Assembly (NCBI RefSeq): GCF_000190535.1
Contig: NC_015160.1
Location: forward strand, 3,596,001-3,660,000
Source: Odoribacter splanchnicus DSM 20712
GTDB taxonomy: Bacteria; Bacteroidota; Bacteroidia; Bacteroidales; Marinifilaceae
Direction of reading: 5' to 3'
Length of the DNA: 64,000 nt
Made by a program: the position numbers and the translations under genes. Below, in pieces: positions 1 to 64,000 of this stretch. The first letter of the stretch is position 1; the number at the start of each line of letters is the position of its first letter. The notes beneath the pieces were generated by a model. The model had not been told where the DNA came from. It searched no databases and saw only the letters and a program-made list of their open reading frames with translations.

Positions 1-23
1 AATAATTAAAGATTTTAAGCCTG

Positions 24-989
24 ATGAGGATAACAAAGGATTATAGCGAAATCGCAGAAATTACGGGTGGTGAGGTGTTGGCTACTCCTGAATATTTGCA
101 AGCCCAGGAGGTTGAGGATTGGGGGTATATCGTGCATGATTCGTTTGTACTCCCTTTTTACATCAAAAAGAAATTGTTTTTCAGGTATTTATTGTTTACT
201 CTGGGAGATTCCGGAGTTACAACGGAGGACAGGATAAGTTACCTTTTGAATGAAGTTACCGGATTTATCAAAAAGAATTTACCGGTAGATTTTATTCTGA
301 CACAACATGTCACAGCTTTGTTCAGTTGTTGTCCTCAAGGTTCGGTAAATTGTTTTTTTGGTTCTTACGTGGTGGACTTATCTTTGGATGAGGATGCGTT
401 GTTTGCCAATTTACATACGAAACATCGTAATGTTATAAAAAAAGCTGAAAAAGATGGCGTAAGGGTGAGTTGTGGGGTAGAAAACCGGGGTGTTTGTGAA
501 GCTTTGATACAGTCAACCTTGGAACGCCAGCATATCGGGCTTCTCAGTCAAGGTATGCTGGAGGGTTTATCAAGAGTGAAACATATTGATTATTGGGTTG
601 CGAGTTTTGAGGGAGAACTTCAGGGGGCTGCAATTCTGTTATGGAGTGAAAATCGTTCTGCCTATTATATGTTTGGCGGCTCTGCCGTTAAGCCGCATGC
701 CGGTGCCATGAATTTATTGCATTGGTCTGCCATGAAGCTTATGAAGGAACGCGGTGTGAAGTATTATGATTTTGTCGGGGCGCGTATCAATCCGGATGAA
801 GGAAGTAAATATGAAGGAATACAGCGTTTTAAGAGCCGTTTCGGAGGAGAATTGAAAAAAGGGTATCTCTGGAAGATGCCGCTAAATAAATTCAAATATA
901 AGCTATTTTGTTGGTTGGTTGCTGCTAAACAGGGCAGGAATTATTGTGGGGATGTCATAGATCAGGAACGGAAAAGGGGTAATTATTGA
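24..989 (+). CDS. FemAB/GNAT-like acyltransferase of the polysaccharide locus
   Basis: 321 aa, cytosolic, no signal peptide. The C-terminal half carries a FemAB/Acetyltransf_6-like pattern: a THRK-type turn followed by a basic helix near residues 130-145, then YYMFGGSA and a YDFVGARINPDEG segment near 250, which resembles the substrate-carrying end of FemX/BioF2-type GNAT folds. Such proteins transfer an acyl or aminoacyl group to a sugar or peptide. Its place in a glycan locus suggests decoration of a repeat unit (inference). The stop is followed within 10 bases by the next gene, so the genes are probably co-transcribed. Upstream sequence lies outside the window, so an earlier start cannot be excluded. 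Confidence 0.7.
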   Translation: MRITKDYSEIAEITGGEVLATPEYLQAQEVEDWGYIVHDSFVLPFYIKKKLFFRYLLFTLGDSGVTTEDRISYLLNEVTGFIKKNLPVDFILTQHVTALFSCCPQGSVNCFFGSYVVDLSLDEDALFANLHTKHRNVIKKAEKDGVRVSCGVENRGVCEALIQSTLERQHIGLLSQGMLEGLSRVKHIDYWVASFEGELQGAAILLWSENRSAYYMFGGSAVKPHAGAMNLLHWSAMKLMKERGVKYYDFVGARINPDEGSKYEGIQRFKSRFGGELKKGYLWKMPLNKFKYKLFCWLVAAKQGRNYCGDVIDQERKRGNY

Positions 990-994
990 TTGGT

Positions 995-2011
995 ATGGCT
1001 GATTGTCTGCTGACTTTGGATTATGAGCTTTTTTTTCAGAAAAGTGGTGATGCTTCTGTTTCTCTTTTGAAGCCGACGGCTGAGCTGTTGGAGGTGTTGG
1101 AAAGGATTGGTGGGAAAGCTGTTTTTTTTGTTGATACGATTTATTTGAATCTGCTTAAAAAATCGGAGATACCTCAGGATGCGGAGTTGTATGGGAAATT
1201 TGAAAGCCAGCTTCAGGAAATTGTAATCCGTGGACACCGGATTGAGTTACATCTCCATCCTCATTGGCTGGATGTCCGTAAGGAAAATAATGAATGGGTA
1301 TTTCAGTCCTATAAGCATTATAAACTGAATAGTTTGACCGAAGAAAAGATTATTGAGTTGTTTCAGGAAGGGGTGGAGCTTCTGAATCATATTGCACGGA
1401 AAGCTGTTCCCGATTATGCAGTTTGTGCCTTTCGTGCCGGGGGATGGTGTGTTGAGCCATTTGAAAAATTGCGTTCTGCTTTTCAGATTTGTGGAATAAA
1501 AGTCGATTCTTCGGTGGTTCCCGGAATGCGATTAGACGGAGAAGTGCATGCTTTGGATTATTCCGGACTAAAGTCTAACGCATTTTACAGGTTTTCGGAT
1601 GATGTGCGGATTCCTGATAAAAATGGAAAGACAATAGAGTTGCCTGTCAATGGTTATTATATGTCACGGTGGGAAAAAATAGCATTTGCACTGGGACGCA
1701 AAATGAACCGGAAAAATGCTGAAATATTTGGTGATGGAAAAGGCATAAGTGTTATTGCTGCTGTTTCTGTCCGGAAGCGTTTCATGTCTTTCCTGCAAAA
1801 AGGGAAATATTTTAATCAGTTTATGCTGGACGGATATATAAATTCGGTCCTGATTGAAAGAAAAGTATCCCAAAGCGAATTACCGTTTGTCAGTATAGTA
1901 GCCCATCCTAAAACATTAACTCTTTCTTCATTGCGTGCTGTAGAATATTTAGCTGCAAAGGGCCATCATTTTCGTTCTCTTACGGAGATTTTGGAGAAAT
2001 ATGAAATTTAG
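995..2011 (+). CDS. Polysaccharide deacetylase-like (NodB-fold) protein
   Basis: 338 aa from ATG 995. A TTG nine bases upstream (986) is in frame, but it overlaps the previous stop and ATG 995 follows an AGGGG-rich stretch, so I prefer ATG. The N-terminus has a TLDYE segment in place of the usual TFDD of NodB domains, and the middle has a clear HLHPHW metal-site motif, with FRAGGW further on. These fit CE4-like deacetylases, which remove N-acetyl groups from sugars on a divalent metal. The last 11 bases overlap the polymerase gene, which supports one operon. Its substrate is not visible from the sequence. Confidence 0.75.
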   Translation: MADCLLTLDYELFFQKSGDASVSLLKPTAELLEVLERIGGKAVFFVDTIYLNLLKKSEIPQDAELYGKFESQLQEIVIRGHRIELHLHPHWLDVRKENNEWVFQSYKHYKLNSLTEEKIIELFQEGVELLNHIARKAVPDYAVCAFRAGGWCVEPFEKLRSAFQICGIKVDSSVVPGMRLDGEVHALDYSGLKSNAFYRFSDDVRIPDKNGKTIELPVNGYYMSRWEKIAFALGRKMNRKNAEIFGDGKGISVIAAVSVRKRFMSFLQKGKYFNQFMLDGYINSVLIERKVSQSELPFVSIVAHPKTLTLSSLRAVEYLAAKGHHFRSLTEILEKYEI

Positions 2012-3260
2012 TACGAAAATAAGTTATAGCGGCTGGATTCGGAATTTAGTTTTTCTGGCGGTTATAGTTTTGTTTGCTTTCGATGTAAGGACATTTTTGG
2101 GGAATGTGCTTCCTATCAGTGTTATAACGTCCGGGGTTTTTCTGATATTAACAGCGTGTTTTTACTTCCTTTTTTTATTTCCTTACCGGGATCAGATAGC
2201 TAAGGTCAACATCGGGAATCTGGACATTTTGATGTATGTTTTTATGTTTTGGTATGGGATGAGAATGGTCTATAATATATATCTGGAACAGATAGAACAG
2301 ACGACATTTGCCAATCGGAGTACGTATATTATATATTATATTTTCTTGTGTATACTTCCTTATTTGCTTTGCCGTTGGATTAATTGGAGGCTTGTCAATT
2401 TAAAAAAGATGCTTTGGACACTTTTTTCCCTTTTTGGTCTCGGTTTATTGGTTTCTTTGAAGGCAGTGATAGCTTTGGTGATGAGTGGGGAAAATGCTTT
2501 TGAAGGTAGGTTTGAGGCTAATCAGCTTTTAGATACAATCGGATATGGACATCTGGCTTTAACTTTTGTATTGATTTGTTTTAGCCTGATGGGTTTTTAT
2601 TCCGGGAAATGGCGCTGGTTGTTAGTGATACCTTTAAGTTTTGGGCTATTTTCAATGGGAATTGCTAATTCAAGAAGTCCGTTTGTTGCCCTTTTTGCTA
2701 TTCTTGGTATTTTTTGTTTTATGCGGATTAACTTGAAGACAATCCTGGGGATTTGTATCGTAGCTCTCTTGCTTATTTTGAATATTGGACATATTGATCT
2801 TTTTTTTCAGGAATATTTGAATAGTAATTTTATTTCCCGACTGATGACGATTTTCACATTTGACGTAGAAAATGCGTCAGGAAGAGGAGCTTTTTATCAG
2901 GAAGGAATCCGGATGTTTATGGAACATCCGGTTTTCGGAAGGTCTATATTGTTGATGGGTGATTTGCGGGGAGGTTATGTTCACAATATGATTATAGAGG
3001 TGTTCATGGCTATCGGGTTACTCGGTGGAGTACTATTCCTGTATATTAATTTTAAAGTTTTCCAGTATGCTTACAGGTTACTGAAACTGAATAGCAGATA
3101 CAGCTTTTTTGCCTTGATTTTTATTCAATATTTTATATTTCTTCAATTTTCAAGAAGTATCTCTCTTTTACCTGTCTATTGGACTGCGCTTGCCTGTGTT
3201 TATTCCGGTTATTTATTAGAAAAATATAATGAAAATAGCGATAGTCACAGCTTACTATGA
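2001..3260 (+). CDS. Wzy-like O-antigen/capsule polymerase (O-antigen ligase family)
   Basis: 419 aa, strongly hydrophobic, about ten to twelve predicted membrane segments. The large periplasmic loop near residues 290-330 contains the HPVFGRS...GGYVHN pattern seen in Wzy_C/O-antigen ligase proteins. These integral membrane proteins join oligosaccharide repeat units on the periplasmic face. The gene overlaps its upstream neighbour by 11 bases and its downstream neighbour by 32 bases. The sequence is T-rich and AT-rich, as usual for polymerase genes of exchangeable glycan loci. Polymerase versus ligase cannot be separated by sequence alone; the repeat-unit context favours polymerase. Confidence 0.8.
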   Translation: MKFSTKISYSGWIRNLVFLAVIVLFAFDVRTFLGNVLPISVITSGVFLILTACFYFLFLFPYRDQIAKVNIGNLDILMYVFMFWYGMRMVYNIYLEQIEQTTFANRSTYIIYYIFLCILPYLLCRWINWRLVNLKKMLWTLFSLFGLGLLVSLKAVIALVMSGENAFEGRFEANQLLDTIGYGHLALTFVLICFSLMGFYSGKWRWLLVIPLSFGLFSMGIANSRSPFVALFAILGIFCFMRINLKTILGICIVALLLILNIGHIDLFFQEYLNSNFISRLMTIFTFDVENASGRGAFYQEGIRMFMEHPVFGRSILLMGDLRGGYVHNMIIEVFMAIGLLGGVLFLYINFKVFQYAYRLLKLNSRYSFFALIFIQYFIFLQFSRSISLLPVYWTALACVYSGYLLEKYNENSDSHSLL

Positions 3261-4347
3261 GCCAATACCTGCTCCGAGAGCTTTCCGTGCGGCCGAGTTG
3301 GCCCGGGAATTTGTACGACGGGGGTATGAGGTCAGTGTTTTTAATACGACTTCTGTTATCAGGGACGGCGTGAATGTATCCCGGGCTACGGGAGGGGTTA
3401 AATTGGTAAATCTGGATATAATCAGGATGCAACAGGATTCTCCAAAAGCCGGAAATAGAACAAAAGAGAAATGGTATAAATCTGAATTCAGAAAATATCT
3501 TTTTTATTTTACAACCAATACCTGGTTGAAGATTTTATTCGGATTAAAACGGAAACTCGTTTTTAATGAACAGTATGATCTGCTTATTTCAATTGGCTTA
3601 CCTTTTACTGTTCATTGGGGAGTCAGTTCTAAAATAAAGGACCGGCAGGTTGCGCGGTGTTATGTTGCTGATTATGGTGATCCTTTTTCGAGGTTTAATC
3701 ATAGTATAAAAGTAGCTAAATATTTTCAATGGATTGAAAAAAGAGTACTTCGCAGGTTTGACTACGTCACTGTTCCAACCAGCCGGGCTGTGTCCTCTTA
3801 TCTTTGGTTAAAGGAGGAAAAGAGCATAAAAGTTATTCCGCAAGGGTTTAATTTTGACGATATACGTTTGGCCGAATATCAAAGGAATCCGATTCCGACT
3901 TTTGGGTATGCCGGTTTATTTTATTCAGATATACGAAATCCCAAAAATTTGTTTGAATTTTTATGTTCCTTGGATTTTGATTTCCGTTTTGTCATCTATA
4001 CTAATTTATCCAGTGCTGACAGCTATTCTTGTCTGGAACCATATGTCCGGAAGTTGGGTGCTAAGTTGGAATTAAGGCATAGTATTCCGCGTTTAGATTT
4101 GATCTATTGTTTAAGTTCAATGGATTTTATCGTTAATGTAAACAATGCTTCTGAAAATCAGATTCCCAGTAAGTTGGTTGATTATAAATTGAGCGGACGT
4201 CCTATTTTTTCTTTGTCCCAAAATAATTTTGATTCTCAAAAATTTGTCCGCTTTTGTGCCCATGAATTTACCGGAGAAGAAAAGATCGATATTTCCGGTT
4301 TCGATATTAGAAATGTGGCCAGTCAATTTGAAGAATTGGTAAAATAA
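3229..4347 (+). CDS. Glycosyltransferase, GT4-like
   Basis: 372 aa. The N-terminus MKIAIVTAYYEPIPAPRA is the nucleotide-binding strand-loop of GT-B enzymes, followed by LAREFVRRGYEVSVF. The second Rossmann half starts near residue 220 (FGYAGLF) and includes NQIPSKLVDYKLSGRPI, a degenerate form of the donor-sugar segment of GT4 enzymes. It probably adds one sugar to the lipid-linked repeat unit at the inner face of the inner membrane. It overlaps the polymerase gene by 32 bases. The donor and acceptor cannot be read from the sequence. Confidence 0.8.
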   Translation: MKIAIVTAYYEPIPAPRAFRAAELAREFVRRGYEVSVFNTTSVIRDGVNVSRATGGVKLVNLDIIRMQQDSPKAGNRTKEKWYKSEFRKYLFYFTTNTWLKILFGLKRKLVFNEQYDLLISIGLPFTVHWGVSSKIKDRQVARCYVADYGDPFSRFNHSIKVAKYFQWIEKRVLRRFDYVTVPTSRAVSSYLWLKEEKSIKVIPQGFNFDDIRLAEYQRNPIPTFGYAGLFYSDIRNPKNLFEFLCSLDFDFRFVIYTNLSSADSYSCLEPYVRKLGAKLELRHSIPRLDLIYCLSSMDFIVNVNNASENQIPSKLVDYKLSGRPIFSLSQNNFDSQKFVRFCAHEFTGEEKIDISGFDIRNVASQFEELVK

Positions 4348-4362
4348 AATTTTTACATCATA

Positions 4363-5367
4363 ATGATTATTGAAGCTTCTCAGATTAATTCTAACGGCGG
4401 AATTGTCTTATTGGAACTTTTGCTAAGGCATTTAAGCTGTTGTAATACGAAAGTCTTGGTATATATTGCTTATGAGGCTGTTTATGAAAGATTGAAGAAG
4501 TATCAGTCAGATTCAATAATCCTCCAACGTACCAGCCCTTGGGCTACTTTCTTCAGATATATGCGGAAACGGGATAAGGTGTTGTATTTTTGTAATTTAC
4601 CTCCTTTTGTGAGAAACCGGGATTCTGTTTTTTATATTCATAATCTTTTTTTTGTAAATAAACCCCGATGGACTAAGGATGACAGTACGTTAAGTCTGAA
4701 TTTGCGGAAGTTTGTTTATTATCTCTGGATTAAATTATTCATCAATAAGGTTACTGTGACCGGATGTCAAACAGTAGAAATGCAGAGGTTGTTGAATGAG
4801 AATTTTGGAAAGCCGGCTTTGTTGTTACCATTTTATGAGGAAGTAAAGGTGGTAGAAAATACCCGTGAAAAGGAATTTGACTTTTTTTATCCCGGTTCAT
4901 CGGATAATCATAAAAATAATGTTCGTTTACTGGATGCAGTAGCCAAGGCCCTTGAACAGGTGAAGTTCAGGATAGCCCTGACCCTTGATGACAGAAATCC
5001 GAAATTACTGGAGATGATAACCAGAATAAATTCTTTGTATGATTTTCATCCTGTAGTCAATTTGGGCAAAATTTCACATGATGAGGTCTTCGAAATTTAC
5101 GGAAGGTCGAAAGCATTATTATTTCCTTCATTAAAAGAATCCTTGGGTTTACCTTTAATTGAAGCTAATCAGTTAGGATTAAAAGTATTAGTATCTAATC
5201 TGCCTTTTGCTAATGATATTTTAGTGAACCCCATCACTTTTGATCCTAAAAGTTCAGACTCTATAGCAACTGTTATAATGAATTTTTTACAAGGCACTTA
5301 CGATGAAGTTGTTCAATCTCTGAAGCTTTCAAATAAAATAAAAGAATTATTGGATTTTTTGAGATAA
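4363..5367 (+). CDS. Glycosyltransferase family 4-like protein
   Basis: 334 aa GT-B fold protein. The C-terminal half has the GT4 signature FPSLKESLGLPLIEANQLG near residues 262-280, including the E-x7-E type motif that binds the nucleotide sugar, preceded by FFYPGSSDNHKNN. The N-terminal half starts MIIEASQINSNGG, an acceptor-side strand. It follows the previous glycosyltransferase by 15 bases in the same direction. Expected role is one step of repeat-unit assembly; donor sugar unknown. Confidence 0.85.
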   Translation: MIIEASQINSNGGIVLLELLLRHLSCCNTKVLVYIAYEAVYERLKKYQSDSIILQRTSPWATFFRYMRKRDKVLYFCNLPPFVRNRDSVFYIHNLFFVNKPRWTKDDSTLSLNLRKFVYYLWIKLFINKVTVTGCQTVEMQRLLNENFGKPALLLPFYEEVKVVENTREKEFDFFYPGSSDNHKNNVRLLDAVAKALEQVKFRIALTLDDRNPKLLEMITRINSLYDFHPVVNLGKISHDEVFEIYGRSKALLFPSLKESLGLPLIEANQLGLKVLVSNLPFANDILVNPITFDPKSSDSIATVIMNFLQGTYDEVVQSLKLSNKIKELLDFLR

Positions 5368-5388
5368 GTTATTTTAAATATATTCTTA

Positions 5389-6210
5389 ATGTTGGTTACG
5401 GCTTCAATTGTTGTTTATAAGACAAATGTGTTCGAATTAGAAAAGGTTTTGAAAAGTACTATTTCTTCTATCGTTAATATTATATATCTTGTGGATAATT
5501 CTCCTTTAAATGAATCTTTGGACAGTTTTAGAAATTTTTCTCCCAAAATATGTTATATTTCTAATCCTATAAATACCGGTTTTGGAGCAGGGCATAATTT
5601 GGCTATACAGAGAGCGTTGGAAATTAATTCAGATTATCATATTGTGATAAATCCAGATATTTATTTTGAATGTGGGGTGATAGAGAAGTTGACGCTTTTT
5701 ATGAATTCTTATGAAGATGTAGGTTTAGTAATGCCTAAAGTATTGTATCCTAACGGAGAATTGCAATATTTGTGCAAGTTATTACCAACTCCATTTGATT
5801 TATTAGGAAGACGCTTTTTACCCTGTAAAAAATATATTAGATATAGAAATGAAAGATATGAACTACGGTTTTTGGGATATGATAAGGAGATGGAAGTTCC
5901 TTCATTGTCCGGTTGCTTTATGTTCATACGAGTTTCTGTATTAAAACAGATTGGTGGATTTGATGAACGTTTTTTTATGTATGCGGAAGATCTGGACCTT
6001 TGCCGTCGGATAGGACAAGTGTCGAAAACAATGTATTATCCGGGAGTCTGTGTATTTCATGGGTATGCCAAAGGGTCTTATAAAAATAAGAAATTGCTTA
6101 AATATCATATTTGTTCTATTATAAAATATTTTAATAAATGGGGATGGTTTTTTGATTCTAAAAGAAGGAAAATCAATAGAGGTATATTAACACAATATGA
6201 TAAACGATGA
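5389..6210 (+). CDS. Glycosyltransferase family 2, WbbL/rhamnosyltransferase-like
   Basis: 273 aa GT-A fold. It shows SIVVYKTN at the N-terminus, then LVDNSP, the [10 protein letters not shown] helix and the NPDI metal/nucleotide motif near residue 89, followed by the conserved [19 protein letters not shown] near 190-210. That arrangement is typical of WbbL-like dTDP-rhamnosyltransferases, which fits the adjacent dTDP-rhamnose genes (inference). The stop TGA overlaps the start of the rfbA remnant (ATGA at 6207-6210), a classical coupled junction. Base composition is markedly AT-rich and changes abruptly after this gene. Confidence 0.85.
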
Positions 6211-6796
6211 AAGGCATCGTTTTAGCCGGAGGGTCTGGGATCCGCTTATATCCTATTACAAAAGGGGGAAGCAATTACTTCCGATTTTCGATAAGCCGAT
6301 GATTTATTATCCGGTGTCGGTGCTGATGTTGGCAGGGATTCGGGAGATCTTGATTATTTCAACCCCTCAGGATTTACCCGGATTCCGGCGGTTGCTGGGA
6401 GACGGGGCGGATTACGGGGTGCGTTTCGAGTATGCGGAGCAGCCGAGTCCGGACGGGCTGGCACAGGCGTTTATCATCGGGGAGAAATTTATAGGGGAAG
6501 ATTCGGCTTGTCTGGTACTGGGCGATAATATATTTTATGGTCAGAGTTTTACACGGATGCTGCTGGAGGCGGTGAGGACGGCAGAGGAAGAACAAAAGGC
6601 GACGGTTTTCGGTTATTGGGTGAATGACCCGGAACGGTATGGTGTGGCGGAGTTCGACAAGGAAGGGAATGTGTTGAGTATCGAAGAGAAACCTGCACAG
6701 CCGAAATCCAACTATGCAGTGGTGGGGTTGTATTTTTATCCCAAAATAAAAATCGTTTGGGCTTTACCTGAGAATTCGTGTGATATTATCAATTAA
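6207..6796 (+). pseudogene. rfbA: rfbA remnant (glucose-1-phosphate thymidylyltransferase), frameshifted and truncated
   Basis: From ATG 6207 the reading begins [20 protein letters not shown], the RfbA start with the usual GTR changed to GIR. Near 6263-6270 the frame breaks: only two bases separate the GGG codon from AAG CAA TTA, where the family has two codons (a 4-base loss). The rest of the protein ([16 protein letters not shown] to [11 protein letters not shown]) continues in another frame. After YFYP the last 17 residues do not match the family and the product stops near 200 residues, against about 290 normally. The enzyme makes dTDP-glucose from dTTP and glucose-1-phosphate. This copy should not be functional, so another rfbA elsewhere would be needed if rhamnose is still made. 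Confidence 0.85.
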
Positions 6797-6799
6797 AAT

Positions 6800-7372
6800 A
6801 TGGAACTGATTGAAACCTGTATACCGGGTGTTGTCATCGTGCAACCCCGTATTTTCGGTGATGAACGCGGCTATTTTTTTGAGTCGTTTTCACAGCGTGA
6901 TTTCGAACGGCAGGTATGTAAAACCGTTTTTGTCCAGGATAATGAGTCGAAATCGTGTTACGGTGTGGTGAGGGGATTGCATTTCCAGCAACCTCCGTAT
7001 GCCCAATCCAAACTGGTGCGGGTGGTGAAAGGTCGTGTACTGGATGTGGCGGTGGATATCCGTAAGGGATCGCCTACATTCGGGAAGCATGTTTCCGTTG
7101 AATTAACGGAGGAGAATAAACGGCAGTTTTTCGTTCCGCGGGGATTTGCCCATGGATTTGCGGTATTGAGTGCGGAGGCCGTGTTTCAGTATAAATGCGA
7201 TAATTTTTATGCACCGGAAAGTGAGGGGGCTTTAGCCTGGGATGATCCGGATTTGGGAATAGACTGGCGGATTCCGGCTGCTAAGATGATCCTTTCGGAG
7301 AAAGATAAGCGACATCCCCGGTTAAAAGAGGTTGACTGGCTATTTGATTATAAAGATAATCTTTATGAATAA
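6800..7372 (+). CDS. rfbC: dTDP-4-dehydrorhamnose 3,5-epimerase
   Basis: 190 aa, full family length, cupin fold. It contains FGDERGYFFESF at the N-terminus, VRGLHFQ with the catalytic histidine near residue 60, RVVKGRVLDVAVDIRKGSPTFGK, and FVPRGFAHGFAVLS near 112-125. RfbC epimerises dTDP-4-keto-6-deoxyglucose at C3 and C5, the third step of dTDP-L-rhamnose synthesis. It starts 3 bases after the stop of the broken rfbA, so rfbA damage may have left only translation of rfbC intact. rfbB and rfbD are not in this window. Higher GC than the glycosyltransferase genes upstream. Confidence 0.95.
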   Translation: MELIETCIPGVVIVQPRIFGDERGYFFESFSQRDFERQVCKTVFVQDNESKSCYGVVRGLHFQQPPYAQSKLVRVVKGRVLDVAVDIRKGSPTFGKHVSVELTEENKRQFFVPRGFAHGFAVLSAEAVFQYKCDNFYAPESEGALAWDDPDLGIDWRIPAAKMILSEKDKRHPRLKEVDWLFDYKDNLYE

Positions 7373-7466
7373 AATTGGGTGTTTATCAATGAATAATCAA
7401 GTTTTAGGAAACCTATACAGTGTTTATGGCTGGATCAGGTGACGAGCGGAGATTATCAGGGATGCT

Positions 7467-8009
7467 ATGAAAGGATGTATGGCAATAGATAGGCAAAAAA
7501 CGGAAACGGTTCATTGGCACGCCGTCTTCACCGCCTCGCGTGCGGAGAAGAAGGTGCGTGACCGGTTGGAGGAGCTGGGTGTGGAGTGTTTTTTGCCGGT
7601 ACAGACGGTGTTGAGGCAGTGGACGTACCGGAAGTCGCGGGTGGTGGTGCCGGTGATTGCCGGGTTGGTTTTTGTGCGGGTAGGCCGTCAGGAGCAGGTG
7701 AAGGTGCTGCAGACGAAGGGGGTGGTGGCTTTTCTGAGGCTGAAGGGAGAGGCGGGGGCTGCTGTGATTCCGGATAAGCAGATGGAGGACTTCCGTTTTT
7801 TGCTGGATTTCTCGGAAGAGGCAGTGGAAATGACCAATGAAAATATAAAGGCCGGTGATTTGGTCAGGGTGGTGAAAGGTTCGCTGAGGGGGATGGAAGG
7901 TGAACTGATCAGACACAAGGGAGTGACGAAGGTGTTGGTACGTATCGATATGCTGGGGTGTGCCATGGTTAATATTCCGGCGAGCTTTGTAGAAAAATTA
8001 AATAAGTAA
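7467..8009 (+). CDS. UpxY-type transcription antiterminator (NusG paralogue)
   Basis: 180 aa. The NGN domain spans about residues 18-110 (HWHAVFTASRAEKKVRDRL, CFLPVQTV, GLVFVRV), followed by a KOW motif near 127-155 (IKAGDLVRVVKGSLRGMEGEL). UpxY proteins of Bacteroidales are NusG-like factors that let RNA polymerase read through capsule-locus leaders. They normally sit first in their operon. Here the gene lies 95 bases after rfbC, at the end of the glycan genes, and is followed only by a 158-aa gene and a terminator. The start could be ATG 7467 or ATG 7479. Confidence 0.9.
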   Translation: MKGCMAIDRQKTETVHWHAVFTASRAEKKVRDRLEELGVECFLPVQTVLRQWTYRKSRVVVPVIAGLVFVRVGRQEQVKVLQTKGVVAFLRLKGEAGAAVIPDKQMEDFRFLLDFSEEAVEMTNENIKAGDLVRVVKGSLRGMEGELIRHKGVTKVLVRIDMLGCAMVNIPASFVEKLNK

Positions 8010-8018
8010 TGATCGGCG

Positions 8019-8495
8019 ATGAAAGAGTTTTCTGTTTGTTATGATCGTTTTTGCCTGGGGAATTATACCCTGGTTTGTGATGTCTCGGATACCGTTCAGG
8101 CGACCGCGGATCTGGGGGCTTTCGAGATGTATGTCCTGGGCATGTGGAACGATGGGCTGGTGGTGACGATGAAGGCATACGATGAGGTTTGTGGTGAAAA
8201 TCAGTTTGTCCTGCTTGTACCGGACGGCAGCGAGCAGTTGATGAGTTTCTCCCCGGGTAGAGGTTTTGTGGTCCGGCCATACCGGGCGGCACGTCAAGGC
8301 CGTTTTGCCTATTTGCTTGATTTCTTATGTGGCTTGAAATACAAAGGTTATCAGGGTTATGAGGAGTATGACGAGGAAGAAAAGATGATTTTCGGTATTG
8401 TGCGGGTCGGTGAAAAATCCCTGACCTATGGAGGAAAAAATTTGCAGGAAGTGAAAATGGATTTTAAAAGAGTAATCGAAGAAGCTATAAGTTAG
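8019..8495 (+). CDS. Unknown protein with HicB-like C-terminal domain, in UpxZ position
   Basis: 158 aa, no signal peptide or membrane segment. Residues 1-105 are not recognised. Residues 107-157 (LKYKGYQGYEEYDEEEKMI, then FGIVRV, LTYGGKNLQEVKMDF) follow the beta-beta-beta-helix pattern of HicB antitoxin N-terminal domains, where the usual wording is YKGY-x-G-x-EY then F-x-G and F-x-G-x-S-x-x-EL-x-x-DF. No ribbon-helix-helix DNA-binding domain follows and no hicA is adjacent. It starts 9 bases after upxY and is followed by a terminator at 8524. The position and size recall UpxZ, the regulator paired with UpxY, but I do not recognise UpxZ sequence. Confidence 0.65.
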   Translation: MKEFSVCYDRFCLGNYTLVCDVSDTVQATADLGAFEMYVLGMWNDGLVVTMKAYDEVCGENQFVLLVPDGSEQLMSFSPGRGFVVRPYRAARQGRFAYLLDFLCGLKYKGYQGYEEYDEEEKMIFGIVRVGEKSLTYGGKNLQEVKMDFKRVIEEAIS

Positions 8496-8523
8496 CGGTA
8501 GGAAAGAAAAGCTAAAAAAGGGG

Positions 8524-8557
8524 TTCCCTTGTCCGGTGACGGATAAGGGAATTTTTT
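8524..8557 (+). terminator. Rho-independent terminator after the upxY pair
   Basis: A perfect 12-bp stem (TTCCCTTGTCCG paired with CGGATAAGGGAA) with a GTGA loop is followed by six T residues. It sits 28 bases after the stop of the HicB-like gene and isolates the glycan/upxY transcript from the SusC gene. Confidence 0.92.
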
Positions 8558-8635
8558 GTCGATGATTTTCCAAACCTTATTGATAAAAAATGCGAATACT
8601 AGTGAAAAAACGAATCTTTCTAACCTGGAAAATTT

Positions 8636-11600
8636 ATGAGACAAGAAATGGAGAAAACGGTTTTGAAAGGAAGACACGGAGGTTGGTCGATATGGCTATC
8701 TGTAGCTTTCGGAATGGTATGGCTTTTATTGCTCCCCGGACAGTCGGTGGCTAGGGTTCCGGGCAGTAGGGACAAACAACAAACTGCGGAAACGTTGCGG
8801 GTTGTTCACGGTAAGGTAACGGATGAAAACGGAGCTCCGATTGTGGGGGCGAATGTTTGGATAAAGGGGACTATGGTAGGAGTGGCTACCGATGTCAACG
8901 GAGATTATACCTTGCGGATAAACCCTGAGGCGAAGACGTTGAGTGCTTCATTTATCGGTTATTCAGAGGCGGAGAAGACGATTATGCCGGGAATCGGGGT
9001 TTATAATTTTACTTTAAAGCCGGAAGCCAGGAAGCTGGACGAGGTTGTGGTGGTCGGGTACGGTACTACCCGGCTCAGGGATTTAACCGGTTCGGTATCT
9101 TCTGTCGGGGCTGCTGATCTGGAAAAGGAACCGGTGATGAATGTCGCTTCTGCCTTGCAGGGGAAAGCGCCGGGGGTTCAGGTGTCTATGGCTTCGGCGA
9201 AACCCGGTGAACCGGTGAAGATCCGGGTGAGGGGATCCACTTCGTTGGAAGGTACCAATGAACCTTTGTATGTGATCGACGGTATTCCGGCCGAACAAGC
9301 CGATATGATCGCCATAAACCCGGACGATATTCAGTCGATCGATATATTGAAGGATGCTTCGGCAGCGGCTATTTATGGGTCGAGGGCCGCTAATGGCGTG
9401 GTATTGATTACAACCAAACGGGGGATACAGAATGAAAAGCCTCAGCTGAATCTGAAGTATTTTACCAATTTCGATACCCAGATAGAGAATTTCAGCATAT
9501 TGAATGCGAATGAATTCCGGAATGTCATGATGGATGCTGCAATCAATACGTTAAAAGTGGATCCGACCAATGAGACGGCTTTGAGTATTAAAGAAGGGAC
9601 TATCCTGAAGGATGCCGATACAGATTGGTATAAACTATTGTCACAGAAAGCTTCAACGAACAGTGTGGAGCTTTCGGTGAGGGGAGGAAGTTCAAGACTG
9701 AAATATTTTACTTCCTTCGGGATGAGTTTCCAAAATGGAGTATTGAAAGGGGATGACCTGAAACGGTATACCGGGCGGATCAACCTGGACTGGGATGTGA
9801 CTTCGGTATTGAAATTCGGTACCAATGTAAGTTTGGCGTATACCGATCAATCCCAGGAAGGACAAGGGTTGTGGCAGATCAAACAGTTTCGTCCGGATGT
9901 CCCGGTTTATGCAGAGGACGGTAGTTATTATAAGATCGGTACGACAGATAATCCGGTGGCCAAAACGAAGATTACCAACCGGAACGATGTTTATCGGTTT
10001 AATGGGACGGTATTCGGGGAGGCCCAGATTATTCCGGGACTTCGTTTTCGTTCAACTTTCTCTGTAGCTAAGAACTTTAATTTCACCCACCAATATTATC
10101 CCAGTTTTTTACAGGAAGGTAATTATTATAACAATTATACCGGTAAAGCTGTACGGGGAAGTAACGAATCGGTACGTACCCTTTGGGATAATACATTGAA
10201 ATATGAGGGGACATTTAAGGAGATACATGCTTTGGATGCTTTGTTCGGAGTCTCGTTCGAGCGTTACAAGGCTGGTGATTTCAGTGCTACCGGTGTCGAT
10301 TTTCCGATGGACAAAATCTTGAATAACCTGAGTAGTGCTACAACTCCTTACGATGTAAGCGGGAATTCGTCCGGAAACGGACTGATTTCGGTCTTCGGAC
10401 GGTTTAACTACCAATTGATGGAAAAATATCTTTTCACTTTTACGGCTCGTTTCGACGGTTCGTCGAAATTCGGTTCGCACAATAAATACGGTTTTTTCCC
10501 CTCGGGGGCTTTTGCCTGGAAAATCGATCAGGAACCTTTCATGAAGGATATTGAAGAAGTGAACGAATTGAAATTAAGGCTTTCGGCCGGAGTGACGGGA
10601 ACACAGAATATCGGTAATTATAACAATAAGGATCTTTATGGCCCGAACGATTTTCTGGGAAAACCGGGAATTATCCCGACAACCCTGGGAAATAACGATT
10701 TACGCTGGGAACGGACCAAGCAATTCGATATCGCTGTCGATTATGCTTTGCTGGATTACCGGTTGAGCGGATCTATCGGCTGGTATTATAAGAACACCAA
10801 CGACCTGTTGTGGTATATCGATTTTCCGACTTCACTGCAACCCTTCAGCGGGATGTATAAAAATGTCGGACGGGTACAGAATAAGGGATTCGAGTGGATC
10901 GTCGATGCAAAAATTTTCAGGGAGACGGAGGTGAAATGGGACGTTACTTTTAATCTGGCCGTTAACCGCAATAAGGTGAAATCTTTGGTATCCGAAGGGG
11001 CACAGGATTGGGCCGGTAAAGGTGTGGTACAGGGAAGCGGTACCGAAGTACTGGCCGAAGGACATCCGGTGGGAGCTGTTCTGGGGTACCAGACCGACGG
11101 TATATTCCAGTCCTGGACACAGATCGAGGAATATAATAAAAAGGCACAGGAGCTGAGTAACGGGACTGCCACTTATTATTATAGCAGCGAGACCAAACCG
11201 GGACAGATTATTTACCGGGATGTGAATGGAGACGGGCATATCAGCGTGAAAGACCGGGTCATCATTGCTAATCCGGAACCGAAATTTCAGGGGGGATTTT
11301 CTTCCAATGTGTCCTGGAAAGATTTATCCCTGTATCTGATGTTCAATTATTCGGTAGGTGCAGAACGCTTGTATAACAATACTTTGCAAAATATTTCCGG
11401 TTCGTTGAACAACCTGATCGATTATAACCTTTACAACCGTTGGTCCGAACAGAATACGTCTTCCCGTTTACCGGCTTTGTATGTCGACGATCCGGTTCCG
11501 GCGACGAATAATCTGGAAGTACACAAAGCTTCTTATTTGAAGCTGTCGCATTTGCGGATCCAGTACAATTTGCCGGTATTGTGGGATGCCAGGTATTACA

Positions 11601-11770
11601 AAGGGGGACAGGTATATTTCGCTATCGCCAATCTTTTCACTATCACCCGCTATCCGGGAATCGATCCGGCGACGGTAGGTAGTGCTACGGCTAACTACGG
11701 AGGAAATTACGATAGTGATATTTATCCGGGTGTCCGTTCTTATACAATCGGGTTACGACTTAATTTTTAA
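8636..11770 (+). CDS. SusC/RagA-family TonB-linked outer membrane transporter
   Basis: 1044 aa. A long N-terminal region with a hydrophobic segment (residues 17-38) acts as signal. A carboxypeptidase-D regulatory-like domain spans about 55-130 (VHGKVTDENGAPIVGANVWIKGT), then the LDEVVVVGYGT segment (134-144) that precedes the plug, then the plug itself (NEPLYVIDGIP, IDILKDASAAAIYGSRAANGV) and the 22-strand barrel ending in aromatic F. It imports a substrate across the outer membrane with energy from TonB. The partner SusD lies 12 bases downstream. No sigma/anti-sigma or hydrolase is adjacent, so the substrate is unknown. Starts at ATG 8636 or 8648. Confidence 0.96.
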   Translation: MRQEMEKTVLKGRHGGWSIWLSVAFGMVWLLLLPGQSVARVPGSRDKQQTAETLRVVHGKVTDENGAPIVGANVWIKGTMVGVATDVNGDYTLRINPEAKTLSASFIGYSEAEKTIMPGIGVYNFTLKPEARKLDEVVVVGYGTTRLRDLTGSVSSVGAADLEKEPVMNVASALQGKAPGVQVSMASAKPGEPVKIRVRGSTSLEGTNEPLYVIDGIPAEQADMIAINPDDIQSIDILKDASAAAIYGSRAANGVVLITTKRGIQNEKPQLNLKYFTNFDTQIENFSILNANEFRNVMMDAAINTLKVDPTNETALSIKEGTILKDADTDWYKLLSQKASTNSVELSVRGGSSRLKYFTSFGMSFQNGVLKGDDLKRYTGRINLDWDVTSVLKFGTNVSLAYTDQSQEGQGLWQIKQFRPDVPVYAEDGSYYKIGTTDNPVAKTKITNRNDVYRFNGTVFGEAQIIPGLRFRSTFSVAKNFNFTHQYYPSFLQEGNYYNNYTGKAVRGSNESVRTLWDNTLKYEGTFKEIHALDALFGVSFERYKAGDFSATGVDFPMDKILNNLSSATTPYDVSGNSSGNGLISVFGRFNYQLMEKYLFTFTARFDGSSKFGSHNKYGFFPSGAFAWKIDQEPFMKDIEEVNELKLRLSAGVTGTQNIGNYNNKDLYGPNDFLGKPGIIPTTLGNNDLRWERTKQFDIAVDYALLDYRLSGSIGWYYKNTNDLLWYIDFPTSLQPFSGMYKNVGRVQNKGFEWIVDAKIFRETEVKWDVTFNLAVNRNKVKSLVSEGAQDWAGKGVVQGSGTEVLAEGHPVGAVLGYQTDGIFQSWTQIEEYNKKAQELSNGTATYYYSSETKPGQIIYRDVNGDGHISVKDRVIIANPEPKFQGGFSSNVSWKDLSLYLMFNYSVGAERLYNNTLQNISGSLNNLIDYNLYNRWSEQNTSSRLPALYVDDPVPATNNLEVHKASYLKLSHLRIQYNLPVLWDARYYKGGQVYFAIANLFTITRYPGIDPATVGSATANYGGNYDSDIYPGVRSYTIGLRLNF

Positions 11771-11782
11771 TTATTAGCACGA

Positions 11783-13201
11783 ATGCTTATGAAAAAGATA
11801 TTTATCCTTTTGATGGTCGGTAGTCTGCTGTTTTCCTGCCAGATTACGGACGTCCTGAACCAGGAGCCTCCGCATAATCTGACTCCTGATAATGCGATTA
11901 CGGATGAAAAGTCGGCAGAAACCGCTTTGACCGGTATTTATGGTGAACAGATCGGGTATGAGTCTTATATGTCGATCGGAAATCATGCAATGACTGCCGG
12001 TATTTTGCAAAGAAACGACAATCCCGGCGTGGTTGTGAGTATTTATTATATCGAAAACCGTTTGCCGGAACTGAATCTGGTGGGGGCGGCATATACTCCT
12101 TTTTGGGATGCTTTTAATACGATTATCAATTCGTCGACGAAATTACTGGCTGTTTTGGAAGGAATGAGCGATAATCTGTTTACCGATGGACGGAAAACCA
12201 CCATGATGGGAGAGATCCGGTTTCTGCGGGGGTGGTATATGTTCGATTTGTTGAGGATGTTCGGGGAATATGATAAATTGGACAGTAAATATGGGATGAT
12301 CATCCGGGAGACTCCCCCTACTTCCGATGATGTTTATAAAGCCCGTTCGACGGTTCAGCAGACGTATGATTTTATCCTGAAGGATATCGAGTATGCTATA
12401 TCGAACGCCCCGGATTTTACTTCTTCGGATTTTGCGTCGAAAATGGCTGCCAAGGCTCTTAAAGTGAAAGTACTTTTCTATATGGGGAAATACAGTGAGG
12501 CTTTAGAGGCTGCCAATACGTTTATCGGTGACGGAGAACGGGCATTGGTGGCCCCCTATTCGGCTGTTTTTACCGATTTTTCTAATCAGGAGCTGATCTA
12601 TACCCGGGGATTTGCAGGGACAGATGAAGTGAAATATCAGGCCACGCGGGTACAGGCGTATTATAATGAGGGGAAATGGGGACCTACGGAGTCTTTTATG
12701 GAACTGGTCGGGGACGATCCCCGGAAAACGGTTATCCTGAAAAATGGAGTCGGGGATGTTTTCGGACCTCAGCAGACGATTCGGAAAGCTTCGAATGCAG
12801 AAGGAACAATGCCCACTTACCTGATGCGTTATTCAGAGATTTATATGATGAAAGCCGAATGTGAAGCCCGTACCGGGAAAGGAGATCCTTTGGCTACCCT
12901 GAATGCTTTACGTTCCGGTCATGGATTACCGGCTATTACGGGAGTGACCGATATATTACAGACGATCTATCAGGAATGGATACTGGAAATGGGGTTCGAG
13001 AATGGGCATGAATGGTACGCTACCTGGCGGATGGGAGTGGATCAACTTCTGGAAACCAATCGGGCTGTGGCTGAAAAAATGGCTACTGCCGCCGATCCTG
13101 AATTGTATAAAGCCAATTTGCCTTATAAACGGATTTATCCGATCCCTTCGAGCGAAATCAATGCCAATAAGTTGATGGAACAAAATCCGGGGAATAATTG
13201 A
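11783..13201 (+). CDS. SusD/RagB-family nutrient-binding lipoprotein
   Basis: 472 aa from ATG 11783; ATG 11789 (MKKIF) is the more typical signal-peptide start. The lipobox is LLFSC, giving a lipidated cysteine near residue 19. It has the SusD hallmarks: NLTPDNAITDEKSAETALTGIY at the N-terminus, the TPR-like EIRFLRGWYMFDLLRMFGE, YLMRYSEIYMMKAECEARTG near residue 350, and the C-terminal PIPSSEINAN-x-x-MEQNPGN. It caps the SusC barrel outside the cell and captures ligand. A terminator follows at 13237. Confidence 0.96.
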   Translation: MLMKKIFILLMVGSLLFSCQITDVLNQEPPHNLTPDNAITDEKSAETALTGIYGEQIGYESYMSIGNHAMTAGILQRNDNPGVVVSIYYIENRLPELNLVGAAYTPFWDAFNTIINSSTKLLAVLEGMSDNLFTDGRKTTMMGEIRFLRGWYMFDLLRMFGEYDKLDSKYGMIIRETPPTSDDVYKARSTVQQTYDFILKDIEYAISNAPDFTSSDFASKMAAKALKVKVLFYMGKYSEALEAANTFIGDGERALVAPYSAVFTDFSNQELIYTRGFAGTDEVKYQATRVQAYYNEGKWGPTESFMELVGDDPRKTVILKNGVGDVFGPQQTIRKASNAEGTMPTYLMRYSEIYMMKAECEARTGKGDPLATLNALRSGHGLPAITGVTDILQTIYQEWILEMGFENGHEWYATWRMGVDQLLETNRAVAEKMATAADPELYKANLPYKRIYPIPSSEINANKLMEQNPGNN

Positions 13202-13236
13202 TGGCCTGATTCAGGACTGAGTTTTTGTGGTTGAAG

Positions 13237-13279
13237 AGAGAATCGTGATAAAGTGGATTTTATTGCGATTCTCTTTTTT
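13237..13279 (+). terminator. Rho-independent terminator after susD
   Basis: AGAGAATCG (13237-13245) pairs with CGATTCTCT (13266-13274), followed by a run of six T. It ends the SusC/SusD transcript 36 bases after the stop codon. Confidence 0.85.
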
Positions 13280-13393
13280 GTCGGAAAATAGCCCGGTACC
13301 CCCGTCTCCGTCCTTTATTGTTAAATATTATACAGTTGTTGGAAGGAAAGTTTACTCAAACGTTTCCCTTTAAAATTTTCACGTTTCTTTAAC

Positions 13394-13407
13394 AAACCGG
13401 CCGGTTT
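13394..13407. repeat. 14-bp perfect palindrome (possible operator)
   Basis: AAACCGGCCGGTTT is a perfect dyad in the 376-base gap between the SusD terminator and the giant gene, about 50 bases upstream of a short ORF. A dyad of this kind can bind a dimeric regulator. No cognate regulator is visible nearby, so the function is inference. Confidence 0.35.
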
Positions 13408-13458
13408 TCGTATATTAATTCTTAATATTGTACCTGAAAATATGAAAGACAGAAACCT

Positions 13459-13554
13459 ATGATGACTGTAATGATGAAGTTGACGGACAATAATTTTAAA
13501 CGTAAAGTTACGTTGCGGGCTTCTGTTGGCATAGGGGAAAATATAATAGAATAA
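13459..13554 (+). CDS. Possible 31-residue small protein gene
   Basis: The ORF starts ATG ATG, encodes 31 residues (MMTVMMKLTDNNFKRKVTLR... ending GIGENIIE) and stops at TAA, two bases before a good rho-independent terminator. The tight ORF-terminator spacing is what a real small gene would show. The product is basic in the middle and I do not recognise it. Its start lies about 50 bases after the palindrome at 13394. The same stretch could instead be a non-coding RNA. No clear TAnnTTTG promoter was found immediately upstream. Confidence 0.35.
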   Translation: MMTVMMKLTDNNFKRKVTLRASVGIGENIIE

Positions 13555-13556
13555 AG

Positions 13557-13584
13557 AAGCTCGCTGAAAGGCGGGCTTTTTTTT
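13557..13584 (+). terminator. Rho-independent terminator upstream of the giant gene
   Basis: AAGCTCGC pairs with GCGGGCTT (one G-T pair) around a TGAAAG loop, followed by a long T run. It closes whatever transcript arises in 13280-13556 and leaves about 70 bases for the promoter of the giant gene. Confidence 0.85.
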
Positions 13585-13623
13585 GCGATAAAAGTGAAGA
13601 GGTTCGAACTGACCGGTTTTGTC

Positions 13624-13659
13624 ATGAAAAAAAGAGTAGAAATTAAAACCATACAATGA
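13624..13659 (+). other. Possible 11-codon leader ORF coupled to the giant gene
   Basis: ATG 13624 opens MKKRVEIKTIQ and stops at TGA 13657-13659, which overlaps the ATG of the giant gene (ATGA at 13656-13659). The geometry would allow translational coupling. The ORF is short and could occur by chance. Confidence 0.25.
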
Positions 13660-16600
13660 AAATCAAAGGAGAACCGAGGGCATTTCTGAGTAATGAGGCC
13701 CGACAATTACTGAATCTTTACGAATCGTTAGGGGAACGGGCAGAGATTTTTTTGCCGCGTCATATTTATGACAATCTGACCAGTTTTGTGAAGCTTTGTT
13801 TTGAAGAACCCGATGACCCGGCTGTCCAGCAGTCGGAGATCAACCGTTATTTGTTGAAGTTCCGGGAAGATATTCCGGGATATACGGATGTTGCTTTGAT
13901 GCTTTGTCCGCATCATCCTTCCAAAGCTTTCGAATTGAGTGGAAGGCGGGGAGAGTTTATGAAGAAGATCGATGAGTTCCTGGATACCGAAGCAGTAAGT
14001 CCTGATTCCAGAGTTCTCTTGAAAAATATTAAAGACACTCATGATTTTTCGGTAGGAACTCCTCCTGTGCGCAGTAGCCATATCGAGTTTATCTCCCAGG
14101 TACAATTGGGCGGGCAGGTACGCGATTTGCGGAAATACCGGGATGTGATCGGGGTGACCGGTGACCTGAACGAAGCGCATTGGAATTATTTGATGGATAC
14201 TTTGGAGCAGATGATCGGCCAGAGTACCCATTATACAACCGGGGCTGAGAAGGCCGACTTTCTCAACCGGATGCGTTGGGCGGTGAATTTCAAGGGACTG
14301 AACGGTATGATTACGACGGTGGTTTCGGGAAATGCCGATAAAGCGGTCAGTCTGCTCCGGGGAGAAGTATTCGGTAAGAATAGTGTACAAGTGTTGGAGA
14401 ATCCTTCTACCGAAGAATTGTTCGAACAGATGAGGGTGGATACAACCTCGGTCTTTGTGGTGAAAGCCCGGCATATGCGGGTGAATCCTTTCTCCGGTGA
14501 AAAATGGTTTCCTCTGCTGACCCGTCTGGTGATTGTCGACGATTCGCGGGAATCGAGGAGTTCCAATACCTCTCTGGTGTTCTGTTTTCATAACGGGATT
14601 ATCCATACACTGAATAAGGTACATACCAAGAAATTGGGTTCTCCGGCCAATACGCAATTGAACTTGCGGTTGATTCTGGAAAATGTGAATCCCTCTTTCC
14701 TGTCAGAATTCCGGGAAAAAATCGAGCTGCAAATCAAAGCCTACGAGAAAGAGATCAATCAGATTCTGACCGAACAGATCGGGACTACCGGGGATGCGGT
14801 GAAACGGTTGAATGTGTTTAAACTGGATATGTTCTCCAGGAAGATCGTTCAGGATAAATATTCCCTGGAAAAATTACGGGATTTTATTTATTTTCTGGAG
14901 AATTGCCATAAAGAAGAAAAACGGCAGGCACAAACCCGTGAATTGATCGATGAATTCGAAAGCCGGATCCGGCAATACTTTTATTCGGATTGCCCCCAGA
15001 TTCAGGTGTTGAGTGTATTGGAAGGCGGCGGACGCAACCAGATCCGTACTTATGGACGTTATCTGTTGCAAAAGCCTTTGCACCGACTGGAAGATAAGGT
15101 GTATAAAGCTTGCCGGTTGATCCTGAATATTATCCCCAGCAATTATGAACGTACCCTGAAGAATCACTTTCATAAGAATTTCGGCATCAACCTGTTTTTA
15201 GAGAAATATCAGGCTTATATCACGAAGATAGATAATGATGCTAACAATAAAGGCCGTTACGATAATTTCCTCAATGACCTGGGGATCCGGGAAAAATACC
15301 GGGCCTTGCCTGTGGAGGATCAGCAAATCGTGAAAGAATTCTTATCGGCTTTAGGCAATCTGGAACAGACTTCGGTTTCCGATTCGGTACAGATGATTAT
15401 CCGGGATCTGTTGTTTCATCCCAATGGAAAGCCGAAACCTTATATTATTTACAATGCGATGCAGGCTTGGGAATATAAGGATTTGCTGCCTGACGATACT
15501 TTCGATATCAATCCTTTCGATATCGAAATCGAGAATTTGCCTGACGGGCGTTTAGCCTATGAACGGCTGACGGATAAATTACTCCGTATCAAATCGACGC
15601 TGGCTTTATTCGACGATAGTGGCAGCCTTTGGGATTTGTTTTGTGAGAATACGACGATTCTGATCAACGATCCGAATAATCCGACCGGTTATACGGATTT
15701 CAATACCGAAGCTTTGAATGCGTTCCTGAAACTGATGAATACTTGTAAGATTACTCTTTTTCTCGACGAAGCTTATGCCGACAGTGTGAAGGTTACGGAT
15801 AAACATATGCCGAAATGGCGTACGATCTCGCGGTATATCATCAATAATATCAATGCCCAGGCCAATATCCGGGCGGTATCATCGTTATCGACCACCAAGA
15901 ATTTGTCGGCTACGGGCGATCGGTTAGGGGCTTTGGCGGTGACCCCTCAGGCTGCTGCGGTCGCTGCTTTTGTGCGTCAGCTGAATTCCTGTTCGCACGG
16001 CAATAACAACTCTTTACTGATGTTGAATAATTTGCTGGAGACGGCACAGGTAGCTAAAAAAATAAAAGATACGCTGGAAAGCGAGTTACCGAAAAATGCT
16101 TCCCGCTTTAAGATCAAAGAGACACTGATCCGGTTTATCAATGAACAGATCGGACGGATTGAAAAATCGAACGCCAATAGTGTTGCAAACCGTCAGTTGC
16201 ATAAGACCGCCGGATTTGAAGGTAGCCCGTTGTACCTGTTCCTGCTGGATGAGCTGGTAGCTTTGGATAAACTGGATATATTGGCCCTGCCGGACGATTT
16301 TAAATACCATAACGAACCTTTCTTCGTTTATTACCAGAGACGGTTGGTGGAAAATCTGAACCGTTTCCGGGTGAATAAGAATTTCCGTTCAGAATCGATG
16401 TTACGGATGAGTTGGGCAAAAGAGGTGGCTCAACGGGTTGTAGCTGAATTCGAAGGGACGGAAGTCAGTTGGTTGCCTTCGGATGGTTCTTATTTGTTTA
16501 ACTTCCGGGTGGGGGAAGGGTTTTCTTATGCCGATCTGCTTTGTTTCTGCCAATATCTGGCGTTACACCGGGGGATTGCTGCTGTGCCCTATCCTACCGG

Positions 16601-19600
16601 TTTGGTCCGCTTTGCTATCGGAGGTTTTCTTGCCGATACCGAGGAGAGTAAGCAAGTGTTTAAATATGAACTGGAAGACGGTTTTACCATTTTTATGAAA
16701 TATTGGACACTGTTTGCGGCTAAGCGGTTGGATGCGGCTTATAAGGAGGTGGAAAGCCATACGATTTTGGATGAGATTTTCGCTTATACTAAAATTCAGG
16801 AATTGATCGATGCGATTATCGGCGATTATCCTTTATCCGCTAAATACCGGAAAGACAAAGCGCCTTCTTTGCAGATCCGTGATATCCGGACCTTGTACCA
16901 TGCCTCTCCCGAGCGTAGCGGAGTGAGCATTACGACGATCGACCGGTCGGTAAATTCGGTCATCGAATTACATGGCGACAAGATCGGTTCTTGCCGGGAT
17001 GTATTCGAGTTTATCCGGAGTGCTGCTTTTACGAAGGTATATGAAAATTTACTGGCACAGATTTATAAGCAAGTGCCGGCCATTGCCGACCTGGATTTCA
17101 ATACGGTAAGTTCGAAATACAGTAAGGCGGTGATCCTGAAATATATCACTAATAAGAAGACGTTCCAGCCCAACTATAATGTACTGGACGATCCGATGGA
17201 GAAAAATGTGATGCGGGAAATTCTGATTGAAATGGAGCATCTTCTGTTCTCGGATAGTAAAGTGAAGATTTTAGCTATCGATGCAACCGGAAATCCGGAG
17301 TTGGATAAATCGAAATTGGAAGGAATCAATGTGATTATCAAGAAATATATCCGGGAAATTTTATTGCATTTCAATCTGCCGTTTGAAAAAGACAGCCTCG
17401 AACCCAGCCGCAAGGAGATTGTCCGGGTAGCCGGAGAAACATTCGAGGAAATCACCGGTATTCGGTTGAGTGACCTGAACCTGCAAATCTGGGTAGATGA
17501 ATTTATCAACCGTCTCCGCGCTCTGCCCGAATTTAAAGAGACGTTGCTGGCTCAGAAGTGTATGGGGTATATGATGGATTCGATCGCTTCGGGGATGAAC
17601 AAAGAAAATTTGCCGGTAACCGATAAGATCCTGTTTCTGTATTTATTACATAACGATCATTCTTTCTATCGGCTGGTATCGGCCAAATTGAAGTATTTCA
17701 GCGATAAGATCGGAGCTTGTGCGGACAGGGAGGTGAAGATGTTTACAGAGGAGTTTATCACCGAGATATTACCCACCCAATTGAAGGAAATCAACGATTA
17801 TATCATGCGGCGCCGGGATATTAAGGTGGCTGAGAAAGAGATCCACCGGGTGAGCCGGAAAGTGGTGTTGTTCTATATCAGCATGATCAAGCGGACAAAA
17901 GGAACCGATTATTACAAGCGCTATACCCATACGATGGTCCGGCTGGTGGAGACGGCTTTTATGAAACAAAATTCCAGTGTCAACGAGATGGTACAGCACG
18001 GTATTTCTATTTATAAAGATTTTGAAATGGAGAATAAGGTGCTGGAGACTTTCGAAGATGGACGGATCGCCTGGATCAACGAACTGATGCAGAAATGCGG
18101 TGTCATTTCTTCCGAGCAGCCGGTGCAGGAGCATACCCGTATCGTTACGGATGCTAAGAAACGGGAATATCCGTTCCACAAAGTGGATCGTCCGGGGACT
18201 ATTTCGAAAAAGCGGCTTGGGGAGGCAGGACCGAACGATTATTTGAAGCTATTGGATTTGCGGCCCGATTCGTCTTTTTTTATCGGTCGTTTGGCCCGGT
18301 TTATCGCCAATATGGATTCGGACGATTATCGCTGTAAGGTGGTGAAACATGGCATGGTGAAGGAGCTGGTGATTTTCCAGAAGGGATATATGAAATACCT
18401 GACCGATAACTACCGGCTGAATTATACCGAAGACATTCCGATCGAAGATATCACCCGGTTCGTCCCGGATGTGATCAGTTTCCTGGGGGCTCCCGAAAAG
18501 CTGATTTCTTTCCCGCAGATCGGGTATTTCGATATACCGGGGCCGAACGGGAACATCAAGACGATCGTTACGCCGTTGAAACAGAAGGTAGATTATTTCG
18601 GGGATGTCAAGAAACCACGTCTGACGGTGATCAATGAGAAAATTAAAGAGATCGGCGGTAATCCGCGTCACGGTTCTTTGTTTGCCGTGGAAGAAAACGA
18701 CGGTAGTATCTTTGTTATCGAGATCAATGGGGATAGTGGGGTAGGGAAGTCGGAAATGATCGCCGCTTTTATCCTGAAATGGTTGCGGAATAACCTCGAG
18801 GGGGTCCGTTCGGTAAAACTGATTGCGGGCGATATGTTCCATGAGTTTCAGGATGCCGAAGGTAATCTGTATGGGATCGGTACAGAGGTCGGTGATTTCT
18901 CGCGGACGACGGATTTCGACCCGGATTATATCAAGTATTATAAGTATCTGTTCGAAAGTAGTGCCGACAGTAATGTCGAAGATCTCAATTCCCGGAGCAC
19001 GGTGAGCGGTATGTGTGATATCACGATGCCTTATAAGATCGATATCATGCTGAGTGCCGGAAACTATTCGAAGGAGGAAGCAGGTATAACCCGGGTGGAC
19101 AATCCTGAAAATTTCCTGTTGTATATGGATGCCCATGGGGAGAGGAAAGAGAAAGCGACCAGTCAGGATGGTCCTAATTTCCAGCGTACCTTGAAGCGTT
19201 ATACGGCAGATAAGAATATTGTAGATGTGATTGCCCGTCATGGTAATTATCTGGATGATATTTTAGATTGGGATTATGTAGAAAATGAAAAGCAATATTA
19301 TCTGGCTTCTTCGTTCAAATTATTGGATAAGATCGATATTACGGAAGTAGTCGGTCAGATTTTCGGCGGTAAGCAGTTTAAACGGGACGGGGTTGGGTAT
19401 ACCATCCAAACGGTCTCTTTCGATATGATACAGAACCGGTTTATTGCTACCGTATCGTATGGGGAAAGAGAAAGCCGGGAAATGATGATCGACCGGAAGA
19501 TGTTCAGTGCGATTTTCGATTCTCTGGCCAGTACTCCGGGAGGGCAACCGTTTATTGCTGAGGAAGGACAGTTGGAATCGGTGATGAACCTGGTGAAAAT

Positions 19601-20384
19601 CATGCGCGGAGGGAGCGACGGTAAGGGGAAAGCCCGGAATATTCAATGTGGTATGCTTTCAACGGAGATCGGCAAGAAAGGCCGGGAGATTACCGGACCT
19701 CAGAAAGCCGCTATGGAGCTGAAACGGATGATTCAAGAGGTACGGATTACCCGCCCGGAAATCAATGAAGGGAAAATTTGCGTGAAACGCCTGCTGAACG
19801 AGAAATATCGTCCTATTTTCAAAGGAGAAATGAATAGTTCGGAATTGTGGCGATATAATTTCTTTATCTATCAGCTGGAGAACATGAAGAAAGCCGACTA
19901 TCGCCGGATGGACGATATCGACCGTAAGGTAGATATGAGTAATCTGGTGGATTTTGTACCTGTAGACCCGAAGAAAGAATTCAGTCCTTTGTTGGTGAAT
20001 CCCAATCTGAATATCGAACTGAGTAGTTTCAGCGAGACGTTCGAGGAATTGATGAGTTTGCCGAATTATCCGGAATTTGCGTGTGAATTCGCCGAACATA
20101 TGGAACAGTTGTATGTCGCAGAGGGATATAGTGAAGAAACGAATATCAATAATATGATCGTACAGTTATTGCTTCTGGAGGGATATTGTACGACCGAGGA
20201 CGTGGCTCGTGGTAGTGTCATTGAAAAAGTGAACCGGGAGACGATTGCCGCTGCCAAGTATGCGGTGGTTCGGTATTTGGAAGGCGAACGGGTGAAACGC
20301 GCTTCATCCGGTAAACCTGTCGAAAAGATCGCGGCTACCGGTACAGGTAAAAAGGTTGCTACGAAGGGGATACGTAAAAAGTAA
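13656..20384 (+). CDS. Giant fusion: PLP aminotransferase-like domain plus PEPCK/HprK-like P-loop domain
   Basis: 2242 aa, cytosolic. Residues 1-590 are mostly helical and not recognised. A fold-type I aminotransferase-like domain spans about 600-1000: NDPNNPTG at 671-678, DEAY at 704-707, the PLP-lysine motif STTKNLSATGDRLG with Lys748 and Arg756, and VRFA with the carboxylate-binding type Arg985. Residues 1010-1600 are helical and unknown. A P-loop GDSGVGKS lies at 1692-1699 (Lys1698), followed by LIAGDMFH (Asp1726, His1729) and YMDAHGE (Asp1825), an order like the kinase-1/kinase-2 motifs of PEP carboxykinase and HPr kinase. The tail after 2210 is basic. Codon use matches the neighbours. 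The combination suggests amino-group and phosphoryl chemistry in one chain; substrate unknown. A fossil second copy lies at 21834-22095. Confidence 0.85.
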   Translation: MKIKGEPRAFLSNEARQLLNLYESLGERAEIFLPRHIYDNLTSFVKLCFEEPDDPAVQQSEINRYLLKFREDIPGYTDVALMLCPHHPSKAFELSGRRGEFMKKIDEFLDTEAVSPDSRVLLKNIKDTHDFSVGTPPVRSSHIEFISQVQLGGQVRDLRKYRDVIGVTGDLNEAHWNYLMDTLEQMIGQSTHYTTGAEKADFLNRMRWAVNFKGLNGMITTVVSGNADKAVSLLRGEVFGKNSVQVLENPSTEELFEQMRVDTTSVFVVKARHMRVNPFSGEKWFPLLTRLVIVDDSRESRSSNTSLVFCFHNGIIHTLNKVHTKKLGSPANTQLNLRLILENVNPSFLSEFREKIELQIKAYEKEINQILTEQIGTTGDAVKRLNVFKLDMFSRKIVQDKYSLEKLRDFIYFLENCHKEEKRQAQTRELIDEFESRIRQYFYSDCPQIQVLSVLEGGGRNQIRTYGRYLLQKPLHRLEDKVYKACRLILNIIPSNYERTLKNHFHKNFGINLFLEKYQAYITKIDNDANNKGRYDNFLNDLGIREKYRALPVEDQQIVKEFLSALGNLEQTSVSDSVQMIIRDLLFHPNGKPKPYIIYNAMQAWEYKDLLPDDTFDINPFDIEIENLPDGRLAYERLTDKLLRIKSTLALFDDSGSLWDLFCENTTILINDPNNPTGYTDFNTEALNAFLKLMNTCKITLFLDEAYADSVKVTDKHMPKWRTISRYIINNINAQANIRAVSSLSTTKNLSATGDRLGALAVTPQAAAVAAFVRQLNSCSHGNNNSLLMLNNLLETAQVAKKIKDTLESELPKNASRFKIKETLIRFINEQIGRIEKSNANSVANRQLHKTAGFEGSPLYLFLLDELVALDKLDILALPDDFKYHNEPFFVYYQRRLVENLNRFRVNKNFRSESMLRMSWAKEVAQRVVAEFEGTEVSWLPSDGSYLFNFRVGEGFSYADLLCFCQYLALHRGIAAVPYPTGLVRFAIGGFLADTEESKQVFKYELEDGFTIFMKYWTLFAAKRLDAAYKEVESHTILDEIFAYTKIQELIDAIIGDYPLSAKYRKDKAPSLQIRDIRTLYHASPERSGVSITTIDRSVNSVIELHGDKIGSCRDVFEFIRSAAFTKVYENLLAQIYKQVPAIADLDFNTVSSKYSKAVILKYITNKKTFQPNYNVLDDPMEKNVMREILIEMEHLLFSDSKVKILAIDATGNPELDKSKLEGINVIIKKYIREILLHFNLPFEKDSLEPSRKEIVRVAGETFEEITGIRLSDLNLQIWVDEFINRLRALPEFKETLLAQKCMGYMMDSIASGMNKENLPVTDKILFLYLLHNDHSFYRLVSAKLKYFSDKIGACADREVKMFTEEFITEILPTQLKEINDYIMRRRDIKVAEKEIHRVSRKVVLFYISMIKRTKGTDYYKRYTHTMVRLVETAFMKQNSSVNEMVQHGISIYKDFEMENKVLETFEDGRIAWINELMQKCGVISSEQPVQEHTRIVTDAKKREYPFHKVDRPGTISKKRLGEAGPNDYLKLLDLRPDSSFFIGRLARFIANMDSDDYRCKVVKHGMVKELVIFQKGYMKYLTDNYRLNYTEDIPIEDITRFVPDVISFLGAPEKLISFPQIGYFDIPGPNGNIKTIVTPLKQKVDYFGDVKKPRLTVINEKIKEIGGNPRHGSLFAVEENDGSIFVIEINGDSGVGKSEMIAAFILKWLRNNLEGVRSVKLIAGDMFHEFQDAEGNLYGIGTEVGDFSRTTDFDPDYIKYYKYLFESSADSNVEDLNSRSTVSGMCDITMPYKIDIMLSAGNYSKEEAGITRVDNPENFLLYMDAHGERKEKATSQDGPNFQRTLKRYTADKNIVDVIARHGNYLDDILDWDYVENEKQYYLASSFKLLDKIDITEVVGQIFGGKQFKRDGVGYTIQTVSFDMIQNRFIATVSYGERESREMMIDRKMFSAIFDSLASTPGGQPFIAEEGQLESVMNLVKIMRGGSDGKGKARNIQCGMLSTEIGKKGREITGPQKAAMELKRMIQEVRITRPEINEGKICVKRLLNEKYRPIFKGEMNSSELWRYNFFIYQLENMKKADYRRMDDIDRKVDMSNLVDFVPVDPKKEFSPLLVNPNLNIELSSFSETFEELMSLPNYPEFACEFAEHMEQLYVAEGYSEETNINNMIVQLLLLEGYCTTEDVARGSVIEKVNRETIAAAKYAVVRYLEGERVKRASSGKPVEKIAATGTGKKVATKGIRKK

Positions 20385-20406
20385 AGTATCGGGATTTTGA
20401 TTTGGG

Positions 20407-20437
20407 AAGCCGCTTCTTTCCGGGGAGCGGCTTTTTT
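20407..20437 (+). terminator. Rho-independent terminator after the giant gene
   Basis: AAGCCGCT (20407-20414) pairs with AGCGGCTT (20426-20433), followed by a T run to 20437. It lies 22 bases after the stop codon. Confidence 0.9.
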
Positions 20438-20448
20438 GTTGTTGTTAT

Positions 20449-20480
20449 TTGTTGAAACCTGAAAACATTTTTTATCTTTG
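20449..20480 (+). promoter_or_regulatory. Bacteroidetes-type promoter with very short leader
   Basis: TTG at 20449-20451, 21 bases, then TATCTTTG at 20473-20480 match the sigma-ABfr consensus TTTG-N19-21-TAnnTTTG. The expected transcription start is only a few bases before ATG 20488, so the mRNA would be nearly leaderless. The -33 box itself is the TTG that would otherwise be read as an earlier start codon, which argues against that start. Confidence 0.7.
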
Positions 20481-20487
20481 TATTATA

Positions 20488-21720
20488 ATGAAGAATGTTT
20501 TGTTTTGTATATTAATGATTTATGTGGTTTGTGGCTGTCGGTCACAGCAACCGCAAGAGATTGTTCGGCTTGCTGTGAAAAGCTTGGATGAACTACAGTC
20601 TGTGTCGGCTGTCCTGGTCAGTAATGCTGCTTTTGACGGTGCGGAGTTGTCGGATGAGCTGGCCAGTCGGATACCTTTTCTCTTTAAACAGGTAGTACGG
20701 GATTCGGGTACTTATTTTTTTACCTTCGAACAAATCGATAACCGGGTTTTCTACCGGAACGATCAGCCTTATATGGCTTGTGTATATCTGGATATGTTAC
20801 TTGGTACGCGTATTCCTGTTGAACCCGGTGCGAAAAGGTATGATTATTTTGCCCGGATCCAGGAGGAGCTCGATTTGATGCAGCAAATCCTGGATGGTAA
20901 GAAACTGCGTGAAGTTGCTTCCGATTCTTCCCGGATCGTCGATGTATGGGTGGAGCGGGCGCCGGATACGCTTTTTAACGGGCAGGATTGTTATGTACTC
21001 AAACGGCATAATGATGTCACGCTTATTCCCTCGAAAAGTAATAATGAGTCATGGAAAGCCAATGTAAGATATAAAGTGATGCATAGTTATAATACGTATG
21101 CTTTATTTATAGAAAAACATACAGGTTTGCCTGTTTACTGGTCTTATACCAATTCGGGAGATCAGGACGGCAGGAAAATTCCGGGAAACCGGAATACGGA
21201 ATTTTTGGAAAATATGGAGCTGAAGGATATTCCGGACAGTTGTTTTTATCCTGCTCAGGCAGATAAAATTCGCTATGTCGCTTCTTTCGACGAGTTCGTG
21301 CAGGAGGTGAAGGTGGGTGATGAGGCTCCTGCTTATGAATTGACGGATGTCATGACCGGGAAAGTGTATTCCAACGCATCGCTGCAAGGCAAGATCGTGG
21401 TGATGCAATTTACTTCTACCGGGTGTGTCGGATGTGTATTGGCCCAGCCGTGGATGAATAAATTATATGATCGCTGGAAAGAGCAGCCGGAGCTGGTTTT
21501 TCTGTGTGCCGGTCTGCTCAGTGAAAAGGATGCTAAGATTCAGGTTGAAAAATATGAGTTCGCTTATCCGATGACCACTTGTAATCAGGCTTTTTTCTGG
21601 TCGTTCGGAGTGCAGGCCATACCTTCTTATTATGTGATCGGAAAAGATAATCAGGTGCTTGCCAGACCACAATCACACATCGGTTTGAAGAATTTTTTAG
21701 ACAGTTATTTTAATAAATAA
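20488..21720 (+). CDS. Thioredoxin-fold lipoprotein (TlpA-like C-terminus)
   Basis: 410 aa from ATG 20488. The start MKNVLFCILMIYVVCGC gives a lipoprotein signal with the lipidated cysteine at residue 15 or 17. The N-terminal 270 residues are not recognised, apart from a LolA/outer-membrane-lipoprotein-like beta pattern. The C-terminal 140 residues form a peroxiredoxin/TlpA-like thioredoxin domain: VGDEAPAYELTDVMTGK, QFTSTGCVGC with CVGC in place of the usual WCxxC, and the cis-proline segment AIPSYYVIGKD. A periplasmic thiol-redox or sensor role is likely. The gene stands alone between a terminator and the pseudogene region. Confidence 0.8.
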   Translation: MKNVLFCILMIYVVCGCRSQQPQEIVRLAVKSLDELQSVSAVLVSNAAFDGAELSDELASRIPFLFKQVVRDSGTYFFTFEQIDNRVFYRNDQPYMACVYLDMLLGTRIPVEPGAKRYDYFARIQEELDLMQQILDGKKLREVASDSSRIVDVWVERAPDTLFNGQDCYVLKRHNDVTLIPSKSNNESWKANVRYKVMHSYNTYALFIEKHTGLPVYWSYTNSGDQDGRKIPGNRNTEFLENMELKDIPDSCFYPAQADKIRYVASFDEFVQEVKVGDEAPAYELTDVMTGKVYSNASLQGKIVVMQFTSTGCVGCVLAQPWMNKLYDRWKEQPELVFLCAGLLSEKDAKIQVEKYEFAYPMTTCNQAFFWSFGVQAIPSYYVIGKDNQVLARPQSHIGLKNFLDSYFNK

Positions 21721-21756
21721 TTGCGGGGAGCCGGGTTTGTTATCAGGAAGAATGGT

Positions 21757-21828
21757 AGGCCACAGGAAATAGAACGGAAATTTTTGGTCAAGGGAGATTT
21801 CAAGTCACAGGCTTTTCAATCGGTACGG
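21757..21828 (+). pseudogene. Fossil 5' end of a CYTH-domain gene
   Basis: The frame from 21760 reads PQEIERKFLVKGDFK, then AFQSVR, closely matching residues 2-24 of the intact CYTH protein at 25508, including the ExExK motif. The start codon position reads AGG (21757-21759) instead of ATG, and the similarity stops at about 21828, where giant-gene sequence begins. The fragment cannot make a protein. Confidence 0.85.
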
Positions 21829-21833
21829 CTTAT

Positions 21834-22095
21834 GATTTTGAAATGAAGAATAGGGTACTGGAGATTTTTAAAGATGGACAGGTCGCCTGGATTAACGAAC
21901 TGATGCAGAAATGCGGTGTCATTTCCTCCGAACAGCCGGTGCAGGAACATACCTGTATCGTTACGGATGCTAAGAAACGGGAATATCCGGATCGTCCGGG
22001 AACTATTCCGGAAAAGCTGCTTGAAGAGACTGTTTCTGGAGGGATATGGCACAACCGAGGATGTGGCCTGTGGTAGTGTCATTGAAAAAGTGAAT
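21834..22095 (+). pseudogene. Fossil fragments of a second giant PLP/P-loop gene
   Basis: 21834 to about 22031 aligns with 18018-18227 of the giant gene (residues about 1455-1523), with nearly identical text such as WINELMQKCGVISSEQPVQE and an in-frame 12-base deletion after AAKKREYP-type sequence. From about 22034 to 22095 the sequence jumps to 20170-20235 (residues about 2172-2194, LEGYCTTEDVARGSVIEKVN). About 1.9 kb between these parts is missing. A 77-codon ORF survives but begins and ends inside unrelated frames. The copy differs by many point changes, so it is an old paralogue and not a recent duplication. Confidence 0.88.
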
Positions 22096-22174
22096 ATCGT
22101 CATTATTTCGTCATATTTTTTTAATGTCGGCGTAACATTGGGTTCATAGCTTTGTCACAGTTAAAGACAAGACT

Positions 22175-23489
22175 ATGAATTTTTCTTTTATCCGGGATCG
22201 TAGATCATTTTCAGATTTTATTTTTATTCTGTGGGCAGGAGGAGCGGCCCTGCTTTCTTATTCGTTAGTATATGCATTGCGTAAACCTTTTACGGCTGCT
22301 ACATTTGATGGGCTGAGTATTTGGGGAATGGATTATAAGGTTGTAGTGACTATTACTCAGATTTTAGGTTATTTGTTGGCCAAGTTTATCGGCATTAAAT
22401 TGATTTCTGAGTTAAAGGGACAACATCGTTTAAAATTTATTTTGGGGGCGATTGTTTTAGCTGAGTTGGCTTTAGTCGGTTTTGCTATCCTGCCGTCTCC
22501 GGGTAATATCTTTGCTATGTTTTTTAATGGGCTGGCTTTGGGATGTATGTGGGGAGTGATTTTCAGTTTTATAGAAGGGCGGCGGGTAACGGATATGCTA
22601 GCCAGTTTATTGGGGATTAGCATGGTGATTGGTTCAGGTGCAGCGAAATCCCTGGGATTGTTTGTGATGGACCATTGGCAGGTCAGTGAGTTTTGGATGC
22701 CTGCCCTGATCGGTGGTTGTGCTTTGCCATGCCTGGCTTTATTGGGATATGTGTTGCAATCTCTGCCAAAACCTTCCGAAGAAGACAGGGCTTTGAAAGC
22801 AGAGCGGATGACTTTGGATGGAAGGCAACGCTGGGCTTTATTCAAAAAATTATATGCCTTTTCTCTCTATTATTTTAGTCGCTAATTTTTTGTTGGTGGC
22901 TTTACGGGATATAAAGGAAGATTTTCTGGTGAAAATATTTGATGTTGCGGGGAGTGGTTATTCTTCATGGATATTCGCTCAATTGGACAGTATCGTTACT
23001 TTGATTATCCTGATCATCTTCGGATTAATGGTTTTTGTCCGTAATAATATGCGGGTTTTATTGATTTTATTGAGTTTGGTGATTTTGGGCATGCTGACCA
23101 TGTCTTTTATTTCGTTGAGATATGAGGCATTGCAACTAAGTCCGGTAGTTTGGTTATTTATTCAAAGTCTCTGTTTATATCTGGCTTATTTGTGTTTTCA
23201 GACTATTTTCTTTGATCGTTTTATAGCTTGTTTCCGTATCCGGGGGAATGTCGGTTTTTTTATTGTATTGATTGATTTCATCGGTTATTTAGGAACGGTG
23301 ATTGTCTTAGCCGTAAAGGAATTTTTAAATCCGGATATCAATTGGTTATCGTTTTATAACCAATTGGCGGGTTATGTGGGTTTGGGATGCAGTGTATTGT
23401 TTGTCGGTGCTTGGGTTTATCTGTACCGGCAGGCAAAACGAAGAGCGTCTGAAAAGGTGATGCCTCTGGAAGCTGCTCATGCTTATTGA
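22175..23489 (+). pseudogene. DUF5690-family membrane protein, frameshifted (AEP operon)
   Basis: Two overlapping frames, 22175-22885 and about 22818-23489, together give a 437-residue polytopic membrane protein of about 12 helices. The break is at the six-A run 22844-22849: removing one A restores FKNYMPFLSIILVANFLLVAL across the junction. The first part has the MFS-like VYALRKPFTAATFDG and GLALGCMWGVIFSFIEGRR. The family often sits beside phosphonoacetaldehyde hydrolase genes, and I infer an organophosphonate importer. The break could be a real inactivating insertion, a phase-variable homopolymer or a sequencing error. It begins the operon with phnX and phnW. Confidence 0.8.
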
Positions 23490-23529
23490 TTGGTTTTATT
23501 CTAATTACAGTAATATTTGATTTAAGGAC

Positions 23530-24315
23530 ATGAAAAAAGTTAGTTGTGTCATTATGGATTGGGCCGGAACGGCTGTCGATTTTGGGTGTTTTGCTCCATT
23601 GAATGCTTTTTTGAGGGTGTTTCAGGAGCAGGGTGTGACGATCACTTACCGGCAAGCCCGTGAACCGATGGGATTATTAAAGATTGAACATATAAAGGCT
23701 ATTTTGAAAATGCCTGAAGTGAGTGAAAGATTTCGTACAGCACATGGACGGGAATGGAATCAGAATGATGTCGCAATCATGTATCAGAGTTTTGAGAAAC
23801 ATTTGTTTGCTTCACTTCAGGATTTTACGACTCCTGTTCCGGGAGTTATAGAGACAATGGAACAATTACGTCGTGAAGGGATCCGTATTGGTTCAACGAC
23901 AGGGTATACCGACGCTATGATGAAAATTGTACAACCCGGAGCTGCTGCTCAGGGATATACTGTAGATTGTCTGGTAACTCCGGATCATTTGCCTGCCGGA
24001 CGCCCGGCTCCTTATATGATTTACCGGAACATGACAGAGCTGGCGATTCCTTCTGTTGACGAGGTGGTTAAAGTTGGAGATACTATCGCCGATATCCGGG
24101 AAGGATTGAATGCAAAAGTATGTTCTGTCGGAGTAATTACAGGTAGTAATGAGTTGGGGTTGACCGAGGAGGAATACAAAACTATGCCTGAACCGGAGTT
24201 ATATACTTTGAAACAAGAGGTCAGAGAGCGGATGATGGCAGCCGGTGCACATTATGTGCTGGATAATATCCGTGAATTGCCGGACCTGATACATAATTTA
24301 ATGAATAAAAAATAA
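23530..24315 (+). CDS. phnX: Phosphonoacetaldehyde hydrolase (phosphonatase)
   Basis: 261 aa, HAD superfamily. The nucleophile motif is MDWAGT with Asp10 and Ala12. The Schiff-base lysine is Lys51 in EPMGLLKIEHI, the residue that distinguishes phosphonatase from other HAD enzymes. GSTTGYT (near 120) and VGDTIADIREG (near 185) supply the remaining HAD motifs. It cleaves the C-P bond of phosphonoacetaldehyde to acetaldehyde and phosphate, the second step of 2-aminoethylphosphonate use. It is intact, although the genes on both sides are broken. phnW starts 7 bases downstream. Confidence 0.96.
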   Translation: MKKVSCVIMDWAGTAVDFGCFAPLNAFLRVFQEQGVTITYRQAREPMGLLKIEHIKAILKMPEVSERFRTAHGREWNQNDVAIMYQSFEKHLFASLQDFTTPVPGVIETMEQLRREGIRIGSTTGYTDAMMKIVQPGAAAQGYTVDCLVTPDHLPAGRPAPYMIYRNMTELAIPSVDEVVKVGDTIADIREGLNAKVCSVGVITGSNELGLTEEEYKTMPEPELYTLKQEVRERMMAAGAHYVLDNIRELPDLIHNLMNKK

Positions 24316-24322
24316 TAGGTGT

Positions 24323-25417
24323 ATGAGAAATTATTTACTGTTGACCCCTGGACCGTTGAGTACTTCTGAGACGGTGAAAGAAGCCATGTTACAGGATTGG
24401 TGTACCTGGGATAAAGATTACAATGAAGGAATAGTTACTGTGATCCGGAAAGAATTGCTGGAGGTGGCAGGACTGGATGAGAAGGAATATACAACTGTGT
24501 TGTTACAAGGAAGTGGGACTTATGGCGTAGAGGCAACTTTGGGAGCTGTCGTGAAACCTACCGACAGGTTACTGATTATAGCGAATGGTGCTTATGGCAA
24601 ACGGATGTCGGCCATTGCTGATTATTATAAACTGGATTATGTCATGGTGGCTTTGAAAGAAACGGAGCTGATTACCCCCGCAATCGTGGAGGAGGCTTTG
24701 AAAAATCATCCTGGAATCAGCCATTTGTCTTTGGTCCATAGTGAAACAACGACGGGTTTATTGAATCCGATTGAAGAAATTGCAGAGGTGTTGCGTGGAC
24801 GCGGGATCACCTGAATCGTTGATGCCATGAGTAGTTTTGGAGGGATTCCTATCGATATGAAAAAACTGGGTATTGATTTTCTGGTTAGTAGTGCCAATAA
24901 GTGTATACAGGGAGTTCCGGGCTTTACCTTTGTTCTCGCTTCTCGGGAAAAATTGCTGAAATGCAAAGGAGTTGCCCGTTCTTTGTCCCTGGATATTTAT
25001 GCCCAATGGGAAGAAATGGAAAAAGGGCATGGAAAATGGCGGTTTACCTCACCGACTCATGTTGTACGGGCATTTTTTCAAGCTTTGAAAGAGTTGAAAG
25101 CAGAGGGAGGTATAGAAGCCCGTTACCGCCGTTATTGCCGGAATCATGAGGTATTAGTGGAAGGAATGCGGGCTATTGGTTTTTCCACCTTGCTGGAACC
25201 GGAAAAGCAGTCTCCGATTATTACTTCTTTTCTTTATCCGGAGCCGGGTTTTTCGTTTACAGAGTTTTATGGGTTGCTGAAACAACAGGGTTTTGTCATT
25301 TATCCCGGAAAGGTTTCGGATGCTGATACATTCCGGATTGGTACTATTGGAGATGTATTCCCGGAGGATTTTGAAAGATTGACACAAGCTGTTGCGGCTA
25401 TCAGACAGGTAAATTAA
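24323..25417 (+). pseudogene. phnW: 2-aminoethylphosphonate-pyruvate transaminase with in-frame stop
   Basis: The frame covers 364 positions, normal for PhnW, but codon 164 is TGA (24812-24814) just before [10 protein letters not shown]. Both sides match the family: YLLLTPGPLSTS at the N-terminus, LLQGSGTYGVEA, VHSETTTGLLNPIEE, then [13 protein letters not shown] with PLP Lys193. The upstream piece (163 aa) lacks the PLP lysine. The downstream piece could start at ATG 24827 but lacks the N-terminal half, so no active enzyme is expected. TGA serves as stop in many genes of this window, so recoding as tryptophan is unlikely. PhnW converts AEP and pyruvate to phosphonoacetaldehyde and alanine. 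Confidence 0.92.
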
Positions 25418-25507
25418 ACAGGGCTGCCCGGACAAGTTTGACTTTTTTTAGTTTTTTGGCTGTTTAAGTGTTTCTTTTGCTTTAATTTTGTTGTAAAAGA
25501 AATCAAT

Positions 25508-25978
25508 ATGCCACAAGAGATAGAAAGAAAGTTTTTGGTCCGGGGAGACTTTAAAGCATATGCTTGCCAATCCTTTCGGATTGTACAGGGCTATTTGTCC
25601 TCCGTACCGGAAAGGACGGTCAGGATACGGGTGAAAGGTGAACAGGGCTATCTTACTGTAAAAGGTAAAAGTGATGTTCATGGAGTTACCCGCTATGAAT
25701 GGGAAAAAGAGATTGCCAGGGAAGATGCAGAAGAACTCCTGAAATTGTGCGAGCCTGGGGTGGTTGACAAAATTCGTTATTTAGTGAAAGTAGGGGGGCA
25801 TATTTTCGAGGTAGACGAGTTTCTGGGGGAGAATAAAGGGTTATTGCTGGCTGAAGTTGAATTAAAGCAGGAGGATGAACTTTTTGAAAAGCCGGAATGG
25901 TTGGGAGAAGAAGTGACCGGAGATCTGCGTTATTATAATGCAATGCTGGCACACCGCCCCTATCGAAGTTGGAAGTAA
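25508..25978 (+). CDS. CYTH-domain protein (triphosphate tunnel enzyme family)
   Basis: 156 aa. It begins with EIERKFLV carrying the ExExK signature (Glu4, Glu6, Lys8). Alternating basic and acidic strands follow: RTVRIRVKGEQGYLTVKGK, YEWEKEI, VDKIRYLV, FEVDEF and LLLAEVELK. This is the full set of the eight-stranded CYTH tunnel that binds triphosphate and two metal ions. Small bacterial members act on triphosphate or polyphosphate-like substrates; the exact one cannot be read here. TAATTTTG at 25493-25500 is a good -7 box, 7 bases before the ATG, but no -33 box is at the right distance. A truncated relative lies at 21757. Confidence 0.93.
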   Translation: MPQEIERKFLVRGDFKAYACQSFRIVQGYLSSVPERTVRIRVKGEQGYLTVKGKSDVHGVTRYEWEKEIAREDAEELLKLCEPGVVDKIRYLVKVGGHIFEVDEFLGENKGLLLAEVELKQEDELFEKPEWLGEEVTGDLRYYNAMLAHRPYRSWK

Positions 25979-26010
25979 TTCCGGATTTATGCATGCTTAA
26001 CAGTTTGAGA

Positions 26011-26063
26011 GTTCGGTTATTCCATTGTCTGAAACTCTGATTGAAACAATAGAGTAACCGAAC
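26011..26063. terminator. Hairpin between convergent genes
   Basis: GTTCGGTTA (26011-26019) pairs with TAACCGAAC (26055-26063), and an inner ATTGT pairs with ACAAT. It lies between the converging CYTH and CDGSH genes and probably terminates both, though no long T run follows. Confidence 0.55.
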
Positions 26064-26078
26064 GATTCGAATCTGTAT

Positions 26079-26843
26079 TTATTTCATTTTTTCTTCTAAT
26101 TCGGTACTGAGGGGCAGGTGGTCCTGGAAGTGGACCGTGACATGGGTACCGTCGCAATAGGGTTTATTAGCGGATGCTCCGCAACGGCATAGGGTGACCC
26201 GGTTACGTTGTTCGTATTCGGTGCCGTTAGGTCCATTCACAGGAATACCTCCTTTGACCCAGAGCGGACCACTACATTCTTCCTGTGGGTCTTCGATCAG
26301 GCCTAAAGCCGGTTTTAAGGGGGGCTCATAAAATTTTTCCTCTTCTTTGTCCCAAAGTTTTAACCGGCCGGAGGGGCAGTACATGCTTTCGTGTACGGCC
26401 AGATCATGGGCTTCGGTGTTGTCGGAATCTTCCGTCAACTGCCAAACCGTTCCTCTGGCCATACAAAAACGGGCATGTACACAATATTCGGTGTTGTCGG
26501 CCAACTGAACTCCAGGACCGTCATACAGATCGGCATTCTCTAAAAGAGGGATATTGCCGGCGGTTAGCGTCGGATCCCAATCGGCATGGTGATGGGAACC
26601 GTCGCAATACGGATGATTTTTGGACTGACCACAGCGGCATAAAGCAGTGGGTTCGTTGTCGGTCGGGTATTTATGCCCTTTGGCATATTCCCAGGGGATT
26701 TGTTCTTTATTTAAAACGAAGATCTCTTGTTGAAGAGGGGGATTTCCATATACCAGATAGGGGCCGTCTGCTGTAATTTCAAGGTGATATTTCGGGTCAG
26801 GAGTAGGTGTACCCGGTTCGATTTTACGAGTGTTTTTTTCCAT
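26079..26843 (-). CDS. Double-CDGSH iron-sulfur protein with central 4Fe-4S-like domain
   Basis: 254 aa, cytosolic. Two CDGSH-type cluster motifs occur: CRCGQSKNHPYCDGSH near residues 69-84 and CRCGASANKPYCDGTH near 219-234. Each has the C-x-C-x(9-10)-C-x3-H arrangement that binds a 2Fe-2S cluster with three Cys and one His. Between them is an EYCVHARFCMARG...MYCPSGRLKLWD segment, a mono-cluster Fer4_19-type domain. Such proteins are electron-transfer or redox-sensing factors. It converges with the CYTH gene and diverges from a lipoprotein gene, so it is probably monocistronic. Confidence 0.9.
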   Translation of the reverse strand: MEKNTRKIEPGTPTPDPKYHLEITADGPYLVYGNPPLQQEIFVLNKEQIPWEYAKGHKYPTDNEPTALCRCGQSKNHPYCDGSHHHADWDPTLTAGNIPLLENADLYDGPGVQLADNTEYCVHARFCMARGTVWQLTEDSDNTEAHDLAVHESMYCPSGRLKLWDKEEEKFYEPPLKPALGLIEDPQEECSGPLWVKGGIPVNGPNGTEYEQRNRVTLCRCGASANKPYCDGTHVTVHFQDHLPLSTELEEKMK

Positions 26844-27025
26844 AATTAAACGTTTTAATGATACTTGTTATACTTAAATTCGGATGGAAAGTTCCGGGTT
26901 GACTGGGAGAATTTTCACCGGTATAAGTTTTGGAATAGAATTTGTTATAAATGTATTGTTTGGTTTATTGAAATATTTTACTTAATTTTACATAAAATAT
27001 TGGATTCCTTTTGAAGGAATAAGTT

Positions 27026-27811
27026 ATGAAAGTTTTGAAAATATTTAAATCGTTGTTATACAGGATTCTAATTCTTGTTTTGATAGGTCCTTTGGGAGCT
27101 TGTTCGGAGGAGTGTGGTTATGATTCTCATGCTGGTTATCAGTTAGGTAAACAAAATTTCGATTATTTGGAAGGTAATATGGCTTCTATTTTGTCGTTTT
27201 GGGATCTTGCTTTGAGAATGAACACGTATTTGACGGCCTTGGATGAGGAAGGAGAAGACCGGGTAGAAGAACTTTTTCCGGACTATCGTCTTCAACAAGT
27301 GAATGAACACGAATGGATCGGATGGAAGGGACAGGATTCGGTTTTTAAGGTTGTAACAGACGATCTGGCATTGACCACTGAGACAGCTCATTGGGAAATT
27401 GTGGGCTGCCGGGCTCCGTATGAGGGACAGCTCACCGTTTTGTGTTCCGGTTTAAGGACCTGGGTGTTTCATGTTTCCGCTTTGCAAAACCGGAAATGGA
27501 TATCCGATGCCAGTCTGAAAATTAATTATAACGGAGAACAAACGCCCCGGAATTTTAACGATGGGGATTGGATTGTTTCCGGTGTGGGGAAGAGTATGAC
27601 CGATGAGGAAGAAATACTGAATTTTGAAGTTGCAGAATCGCTGATCCGTTATGCGGAGAGTCATTATCTTTTCGATAAAGGACTATTGTATCTGCGGTTG
27701 AAAAATAGGTTTTCTCCGAAAGAAGAGATTGTTAAAGCTGAGATGAAGACACTTCCGGGAAGTGACCGCTCTCTGCAAATCACCTATAAAGGGGAGGTTT
27801 ACTCTTATTGA
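27026..27811 (+). CDS. Orphan lipoprotein, function unknown
   Basis: 261 aa. The N-terminus has positive charges, a hydrophobic stretch and the lipobox LGAC, so Cys26 should be lipidated. The rest is soluble, with predicted alternating strands in the second half (WIVSGVGKSMT..., LLYLRLKNRF). I do not recognise a family. It is transcribed alone, away from the CDGSH gene and towards the thioredoxin pair. Confidence 0.75.
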   Translation: MKVLKIFKSLLYRILILVLIGPLGACSEECGYDSHAGYQLGKQNFDYLEGNMASILSFWDLALRMNTYLTALDEEGEDRVEELFPDYRLQQVNEHEWIGWKGQDSVFKVVTDDLALTTETAHWEIVGCRAPYEGQLTVLCSGLRTWVFHVSALQNRKWISDASLKINYNGEQTPRNFNDGDWIVSGVGKSMTDEEEILNFEVAESLIRYAESHYLFDKGLLYLRLKNRFSPKEEIVKAEMKTLPGSDRSLQITYKGEVYSY

Positions 27812-27826
27812 TGGTTACAGAGGTTT

Positions 27827-27852
27827 CCCCCGGCAACATCGGTGGCCGGGGG
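27827..27852. terminator. GC-rich hairpin between convergent genes
   Basis: CCCCCGGC (27827-27834) pairs with GCCGGGGG (27845-27852) around a 10-base loop, centred in the 52-base gap between converging genes. There is no T run, so it would serve as a bidirectional or Rho-assisted end. Confidence 0.5.
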
Positions 27853-27863
27853 AGTAGGTAAAA

Positions 27864-29051
27864 TCAGTATAGTTCCTGTAAAACAGCATCCAGGGCGGCT
27901 CCCCGCATTTCGGTTTTAAAGATACGGCCTTCTTTATCGAGAAGGATACAAGTGGGGACTCCTGTGATATTGTATTTTTGGGCGACAGGTCCGTTAAAAC
28001 CGTTGGGATCACACAGTTGTTTCCAAACCATTTTTTCTTCTTTCATCGCCTTGTCCCAGTCGGTTTTCTTTTCGTCGATAGAAATACTGATGATTTCAAA
28101 GCCTTTGTCTTTATAATCCTGATATACATGACGAAGGTGTGGAATCTCGCCCCGGCAGGGACCACACCAGGATGCCCAGAATTCCAGCATCACATATTTT
28201 CCTTCGGGTACACAGGAAGAAAGCTTGACCATTTCCCCTTCCGGATTCATCAGTTCGATATCCTGATATTTTTCGCCGATAGCCATCGTTTTGGCTTTGT
28301 CAGCTATGGTTTTGAAGTTTTCGGCCATTGGGGGAATATTCGCCCAGGCTTTGGTGATGAGTGCTGTCAATTGTTCGAGCTGAGGGACGGTTAAATTGAC
28401 ATACATGCCTTGTAGGAATTGAAGGGCTAAATCATATCCTACTATGCTTTCGGGATGTTCTTCGATAAATTTCCATTGGGCGATGTTTAATTTCTTGTTG
28501 ATCTCGTTTTCTTGTTTGATTAACGCGATTCCCTCTTCTGTATTGAATATGCCGTCCATTGCCGGCCGATGATATACTTCCAGATATTTTTCATTTATGG
28601 TTCCGGATTGTTTTCTGAGATCGGCGATACTTTTCAAATACCGGTCGTACAAATCCTGGGAGGCGGAGCCCTTTATTACCGGATCTTTCCGGAAGGTTTC
28701 ATCGCTCCAATAATAAGTACGCAAGCTGTCGACATGACCGGAATAACTGATAACCGAATTTTCCAGGTAAAACCGGCTGGCTAACATTTGGGACGGGTCA
28801 TCCTGGCCGGTTTTGTCGATGATTAATTGATACATACCGGGACGGTCGACTTTACCTTTCAATTGGAACCTGCCGTTTTTAATAACCGTGCTGTCGATGG
28901 TGACCGGAGGATAGACGGCTTCGTTTACTAACTGTACTTTCATGCCTTCACTGTTTCCCCCGATGTTACCGTTGAGGATATAACCGTCATATTTAGTTTG
29001 GCAAGCGACTAAACTACTGCTGCATAAAAAAGCTAAAAATATTTTTTTCAT
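27864..29051 (-). CDS. TlpA-like thioredoxin lipoprotein with DUF4369 domain
   Basis: 395 aa. The lipobox LVAC puts the lipidated cysteine at residue 17. An N-terminal DUF4369-like beta domain (about 22-115) precedes a helical linker and a C-terminal AhpC/TSA-TlpA domain, with FWASWCGPC at 291-299 (Cys296, Cys299) and the cis-proline segment GVPTCILLDKEG. It should reduce disulfides at the periplasmic face. It is the last gene of the sigma/FecR-controlled SusC/D cluster and is closely related to its upstream neighbour 4 bases away. Confidence 0.93.
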   Translation of the reverse strand: MKKIFLAFLCSSSLVACQTKYDGYILNGNIGGNSEGMKVQLVNEAVYPPVTIDSTVIKNGRFQLKGKVDRPGMYQLIIDKTGQDDPSQMLASRFYLENSVISYSGHVDSLRTYYWSDETFRKDPVIKGSASQDLYDRYLKSIADLRKQSGTINEKYLEVYHRPAMDGIFNTEEGIALIKQENEINKKLNIAQWKFIEEHPESIVGYDLALQFLQGMYVNLTVPQLEQLTALITKAWANIPPMAENFKTIADKAKTMAIGEKYQDIELMNPEGEMVKLSSCVPEGKYVMLEFWASWCGPCRGEIPHLRHVYQDYKDKGFEIISISIDEKKTDWDKAMKEEKMVWKQLCDPNGFNGPVAQKYNITGVPTCILLDKEGRIFKTEMRGAALDAVLQELY

Positions 29052-29055
29052 CGTA

Positions 29056-30243
29056 TTAAGGAATTAATTGTTCTAATGCGGCATCCAGGTATGCGCCCCG
29101 CATATTGGTTTTGAATATTTTACCTTCTTTGTCCAACAGAATACAATGGGGTACTCCGGTCACATTATATACTTGTATGGCCGGTCCGTTTTCTCCTTGC
29201 GGATCATTTAATTGTATCCAGGGCATCTTTTCTTCTTTCATGGCTTTTTGCCAATCTTTATTCTTTTGATCGATCGAGACACTGATGATCTCGAATCCTT
29301 TGTCTTTGTAATTCTGGTAGACGTGTTTCAGATGAGGAATTTCACCCCGGCAGGGGCCGCACCAGGATGCCCAGAATTCGAGCATCACATATTTTCCGGT
29401 TGGAAGGCATTCGGATAATTTTACTTTTTTCCCTTCCGGATCGGTGAGTTCGATGTCTTGAAACGGGGCTCCTATAGCGATTTTTTTGGCCATCTCTGCT
29501 TTTTCCTTGAATTCGGTCATACGGGGACAATTTCCCCAAACCCCGGAAAGTGTATTTTGCAGATCTTCGATCTGACCGGAGGTTAAGTCGATCTCTCCGA
29601 GCAGGAAATAACCGGCTTGATCGAGAGCCACTACAGAAGCCGGATTTTGTTTGATAAATCGGATCGTGGCCTGAATGATCTGCCGATCCAGTTCGGAGAT
29701 CCGGCGGGCCAGGCGAATGCCCTCCTCGGTATTGAAGATGTTGTCTAATGCCGGACGGTGATATTGCTCGAGGTATTCGCCGTCTGCCTGATTTCTGGCT
29801 TTACTCAGTTCTTGGATAGAAGTTTTGAATGACTGATACAGATCTTCTGTCTCCGAACCCTGGATTATCATCTTACCTTTACGTTCCGGATTCCAGTAAT
29901 AAGTGGGTAAAGTATGGATATCTCCCTGGAAAGTGATATCCGAATTTTCCAAATAGAAATTGCCGGCCAACCAGTTGGCTTCCGAGGATTTTTTCCCTAC
30001 GGGAGTCGTATCGATGATCCAACGATAAAAGCCGGGTGCCGGAATTTCCCCGGTCAATTCGAAACAATGATCTTTAATGACCGTTGTTGCAATTGTTTGA
30101 GGAGGATAGCTATTATCCAACAGTTTGAAAACCATCCCTTCACATGGGCCTTGGATAGAGCCGGTGATGTGAAAAGATTTATTTTGTGCCTGGCAATACT
30201 GAATTGCCAGAACAAGGAATAGCACAGTTAACAGATTTTTCAT
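29056..30243 (-). CDS. TlpA-like thioredoxin with DUF4369 domain (paralogue)
   Basis: 395 aa, same length and layout as the next gene downstream, with FWASWCGPC at 290-298 and cis-proline GVPHCILLDKEG. The N-terminal signal is Sec type (LAIQYCQAQ); a lipobox is less convincing than in its twin, so it may be soluble in the periplasm. Many blocks are shared with the twin (YHRPA, FNTEEGI, KGFEIIS), so the two arose by tandem duplication. It starts 11 bases after the SusD gene. Confidence 0.92.
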   Translation of the reverse strand: MKNLLTVLFLVLAIQYCQAQNKSFHITGSIQGPCEGMVFKLLDNSYPPQTIATTVIKDHCFELTGEIPAPGFYRWIIDTTPVGKKSSEANWLAGNFYLENSDITFQGDIHTLPTYYWNPERKGKMIIQGSETEDLYQSFKTSIQELSKARNQADGEYLEQYHRPALDNIFNTEEGIRLARRISELDRQIIQATIRFIKQNPASVVALDQAGYFLLGEIDLTSGQIEDLQNTLSGVWGNCPRMTEFKEKAEMAKKIAIGAPFQDIELTDPEGKKVKLSECLPTGKYVMLEFWASWCGPCRGEIPHLKHVYQNYKDKGFEIISVSIDQKNKDWQKAMKEEKMPWIQLNDPQGENGPAIQVYNVTGVPHCILLDKEGKIFKTNMRGAYLDAALEQLIP

Positions 30244-30254
30244 TTTTGGGGATT

Positions 30255-31691
30255 TTAAGGGTTTTCGATGAGTAAGTTGTTACCTGCTTTGGCCGATTGC
30301 GGGATGGGTAGGATCAATTGTTTATCCGACTTTATATTCGGGCGTATGGTGGTGATGTCTAAATCGCCGTGTTTATAATACCTGATCATATCGTACCACT
30401 CTTCCTGGTTTTCAAAAAGCAGGTCGATCCATTTGTGCTGGCGGATCATTTCTAAAAGCTGGTTGTCAGGAATAGTACTCACGTCATATACTCCCGGGAC
30501 ATGGGCATCCAAAACGGTTTGCAGACTGGTACGGGCTGCCGCAAGATGATTGCCTCCCTGCCGGGCTTCCGCTTCTGCATGGATATAATATACTTCTCCC
30601 AAACGCAGGAAGTAGTAGGTATTGCTCTTGCCGTCATCATTGGTACTGTGAGGATATTTCCCGTTTTTGAAAGAAGTTGTGATGACGTCCGGTGTAAGAA
30701 ACGGGGCGGCAAAACGGGGATCGTAACCTTCTCCTGTTTCTTTGTTCCCTGGAGTGGGATCCATCGCATCGGCTATTTTTTGAGAATAAGAACTATAAGT
30801 TGTCCGGTCTAAAATGAAACTACATTGTTCTTCATAGTTGGAGACATAAGGAGCGAACAGCACTTCAGGAGAATCGAACATATCGCTGAAGATACTCATA
30901 AAGTCAACCAGCCCGTATCCGTAGTTGCCGGCTGTTTGAATCACTTCATCGGCCAGTAGGGCTGCATTTACGTAATCTCCTTTACTTAGTAATACTTTTG
31001 CTTTCAGGGCTTGTGCGGTTGTTTTTCCGGCCTGCGCATGAGTGGGCGTATAATTACTCATAGGCATGTCCGGAGCATATAATATAGCTGAATCGAGATC
31101 CGATTCGATAAATTTATAGCTTTCAGCTACAGTCGAGCGGGCCTTTGCTAACGGTTCCCGGTAAGGTTTGTCGGACAGGACGATACCATATGGAGAATCG
31201 GTATCGTAAAATTGCCCGAAATAGCGTAACAACATAAAGTGAGCCATGGCCCGGTTGAAATAGCCTTCGCCTAATATTTCCATACGTCTCGCAGGGTCCA
31301 GGTCTTTTACCGTATTGTTTTCCAAAAATTCGATCATAAAGTTGGCCGCGTTGATTACATCATATAAATTATTATAGACATTTCCGATGATACTATTGTC
31401 TTCCAGTACATTGTTGTCGGTGAAACCGGTTTCTCCTGCCAATCCACCACTACCCGAGAGTGCTAATGAACCGGCGAGCAGGCCGATATGGCTTCGGAAG
31501 TTACAAAGACTCATGGCCCTCCATTGGGTATATACCCCGCGTAACACCTGTTCTGCACTCTGGGCATTCCGTATTGCGGTTTGGTCTTCCAGTTTATAAT
31601 AAGGTTTTACTTTATCTACGTCTCCCATCAGGTCACATGCCCAAATCAATACAGAGAGAAATAAGGTAGAAATAATATATGTTGTTTTCAT
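30255..31691 (-). CDS. SusD/RagB-family lipoprotein
   Basis: 478 aa. The lipobox IWAC gives Cys19. Typical features include AIRNAQSAEQVLRGVYTQWRA, EGYFNRAMAHFMLLRYFGQFYD, the ARSTVAESYKFIESDLDSAI helix pair, YYFLRLGEVYYIHAEAEARQG, and the C-terminal LILPIPQSAKA. Surface partner of the SusC encoded 17 bases upstream. The ligand is unknown; the associated thioredoxins hint at a peptide, protein or metal-containing substrate rather than a glycan (inference). Confidence 0.95.
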   Translation of the reverse strand: MKTTYIISTLFLSVLIWACDLMGDVDKVKPYYKLEDQTAIRNAQSAEQVLRGVYTQWRAMSLCNFRSHIGLLAGSLALSGSGGLAGETGFTDNNVLEDNSIIGNVYNNLYDVINAANFMIEFLENNTVKDLDPARRMEILGEGYFNRAMAHFMLLRYFGQFYDTDSPYGIVLSDKPYREPLAKARSTVAESYKFIESDLDSAILYAPDMPMSNYTPTHAQAGKTTAQALKAKVLLSKGDYVNAALLADEVIQTAGNYGYGLVDFMSIFSDMFDSPEVLFAPYVSNYEEQCSFILDRTTYSSYSQKIADAMDPTPGNKETGEGYDPRFAAPFLTPDVITTSFKNGKYPHSTNDDGKSNTYYFLRLGEVYYIHAEAEARQGGNHLAAARTSLQTVLDAHVPGVYDVSTIPDNQLLEMIRQHKWIDLLFENQEEWYDMIRYYKHGDLDITTIRPNIKSDKQLILPIPQSAKAGNNLLIENP

Positions 31692-31708
31692 AGTATGAGA
31701 TTTTATCG

Positions 31709-34700
31709 TTAAAATTCAACTTTAACACCTAAGGTAAATGTTTTACTCAATGGATAGGGATCTTCATTCAGGGTCATCTGTGAAGTAGTGAAACTACTGA
31801 TCAGTTCCGGATCGATACCCGGCCATTGGGTCACGGTCCAGATATTAGAGCCGCTGACAAATAACATGGCCGATTGTACATTGATTTTCTTCAGGAAATT
31901 CTGTGGTAAATTATAAGAGAAAGTAATATTCTTTAAGCGTAAATACGATGTTTCGTAAATGTAACGATCGGAGAAACGAGAGTTTTTGGAAGGATCGGTA
32001 TAAACCAGACGTGCATAACGAGCATCGGGATTTTCGGGACTCCAGGTTTTCCCATAGAGTTCGGGATAGATGTTATTTCCAATATACCCATACATATCGC
32101 TCATCATATTATAAACAGCAGCTTTAGCTCCTTGGGAGAATTGGAAAACGAACGACAAATTGAAATTTTTGTAATTGACCGAATTGAAAAATCCTCCGAA
32201 GAATTTAGGCTGAGGAGTAGCAATAACTTCCCGGTCTTTACTGTCGATATAACCGTTCCCATCCAGGTCCTTGTATTTGAAGTCACCCATACCGGTCGAC
32301 TTTTCCTGGTAATAATTCGCTCCACGAGCTACGGCTGTTTTATTTAGAGTAACTACTTCATCGTCGTTTTGGAATATTTTTTCGACGATATATCCTTTTA
32401 AAACGCCGGCAGGCTGACCTTCTATATAGGTATCGACATCGTTACTGGAAAGCTCGGCTCCATTGAGTTTTTCGATTTTGTTCCGGTTCAGGGCTATATT
32501 GAATTTCGAGGTCCAGGTCCAGTCGGCTGTACGGATAATATCCCCGCCGATTTCAATCTCAACGCCTTTGTTGGAGAGGTCGATTAAGTTGGACGTATAG
32601 GAAGTGGAACCTGATTCGAGCGGATAGGGGGAAGGAGCCAATGCACCTTTGGTGTAACGATAGTATCCGTCGATGCTACCGAACAGGCGGTGGTTGAAGA
32701 AAGCGTAATCTAATCCACCGTTGAATTCGGATGTTCTTTCCCATTTGATATCCGGATTAGGTAATAAACCGGGAGTCAGAGTCGATTGTCCTATATAAGG
32801 ATTGCCTTTTTCATAAAATTGTCTGTAGACGAAATCGTCGATGTTGGTAGAACCGGTTTGTCCCCAACTGAAACGTAATTTCAGATCGTCGACTTTTTCT
32901 GTATCGGCCATGAAATTTTCGCTGCTCATCCGCCATCCCAGGGATATAGAAGGGAAATAACCTCTTTGATTACCGGGGCCGAATTTGGAAGAGGCATCGG
33001 AACGGAAATTGATTTCTGCCAGATATTTGTCGAGATAATTATAGCTGGCACGGGCATAAATGGAATTGAGGGCACTTTTGGACTTTGCGTCTCCGATGCA
33101 GTGTGTTTCTGTTGCAGACCCCGCATTATTCAGGACTTCATCATCCGGGAAGCCCATGTAGTAATGCGAAGTATATTCACTAAAAGAACGGTCCCAACCA
33201 TAGCCGACCATAAAGCTGAAATAATGGTCTTCTATCTGGAAATTATAGTCGGCCCTGAAGTTGATCGAAGTATTGGCGGCTTTGCTGCGGTCGTCCTGAA
33301 GGGTGGACATGCCTCCGCCTCCCCGATCGTCTTGGGCGACCAGCGGGTTGTAATTACTATACTGATCCTGAAACATAGAGATATTGATATCTCCTCTGAT
33401 TTTCAAACCGTTGAAGATTTTGTATTCCAGATAACTGTTTCCCAGGAATTGATAAGATTCTTTTTTGTTTTTATTTTGCCGGTTTGCGACTGGATTGGCT
33501 AAACCTACGGGGAAACCCCAGGTCGGAGTTCCGTCGATGCGGTATAATTCTCCCGTTTCATCGTATACGGGTACATCGGGTCTGACATTCCATTCTCGGG
33601 TAATACCCATTTCTTCGCCTGCAGCTCCGCTATGGCGTTTGGTCATTGTATAACCCAGGGCTGCTCCTACTTTGAAGCGTTTCGAGACATCCGAGTCAAA
33701 GGACAGACGACTGTTGTAACGTTGCATATCGTCGTTGATAAACAAACCTTCCTGGTCGATTGCATTGAAAGAAAAGGAGTAATTGGATAATTTTCCACCT
33801 CCGCGGATAGCCAGATTATACATGTGAGTCAGTGCATTCTTATTATTGGTCTCATCTACCCAATTGGTATTTTCTTCACCGAAAGCCTCGTCTTTTAATC
33901 CGTCGAATATCATATTTCCGTAATTATCATAGGAAGTATTGGCCATATAATCGATTGCAGGATAGATTTGGCCGTATATGATATTATCGTCTGTGATTTG
34001 TGCTTTGTTGATGGCTCCGAGTGTATTTTTAATGATTAATTCCTGGAGATTTTTAAATTTAGTTGTGTTTAATGGTTTGAATTTTTTAATTTGGTTACCG
34101 ACACTCAAGGTATATCCCAGACTGATTTTCATTTGTTCGTTGCGGTGACCGTCCTTGGTTTTGATGATGACTACTCCGTTGGCTCCTCTGGAACCATAAA
34201 TGGCTGTTGCGGCAGCGTCTTTCAATACGTCGATACTTTCGATGTCGTTGGGGGAAAGAGTTGAAAGCGGATTCAGCATATTCAGGCTGCGCTTGACAAA
34301 GAAAGGTACACCGTCGACGACATACAAGGGTTCATTATTGTTTTGCGATTTTAACGGGGAAGTGATTCCCCGGATGTTTAAAGTTGCTTTGGCACCTGGT
34401 TCTCCTGAGTTTTGATTGACCAATACCCCCTTCACTGCTCCACCTGGCATGTTGTCGAAAGTCGTGGCTCCGTTGGCATATTTTTCCAGGTCTTTCGCTT
34501 TGACCGACGATACGGAACTGGTCAGGTTTCTTGCCGACTTGCTTCCGTAACCGATAACTACAACGTCTTGCAATTCAACCTGATCTTCTTCCATGACGAC
34601 ATTATGACGGACATCTTCCGTTGCCGGAAAGTTATAGGTGACTTTTTTCATTCCGATAAAAGAATAGACGATTTCCACCGCATTACCTTTGAGGATGGCA

Positions 34701-35209
34701 AGCTGATAGTTACCATTGATATCGGAAGAAGTACCAATGTCCGAGTTACCGATGAAGACCGTTACTCCCGGTAAAACATTTCCGTTTTTGTCCTTGATAT
34801 TACCGGAAAGTTTCACTCTTTCCTGTTTGACTTGAGGAAGATCGCCTACCGGACGAGGGGTGATATAAATAACGTCGCTTTCATAAGCACACTGATAAGG
34901 CGTGTTTTTGAAGATATGGTCTAAAATTTCGTCTACTTGCTTCTGTTGGGCGTTAACGTCAAAGCGTTTTAGTCGGGCGACATCCTGTTCGTTATAAACG
35001 AACCGCAACCCGGTTTGTTTCCAGATTTCCTGTAATAGCGTATTGACGTCACATTGCTTTAAATTCAAAGTGACGACTTGCTTTTGAGAGTATCCGGAAG
35101 CAAAACCTCCCAAGGTGAATACCAGCATAAAAATTGAGAATAACTTCATAATCCTGACAATTTTTAATCTTTTTAAGTCCGAAAGGACAAAGATTCGTTT
35201 ACATTCCAT
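31709..35209 (-). CDS. SusC/RagA-family transporter with N-terminal STN domain
   Basis: 1166 aa from ATG 35209. The open frame runs further (to 35302), but MECKRIFVLSDLKRLKIVRI before MKLFSIFMLVFTLGGF is the usual pre-signal pattern of STN-type SusC proteins; ATG 35149 is the other possibility. An STN (secretin/TonB short N-terminal) domain spans about residues 45-120, then a carboxypeptidase-D-like domain, LQDVVVIGYGSKS, the plug (EPLYVVDGVPF, IDVLKDAAATAIYGSRGANGV) and the barrel. The STN domain signals to the FecR anti-sigma factor encoded just upstream, so this transporter should induce its own operon on ligand binding. Confidence 0.95.
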   Translation of the reverse strand: MECKRIFVLSDLKRLKIVRIMKLFSIFMLVFTLGGFASGYSQKQVVTLNLKQCDVNTLLQEIWKQTGLRFVYNEQDVARLKRFDVNAQQKQVDEILDHIFKNTPYQCAYESDVIYITPRPVGDLPQVKQERVKLSGNIKDKNGNVLPGVTVFIGNSDIGTSSDINGNYQLAILKGNAVEIVYSFIGMKKVTYNFPATEDVRHNVVMEEDQVELQDVVVIGYGSKSARNLTSSVSSVKAKDLEKYANGATTFDNMPGGAVKGVLVNQNSGEPGAKATLNIRGITSPLKSQNNNEPLYVVDGVPFFVKRSLNMLNPLSTLSPNDIESIDVLKDAAATAIYGSRGANGVVIIKTKDGHRNEQMKISLGYTLSVGNQIKKFKPLNTTKFKNLQELIIKNTLGAINKAQITDDNIIYGQIYPAIDYMANTSYDNYGNMIFDGLKDEAFGEENTNWVDETNNKNALTHMYNLAIRGGGKLSNYSFSFNAIDQEGLFINDDMQRYNSRLSFDSDVSKRFKVGAALGYTMTKRHSGAAGEEMGITREWNVRPDVPVYDETGELYRIDGTPTWGFPVGLANPVANRQNKNKKESYQFLGNSYLEYKIFNGLKIRGDINISMFQDQYSNYNPLVAQDDRGGGGMSTLQDDRSKAANTSINFRADYNFQIEDHYFSFMVGYGWDRSFSEYTSHYYMGFPDDEVLNNAGSATETHCIGDAKSKSALNSIYARASYNYLDKYLAEINFRSDASSKFGPGNQRGYFPSISLGWRMSSENFMADTEKVDDLKLRFSWGQTGSTNIDDFVYRQFYEKGNPYIGQSTLTPGLLPNPDIKWERTSEFNGGLDYAFFNHRLFGSIDGYYRYTKGALAPSPYPLESGSTSYTSNLIDLSNKGVEIEIGGDIIRTADWTWTSKFNIALNRNKIEKLNGAELSSNDVDTYIEGQPAGVLKGYIVEKIFQNDDEVVTLNKTAVARGANYYQEKSTGMGDFKYKDLDGNGYIDSKDREVIATPQPKFFGGFFNSVNYKNFNLSFVFQFSQGAKAAVYNMMSDMYGYIGNNIYPELYGKTWSPENPDARYARLVYTDPSKNSRFSDRYIYETSYLRLKNITFSYNLPQNFLKKINVQSAMLFVSGSNIWTVTQWPGIDPELISSFTTSQMTLNEDPYPLSKTFTLGVKVEF

Positions 35210-35333
35210 AAATTTGTATTTTAAGGTAAAACAATCCGACAGCCTACAGTTAGCTTTGTCCGCTGTCTTTTTATCTGATTGCAGCTGGGAATGGTGGTAC
35301 ATTCCCGGCTGTTTATTTTGAATAAACGAACAT

Positions 35334-36467
35334 TTATTTTACCGTCACGGTCCGGCCTTTGATGATGAAACGGGCGGTGGAAATTTTTTCAAAATAGTGG
35401 AAAAGTTCCGATACCTCTTTATATCTGGTCATCATACCTGACAGGTGAATATTTTTAGTTTGCTCGTTGAGGTAGAATACGTCCAGATCGTACCATCTGG
35501 CTAATTTATTCATGACCGATTCCAAGGACTCGTTTTGGAACATGAAATTTCCGTCTTTCCAGGTGATATAAGGTAAAACATCCACTTCTTCAATCGTTAG
35601 TTTCCCGGAGGAGGTATAGGCTGCCTTTTGGGAAGGGTTTAGGTGAGTCTCCTGGTCGTGGTGGCGGATACTGACGCTACCGCTGACCAGAACGGTTTCG
35701 ATGTTGTCTTTATTTTGAGTACTGATATTGAATTGGGTACCATATACTTTGACTTCAATATCGCCGACTTCGACAATAAAAGGCTGTTTTTCATTTTTAG
35801 CAACTTTAAAATAGCCTTCTCCCTGAAGTTTTACTCTTCTTTCCAGGCCTGAGAAAACCGTTGGGTATCGGAGTTCTGTCTCTGCATTCAACCATATTTC
35901 GGTCCCGTCTGCCAGTTTGATTTTGAATTCTCCACCTCTGGGGATTTCGAGTCGGTTTATCAGGTTTGCAGTCGAAATGTTGGCTGATTCTGCGTAATTC
36001 AAGACTCCTTCATTGGAAATACGGATTAGTGTTCCATCTTTTTCCTTTAACTCCTGCGAAGTGGTGTTTACGGGAATCGCAGTTCCGGAAGAAAGATGCA
36101 GAATCGCCTTTGACGAACCCGGATGAATCGGAACTTCGGCTAAAGTCGGAATCAGTGAAGGGGTATGGATCAGGTAAAAGGAAAGTCCGCCTCCGAGCAG
36201 AATCAGGGCGATGGCTGCAACTCGGATAAAAAGACGGCGGATATGACGCCGTTTCAGACGGGATGCAAATTCAATATATTGACCTTGAATACGGCCGGAT
36301 TGGATAGCAGCCTGAAGGTGAATGTGATGCCGACGGAATCTTTCGAAGTACCTTTGATGTTCAGGATCGTGTCCCAACCATTCTTTCAGAAGCTGTTCTT
36401 CCTCTACGGCGTTTTCCTGTAAGAGATGCTTTAAAAGTAATTGATCGATGTTGTCTTTATTTAGCAT
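35334..36467 (-). CDS. FecR-family anti-sigma factor
   Basis: 377 aa. An N-terminal cytosolic anti-sigma domain (about 1-75, with the WLGHDPEHQRYFERF segment) precedes one membrane helix near 80-100 (VAAIALILLGGGLSFYLI). The periplasmic FecR domain follows (IEIPRGGEFKIKLADGTEIWLNAETELRYP, then GEGYFKVAKNEKQPFIVEV), and the C-terminal DUF4974 domain ends the protein. It holds the ECF sigma factor until the SusC STN domain signals. The gene lies between sigma and susC. Confidence 0.95.
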   Translation of the reverse strand: MLNKDNIDQLLLKHLLQENAVEEEQLLKEWLGHDPEHQRYFERFRRHHIHLQAAIQSGRIQGQYIEFASRLKRRHIRRLFIRVAAIALILLGGGLSFYLIHTPSLIPTLAEVPIHPGSSKAILHLSSGTAIPVNTTSQELKEKDGTLIRISNEGVLNYAESANISTANLINRLEIPRGGEFKIKLADGTEIWLNAETELRYPTVFSGLERRVKLQGEGYFKVAKNEKQPFIVEVGDIEVKVYGTQFNISTQNKDNIETVLVSGSVSIRHHDQETHLNPSQKAAYTSSGKLTIEEVDVLPYITWKDGNFMFQNESLESVMNKLARWYDLDVFYLNEQTKNIHLSGMMTRYKEVSELFHYFEKISTARFIIKGRTVTVK

Positions 36468-36595
36468 ATCGGTTGCATTTGTCCATAGTACGGGAAAATA
36501 TTAATTTTCATTGAATGGAAAAGACAACTTTTTTTGAAATAGTTGAAAAAATAATTATAATGAATTGGAATTTAATCTTTTGTGTTTTTGGTTTT

Positions 36596-37171
36596 TTATC
36601 TTTTTTTGTCGGATAAAAGCAAAAACAGGATGATATTTTGGGTTATATCGGGATAGGCCTGACGAATTTTTTTGAGGGCGTTGACTAAAAGCGTATTCAC
36701 CGTAGCGATAGAAATGCCTAGTTTAGCTGCAGTTTCTTTATAATGTAATCCTTGTAAATAGATACATTGCATGATTTGACGGCTTCTTTCGGGAAGCTTA
36801 TCGATTTCGTTTTTGACCCGGGCCAATACTTCTTCTTCCAGGGTATCGTATTCTTCCCAGGCTTTGTCGGAAGACTTCAGATCGGTAGCATGGCGCAGGG
36901 GATCTTTTTTTTCCATCCGGTCGAATGCCAGATTGCGTACAGAAGTGTAAAGAAAAGATTTAAAGGTGGTTGCTTGTAGTGAGGTTTGGGTCCTTTTTTC
37001 CCATAAACGGATAAAAAAGTCCTGTACCAGATCTTCCGACTGGGGAATGTTGTTCAGGAAAGAAGCCGCCCATAGTACCAAAGGCTTGTAATATCTGGTA
37101 AACAAATATTCCATGCCTTTCTCCTCGCCTTGATTGAGGAGTGAACATATGGTACTGTCCGGTATTTGCAT
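36596..37171 (-). CDS. ECF sigma factor, Bacteroidetes type
   Basis: 191 aa. Region 2 contains FTRYYKPLVLWAASFL and DLVQDFFIRLWEKR (about residues 24-55), and region 4 contains IDKLPERSRQIMQCIYLQGLHYKETAAKLGISIATVNTLL (about 122-165), the helix-turn-helix that reads the -35 element. It should drive the FecR-SusC-SusD-thioredoxin operon downstream. Unusually, it starts 17 bases after the stop of a TPM-domain gene on the same strand, so it may also be transcribed from the LemA/TPM operon. Confidence 0.95.
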   Translation of the reverse strand: MQIPDSTICSLLNQGEEKGMEYLFTRYYKPLVLWAASFLNNIPQSEDLVQDFFIRLWEKRTQTSLQATTFKSFLYTSVRNLAFDRMEKKDPLRHATDLKSSDKAWEEYDTLEEEVLARVKNEIDKLPERSRQIMQCIYLQGLHYKETAAKLGISIATVNTLLVNALKKIRQAYPDITQNIILFLLLSDKKR

Positions 37172-37188
37172 TATCTGTATTTATCGTT

Positions 37189-37950
37189 TTACCAGCTTCC
37201 ACTGGCCCCGCCACCGCCGAAACTCCCTCCGCCGAAACCTCCGAAGCTTCCGCTACCTCCGCTGAAAGAACCGAAATTGCTGCCGCCACCGCCGAAACCT
37301 CCGAAAAATATGGGAGGGATTCCTCCACTTCCATGGCTACCTGTGGTATACCCTTTTTTTCTTCGGAAAAACAGAGGCAGGAGAAATAGGATCAAGATAG
37401 GAATGATGATCACTTCGGCACTGCCATTTCCGTTTTTGCGGGCATATTGTTCGGCTGTAAATTCCCCACCGGCAAGCTGCATGAGTACATCTGTCGCTTT
37501 GTTAATTCCCCGGTAATAATTGTTTTGTTGAAATTCAGGTATAATTTCGTTCCGGATGATTCTCGAAGCGATGGCATCCGGAATGACTCCTTCCAATCCA
37601 TATCCGACGGCAATGGCTACTTGTCCTTTTTCTGTCCTGCTCTTGGGCTTGATCAGAAGTAAGACTCCGTTGTCTTTTCCTTTTTGGCCGACTCCCCATT
37701 TTTCAGCTAAACGCTGGGCATAATCGCTGGGGGCGTAGCCTTGTAGGGTGGGTACGGTTACTATTGCGATCTGGGTGGAAGAAGTGTCGTTAAAATTTCT
37801 CAACTTTTGCTCCAATGCTTGTTGTTGCTGTGGACTGAACAGCTGAGTGAAATCATTGACTATCCGTTTGGGGCGCATCGGTTCGGGTAGATCCTGAGCC
37901 TGTAAAAAGGAAGTAATGCATATAAAGAAAATAAGGACTGATCGTTTCAT
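37189..37950 (-). CDS. TPM-domain membrane protein with Gly/Ser-rich tail (YgcG type)
   Basis: 253 aa. A Sec signal (MKRSVLIFFICITSFLQAQ) is followed by the TPM domain (about 28-165: VNDFTQLFSPQQQQALEQKL, STQIAIVTVPTLQG, EKWGVGQKGKDNGVLLLI, VGYGLEGVIPDAIASRII). A membrane helix lies near 178-195, and a low-complexity Gly/Ser/Phe tail of about 45 residues ends in W. TPM proteins commonly travel with LemA in Bacteroidetes; some are linked to envelope or photosystem repair in other lineages, but the role here is unknown. Second TPM gene and LemA lie directly upstream. Confidence 0.9.
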   Translation of the reverse strand: MKRSVLIFFICITSFLQAQDLPEPMRPKRIVNDFTQLFSPQQQQALEQKLRNFNDTSSTQIAIVTVPTLQGYAPSDYAQRLAEKWGVGQKGKDNGVLLLIKPKSRTEKGQVAIAVGYGLEGVIPDAIASRIIRNEIIPEFQQNNYYRGINKATDVLMQLAGGEFTAEQYARKNGNGSAEVIIIPILILFLLPLFFRRKKGYTTGSHGSGGIPPIFFGGFGGGGSNFGSFSGGSGSFGGFGGGSFGGGGASGSW

Positions 37951-37952
37951 GT

Positions 37953-38390
37953 TTAATTTTTAAATGAGATATCGTCCGACAGTTCGTTGACATCGTCTGC
38001 CTGATAGGGAAAAAAAGCTTTTAGCTGCTGTCCTGCAGTCAGGACAGCTTCGCAAACTCCCTCGCAAATCTGTCCTGATTTGAATTTTTCTATCATATTG
38101 TTTTTTATGTCATCCCAAAAATGGTCCGGCACTTTCGCATTGATCCCTGCATCTCCCAATATCGCCAATTGTTTATCTTCTAATGCGACGTAAATCAGTA
38201 CACCGTTCCGCAAGGCTGTCTTATGCATTTTCAAGTCGGCAAAGACCTGGGCTGCACGGTCGAGTACATTCTTCCGGCAATGATTTTCGAAATGGATCCG
38301 GATTTCGCCGGAAGTATCTTTTTCTGCTTGCCGGATGGCGGCAACCATAGCGGTCTTCTGAGCCGGGGTGAAAAAATCGGATGGTTTCAT
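37953..38390 (-). CDS. TPM-domain protein, short cytosolic form
   Basis: 145 aa without signal peptide. It shows the TPM core: FFTPAQKTAMVAAIRQAEKDTSGEIRIHFENHC at the start, KTALRNGVLIYVALEDKQLAILGDAGINAKVPDHFWDDI in the middle. It lies 2 bases from the following TPM gene and 3 bases after lemA, so the three are translated as a unit. Function unknown. Confidence 0.88.
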   Translation of the reverse strand: MKPSDFFTPAQKTAMVAAIRQAEKDTSGEIRIHFENHCRKNVLDRAAQVFADLKMHKTALRNGVLIYVALEDKQLAILGDAGINAKVPDHFWDDIKNNMIEKFKSGQICEGVCEAVLTAGQQLKAFFPYQADDVNELSDDISFKN

Positions 38391-38393
38391 TGC

Positions 38394-38984
38394 TCAAAAT
38401 TCTACTTTAGGAGCATTTTCAGCTCCTGCATTGGCTTCAAAATAGGGTTTGGAGGTGAATCCGAACATTCCGGCTACCAGGTTTCTGGGGAATTGCAGGA
38501 TGAAAGCATTGTAGCTGCGGGCGACATCGTTGAATTTCCGGCGTTCTACTGCTATCCGGTTTTCCGTTCCTTCGAGCTGGGCTTGCAAATCAAGAAAGTT
38601 TTGGTTAGCCTTCAGATCCGGATAATTTTCAGAAATAGCCATCAATCGGGATAAAGCGGAGGATAATTCCCCTTGTATGTTACTTAATTTTTTTAGGGCC
38701 GCTTCGTCGAGCTGGTCGATATTCAGCTGCATCTGAGTGGCTTTTGCCCGGGCATTGACTACTTCGGTCAGTGTATTTTCTTCGTGTGAAGCATACCCTT
38801 TCACTGTATTGACCAGATTGGGGATCAGATCCAGGCGCCGTTGATATTGGTTTTCCACATTCGACCATTGGGCCGATACGGCTTCGCGCATATTGACCAT
38901 GCCGTTGTAAGCTCCTTTAAACCAAAAGAAAATACTCAATACAACTACAGCGATAACGATTAAAACAATGTATCCCTTTTTCAT
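38394..38984 (-). CDS. LemA-family membrane protein
   Basis: 196 aa from ATG 38984; the frame opens earlier, at 39041, but MKKGYIVLIVIAVVVLSIFFW is the standard LemA start. One N-terminal membrane helix is followed by a long helical bundle with AQWSNVENQYQRRLDLIPNLVNTVKGYASHEE and YNAFILQFPRNLVAGMFGF, both family hallmarks. It begins the lemA-TPM-TPM set. The role of LemA is not settled. Confidence 0.93.
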   Translation of the reverse strand: MKKGYIVLIVIAVVVLSIFFWFKGAYNGMVNMREAVSAQWSNVENQYQRRLDLIPNLVNTVKGYASHEENTLTEVVNARAKATQMQLNIDQLDEAALKKLSNIQGELSSALSRLMAISENYPDLKANQNFLDLQAQLEGTENRIAVERRKFNDVARSYNAFILQFPRNLVAGMFGFTSKPYFEANAGAENAPKVEF

Positions 38985-39106
38985 ATGTTTATAAATTTTG
39001 TCAAAAAAATTTGTGTTTTTTTTAAAACAATTATTTCTCACAGATACAAAGTTAATGATTTCTGTGATTCGCCTGTGAAGATAGGACGAGAAATATTTCT
39101 ATTGTT

Positions 39107-40180
39107 TTATAAAGAGGAGGATTTTAGATTTAAAACGACGATTACCGGATTAGCATCTTCGGTCAGGTTACGAAGGGCGGGGATAGCTGCAAGTTGTTCC
39201 GGTTGGATAAAATGAAAGAAAACCGGGGCCGGTAAAACCATCAAACCTTGATTTTGTACCATCTCCCGGGGAATGTAGGGAATCGTGTGATCGATATCGT
39301 TGACGAGGGTATCGCATACCGTGGCGGTCCGATGGGTTAAGTCCAGTTGAATCATGTATTGTTTCTGGCCGATAACGATGAGGTCCAGGACGGTTTTACC
39401 TAAGGAAATGAAATTGTGAAAATAAGGGAAGGTGATCGGTTTCGAAAGCGATTTTTTGAATTGTTCCGGGCTTTGATTATGACCGTAATCCAGGGATATT
39501 TTACGGGTAATACCGCTTTTACCCAAAAAATAGAGGGTGTCACTACCGGGACAACTGAATATAACCTCCTGGCTGGAGAAATCGGATAAATAATTGCTCG
39601 TACCGAAAGAGATAGAATCGAAAGGACTGATCCGAATTTCGTTTTCCAATTTCCCTTGTTTGTCATATAGGGAGACGGTTCGCCCATCCGAAATGATGAT
39701 ACCATTTTCCAGTACGTTAAATTCCATATTGAAGGATCGGTTTTGTATCAATGTTTTCAGGTAGTTTCCGTTCTTGTCGTAAGCCATGACGATGTGGCCT
39801 TTACCGTTATCGCCCGATACATAGATCACAGAATCACCGATGGAACTTTTTACTTTGAAGATACTGCTGTATTCGTTTGCTCCCCGTCCCCGGTTGTTAT
39901 GCTGGGAGAGGTATTGCCCGTGGCGGTTGAAAACATAAAGGGTGTTTTCGGCGATAAGATAATAACGGCCGTTATGATAAGTGACCGATTGTACGTTGGC
40001 TATCAAAGCGGTATCTGGAGTTTCCAAAGGAATATAACGGATCCTGTCGAATAGTTCGGATAATTGTAATATCTTGTTATTGCTGAGATCGGTGTGAATA
40101 TCGGCCGGGCTTTGGGGACGAGGTGAGCAAGACAGATACAGAACGATCATGAATAGGAGATATACGATAGGGGTTTTCAT
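39107..40180 (-). CDS. Six-bladed beta-propeller lipoprotein
   Basis: 357 aa from ATG 40180, preferred over 40198 because MKTPIVYLLFMIVLYLSC makes a proper lipobox (Cys18). The mature part has repeated blades, with ILQLSELFDRIRYIPLETPDTALI and YVFNRHGQYLSQHNNRGRGANEYSSI typical of the Bacteroidetes 6-bladed propeller family. Such proteins are surface or periplasmic and of unknown ligand. It follows the exchanger gene by about 28 bases, so it may be in the same transcript. Confidence 0.85.
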   Translation of the reverse strand: MKTPIVYLLFMIVLYLSCSPRPQSPADIHTDLSNNKILQLSELFDRIRYIPLETPDTALIANVQSVTYHNGRYYLIAENTLYVFNRHGQYLSQHNNRGRGANEYSSIFKVKSSIGDSVIYVSGDNGKGHIVMAYDKNGNYLKTLIQNRSFNMEFNVLENGIIISDGRTVSLYDKQGKLENEIRISPFDSISFGTSNYLSDFSSQEVIFSCPGSDTLYFLGKSGITRKISLDYGHNQSPEQFKKSLSKPITFPYFHNFISLGKTVLDLIVIGQKQYMIQLDLTHRTATVCDTLVNDIDHTIPYIPREMVQNQGLMVLPAPVFFHFIQPEQLAAIPALRNLTEDANPVIVVLNLKSSSL

Positions 40181-40207
40181 AACGGTATAAAAAAACATGC
40201 CGGTCTT

Positions 40208-41152
40208 TTATGATACGATCAATAAAGTCAGATAGGTGATATACAGGGTTAAAAATAAGGCACCCTCCCAGCGGTTGATCTGTCTTCCCTTGCCGGTGAA
40301 AACAAAAATAAACAGCAGGACGGAAACTCCGATATTGACCCATAAATCGGTTACACTATCCGTTGTTACCTTCAGAGGGGATATGCCGGCCGAAGCTCCC
40401 AGGATCAGGAAGGTATTGAAGATATTCGAACCCACGACATTTCCGATGGCTATATCTGCGTTTTTCTTGCGGGCAGCGATCAAGGAAGTGGCTAATTCCG
40501 GCAGGGAGGTTCCGATAGAGATAATGGTCAATCCGATGATTCGTTCCGAAATACCTGCCATCTGAGCCAGACTGACTGCTCCGTCAACCAATAAGCGTCC
40601 TCCTCCGACGAGGCCGGCTAGACCTAACAAAATAAAAAGTACGGATTTCTTCAGGCTGTAGGGTTTTATATTTACTTCTTCGGTTTCCTGACCACCCCGT
40701 TTGGCAATAAATAAGGTGTAGGCGATAAAAACGGCAAAAAAGCAAAGTAAACAAAATCCTTCTGCCCGGGTGATGATACCTGCCGGCTCACCGTTCGCCA
40801 ATATCAGGATAAGAACTGCTGCCAGTACAGCCAGCGGAATTTCAATCCATGTTGTGGATCTTTTGATTCCGATAGGGACGAATAAGGCGGTTACTCCCAG
40901 GATTGCCATGATGTTGAATATGTTGCTTCCCAGAACATTACCTAATGCCAGCGCGGAACTTCCTTCGATCGATGAAATGATATTCACTACAAGTTCCGGA
41001 GTCGAGGTACCGAAGGCTACTACCGTCAGACCGATAACGATATTCGGTACTTTCAGCCGATGGGCCAGTGCTGCACCACCGTCGACCAGCAAATTGGCTC
41101 CATACACTAAAATAATAAACCCTGCTAATAAGTAAATGATATTTAGTAACAT
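40208..41152 (-). CDS. Calcium/sodium antiporter (YrbG/CaxA family)
   Basis: 314 aa, about ten membrane helices in two inverted halves. Each half has the alpha-repeat ion-binding motif: VVAFGTSTPELVVN with ALGNVLGSNIFNI (near 47-85) and IISIGTSLPELATS with AIGNVVGSNIFNT (near 208-245). It exchanges Ca2+ for Na+ or H+ across the inner membrane. It follows DUF3137 by 14 bases on the minus strand. Confidence 0.95.
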   Translation of the reverse strand: MLLNIIYLLAGFIILVYGANLLVDGGAALAHRLKVPNIVIGLTVVAFGTSTPELVVNIISSIEGSSALALGNVLGSNIFNIMAILGVTALFVPIGIKRSTTWIEIPLAVLAAVLILILANGEPAGIITRAEGFCLLCFFAVFIAYTLFIAKRGGQETEEVNIKPYSLKKSVLFILLGLAGLVGGGRLLVDGAVSLAQMAGISERIIGLTIISIGTSLPELATSLIAARKKNADIAIGNVVGSNIFNTFLILGASAGISPLKVTTDSVTDLWVNIGVSVLLFIFVFTGKGRQINRWEGALFLTLYITYLTLLIVS

Positions 41153-41166
41153 AAATCAATAAAAAG

Positions 41167-42096
41167 TTAATCTTTGGTCCAAATACGCAGATTCAGGTTT
41201 AAATCATGAATAATTTGAAATAGATTGACCAAGGTCCCGAATTCCCGTTTCAGTTTATCCGTATTCAACTGGCATTCCCAAATGTTGGTTTCAAAATGAT
41301 TCGTTTGATCGGGAATGGCGATAATGACAGAAGAATCCCTGAAACTTACCGTTATTTTCCCCGGAAACCTGGAATCGAGTTCGAGTAATCTTTCCATTAA
41401 ATTAGGAGTGAGGATGTATCGGGCTTCTACCTGATCTGTAGAGAATACGTCGAACTGCTTTTCAAAGTTCGGATTTTCCAGTTTTACTCTCTGTTTGCCC
41501 AGGTTGAGTTTGAACCAGGAGTTACGGAAAACAACCGTTTGGCCCTGAAAGTTTTTGTTGAAGTCGGCTATAAAAAAGAAACCTCTGAAAATATCTATCC
41601 AGTGTTCCTGCCTGCGGCCTTTGGAATCGGTCGTGACCCGTTTTTCTTCGGCTATAATTTCCGAACAGATAAAACTGGTTTTATCGATTTTTCCGCAAAT
41701 CAGATCTTCACTGCGATAACGGTCGGGAGAGGTGCTGAATAACCGGCTGTTCATAAAGACCGATTCTGCGATTCCGCTTTCCGGCCGGTAACTTGCTTCC
41801 TGGCAAAGATAGGAAATAATGGACGAGATGATATTTTCTTTATAATAAGCACATAATTCTCCCGACTTGGACTGAATACAAGAAAATAGTACGATCAAGC
41901 CGAGCATACATGCTATAAGGATACCCGGCCATCCCCCTCCGATAATCAGGCTGACGACAACTCCTGCCACAAGGGTAATACCCCCCGCTATCAGCCCGTT
42001 TTTCGTTCCTTTCGCTTTTAATTGCAGTCTCTTGTCTTCTGCTTGTCGGATTCGGGATTGCAATTGTTCATAAATATCCTGAAAGTTTTGTTCCAT
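41167..42096 (-). CDS. DUF3137-family membrane protein
   Basis: 309 aa. A short N-terminal coiled helix (QDIYEQLQSRIRQAEDKRLQLK) is followed by two membrane helices (about 33-72) and a soluble domain with FRGFFFIADFNKNFQGQTVVF and NPNFEKQFDVFSTDQVEARYILTP, the DUF3137 core. This family is commonly encoded beside LemA, as here, with 9 bases between the genes. Function unknown. Confidence 0.85.
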   Translation of the reverse strand: MEQNFQDIYEQLQSRIRQAEDKRLQLKAKGTKNGLIAGGITLVAGVVVSLIIGGGWPGILIACMLGLIVLFSCIQSKSGELCAYYKENIISSIISYLCQEASYRPESGIAESVFMNSRLFSTSPDRYRSEDLICGKIDKTSFICSEIIAEEKRVTTDSKGRRQEHWIDIFRGFFFIADFNKNFQGQTVVFRNSWFKLNLGKQRVKLENPNFEKQFDVFSTDQVEARYILTPNLMERLLELDSRFPGKITVSFRDSSVIIAIPDQTNHFETNIWECQLNTDKLKREFGTLVNLFQIIHDLNLNLRIWTKD

Positions 42097-42105
42097 AACT
42101 GTGGA

Positions 42106-42657
42106 TTAAGATCGGAACAATTTTTTTACATCCGGATTCACTTTTTCCTCCTCCGGAATAGCGAATACTTCTTTTTTGGTAAAACTGAACAGGTTGGCAA
42201 TGATGTTGGATGGAAAGGTCATCACCGAATTGTTGTAATCCGTAACAGCTGCATTATAGGTCCGGCGGGAAGCCGAAAGTTGTTCTTCTGTCTCGTTCAG
42301 TGTTTTTTGAAGTTGCATGAAATTTTCCGAAGACCGTAAGGCCGGATAGTTTTCAGCTACCATAAAGAAATTATTTTTAGCAGCAGTGAATGTTTTGTCA
42401 AAATCTGCTTTTTCTTCAGCTGTGAGGGAGTCGTAACTCTTCGTCCGTAAATTTGTGATTTTAGTAAATGTCTCTTCTTCGTGTTTCGCGTATTGCTGTA
42501 CAGTAGCGACTAAATTGGGAATAAGGTCGAATCTTTTTTTCAGCATGACATCGATCGAACCGAAAGCGTTGTCGACATTGTTTCTTTTTCGGGTCAGCGT
42601 ATTGTAAGATATAATGGCATACAGGAAAATAATACCCAGGATAATCAGTGAAATCAT
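42106..42657 (-). CDS. LemA-family membrane protein (second copy)
   Basis: 183 aa. The N-terminal helix MISLIILGIIFLYAIISY is followed by the LemA bundle (NNVDNAFGSIDVMLKKRFDLIPNLVATVQQYAKHEEETF, and YNNSVMTFPSNIIANLFSF). Related to, but clearly different from, the LemA at 38394, which is paired with TPM proteins instead of DUF3137. It is the first gene of a four-gene minus-strand run to 39107. Confidence 0.94.
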   Translation of the reverse strand: MISLIILGIIFLYAIISYNTLTRKRNNVDNAFGSIDVMLKKRFDLIPNLVATVQQYAKHEEETFTKITNLRTKSYDSLTAEEKADFDKTFTAAKNNFFMVAENYPALRSSENFMQLQKTLNETEEQLSASRRTYNAAVTDYNNSVMTFPSNIIANLFSFTKKEVFAIPEEEKVNPDVKKLFRS

Positions 42658-42765
42658 GATCGATGGATTTTAATGGTTATTGATTAAATTATTCTCACAA
42701 AATTAATTTTTTTTGATTATTAGCATTAATTTTAGCTGAAAATAATTAGAATCTGATTTATAGTT

Positions 42766-43377
42766 ATGAACCTTTGGGGATTTATTAGTGCGGCAGTGCT
42801 GCTGACTTTGATGCCGGGACCGGATATACTTTTTGTGATTACACAGAGTATCACCCGGGGACGAAAGGCCGGGATGGTCTTTGCCGCCGGATTGTGTACC
42901 GGCTTGATCGCTCATGTAACGGCTGTCAGTCTGGGTGTTTCGATTTTGCTGATGAGTTCTCCTGTAGCTTTTACGATGTTGAAGTTTGCCGGTGCTGCTT
43001 ATTTGTTGTATCTTGGAGTAAAAGCTTTTCTGGCCCGTCGGGAGAATCATTTCGAGTTGTCGGGAGACGCTGCTGTCAGTGGAAAACTATACCGGAAAGG
43101 GATACTGATGAATATATTGAATCCTAAGGTAATCTTGTTTTTTCTGGCTTTTTTTCCGCAATTTATAGATAAAGGGATAGAAAATCCCATTCCTCAGATG
43201 TTATTGTTAGGGCTTGTTTTTATGGTTCAGGCTTTCCTGATTTTTTCAATGGTAGCTGCTGTGGCGGATCGGTTAGCTCGTCGCTTGATGCAAAACCCTA
43301 AGGTGGCTTTGGCGGTGAATGTGGCAGAATCTTTGATTTATTGTGTCATCGGAGTCAGCATATTGTTTGTAAGATAA
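42766..43377 (+). CDS. LysE/RhtB-family amino-acid exporter
   Basis: 203 aa, six membrane helices. The N-terminus TLMPGPDILFVITQSITRGRKAG is the LysE signature, followed by LKFAGAAYLLYLGVKAFL and GILMNILNPKVILFFLAFFPQF. The family exports amino acids or homoserine lactone-type solutes from the cytosol. Divergent from the second lemA operon, converging with YccF with only 6 bases between stops. Confidence 0.94.
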   Translation: MNLWGFISAAVLLTLMPGPDILFVITQSITRGRKAGMVFAAGLCTGLIAHVTAVSLGVSILLMSSPVAFTMLKFAGAAYLLYLGVKAFLARRENHFELSGDAAVSGKLYRKGILMNILNPKVILFFLAFFPQFIDKGIENPIPQMLLLGLVFMVQAFLIFSMVAAVADRLARRLMQNPKVALAVNVAESLIYCVIGVSILFVR

Positions 43378-43383
43378 AAGGTT

Positions 43384-43752
43384 TTATTTTACATCGTGTC
43401 CGAAAGGAGTGAGTGCCAGTCCGGCTAATTTGAAATGTTGCATTCCGAATGGGATACCGATAATCGTGATGCAAAACAGGACTCCCCAAAAAATGTGCGA
43501 TAGGAAAATCCAGATTCCGCCTATAAAAAACCAGATGATGTTCATCAGGGTAGAGAGGCATCCGTGGGGCGATTGTTTATGTACGATCTCGCTTCCGAAG
43601 GGCCATAATGCCAATATACCGAGTTTGACTGTCTGGAGCCCGAAGGGAATACCGATGATTGTGATAAATAATCCGATACTGGCGATGAAATATTCGACGG
43701 CGACGAAGATTCCTCCGAATAGTAACCAAATGATATTTCCTAAAATTTTCAT
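43384..43752 (-). CDS. YccF-domain inner membrane protein
   Basis: 122 aa, two copies of the YccF repeat: GIPFGLQTVKLGILALWPFG near 37-56 and GIPFGMQHFKLAGLALTPFG near 99-118, each preceded by a hydrophobic hairpin. Small inner membrane protein of unknown role, monocistronic. Confidence 0.93.
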   Translation of the reverse strand: MKILGNIIWLLFGGIFVAVEYFIASIGLFITIIGIPFGLQTVKLGILALWPFGSEIVHKQSPHGCLSTLMNIIWFFIGGIWIFLSHIFWGVLFCITIIGIPFGMQHFKLAGLALTPFGHDVK

Positions 43753-43805
43753 GTTCCAAAGATAAGCATTGTTTTTTTAATTTCAATCGGAAAAAAGTAT
43801 AGCGA

Positions 43806-43837
43806 TTGATCAAAACTATGAAAAATTTGTATATTTG
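43806..43837 (+). promoter_or_regulatory. Bacteroidetes-type promoter of the S-component/PRTase pair
   Basis: TTG at 43806-43808, 21 bases, then TATATTTG at 43830-43837, a full match to the sigma-ABfr pattern, 29 bases before ATG 43867. Confidence 0.75.
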
Positions 43838-43866
43838 AAGTGGTTAAATTTTAAATATGCACTAAG

Positions 43867-44388
43867 ATGATGATCGTATCTCAATTTCGTCAGTTAAATC
43901 TTTCTGTTGTGAATGTCCGGACCTATTTGTTTGCGGTCCTTTTTGTCGGAGGAAATATGCTGCTTCCCCAATTGTGCCATTTAATGCCGGATGGAGGTAA
44001 AATATTTTTACCGATCTATTTTTTTACTTTGATCGCTTCTTATAAATTCGGTTTGAAAGTGGGTATACTGACTGCTGTATTGTCACCTTTGTGTAATCAC
44101 CTCTTATTCGGGATGCCGCCGGCAGGGATGTTACCTGTTTTGTTGGTAAAATCTACGTTACTGGCTTTGGTGGGAGCTATTGTAGCCGACAGAAGTCAAC
44201 GGGTTTCTTTATTGCATGTCGCTGCGGTGGTGGTGGCCTATCAGGTGCTCGGTGGTATAGCCGAATGGTTGATCGCTTCGGATTTGTCTGCTGCATTGCA
44301 AGATTTTAAAATCGGATTCCCGGGAATGTTGTTGCAAGTGGTGCTTGGCTGGGTAATCCTGAAAGGGTTGGCTAAATATGAATGTTAA
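43867..44388 (+). CDS. ECF-type transporter S-component-like membrane protein
   Basis: 173 aa, about five to six membrane helices. The segments LPIYFFTLIASYKFGLKVGILTAVLSPLCNHLLFGMPPAGMLPVLLVKSTLLALVGAI resemble substrate-binding S-components of energy-coupling-factor transporters. The last 11 bases overlap a phosphoribosyltransferase gene, so the imported solute could be a nucleobase or another PRTase substrate (inference). No EcfA/EcfT genes are in the window; a shared energising module elsewhere would be needed. Confidence 0.75.
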   Translation: MMIVSQFRQLNLSVVNVRTYLFAVLFVGGNMLLPQLCHLMPDGGKIFLPIYFFTLIASYKFGLKVGILTAVLSPLCNHLLFGMPPAGMLPVLLVKSTLLALVGAIVADRSQRVSLLHVAAVVVAYQVLGGIAEWLIASDLSAALQDFKIGFPGMLLQVVLGWVILKGLAKYEC

Positions 44389-44785
44389 GACTTTTGAGGA
44401 AGTAAGACAGCGTTTTCTGGAGATTACTTTCGAAGAACGATTCGATTTGATTGTTGCTGTTGCGAATGGAGGTATTATTCCGGCAGCGATGCTGAATCAG
44501 CGTTTGAATCTGGATATGCAGTTGCTGAAATTGCATTTAAGGGATGCCGATCAAAAACAATTGTACGACCGGCCCCGGTTGTTAGAGGAAATCCGGTTCG
44601 AGGTAAAAGGGAAAAAAATATTATTGGTAGAGGACCGGGTAAAAACCGGAACAACCTTGAATTATGCCCGACAGTTGTTGCTCGGTGCGGGGGCTGCTGT
44701 AGTGAAGACTTTTGCTGTCAATGGGAATGCCGACTATTGCCTGTATAATGAAATGTGTTTTCGTTTTCCATGGCGGACGGATTAA
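44378..44785 (+). CDS. Phosphoribosyltransferase-domain protein
   Basis: 135 aa, type I PRTase fold. It shows FDLIVAVANGGIIPAAMLNQRL near residues 20-42 and the PRPP loop ILLVEDRVKTGTTLNYARQLL near 76-96, with the acidic pair (Glu-Asp) and TGTT typical of the family. Shorter than most salvage PRTases, with a small hood. It would attach a nucleobase to PRPP in the cytosol. Coupled to the upstream membrane gene by an 11-base overlap. Confidence 0.85.
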   Translation: MNVKTFEEVRQRFLEITFEERFDLIVAVANGGIIPAAMLNQRLNLDMQLLKLHLRDADQKQLYDRPRLLEEIRFEVKGKKILLVEDRVKTGTTLNYARQLLLGAGAAVVKTFAVNGNADYCLYNEMCFRFPWRTD

Positions 44786-44843
44786 GGAGTTGTTCGTGCG
44801 TATGATGGGCCTTATAACTTTACGAACTTTATAAACAGACTTT

Positions 44844-45773
44844 ATGGATCGTCGAGAATTTTTAAAGACACTAGCCTTGACAGGGGCTGCTGTGACAATG
44901 AAGTGGGATGGGGTGATGGATATCATGGCACAAAATACTTCTCAGGCCGGGGGATGCGATTTGGTCGCCGTAATGGGTGGTGAACCGGCAGAAATGTTCC
45001 GGAAAGCAATCGCTGAATTCGGAGGTATGGGGAAATTTGTCAAAGCCGGACAAAAAGTGGTTGTCAAACCGAATATCGGTTGGGATAAAGTGCCCGAATT
45101 GGCAGGAAATACCAATCCTGAATTGGTATCTGAAATTATTAAGCAATGTTTCGATGCCGGTGCAAAGGAGGTGGTTGTGTTCGATCATACTTGCGATGAC
45201 TGGCGGAAATGTTATAAAAACAGCGGAATCGAAGAGGCTGCCAAAGCGGCCGGTGCTAAGGTGATGCCGGCACATGAGGAATCTTATTACCGGGAAGTGG
45301 AACTACCTAAGGCCAAAAGCCTGAAAACAGCTAAAATACATTCGGCTATTTTGGATTGTGATGTGTGGATCAATGTTCCTATTTTGAAAAATCACGGTGG
45401 GGCTAAAATGACCATTTCGATGAAAAATCATATGGGGATTGTCTGGGATCGCGGATTTTTCCATCGCAATGATTTGCAGCAATGTATCGCTGATATTTGC
45501 ACAATCAGTAAGCCGGCGGTATTGAATGTCGTGGATGCTTACCGTCTGATGAAAACCAATGGACCGCGCGGAAAATCAGAAGCCGACGTGGTGCTGGCCA
45601 AGGGGTTGTTTATGTCGCCGGATATTGTCGCTGTAGATACGGCAGCTACTAAGTTTTTCAATCAGGTGGAAAAGATGCCTCTGGAGGTGGTTGGACATTT
45701 GGCTAAAGGAGAGGAGCTTAAAATCGGTACGATGGACATCAATCGCTTGAAAGTGAAGAGGATTAAGATTTGA
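44844..45773 (+). CDS. DUF362-family protein with Tat signal
   Basis: 309 aa. MDRREFLKTLALTGAAVTM is a Tat-type signal with the RR pair, so the protein is probably folded with a cofactor before export. The mature part has VVVKPNIGWDKVPELAGNTNPELV, VWINVPILKNHGGAKMTISMKNHMG and SPDIVAVDTAATKFF, which are DUF362 hallmarks. Members are often near ferredoxin-type iron-sulfur proteins. The polyferredoxin gene follows after a 7-base repeat array, with no terminator in between. Confidence 0.9.
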   Translation: MDRREFLKTLALTGAAVTMKWDGVMDIMAQNTSQAGGCDLVAVMGGEPAEMFRKAIAEFGGMGKFVKAGQKVVVKPNIGWDKVPELAGNTNPELVSEIIKQCFDAGAKEVVVFDHTCDDWRKCYKNSGIEEAAKAAGAKVMPAHEESYYREVELPKAKSLKTAKIHSAILDCDVWINVPILKNHGGAKMTISMKNHMGIVWDRGFFHRNDLQQCIADICTISKPAVLNVVDAYRLMKTNGPRGKSEADVVLAKGLFMSPDIVAVDTAATKFFNQVEKMPLEVVGHLAKGEELKIGTMDINRLKVKRIKI

Positions 45774-45788
45774 AAAAAAGGTAAAAAA

Positions 45789-45907
45789 GCTAAAAGCAAA
45801 AAGCTAAAGGCTAAAAGCAAAAGGCTAAAAGCTAAAGGCTAAAAGCTAAAGGCTAAAAGCAAAAAGCTAAAGGCTAAAAGCAAAAGGCTAAAGGCAAAAG
45901 GCTAAAG
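45789..45907 (+). repeat. Tandem array of 17 heptamers, GCWAAAR
   Basis: Starting at 45789 the sequence is exactly 17 consecutive 7-base units of the form GCTAAAA, GCTAAAG, GCAAAAA or GCAAAAG, with no indel over 119 bases. It ends at 45907, 12 bases before ATG 45920 of the polyferredoxin gene, and begins 15 bases after the DUF362 stop. The strand is nearly free of C other than the unit start and of long T runs. Such arrays can change length by slippage, so spacing or mRNA structure at the next gene could vary. Confidence 0.95.
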
Positions 45908-45919
45908 GTGGGGGATGTT

Positions 45920-47437
45920 ATGCTAAAAAAATTACGTGTTTTGTTTGCGGTAGTCATGGGGGCCGTGATTACCTTTTATTTCCTGGATTTTGCCGGTTTA
46001 ACTACAGGATGGCCTAATCTGGCACGGATACAGTTTGTCCCGGCCTTATTGGCGGGGAGTTTCGGAATTGTATTGATCCTGCTGGTGGCGACACTATTAT
46101 TCGGGCGTATTTATTGTTCGGTGATTTGCCCGATGGGTATTTTTCAGGATGTCGTAGCTTGGATAGCGAAGAGAATAAATCGTAAAAAGCATTATCGTTA
46201 TACCCGTGAAAAACGCGTTTTGCGTTATGGGGTGTTGGGAATAGTGGTGTTGGCTTTTTTACTCGGTGCTACCGTTTTGTTAAGCCTGCTCGATCCATAT
46301 AGTGCATTTGGACGGATGGGGGTAAATGTTTTCCGGCCTGTTTATTTGGCTGTAAATAATTTGCTGGCCTGGGTATTCAATAGTTTCGGTAATTATACAT
46401 TTTATCATACCGATATTTATGTATTGAGTATGGCCTCTCTTTTCATCGGGCTCCTGACTTTCTGCGGGATTGGCTGGTTGGCCTGGAAGTATGGCCGTAC
46501 CTGGTGTAATACTGTCTGTCCGGTAGGAACATTATTGGGTTTCTTATCGCGTTATTCTTTTGGGCGGATACGGATAGAGGCCGATGCCTGTGTTTCATGT
46601 GGGCTTTGTGAGCGGCAATGTAAGGCGGGATGTATCGATAGCAAGGCCAAAAAGGTAGATCAGAGCCGTTGTGTGGACTGCTATAATTGTCTGTCGGTTT
46701 GCCATAAGCATAGTATAAAATACGGATTGGGGTGGAAGAAAGGGCGGAAGACGCCGGAAAAGCCGGTGGATACTTCTAAGCGGCAGTTTGTGGCTACCGT
46801 AGGGGCTTTGTCTTTACTTCTTCCCAACAAAGTGCTGGCTCAGGGAAAGGCTGTCGTTAAAGCCAATAAATCCTGGCAAAGAGAGCATCCGTTGAGCCCT
46901 CCCGGTTCTCAAAGTGCAGAGCATTTATTGAAACATTGTACGGCTTGTCATCTTTGTGTCACCAAATGTCCTTCGCGTGTGTTGAAACCTGCCTTTATGG
47001 ATTATGGTTTAGGGGGGATGATGCAACCGAAAATGGATTTCGGTCATGGTTTTTGTAACTTCGATTGTACGGTATGTTCTGAAGTGTGTCCGAACGGGGC
47101 TTTATTGCCGCTTACCAAAGAGGAAAAGCATAAGCTGCAGATGGGACGGGTGGTTTTTGTCCGCGAAAATTGTATCGTCAATACCGACGAGACCAGTTGC
47201 GGGGCTTGCTCCGAACATTGTCCTACTCAGGCCGTGACTATGATTCCTTATAAAAATGGCTTGACGATCCCTTCCGTGAATCCCGATATTTGTGTCGGAT
47301 GCGGGGGATGTGAATATGTCTGCCCGGTACGTCCGTTCCGCGCCATCTATATCGAAGGGAATCCGGTGCATCAGGAAGCTAAACCTTTTCAGGAAGCAGA
47401 GAAAAAAGAGGTAATACTCGATGATTTCGGATTCTGA
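45920..47437 (+). CDS. Membrane polyferredoxin, NapH/NosR-like
   Basis: 505 aa from ATG 45920; GTG 45908 is also in frame but MLKKLRVLFAVVMGAVITFYFLDFAG is the family start. Several membrane helices (about 5-30, 45-70, 100-125, 165-190) carry CSVICPMG and CNTVCPVG, cysteine motifs of the NapH/NosR type. Ferredoxin motifs follow: CVSCGLCERQC, CVDCYNCLSVC, then, after a hydrophobic KRQFVATVGALSLLLPNKVLAQ segment, CTACHLCVTKC, CTVCSEVC, CGACSEHC and CVGCGGCEYVC. It should pass electrons from quinone or flavin partners across the membrane to a periplasmic acceptor, perhaps the DUF362 protein (inference). Confidence 0.92.
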   Translation: MLKKLRVLFAVVMGAVITFYFLDFAGLTTGWPNLARIQFVPALLAGSFGIVLILLVATLLFGRIYCSVICPMGIFQDVVAWIAKRINRKKHYRYTREKRVLRYGVLGIVVLAFLLGATVLLSLLDPYSAFGRMGVNVFRPVYLAVNNLLAWVFNSFGNYTFYHTDIYVLSMASLFIGLLTFCGIGWLAWKYGRTWCNTVCPVGTLLGFLSRYSFGRIRIEADACVSCGLCERQCKAGCIDSKAKKVDQSRCVDCYNCLSVCHKHSIKYGLGWKKGRKTPEKPVDTSKRQFVATVGALSLLLPNKVLAQGKAVVKANKSWQREHPLSPPGSQSAEHLLKHCTACHLCVTKCPSRVLKPAFMDYGLGGMMQPKMDFGHGFCNFDCTVCSEVCPNGALLPLTKEEKHKLQMGRVVFVRENCIVNTDETSCGACSEHCPTQAVTMIPYKNGLTIPSVNPDICVGCGGCEYVCPVRPFRAIYIEGNPVHQEAKPFQEAEKKEVILDDFGF

Positions 47438-47449
47438 TGCAGACCGGGG

Positions 47450-47483
47450 TGTCTGAAAAGTCAGCGCTTTAACTTTTCAGACA
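47450..47483. terminator. Shared hairpin between convergent genes
   Basis: TGTCTGAAAAGT (47450-47461) is perfectly complementary to ACTTTTCAGACA (47472-47483). The right arm lies inside the end of the SulP coding sequence. It probably ends both converging transcripts. Confidence 0.6.
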
Positions 47484-49145
47484 TACTTCCGCCCGTTTCA
47501 ATGCTTCGTGAATGTTACTGCAAATATTTTCTTCGCCGATGGTTCGGGCAAAGGAAGATTTGACCAAAGTTGCACGAACCTGTTCGTTTACTCCGGAGAG
47601 GATGACCTGTATTTTTTCTTTCGTAGATAAACGGTAAAGGCTTTCCAGGTTGTGCAGCCCTGTCGTATCCATAAACGGTACTTTGCGCATCCGGATGATA
47701 CGAATGCGGGGTTTGTCGCCGATGGTTTTCATACATTCGTCGAATTTATTGGCGACACCGAAAAAGAACGGGCCGTCGATTTCATATACTTCGACTCCTT
47801 GCGGTACGATCAGTTTTTCTTCTTCATGGTAGATTTCGCCCTCGTTCGACAGATCGAGCTGATCTTTGGCAACCGTGATATGCGTTACTTCGCTCATTCG
47901 TTTCATAAAGAGTACCAGGGCCAGTAACAGACCGATTTCTATGGCGATGGTCAGATCGAAAATGACGGTCAATAAGAAAGTAGTCAATAATACAGCGACA
48001 TCCGATCTGGAGTTTTTCATCAATGATTTGAATGTACGCCATTCGCTCATGTTGTAAGAAACGATAACCAAAACGCCGGCCAGGCAAGCCATCGGAATAT
48101 GTTTGGTCAAGGGGCCGAGGAACAAGAGTATCAATAATAATACAACGGCATGGATCAAACCGGCTACAGGAGTTTTGCCGCCGTTATTGATATTGGTCAT
48201 GGTCCGGGCAATTGCTCCGGTGGCTGGAATCCCTCCGAAGAAAGGAACTACGATATTGGCTGCTCCCTGGGCTATTAACTCTGTATTGGAATTGTGTTTA
48301 TGTCCGGTGACTCCATCTGCTACGGTGGCCGATAATAAAGACTCGATGGCTCCCAGAATGGCGATGGTGAAAGCTGCCGGCAGAAGCTGATTGATGGTTT
48401 CGATATTAAACGCTAAGCCGTTGGGAGTCGGCAGGCTGGCATTGATCTCAAAACGGTCGCCGATGGTTTCCAGGCCGGTGATATTCAGGTGATGGCGTAA
48501 CAGATAACTGATAACGGTCATGACAATGATGGCGATCAACGAACCCGGTATTTTTTTAGAAAACCGGGGAGTGACGATAATGAGCAGGATACTTCCGATT
48601 CCTACCCCTAGTGCAATCCAGTTCGTTGTGTCGAAACTGTGGAAATAAGCAATCCATTTGGAGATAAAATCGGCGGGCACTTTGTCCATGGTTAATCCGA
48701 ACAGATCTTTGATCTGAGTCGTGAAAATGGTAAGTGCAATACCACTGGTAAATCCGACGACGATCGGATAAGGGATAAAGCGGATGATTGTGCCTAGTTT
48801 AAATACTCCCATCAAGACCAACATGATTCCGGCCATAACGGTAGCGATCGCCAGACCCTCGATACCGAATTGTTGAATAATACCATAAACGATAACGATA
48901 AAGGCCCCAGTCGGTCCTCCGATCTGTACGTTACTCCCTCCCAGGAAGGAAACGATAAATCCTGCGATTATGGCTGTGATCAGACCTTGTTCGGGACTTA
49001 CCCCCGAAGCAATACCGAAAGCGATGGCTAATGGAAGAGCAACGATTCCGACAATAATTCCGGCCATCAGGTCGGTAAAGAATTTTTCTTTCGAATAATT
49101 TTTTAGGGTATCGAATAATACCGGTTGAAAATCAATCCGTTTCAT
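47469..49145 (-). CDS. SulP-family (SLC26) anion transporter with STAS domain
   Basis: 558 aa from ATG 49145 (an in-frame ATG at 49154 would add three residues). About twelve to fourteen membrane helices contain the SulP signature ALPLAIAFGIASGVSPEQGLITAIIAGF and GGSNVQIGGPTGAFIVI, and GGIPATGAIARTMTNINNGGKTPVAGL. A STAS domain occupies the C-terminus (about 440-555; GPFFFGVANKFDEC, RMRKVPFMDTTGLHNLE). It imports sulfate, bicarbonate or dicarboxylates; which one cannot be told. Monocistronic. Confidence 0.95.
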   Translation of the reverse strand: MKRIDFQPVLFDTLKNYSKEKFFTDLMAGIIVGIVALPLAIAFGIASGVSPEQGLITAIIAGFIVSFLGGSNVQIGGPTGAFIVIVYGIIQQFGIEGLAIATVMAGIMLVLMGVFKLGTIIRFIPYPIVVGFTSGIALTIFTTQIKDLFGLTMDKVPADFISKWIAYFHSFDTTNWIALGVGIGSILLIIVTPRFSKKIPGSLIAIIVMTVISYLLRHHLNITGLETIGDRFEINASLPTPNGLAFNIETINQLLPAAFTIAILGAIESLLSATVADGVTGHKHNSNTELIAQGAANIVVPFFGGIPATGAIARTMTNINNGGKTPVAGLIHAVVLLLILLFLGPLTKHIPMACLAGVLVIVSYNMSEWRTFKSLMKNSRSDVAVLLTTFLLTVIFDLTIAIEIGLLLALVLFMKRMSEVTHITVAKDQLDLSNEGEIYHEEEKLIVPQGVEVYEIDGPFFFGVANKFDECMKTIGDKPRIRIIRMRKVPFMDTTGLHNLESLYRLSTKEKIQVILSGVNEQVRATLVKSSFARTIGEENICSNIHEALKRAEVCLKS

Positions 49146-49388
49146 GACTAGCACACTTTTTTATAACAAGCTGCAAAATTATAAAATAAACTTTAAATAA
49201 AGAATGTCCGGCGCTAACAAAGTTGACTTTATGATGTAAAAGCCGTTTGATCGCCGGTCAAAGTGAATCATATCAGACGCTTCCCCGGTTGTTATGGCGA
49301 AATAAAGAAACCCTATCTTCTCTATATGAAGCGAATCGGCTTTCAGCGGGAAGATAGGGGAATGATTCCGATCGATGAAACGATAGAA

Positions 49389-50579
49389 TCAGTTTGCGTC
49401 GATGTAGCTGATGGTGTGAATACGTTTACTGCTTACCTGGTGTTGGCCATCGTAAGTTGTAACGGTGATTTCCCGGATATTGCCTTCGTTGTCTGTCCGG
49501 TATTCGAAGACATGTTCGTCATTGTTGTACCCGTCTTTTTCTTTGCTCATCAGGTAAGCACTCCGTTTTCCGAAACAGCCGAAGGCTTTTATGCCTGATT
49601 CCTCGAATGCCAGGCAATCCAACCATTCGGTCTGGGATAACAGGTAATTGAAATCGACGTTACTATTATTGGGGATATGGCTGTATTCTATGTTCGTTGT
49701 GGCACGTGGCTCATCGGTTTCTCCTGCTTTTACCAGATTACCGTCTACCCAAATAGCCTGGTCTGTCGTTGGTCCGGAATTGCTGACTTCAGTTCTTGAG
49801 CTTGAAAAGTATCCGTTTTCATAAGACAGTTCACCCTGATCGATTTCCGGTTTTCCGATTTCGTTATATTCACAGGTCCATGTTTTTACGTTTTGTTCTT
49901 CGTCCAGTTTATATATGGTTTTATATTCGAATATCTGATTCTGATCTTCGACTTTTTCCAGACAAGTGATCGTATTGCCGGAATAACTGTAGGAATCACT
50001 CCAGTCCAGCATACGTTTATTGTCCGTATAATCGTATTCCTCATAGGTGGAAATCCGGTTGAGTTCATCGTAAGTGAAAAGGCGTTCCGATTTATGGGTC
50101 AGATTACCGGAAGAACCGTAATGTGTGTTGGTTATCTCTATTTTACTGACCAACTTCTTGTACTGATCAGGGCGTTCCGGATCGATAGGCGTATTTCCTT
50201 CTTCGGTTTGACCTTTTTGTTCGATCGTTACCGTAATACTACTACCACCACAGATAATCCGGATCGTAGCCTTACGGCCGGTTCCTGTATAATTGGGAGA
50301 TAAGAGAATCTTTACGGTTACTGTTCCGGCTTCACCACTGGGTGGGTCGAGGGTGATCCAGTTCGAAGTATCTGTAGCCTTCGTAGCCGAATTGTAATTT
50401 ATTTCAGTCTTCCAGGCTTCTTGTGCAGTGAAAGTAATGCCTCTTTCCGAGGCGTTTGCATAGGCACTTTGGTTCAGCTGATCTTTTGAAATGCTGATGC
50501 TGTCCGAAGAATTATCATCGTTGCAGGATAGGAAAATAATACTCAGACAGAGGGTGAATAAGGATAGGTAATGTTTCAT
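49389..50579 (-). CDS. BACON-domain lipoprotein
   Basis: 396 aa from ATG 50579, chosen because MKHYLSLFTLCLSIIFLSCND gives a lipobox with Cys19; the frame opens earlier at 50678. A BACON domain (about 35-120; WITLDPPSGEAGTVTVKILLSPNYTGTGRKATI, then ITVTIEQKG) is followed by a 270-residue beta-rich part with YD-like lines (RISTYEEYDYTDNKR, SYSYSGNTITC). Surface lipoprotein of unknown ligand. It is a tandem paralogue of the gene 10 bases upstream: the BACON domains are very similar and the C-terminal parts diverge. Confidence 0.85.
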   Translation of the reverse strand: MKHYLSLFTLCLSIIFLSCNDDNSSDSISISKDQLNQSAYANASERGITFTAQEAWKTEINYNSATKATDTSNWITLDPPSGEAGTVTVKILLSPNYTGTGRKATIRIICGGSSITVTIEQKGQTEEGNTPIDPERPDQYKKLVSKIEITNTHYGSSGNLTHKSERLFTYDELNRISTYEEYDYTDNKRMLDWSDSYSYSGNTITCLEKVEDQNQIFEYKTIYKLDEEQNVKTWTCEYNEIGKPEIDQGELSYENGYFSSSRTEVSNSGPTTDQAIWVDGNLVKAGETDEPRATTNIEYSHIPNNSNVDFNYLLSQTEWLDCLAFEESGIKAFGCFGKRSAYLMSKEKDGYNNDEHVFEYRTDNEGNIREITVTTYDGQHQVSSKRIHTISYIDAN

Positions 50580-50589
50580 TGCCGTAGAA

Positions 50590-51804
50590 TTATTCATAAA
50601 TGATTTCACATTCCAGTTTTTCTTCTGCATCGGTCTTGCCCTGCGCGGACTCCCATTTGCTGTAGATTTGGACCACATATCCTTTAGAATCGGTTACATA
50701 GCGATAAGTAGTCGTGCCATTGTCTTTATTCCACCGGTCTCCCGAAGTAGTTACTTTTTTTATGAACCGGGCAGGAACATTACCGTTATAACCAAATAAA
50801 GTCAGATCTTCACCCGCCAGTTCTTCCGGGTAATATTGTAGTTTTATTACCGATGGTAATGGCCGGATTTCATCCAGGTCGTAATATTCGAATTCCGAGG
50901 TGATGATATCGTTGGAAACATTGTCTTCCGGATAGTAATGCATGGTTTTCACCACTCCGTTTTGCCAGATATAAGTGGTGACAGTCGAATCGAGAACTTC
51001 GACGGTTGCTCCTGTATTTCCTTCCTGATCGACACTTCCCATCGTAATCGTATATCTTTCGATATATTTGGTCATATTGCCTTCTGAGTCGTAGTACCAG
51101 GTGTCACAATCGAAATTGTCGGTTTCCGCCCTTGCTTTGCCGATACGGCCTTCGGATAGCGAATAGGTTGTTGTTCCTGTCGTATAACTGTCGTTGTAAG
51201 CTTGGGTTTTCTTGACGATCCGGTCTTCTGAGTAAGTCAGAGTCGTCACGTATTCTGTTTTTTTCTGACCGGAGATTTCTTTATACAGTGAGTATTCTTG
51301 TACACGTCCTTGTTCATCGTAGGTAAATACGATGTGATTCGGTTCGCCGTCGGTGGAAGTAATGATTTCAGAGATTTTACGTACTCCATCGGCCGGAGAA
51401 TCTTCATCCGGCACCTCTCCGTTTTCAGTTTCTCCTTTTTGTTCGATGATGACCGTGATCGTCGTACCTCCGCAAATGATGTGGATCGTCGCTTTTCGGT
51501 CAGTACCGGTGTAATTGGTGGATAAGGCGAGTTTAATGGTGATTTCGCCTGCTTCGCCACTGGCTGGATCGAGACTTACCCATTTTTCTACGGTTTCCGT
51601 TGCTTTTGTTGCTGTGTAGTCGACTTCGGTATGCCAGGCTTCTGTCGCTTCGAACCGGATGGTTTTTTCTGTATCGTCGGCGTAAGCTGTCTGGTTTTGC
51701 TGATCTTTGTCGATGACAATAGAAGAGGGACCTCCGTTATCGTCATGGCAAGCTGCCATAAATAATGAGGCCAGCAGAAATAAATGGAATAAAATTTTTT
51801 TCAT
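50590..51804 (-). CDS. BACON-domain lipoprotein (paralogue)
   Basis: 404 aa. The lipobox MAAC puts the lipidated cysteine at residue 19. The BACON domain (about 30-125; WVSLDPASGEAGEITIKLALSTNYTGTDRKATI, ITVIIEQKG) is almost the same as in its neighbour. The C-terminal part has the same YD-like beta lines (RVQEYSLYKEISGQKK, MTKYIERYTITMG). First gene of a two-gene operon. Confidence 0.87.
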   Translation of the reverse strand: MKKILFHLFLLASLFMAACHDDNGGPSSIVIDKDQQNQTAYADDTEKTIRFEATEAWHTEVDYTATKATETVEKWVSLDPASGEAGEITIKLALSTNYTGTDRKATIHIICGGTTITVIIEQKGETENGEVPDEDSPADGVRKISEIITSTDGEPNHIVFTYDEQGRVQEYSLYKEISGQKKTEYVTTLTYSEDRIVKKTQAYNDSYTTGTTTYSLSEGRIGKARAETDNFDCDTWYYDSEGNMTKYIERYTITMGSVDQEGNTGATVEVLDSTVTTYIWQNGVVKTMHYYPEDNVSNDIITSEFEYYDLDEIRPLPSVIKLQYYPEELAGEDLTLFGYNGNVPARFIKKVTTSGDRWNKDNGTTTYRYVTDSKGYVVQIYSKWESAQGKTDAEEKLECEIIYE

Positions 51805-51901
51805 GATGTTTGAGTTACTATCTAACTCCGGGATAGTGATTCGTTAATATAAAGAAAGTGTGGAGTTATCGGTTTATTGTGCTGAAGGTTCTGGTAAACC
51901 T

Positions 51902-51999
51902 GTAAACAAATAAACAATACCCCACACTTGACAGTATTACGTGATTTGACGCAATAACGTGCAAGTGATGAGTGTTTTGTATTGCTTCTCCTTGTTTAC
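51902..51999. repeat. Long imperfect inverted repeat
   Basis: GTAAACAAATAAACAATAC at 51902 onward is mirrored by GTATTGCTTCTCCTTGTTTAC ending at 51999, with CACTTG and CAAGTG further in. The arms are interrupted but nested in order. It fills most of the 294-base gap between the BACON operon start and the next gene; it may fold as a leader or terminator RNA. Confidence 0.4.
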
Positions 52000-52098
52000 T
52001 TTAAATTTACCAGATTTTCAGCACAGGATAAAAGCGAAACACTTTCATCGAAATATGTAAGTCCCCGAAGAGACCCTACAAAAATAATGAAAAGTTTG

Positions 52099-52491
52099 CT
52101 AAACAAACACTTCCGGGGTATTGTTTTTATCTGAATGCTCAAGTGCGCGCTTGGCTAAAGCCTGTTTTTCCCGGAATTGTGAAATAAGACAGGTATAACG
52201 GTTCGTATTGATGCGGCTACCTGCTTCAAAAATAAATAATTGACCGATGACCTCTTCCAATGAAGCAATCATTTGTTGTAAAACAAGACGGGAGGCTTTA
52301 GGGTGATCGAGCGCCTGATCGATTCTGAATGAAGCGTAGCGTCCTTGTTCGACGGTCGCTTCCAGTTTAGAGGTTGCATTTTCTATTCGTTTCCGGTACA
52401 TTCGGCTAATGGCTGCCAGGGCTGTATTGTCGAGCCATACTTTTCCGCGACATACCGAAGCGGCTAATTCATAACGACTTTTTGAATTCAT
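52099..52491 (-). CDS. Small helical protein, function unknown
   Basis: 130 aa from ATG 52491 (MNSKSRYELAASVCRGKVW); the frame opens at 52545 but the extra 18 residues look non-coding. The protein is basic and almost entirely helical (ALAAISRMYRKRIENATSKLEATVEQG..., LVLQQMIASLEEVIGQLFIFEAG, FREKQALAKRALEH). I do not recognise a family. A large inverted repeat lies directly upstream of the start. Confidence 0.6.
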   Translation of the reverse strand: MNSKSRYELAASVCRGKVWLDNTALAAISRMYRKRIENATSKLEATVEQGRYASFRIDQALDHPKASRLVLQQMIASLEEVIGQLFIFEAGSRINTNRYTCLISQFREKQALAKRALEHSDKNNTPEVFV

Positions 52492-52509
52492 AACATTTTG
52501 GATTTTATA

Positions 52510-52618
52510 GTTAAACATTTTATTTTGAAAAACACAACATGTCAAAGAACTGTTCGGACATACTTTACCCTCTTTAGCGGATAATCCGAATTAAAATGTT
52601 GTTTTTCAAATGTTTAAC
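52510..52618. repeat. Inverted repeat upstream of the small helical gene
   Basis: GTTAAACATTT-TATT-TTGAAAAACA-CA-ACAT (52510-52540) is the inverse complement of 52596-52618, apart from two small insertions. The 55 bases between the arms have no gene. The left arm starts 18 bases before ATG 52491 of the minus-strand gene, so the structure lies in its leader or promoter. The rest of the 430-base gap to 52922 shows no gene. Confidence 0.6.
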
Positions 52619-52921
52619 ATCCAAAGATGTTACGTTCGTCGTTTCATAACTCTTTTTTTGAATACACCCGATACAGGCAAAAAAATCTCCAGGCACTCCT
52701 TCTGTGCTTAGTAGATCGGCTTTTTACGCATATAGATGTGATTTTCGTTGCAAATGTAAGTATTATTTTGGAATTTTGAAAACAGATCTTGCTTTTTATT
52801 TTCTTACCGGATAACTTGCTTTATAAGAACCTGCTCTTGCGGGGAGAATTTGAACGCTTTCTGCTTTCTACTTTTTACTTTTTTTGTAATTTTGTAGCCT
52901 TAAATCAATGACTACAATTAT

Positions 52922-54340
52922 ATGAGCGGATTTTTTGGTTGCGTATCACGCAAAGAGTGCGTTGCCGATGTTTTCTACGGCACCGATTACCATTCACATC
53001 TGGGAACGAAGAAAGCCGGTATGGCTTTTTATAACGGAGAGGATTTTGTCCGGTCGATTCACAGTATAGAAAGTGCTTATTTCCGGAATAAGTTCGAGCC
53101 GGAATTGGGACGTTTCATTGGTTCTTACCTGGGGATCGGGGTGATCAGCGATATGGAGTCGCAGCCGATAACGGTAACTTCGCATTTGGGGCGTTTTGCC
53201 GTAGTGACGGTAGGGCGAATCGATAATCTGGAAGAGATATCCGCTCAGTTGTTGAAGGAAAAGATTCACTTTGCCGAAATGTCCGGGTCGGCCATCAACC
53301 CGACCGAAGTAGTCAGTATTCTGATCAACAAAGGAGAGACATTCAAGGAAGGTATAGAGAACGTTTACCGTATGGTCAAGGGGTCTTGTTCTTTTTTAAT
53401 TCTGACAGACAGTTGTATTTATGCTGCCCGTGATAAGTTCGGCCGTACTCCCATCATTATCGGTAAGAATGAATTCGGTTATGTTGTGGCCAGTGAAAGC
53501 TCTTCGTTTACCAATTTAGGCTATAATATAGTCCGTGATCTGGGACCGCATGAAGCGATACGGGTTTCGAAAGACGGGATTACACCGATTATTGCTGCCG
53601 GTTGCAGGAAACAGATATGTTCTTTTTTGTGGGTTTATTATGGCTATCCTTCTGCTTATTACGAAGGGATCAATGTAGAAGATGCCCGTTACCGTTGTGG
53701 GGCTGCTATGGCGAAACGTGATGAATTGACTCTTGATTTTGCTGCCGGAATTCCGGACTCGGGTGTGGGACATGCTATCGGATATTCCAACGAGAAGGGG
53801 ATTCCTTATAAAAGACCTTTTGTGAAATATACACCGACCTGGCCGCGGAGTTTTATGCCGCAAAATCAAAATATGCGTGATTTGGTCGCTAAGATGAAGT
53901 TGTTACCGAACGAGGCGTTTACGCGGGATGCCCGGATCGTTTTTTTGGACGATTCTATCGTTCGGGGTACCCAGTTGAAAGACAATGTCGTGAAATTGCG
54001 TGAATGCGGAGTGAAAGAGGTACATATCCGGATCGCCTGTCCTCCTTTGATCTACCCCTGTTGTTTTCTTAATTTCTCCACTTCCCGTTCGACCTTTGAC
54101 TTATTTGCCCGCCGTGTCATCCGCGACCTGGAAGGAACTTCCGAACTGACGGACGAAATACTGAAACCTTATTCGGATCCGGATTCAGAGAAATATAAGG
54201 AGATGGTGAGGGTGATGTGCCAGCATCTCCAGTTGGATTCTCTGCAATTCCAACGCTTGGACGATCTCGTGAAAGCGATCGGTTTACCTAAAGAACAGCT
54301 CTGTACACATTGCTGGGATAATTCCAGTTATATGGAATAA
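52922..54340 (+). CDS. PurF-like amidophosphoribosyltransferase lacking the catalytic cysteine
   Basis: 472 aa, Bacillus-type PurF layout. The C-terminal phosphoribosyltransferase domain is intact, with the PRPP loop VFLDDSIVRGTQ at 340-351. Cys233 (ICSFLW), Cys373 or Cys380, Cys461 and Cys464 (CTHC) match the four 4Fe-4S ligands of Bacillus PurF. The N-terminal glutaminase domain is altered: it starts MSGFFGC where the family has the Cys nucleophile after Met (MCGIxG), the NGN oxyanion segment reads RIDN (near 99-102), and SDTEV reads NPTEV (127-130). It may use free ammonia or an amine partner, or have another role. A TAATTTTG box lies at 52887; a terminator follows at 54409. Confidence 0.85.
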   Translation: MSGFFGCVSRKECVADVFYGTDYHSHLGTKKAGMAFYNGEDFVRSIHSIESAYFRNKFEPELGRFIGSYLGIGVISDMESQPITVTSHLGRFAVVTVGRIDNLEEISAQLLKEKIHFAEMSGSAINPTEVVSILINKGETFKEGIENVYRMVKGSCSFLILTDSCIYAARDKFGRTPIIIGKNEFGYVVASESSSFTNLGYNIVRDLGPHEAIRVSKDGITPIIAAGCRKQICSFLWVYYGYPSAYYEGINVEDARYRCGAAMAKRDELTLDFAAGIPDSGVGHAIGYSNEKGIPYKRPFVKYTPTWPRSFMPQNQNMRDLVAKMKLLPNEAFTRDARIVFLDDSIVRGTQLKDNVVKLRECGVKEVHIRIACPPLIYPCCFLNFSTSRSTFDLFARRVIRDLEGTSELTDEILKPYSDPDSEKYKEMVRVMCQHLQLDSLQFQRLDDLVKAIGLPKEQLCTHCWDNSSYME

Positions 54341-54408
54341 ACTTGTCGTGGAGACGAAAGTTTTTATTATTTGAATAGATATCTATTTTATTTAATCTGT
54401 CTACTGAA

Positions 54409-54448
54409 CCCCGAAAGTTTTTCATTTAACTTTCGGGGAAGTTTTTTT
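54409..54448 (+). terminator. Rho-independent terminator after the purF-like gene
   Basis: CCCCGAAAGTT (54409-54419) pairs with AACTTTCGGGG (54428-54438) around an 8-base loop, followed by AAGTTTTTTT. Confidence 0.92.
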
Positions 54449-54529
54449 CCTAAATTTTTCGTGATTTTCAGGGTATATTTTTTTTGTTTTCTTATTTTCA
54501 ATATTTTTGTTTAGGTTAATTAAGGTAAG

Positions 54530-55093
54530 ATGCTAGAAAAACAGGCTGAGGATTTTCGGAAAATGCGTTCCGGTGACATGAAGGCTTTCGAACGTTTGTT
54601 TGTGAGTCTGTATCCGGGATTGTGTAATATTGCCAACCATTACCTTAATAATGAAATGTTGAGTAAGGATGTTGCTCAGGATGCTTTTATCAAATGGTGG
54701 AATAAACGGGAAGATTTCAGAGATTTTGCAGCTGTGAAATCTTTTTTATATATTACTATCAGAAATCAGTGCCTGAACTATATCCGGGACCATCGGAAAG
54801 AGGTGGATCTGGCCGGGAGGTTTTCGGAAGAAACAGATGCCGATTTCGATTTGATGGTGATTGAAGAGGAAGCTATTGAAGCGCTTTATTCGGCTATCGA
54901 TCGTCTTCCGGCACAATCTGCCCGGATTATGCGTTTGGTTGTAAAAGGAGATAAAAATCAAGAGATCGCCGATCAGTTAGGAATTTCGGTCAATTCTGTA
55001 AAAACCCTGAAATACAATGCTTTGAATATCCTTCGGAAAGAATTGACAGGATCGTTATTGTTATTACTTGCCTGGTTTGAGGTACAAGGATAA
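54530..55093 (+). CDS. ECF sigma factor, Bacteroidetes type
   Basis: 187 aa. Region 2 shows FVSLYPGLCNIANHYL and DVAQDAFIKWWNKRE (about 24-65), and region 4 shows IDRLPAQSARIMRLVVKGDKNQEIADQLGISVNSVKTL (about 123-160). It heads the locus FecR-SusC-SusD-lipoprotein-GH2, which it should control with the FecR protein. An AT-rich leader with TATTTTTG (54502-54509) precedes it, without a well-placed -33 box. Confidence 0.95.
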   Translation: MLEKQAEDFRKMRSGDMKAFERLFVSLYPGLCNIANHYLNNEMLSKDVAQDAFIKWWNKREDFRDFAAVKSFLYITIRNQCLNYIRDHRKEVDLAGRFSEETDADFDLMVIEEEAIEALYSAIDRLPAQSARIMRLVVKGDKNQEIADQLGISVNSVKTLKYNALNILRKELTGSLLLLLAWFEVQG

Positions 55094-55172
55094 ACCATTT
55101 TTTTTCAAAAAAAATTATTTTTCATTCATCTTTTTTATCAGCTGTGTGTTTTATATACAAATTTGATAAGCG

Positions 55173-56366
55173 ATGAAAGATTTGTCTGCGTATTATGAGA
55201 TAGCACGTTTGATTACGGCTGAATTGTCAGAAACAATTACGCCGGAGGAAAAGGGGAGACTTAATGTGTGGTTGGCGGAGGATGAACGCCACTATATGAG
55301 ATATTGCCGGATACGTGAGCGTTTGAAAAGAGGTGAGGGAGAGAATGTATTCCGGAATCCGGAACGTGTCCGGGAGGATATGGAAAAACTGAAAAAGAAA
55401 TTGTCCGGAAATAAACGGCGTTTCCTTTTGTCCGGAAATTATTTTTGGCGGTATGGCGCTGTTGCGGTTTTTACGATCGGGATCGCTATAGGACTGATCG
55501 AAAGGCCGTGGGAAGATCGGAGTAGTGAAATGTCGCCGATGGCGCAACAGCCGGCTGTCCTGCCTGGATCGTATAAGGCCGTGTTGACATTGGCTAGTGG
55601 CGAACAGGTGAACCTGGAGGAATGGTGCAGGGATTCGCTTTGGAAAGATGGGACATTGATCCGAAAGAGAAAAGGGGAACTGACATATGAACAAAAGGCC
55701 GGGGATATGCAGCAGGAGGAAATGCTTTTCAATACGATTACTATTCCGCGGAGTGGAGAATATAAGCTGGTATTATCCGATGGTACGAAAGTCTGGTTGA
55801 ATTCGGCTTCGAAATTGAAATATCCGGTAGCATTTACAGGCGGACAACGAAAGGTTTTTCTGGAGGGAGAAGCTTATTTTGAAGTAGCTGCCGATACAGT
55901 ACATCCTTTTCTGGTGGAGACATCGGGAATGAGCGTGACCGTATTGGGAACCGGATTTAATGTGATGGCTTATCCGGAGGAGATGGAGGCGGCAGTAACT
56001 TTAGTGCATGGAAAGGTCGGGGTGCAGACGGACCATCGGCAACAGATCTTACAACCTGATGAACAATATGTTTATCAGACGACTACCCGGCGGGGAACGG
56101 TTAGAAAGGTAGATGTGTCGCAGTATGTCGACTGGAAAGATGGAATCCTGAATTTTGATTCGATGCCTTTGGAAGAACTCACTCGCAGGCTGGGCCGTTG
56201 GTACGATGTGGATTTCTTTTTTGTTGCTGAAGAACTGAAAACTTTGAAATATTCCGGTGCTTTTAAGAAATATAATGATATACGTTATGTTTTGAATATT
56301 ATAGAAGAGATTACGAATGTTCAATTTGTTTTGAACGAGAGGACTATTGTAGTAAATAGAAAATAA
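55173..56366 (+). CDS. FecR-family anti-sigma factor
   Basis: 397 aa. N-terminal cytosolic domain (about 1-88), one membrane helix near 90-110 (YGAVAVFTIGIAIGLI), FecR domain (TIPRSGEYKLVLSDGTKVWLNSASKLKYP, then GEAYFEVAADTVHPFLVETSGMSVTVLGTGFNV) and C-terminal DUF4974 domain (FDSMPLEELTRRLGRWYDVDFFF). It transmits the signal from the SusC STN domain to the ECF sigma factor encoded 79 bases upstream. Confidence 0.95.
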   Translation: MKDLSAYYEIARLITAELSETITPEEKGRLNVWLAEDERHYMRYCRIRERLKRGEGENVFRNPERVREDMEKLKKKLSGNKRRFLLSGNYFWRYGAVAVFTIGIAIGLIERPWEDRSSEMSPMAQQPAVLPGSYKAVLTLASGEQVNLEEWCRDSLWKDGTLIRKRKGELTYEQKAGDMQQEEMLFNTITIPRSGEYKLVLSDGTKVWLNSASKLKYPVAFTGGQRKVFLEGEAYFEVAADTVHPFLVETSGMSVTVLGTGFNVMAYPEEMEAAVTLVHGKVGVQTDHRQQILQPDEQYVYQTTTRRGTVRKVDVSQYVDWKDGILNFDSMPLEELTRRLGRWYDVDFFFVAEELKTLKYSGAFKKYNDIRYVLNIIEEITNVQFVLNERTIVVNRK

Positions 56367-56370
56367 AAAA

Positions 56371-56417
56371 TCGGTGCGTGTTGGAAGCGCGCACCGACAA
56401 ATCTTCCCCTTGGGGAA
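56371..56417 (+). other. Double hairpin between fecR and susC
   Basis: TCGGTGCG (56371-56378) pairs with CGCACCGA (56390-56397), and TTCCCC pairs with GGGGAA at 56404-56417. No T run follows, so it is more likely an mRNA processing or stability element that separates regulator and transporter expression than a full terminator. Confidence 0.45.
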
Positions 56418-56445
56418 ATAAATTTAATAATTAATTTACAAATTT

Positions 56446-59400
56446 ATGAAAAAAAGTGCGAATTGGTGGCTTGCTCTGCCAAAAAACAAGCCGCGTAAAT
56501 TATTTTGGGTGATGAAATTACCCTTTTTGATGTGTGTCTTTTTTGCGACTTCAGTCTCGGCAGAGGTTTGGGCACAGCAACGGTTGACTATGCGGTTGGG
56601 TGAAACCGGACTAAAAGAGGTATTTAAAGAAATCCAGCGTCAGACAAATAAGGCGGTCGTGTATAATGACGATCAGTTGACTTTGAGTAAGAAAGTAAAA
56701 GCAAATTTTACCGATGTAGAACTGGAAGAGATATTGAAACAAGTGTTGCAAGGCCAGGGGATGTCGTATAAATTCATGGACGATTATATTATACTGGTAA
56801 AACAGCCAGCAACACCGCAGCATGTCGAAGAAGTAACGGTAAAAGGCAAGGTGACTGATAAGGAAGGAATGCCTTTACCGGGAGTAACTATCGTATTGAA
56901 AGGCACGACGATAGGTACCGCCTCCGATGTCGATGGGAATTTTTCCTTAAATATTCCGAAAGCGGGAATGGTGTTACAATTTTCTTATGTCGGAATGAAA
57001 AATAAAGAATTAACTGTTCAGGGGAACGGGGAGTTCAATATAGTTATGGAATATGATCAAAGCGATCTGGATGAGGTGGTGGTGATCGGTTACGGTACGG
57101 CTACGAAAAAAGATTTGACCGGAGCAGTAGCCCGTTTTGACTCTAAAATTATCGAGGAGTCTACTGCAACGAATATTGCCCATATGATGCAGGGACAGGT
57201 GGCCGGTTTGAGTATCCTGAATGGCGACGGTTCGCCGGGTAGCGCTGCCCGGCTGGAAATTCGGGGTGTACCTTCCCTGACAGGAGCTTTGGCTCCGTTG
57301 ATTGTCGTGGACAATGTGCCTATGCCTTCGGATTTCGATATTAATGAATTGAATCCCGATGATGTACAGAGTATCGATATTTTGAAGGGGGCTTCTTCAG
57401 CAGCGATATATGGGTCCCGGGGAGCTGCCGGAGTCATTATGATTACGATGAAAGCCGGACAAAGAAATCAGAAACCGATTATTAATTATAGTTATGATTA
57501 CAGTGCTACCCGTCTGGTATCGGATGTAAATACGCTGAATGCTGACGAGTACAAGATGTTGTTTTTGGAGGCGATCACAAATTCCGCTAAAGCCGATGGG
57601 TTTGAGGATGTAAATCTGTATCCGATGTATCAGAAGGTCACGGCTCCCGGATATTTCGGTGAAGAAGATACTCCCTGGATGAAACATATCATGCGTAATG
57701 GCTCTACTCAGCAACATCGGCTCTCCATCCGGGGTGGAAGCCAGGATTTCGGATATTATGCTTCTTTTGGATATGCTAACGAAGAAGGAATGGTAAAAGC
57801 TACTGATTTTCAGAGATATACTTATACATTGGGTTTTGATGCCGATATCAATAAATGGATAAAAGCGAATGCAAAATTCTCCGGTACTACTTCTGACCGG
57901 CATGTGAACGGCGCTTCTTTGTCAACAGCAGCTGCAGCACGACCGGATATACCGGCTTATAATGAAGATGGGTCCTTGTATTTGCATCCTTATATTTCCG
58001 GAGGGAAGGTGTATTATGTTAAGAATCCGATTATTGAGATGACGGAAAATACGACGACTTATAGTCAGGATAATTTCAGATTGACGGGGAACCTTGAATT
58101 TCAGATTCTGCCGGAATTGAAACTTTTGACCCAGTATACGTATCAACGCCGGAAAGGAGAAGAGAGTTCTTATGCTTCCAGTAATACCCAAGAGGGTAGT
58201 GGTTATTGGGGAGATCAGAAAGGTGTCGGACGCTGGGCATATTCTGCCGGGCAAACCATGGAGTTCGAAGGCCGGTTGACTTACAACAAGACTTTTAATG
58301 AGAAACACAGCCTGAACGCTTTAGGGGCCATCGTATATAATAAGGACCGGCAGAATAATACCTATTTTAAGTTACGGGATTTCCCGGACGATGAGGTACA
58401 GAATGGAATCTGGCAAGGCAGTGATTTGGTGGATTATGGAGGGAAAGGTGGTTCAGCTGTCGGTTCGGTGATGTTTTCTTATATTGCCCGTGCCGAGTAT
58501 AAGTTTATGAACCGTTACTTGTTGACAGGTACTTTCCGTGCCGATGGTTCTTCCCGGTTTGCCCCTAAATATCGTTGGGGTAAATTCCCGTCAGTGGCTG
58601 CGGCCTGGATTGTGTCGGAAGAAGATTTTCTGCGGGAATCGAATATTTTCACTTTCCTGAAACTGAGAGGAGGATGGGGTAAAACCGGAAATGCTTATGT
58701 CGGTGAGTATGGCTGGAGAACACTTTATGAAAATGCGGACTATGAGAATCAGCCTGCCACCCGGCCTTCACAAATCGGGAATGACCGTTTGAAATGGGAA
58801 GCTACCGAACAGGTCGATCTGGCACTTGATTTTGGATTCTTACCCAACCAGCGGATTTCCGGAACTTTAGGTTTTTATAAAAAGAAAACGGATGGTTTGT
58901 TGTATGCTTATACTATGGCGTTGAGTACAGGCCTGGAGACTACACAGATTAATTTTGCCAATATCGAGAATAAAGGTATCGAATTTGAAATAAAAGCTAA
59001 TATTATTGATAATAAGGATTGGAATTGGTTCGTTGGCTTTAATATCGGGAAGAATAAAAATAAAATTACGGATATCGATGCCGAATATGTTTCTTATCCT
59101 GGGAGCAGTTATCTGGGAAATACAGTGATTCAGGAAGGCAAGAGCTTGGGTTTGATCTACGGGTATAAGACAGATGGTATTTTTCAGACACAGGAGGAAG
59201 TGAACCGTTATGAGGCTTTGAATCCGGATCAACCTTACCAGGAGGCTTACGGACGGAAAACGATGCCCGGCGATTTGAAATATGTAGATTTGTCTGGAGA
59301 TGGGTATGTAAATAAAGTCTCCGGTTCCACTGAAGATAAAACGGTGATCGGTTGTTCCCGGCCCGATTTTGAGGGAGGATTTGCTACCCGTTTGTCCTGG

Positions 59401-59859
59401 AAAGGATTGAAATTAAGTGTTCAGGGAACATTTAGCCATGGTGCGCAGAAAATCTGGATGGGAGAAGCCAATATGTTCAATATGGCGGAGAATCAAAATA
59501 CACAGAGCACAGCGTTGAAAAGGTGGACACCCGAGAATCCTTCGAATAAATATCCGAGCATCAGGTATAATTTTTATTATAATGACTTTGGAGATAATGC
59601 GGTATACGATGCTTCTTATGTGAAAATACAGAATATAAATCTTGAATACAGCCTGCCGCGGCACTGGGTGGATAAAACCAGGATTTTCGGTAATGTCAGC
59701 ATATTTGCCTCTGCAAATAATGTGTATACCTTTACTTCTTATCCGGGTCCTTCTCCGGAGTCTTTCAGTACGGATGCGATCGAAGGCGCTTCTGTCGATA
59801 ACGATATGTATCCGACAACGCGAACATTTAATTTCGGAGTAAAAGTAACTATTAAATAA
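56446..59859 (+). CDS. SusC/RagA-family transporter with STN domain
   Basis: 1137 aa. Pre-signal MKKSANWWLALPKNKPRK, then a signal helix ending AEVWAQQ. STN domain about 45-115 (LKEVFKEIQRQTNKAVVYNDDQL), carboxypeptidase-D-like domain about 128-205 (VKGKVTDKEGMPLPGVTIVLKGT), DEVVVIGYGTATKKDL, plug (APLIVVDNVPMP, IDILKGASSAAIYGSRGAAGV) and barrel. The plug has VVDNVP where most have VVDGVP. It imports the ligand of this locus, probably a galactose-containing glycan given the GH2 gene downstream (inference), and signals through FecR. Confidence 0.96.
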   Translation: MKKSANWWLALPKNKPRKLFWVMKLPFLMCVFFATSVSAEVWAQQRLTMRLGETGLKEVFKEIQRQTNKAVVYNDDQLTLSKKVKANFTDVELEEILKQVLQGQGMSYKFMDDYIILVKQPATPQHVEEVTVKGKVTDKEGMPLPGVTIVLKGTTIGTASDVDGNFSLNIPKAGMVLQFSYVGMKNKELTVQGNGEFNIVMEYDQSDLDEVVVIGYGTATKKDLTGAVARFDSKIIEESTATNIAHMMQGQVAGLSILNGDGSPGSAARLEIRGVPSLTGALAPLIVVDNVPMPSDFDINELNPDDVQSIDILKGASSAAIYGSRGAAGVIMITMKAGQRNQKPIINYSYDYSATRLVSDVNTLNADEYKMLFLEAITNSAKADGFEDVNLYPMYQKVTAPGYFGEEDTPWMKHIMRNGSTQQHRLSIRGGSQDFGYYASFGYANEEGMVKATDFQRYTYTLGFDADINKWIKANAKFSGTTSDRHVNGASLSTAAAARPDIPAYNEDGSLYLHPYISGGKVYYVKNPIIEMTENTTTYSQDNFRLTGNLEFQILPELKLLTQYTYQRRKGEESSYASSNTQEGSGYWGDQKGVGRWAYSAGQTMEFEGRLTYNKTFNEKHSLNALGAIVYNKDRQNNTYFKLRDFPDDEVQNGIWQGSDLVDYGGKGGSAVGSVMFSYIARAEYKFMNRYLLTGTFRADGSSRFAPKYRWGKFPSVAAAWIVSEEDFLRESNIFTFLKLRGGWGKTGNAYVGEYGWRTLYENADYENQPATRPSQIGNDRLKWEATEQVDLALDFGFLPNQRISGTLGFYKKKTDGLLYAYTMALSTGLETTQINFANIENKGIEFEIKANIIDNKDWNWFVGFNIGKNKNKITDIDAEYVSYPGSSYLGNTVIQEGKSLGLIYGYKTDGIFQTQEEVNRYEALNPDQPYQEAYGRKTMPGDLKYVDLSGDGYVNKVSGSTEDKTVIGCSRPDFEGGFATRLSWKGLKLSVQGTFSHGAQKIWMGEANMFNMAENQNTQSTALKRWTPENPSNKYPSIRYNFYYNDFGDNAVYDASYVKIQNINLEYSLPRHWVDKTRIFGNVSIFASANNVYTFTSYPGPSPESFSTDAIEGASVDNDMYPTTRTFNFGVKVTIK

Positions 59860-59867
59860 GCATGATT

Positions 59868-61292
59868 ATGAATAAGATATATAGCAGTTTGTCGTTGATA
59901 CTTTTGCTGCTGACATTAGGAAGTTGTGACAGTATGTTCGATAATGAAATTCCGCCTCATGATTTGGTGGGAGATAATGCGATTACCAATGAATCTTCGG
60001 CAAAGGTCGCTTTGAATGGGGTATACTCCTACCTGGAGGGATGGGGAACATGGAGTGCCTATTACATTTGTGATAATGAATTCCGTACAGGATTGTTAGA
60101 TCCTACAGCTTTTTATCGTTCAAAAACGGAAGGGGAACAATTACCCCGTTTGCAGGTATTGGATGATAATTCTGATGCGGAGAATCCCTGGAAGAGTGGT
60201 TATAAGATTGTGAATTCGGCCAATAATTTCATCTATTATACCGATCGTTTACCGGAAAGTGCTTTCGGGCCGAACCGTAAGACGGAAATGTTGGCCGAAG
60301 CCCGTTTCCTGAGGGGCTTCGCGCATGCTTTTTTGTTACGGAAATACGGATATTTCTGGGATCTCGACAGCCGGTTAGGGACGATTATACGCCTGGAACC
60401 TTCTTCGCTTTCCAACAACAATCAGGCAAGAGCTACAGTCAAAGAATCTTATGAAAAGATTTTTGAAGATTTGGACTATGCCATAAAATATGCTCCGGCA
60501 TTTTATTCCAGGTACCGTGTGTGTGCTACTTTCGCGAAAGCTTTTAAAGCCGACTTACTGATGAACCGGGGGGCTGATGGCGATTATAGCGAAGCCATCC
60601 GTTTGGCAAATGAAGTGATCGGTAGTGCGGAGTTTGGAATGGAGGATACTTATGCTGATATTTTTCAGCATGGATATGACTCGAAAGAGTTATTGTTTAC
60701 CCGTTTCATGAAGAATCCTCCTGCGATGGATGATAATGTGGGGAGTTTGTTTAAAATGTTCGGTGGCGGGACTTATCAACCGTCGAGTGCGTATCTTGCG
60801 GTTTTTCCGGAAGAGGATCCCCGGTATGAAGTGACTTTCGATTCTCTGGAATTTACTAATCTGAACGGGGAAAAATATAAAAGACAAATCTGGAAGAAGC
60901 ATTATGTATCCACCGGCGACTGTCCGATGTATTATATGCGTGTAGCTCAGATGTACCTGATCAAGGCGGAAGCGATGTTACGGACCGACAGTCCTGTGAA
61001 AGACGTGGTGGATGTCCTGAATATTGTCCGTAACCGGGCAGGAGCTACGCCGTTGAAAGCATCGGATTATCCGGACCGGGAAAGTCTGATGAATGAAATC
61101 TTCAATGAAAATCTCCGGGAAATCGGTATGGAGAATGGAGCCTTGTACTATCTTGCCGTGCGGATGAGAGTCGGAGGCAAACGGCTGTTGAAAACCTGGA
61201 ACGATAATTATGAAAAAGACGATCAGCTTTGTTTCCCGATACCGCGTGCTGAGTTTGAGCATAATACCAGTGTAGAACAAAAACCACTTTAA
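59868..61292 (+). CDS. SusD/RagB-family lipoprotein
   Basis: 474 aa from ATG 59868 (ATG 59862 is two codons earlier). The lipobox LGSC places the lipidated cysteine near residue 21. SusD features: HDLVGDNAITNESSAKVALNGVYSYLEG, EARFLRGFAHAFLLRKYGYF, ARATVKESYEKIFEDLDYAIKYAP, YYMRVAQMYLIKAEAMLRTD and C-terminal LCFPIPRAEFEHN. It caps the SusC encoded just upstream. Confidence 0.96.
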   Translation: MNKIYSSLSLILLLLTLGSCDSMFDNEIPPHDLVGDNAITNESSAKVALNGVYSYLEGWGTWSAYYICDNEFRTGLLDPTAFYRSKTEGEQLPRLQVLDDNSDAENPWKSGYKIVNSANNFIYYTDRLPESAFGPNRKTEMLAEARFLRGFAHAFLLRKYGYFWDLDSRLGTIIRLEPSSLSNNNQARATVKESYEKIFEDLDYAIKYAPAFYSRYRVCATFAKAFKADLLMNRGADGDYSEAIRLANEVIGSAEFGMEDTYADIFQHGYDSKELLFTRFMKNPPAMDDNVGSLFKMFGGGTYQPSSAYLAVFPEEDPRYEVTFDSLEFTNLNGEKYKRQIWKKHYVSTGDCPMYYMRVAQMYLIKAEAMLRTDSPVKDVVDVLNIVRNRAGATPLKASDYPDRESLMNEIFNENLREIGMENGALYYLAVRMRVGGKRLLKTWNDNYEKDDQLCFPIPRAEFEHNTSVEQKPL

Positions 61293-61311
61293 TCGATTAA
61301 AGTATAGAATT

Positions 61312-62217
61312 ATGAAAAAGATATATTTATTATTGTTACCGGTTTTGTTTTTATGGGGAAGCTGTTCTATGGATGATGTATTGGAATCCAATGGGGAGCT
61401 GAACCTTACCGTCATAGAAACCAATAATCCTATTAAAGCCGAACCGGGAGAAACAGTTGTATTTCAGTTTGTCGCTTCAACCAGTAAAGGAGAATTGAGC
61501 CGGATCGAGATTACCTCGGAAGATGGAATCCGGCCTGTCGTGGAAGACGTTACTTTTGCTATGGTGGATGAAGATAAAGCATTATCCTTGGATAGTGAAG
61601 GCTATTTTTCCCGGGAGATATCTACCGTATTGGTGAAATATCCGTTGATTATGCCGGATGACGAATCGCTGCGTGGTAAAAGTCTGGGCATAAAACTGAA
61701 AGTTACCCGGAATGACGGAACCACAAAAGTGTTGGATCAGAAATTTGAGATGATCAGGTACATCAATAACCGCCATGGCATAACAATGACTGGAAAGAAC
61801 GTGGCATGGCTGTATAATCCGACAGAAGATGTGGTTTATGATATGGCCGATTATAAAGCTCATTTGAGTGAGATCGATGTCATATTGTATGTTGACAACG
61901 ATTCTAAATATTATTGTTTGAATCCGGCAGCATCAGAGACAGAAGATATTATGCACGGGCTGGGATATACCGATTATAAAGCTTCTGAAATGAATACAAC
62001 GAAGTTTATGGGAGGAATAACTTTGAACTTTATGTTGATAACGGAAAAAGAGTTATCCGGGCTGGTGATATCGGACGGAGTAGATAAGTTGACTATGGCG
62101 AATAATGCTACGTGTGGATTTGTGACAGAAAGTGGCCGTAAAGGTTTTGCCAAACATTTGTATAAAAACCCGAGTCGTGTATTCCTAACGAAAATGCAGA
62201 TCGGCAATAATGAATGA
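61312..62217 (+). CDS. Surface lipoprotein in SusE position, family not recognised
   Basis: 301 aa. The lipobox WGSC gives Cys18. The sequence is beta-rich with an early Ig-like stretch (ELNLTVIETNNPIKAEPGETVVFQFVASTSKG) and a second domain near 150-290 with TGKNVAWLYNPTEDVVYDM. Genes at this position, directly after SusD, usually encode accessory glycan-binding lipoproteins. It resembles DUF4466-type proteins in layout, but that is a guess. Confidence 0.8.
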   Translation: MKKIYLLLLPVLFLWGSCSMDDVLESNGELNLTVIETNNPIKAEPGETVVFQFVASTSKGELSRIEITSEDGIRPVVEDVTFAMVDEDKALSLDSEGYFSREISTVLVKYPLIMPDDESLRGKSLGIKLKVTRNDGTTKVLDQKFEMIRYINNRHGITMTGKNVAWLYNPTEDVVYDMADYKAHLSEIDVILYVDNDSKYYCLNPAASETEDIMHGLGYTDYKASEMNTTKFMGGITLNFMLITEKELSGLVISDGVDKLTMANNATCGFVTESGRKGFAKHLYKNPSRVFLTKMQIGNNE

Positions 62218-62228
62218 CAAGCATGTTA

Positions 62229-62285
62229 TGAAACCCTCATGTACATTTGTATACCAGAGAAAATGACGCTGGAATGAGGGTTTCA
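62229..62285. terminator. 12-bp perfect inverted repeat after the lipoprotein gene
   Basis: TGAAACCCTCAT (62229-62240) pairs exactly with ATGAGGGTTTCA (62274-62285) across a 33-base loop. No T run follows. It may end or attenuate the SusC/D transcript before the galactosidase gene. TATTTTTG at 62364-62371 could be a -7 box for that gene. Confidence 0.5.
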
Positions 62286-62401
62286 TACAACCACTTTCAG
62301 ACTATTCGTATATTTTTCTTCCTTTTTTAATTCTTTTTCTACCTCGATAGGTGTAATATTGACTATTTTTGAGCAGAATAAATTGGCATTTAATATTATA
62401 A

Positions 62402-64000
<1,599 letters not shown>

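Follow-up and report, generated by a model that had tools for sequence, protein, structure and literature searches.

A 2242-residue protein of Odoribacter splanchnicus pairs a predicted fold-type I aminotransferase with a PEP carboxykinase-like module

One reading frame of Odoribacter splanchnicus DSM 20712 carries both an aminotransferase signature and a P-loop. Is this giant frame a real gene, and what might a chain that joins the two do? The window analysed here is a stretch of 64,000 nucleotides from a genome of one contig (4,392,288 bases), in which the frame runs for 2242 codons without interruption.

13656..20384, + strand: whole gene, aminotransferase-PEP carboxykinase (PEPCK) fusion, 2242 aa (open frame, homologues, dN/dS)

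On the opposite strand, frame 1 is full of stops and the other frames carry ORFs of at most 330 aa. Against two relatives (L030 and L015), dN/dS was 0.015-0.031, alike in the N-terminal, PLP, middle, PEPCK and C-terminal segments; against L040 it was 0.025-0.049 in the usable segments, with dS partly saturated. These figures are rough because dS is high throughout. Strong constraint acts on all segments of the protein. The single 2242-aa frame proposed by the sequence-only reading is real, since dN/dS is this low in every segment and full-length homologues occur across Bacteroidota. An artefact, whether a sequencing error merging two genes or a chance ORF, is next to impossible: we found no point in its favour, and both the low dN/dS and the full-length relatives (45-92% identity, in many assemblies) stand against it.

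A protein search with the giant returned 350 matches, with query coverage of 98-100% in 115 of the best 120, and a search of one genome per species found 117 loci encoding relatives. Conservation counts given below refer to the best 80 of these 117 loci; the frame is shorter than 2100 aa in eight of the 80, for most of which the contig ends inside the gene. The loci belong to Odoribacter, Alistipes and other Rikenellaceae, Marinilabiliaceae, Ancylomarina and Salinivirgaceae, with further ones in MAGs labelled Flavobacteriaceae, Calditrichaceae, Ignavibacteriae and Chlorobiota. A FastTree phylogeny was built from 73 rows (72 of the 80 loci plus the window protein, the eight with frames below 2100 aa being dropped). 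Rikenellaceae, Marinilabiliaceae and Odoribacteraceae each formed one group, with support of only 62 for Odoribacteraceae, and the nearest named rows to the window protein were Odoribacter. Because each family forms one group, the tree fits mostly vertical inheritance with losses, within the limits set by long branches and MAG labels.

Presence is patchy. Clear copies were found in nine of 59 near genomes, the source genome included (the copy in G003 lies in two contig pieces); a raw tally of 11 adds a stand-alone PEPCK-like protein (G053) and a short C-terminal piece (G051). The giant was not found in two genomes of the same genus that are 97% and 99% complete. Six matches came from a phylum sample of 395 genomes: three, again including the source genome, are the giant, one with an in-frame stop, and the remaining three have the aminotransferase motif only. 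A phage, plasmid or virus gene was rejected, as no match was found in the phages and plasmids searched and none of 44 pattern-matching stretches in viral contigs encodes a relative. A defence gene was likewise rejected, the sole PADLOC match being weak (E 0.023). A separate N-terminal protein family was also considered; in a search that scored only the 8000 best candidates, 44 of 44 matches were at least 50% identical and are read as pieces or shorter versions of the giant.

The two halves were submitted to structure prediction separately. Residues ~75-1024 were predicted to form one fold-type I aminotransferase, in which ~370 core residues are interrupted by ~570 others.

13878..16727, + strand: fold-type I aminotransferase with large inserts, residues ~75-1024 (predicted fold)
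14040..14069, + strand: HDFSVGTPPV (129-138), putative N-terminal carboxylate-binding motif of the aminotransferase (within the structurally aligned region)
14274..15290, + strand: approximate large insert, residues ~207-545, alpha/beta plus helical (span against aligned length, secondary structure; borders approximate)
15666..15689, + strand: NDPNNPTG (671-678) (sequence, PF00155, conservation)
15765..15776, + strand: DEAY (704-707) (1iax alignment, conservation)
15888..15899, + strand: STTK with PLP lysine 748 (aligned with the ACC synthase PLP Lys; 80/80)
16608..16610, + strand: Arg985, candidate alpha-carboxylate arginine (invariant 80/80)

Since the predicted fold spans ~75-1024 with inserts, most of the N-terminal ~590 residues, previously set apart as an unrecognised region, belong to the aminotransferase. 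PF00155 matches residues 665-799 (E 2.1e-11) at 44.1 bits, above its gathering cut-off of 19.7. The aminotransferase signature read from the sequence also holds: STTK748-x7-R756LG and VRFA (984-987) lie where they had been placed, and in ACC synthase (1iax) Lys748 aligns with the PLP lysine and the phosphate arginine R756 is likewise aligned. All 80 loci keep N675, D704, Y707, K748, R756 and R985, and D130, S132, G134, P136 and P137 do not vary in the 74-76 rows that reach them. From family knowledge, we take HDFSVGTPPV to be the N-terminal carboxylate-binding motif, DEAY to contact PLP and Arg985 to be a candidate for the alpha-carboxylate arginine. Pfam score, predicted fold, PLP lysine and phosphate arginine all fit an aminotransferase of class I/II. 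Among NCBIfam equivalogs no aminotransferase cut-off was reached: the best of all models was GntC (33.4 bits against 415) and the archaeal aspartate aminotransferase model gave 21.3 bits against 550, so that aspartate specificity is unsupported. A weak FapA-like match at residues 313-382 (window 14592-14801) appears in 13 of 29 members (best E 5.8e-5); for the window protein itself the E value is 0.011, and its 15.8 bits fall short of the cut-off of 31.

For residues ~1452-2034, the prediction gave a PEPCK-type two-domain fold, matched by 50 of the 50 structures listed. The match lists of the two halves hold no other folds, but one domain fills each, and HPr kinase (HPrK) is absent from the matches listed for the P-loop half, an absence that is not decisive.

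18009..19757, + strand: PEP carboxykinase-like module, residues ~1452-2034 (predicted fold)
18591..18614, + strand: DYFGDVKK (1646-1653), counterpart of PEPCK Y-x-G-E-M-K-K (hhalign)
18729..18752, + strand: GDSGVGKS P-loop (1692-1699) (hhalign to PEPCK and HPrK, conservation)
18828..18836, + strand: GDM (1725-1727), kinase-2 site with a single Asp (1726) instead of the two of PEPCK (alignments)
18987..18995, + strand: NSR (1778-1780), counterpart of PEPCK N-T-R via a stand-alone family (hhalign)

The P-loop domain had been placed with either PEPCK or HPrK; GDSGVGKS and Lys1698 are confirmed, and the predicted fold is of the PEPCK type. With both predicted folds matching, the proposed pairing of a fold-type I aminotransferase with a P-loop enzyme of the PEPCK/HPrK superfamily on one chain stands. 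The genome also encodes a separate, ordinary ATP-PEPCK, whose P-loop lysine is aligned with Lys1698. K1653, H1672 and K1698, which are presumably the metal-site Lys and His and the P-loop Lys, all align with their PEPCK counterparts. These three are invariant in 78 of 78 rows, as are Y1647, K1652, S1699, G1725, D1726 and M1727, while N1778 and R1780 are invariant in 77 of 77. Conservation of this degree puts the motifs of both halves far beyond chance.

The kinase-2 site has this single Asp in place of two consecutive ones. Asp1726 falls on the second Asp of PEPCK via the stand-alone family and HPrK alignments, and on the first in the direct alignment, which would put Met at a metal-ligand position. 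The Lys of PEPCK G-C-Y-A-K is Arg1750 in the giant. For the PEPCK arginine that holds the substrate carboxylate, Arg65 in E. coli, the alignments gave no firm counterpart; the candidates are Ala/Ser1500, which one alignment has at this position by eye, and the invariant Arg1495 and Arg1503 nearby.

Sequence scores place this half less firmly. It stays below every PEPCK family cut-off in Pfam and NCBIfam, and neither PF01293 nor PF00821 matches up to E 1, either with the whole protein or with the piece 1501-1915. Direct hhalign to PEPCK, using 31 of 31 loci, scored 44.9 over 184 columns, and a global alignment of the kinase part covered only 25 columns. A GTP-PEPCK profile (15 of 25 loci) matched weakly: the giant scored 29.4, where 15 shuffles gave at most 23.4, and the stand-alone family 28.5 against 25.4. 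An HPrK profile, made from the 12 of 25 loci that passed a length and motif filter, scored 49.96 over 60 columns (E 3.1e-5; shuffled maximum 27.0), so that for the P-loop core HPrK is as good a match as PEPCK. Among the relatives found, the nearest to the second half are stand-alone proteins of a 577-aa family that carries the annotation 'phosphoenolpyruvate carboxykinase' (Dysgonomonas, Limosilactobacillus); examples (L014 661-2394; CP033373.1 88508-90217) fail the PEPCK family cut-offs too. This family has at least 5829 matches and is rare in the Bacteroidota genomes searched; literature searches, none aimed at it alone, found no study of it.

Two helical regions complete the chain.

16773..18008, + strand: middle, mostly helical region, residues ~1040-1451 (secondary structure from prediction)
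19758..20384, + strand: C-terminal helical region, 2035-2242, last ~30 residues variable (conservation, prediction)

No Pfam family reaches its cut-off in the middle region of the window protein. Inserts, middle and C-terminal regions together make up more than half of the chain and may form contacts between the sites. A match of the middle region to the N-terminal part of the stand-alone family was not clearly above chance (21.25 over 31 columns, with 15 shuffles reaching up to 21.07), and an internal repeat between insert and middle region was rejected (15.7 against 26.2).

No close neighbour is conserved across families among the giant loci, and no operon partner shared between families was found. 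The most widespread neighbour family is present at 12 of 81 loci, its distance to the giant gene varying, and close upstream families recur in 7-9 loci solely within Marinilabiliaceae (one of nine rows unlabelled) or Rikenellaceae; flanks of at least 1 kb on both sides were available in only 54 of 80 loci. The nearest upstream ORF, as called mechanically, is on the same strand in 40 loci and on the opposite strand in 28 (downstream, 33 and 33). As close neighbour genes recur only within single families, the giant chain looks self-sufficient. Its sole other match in its own genome lies just downstream.

21834..22094, + strand: decayed second-copy remnant, two pieces with 86% and 89% DNA identity to codons ~1455-1522 and ~2172-2193 (own-genome DNA comparison)

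This decayed mosaic of giant-gene pieces suggests, at the level of DNA identity, that a second copy was lost. The mosaic spans window 21759-22094; its first part is CYTH-like (named by eye) and shares 76% DNA identity with the ORF at 25508. Further along, an MFS transporter-like gene (22175-23489) and a 2-aminoethylphosphonate transaminase-like gene (24323-25417; named by eye) each appear as two adjacent ORFs, with a phosphonoacetaldehyde hydrolase-like ORF between the two genes. Elsewhere in the window, at 6197-6796, a glucose-1-phosphate thymidylyltransferase-like ORF of 199 aa seems short by eye.

That one chain carries two nearly complete active-site signatures and has no partner genes suggests a shared intermediate. 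Our preferred reading, to which we give slightly less than an even chance, is a self-contained bifunctional enzyme in which the exchange of amino acid and 2-oxo acid is coupled to the chemistry of an enol phosphate; we infer its activity, the shared intermediate and its identity, and the direction. Residues 75-1024 would be a PLP aminotransferase, probably a dimer like its relatives, to judge from family knowledge, and would use Lys748 to move an amino group between amino acid and 2-oxo acid partners. Residues 1452-2034 would act as a PEPCK-type enzyme that binds the NTP through GDSGVGKS and a metal through Lys1653, His1672 and probably Asp1726, interconverting an oxo acid and an enol phosphate with CO2 released or taken up. 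The joined halves could then hand the shared oxo acid from site to site. Because a 2-oxo acid is the product of an aminotransferase and the usual substrate of PEPCK, the simplest substrate set would be aspartate <-> oxaloacetate <-> PEP + CO2. In the fullest form of this proposal, oxaloacetate or an analogue would pass directly between transamination and PEPCK chemistry with no free intermediate, in parallel to the ordinary PEPCK, so that aspartate, its amino group passing to a 2-oxo acid, would be interconverted with PEP as CO2 is fixed or released and NTP takes part; this version we consider doubtful. Several points weigh against the bifunctional reading: the missed PEPCK and aminotransferase equivalog cut-offs, the single kinase-2 Asp, Arg1750, the substrate arginine without a firm counterpart, the equal HPrK score of the P-loop, the ordinary ATP-PEPCK already present and the more than half of the chain to which the reading gives no role. 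PMC8100219 mentions the part that PEPCK plays in capnophilic bacteria and succinate producers.

It is unlikely that the aminotransferase is the sole enzyme and that the PEPCK-fold half serves only in regulation or sensing, tuning it by binding nucleotide or PEP/oxaloacetate. A precedent lies at the same metabolic node, where the fused PTA-like domain of malic enzyme serves allosteric regulation only (PMC8100219), and such a role would suit a half that passes no PEPCK family cut-off and keeps one of two kinase-2 Asp. Nevertheless, the P-loop Lys and Ser, K1653, H1672 and R1780 do not vary in any of the 77-78 rows that reach them, more conservation than binding alone would need. The same two steps might also act on an oxo acid other than oxaloacetate, such as a sulfo- or phosphono-analogue, yielding an unusual enol phosphate. 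Overlapping the general form of the bifunctional reading, this would fit Ala/Ser1500 at the substrate-arginine position of one alignment, the departures from PEPCK at the kinase-2 site and Arg1750, and the normal PEPCK kept besides; yet no pathway genes recur close by across families, and we regard it as unlikely too.

Finally, it is improbable that the second half is a kinase of the HPrK/PEPCK superfamily acting on a small molecule or a protein other than an enolate, with the pair making a phosphorylated amino compound or sensing nutrients. The HPrK-like Walker A (GDSGVGKSE) and the hhalign score speak for it, but the HPrK match covers only 60 columns, whereas the PEPCK K-K motif is present and the PEPCK fold extends over 1452-2034. 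Own-genome searches found no HPr (control positive in 7 of 14) and no HPr kinase, and the HPrK- or PTS-type nutrient switch suggested earlier is therefore not supported. A phosphorylated amino compound is a possible product; it is not the simplest reading, because PEPCK chemistry phosphorylates the enol made from an oxo acid.

The sequence-only reading knew of no characterised enzyme with this pairing. We found none either: a single giant sequence had no match among PDB sequences up to E 1, and our literature searches, which reached few subscription papers, returned no description of an aminotransferase joined to PEPCK. If active, the bifunctional enzyme would connect amino acid pools with the PEP-oxaloacetate node through a single chain of unusual size in gut bacteria, Odoribacter and Alistipes among them, and the pairing may tie amino acids to central carbon metabolism.

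Compared with known systems, the first half resembles fold-type I aminotransferases (the kynurenine aminotransferase II homologue 1x0m, LysN, ACC synthase) in its fold over ~370 residues and in the PLP Lys, NPTG, DEAY and Arg motifs; it differs in ~570 extra residues, its fusion to PEPCK and its failure to reach an equivalog cut-off. With HPr kinase/phosphorylase the giant has 60 columns in common, namely the Walker A and the Asp/GTE stretch after it, a likeness seen over the P-loop core, and its genome has no detectable HPr. With PEPCK of both ATP and GTP types it shares the fold and the Y-x-G-x-x-K-K, His, P-loop and Arg motifs, and differs in the HPrK-like Walker A, one kinase-2 Asp in place of two, Arg1750 for Lys, the substrate arginine without a firm counterpart, its fusion and its scores below cut-off. 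The 577-aa family aligns with residues ~1555-1836 (hhalign E 1.5e-22) and, unlike the giant, is a separate protein without an aminotransferase. If active, the giant also gives this large 'PEP carboxykinase' family, whose annotation is loose, a partner reaction to be compared with, and so makes both functions testable.
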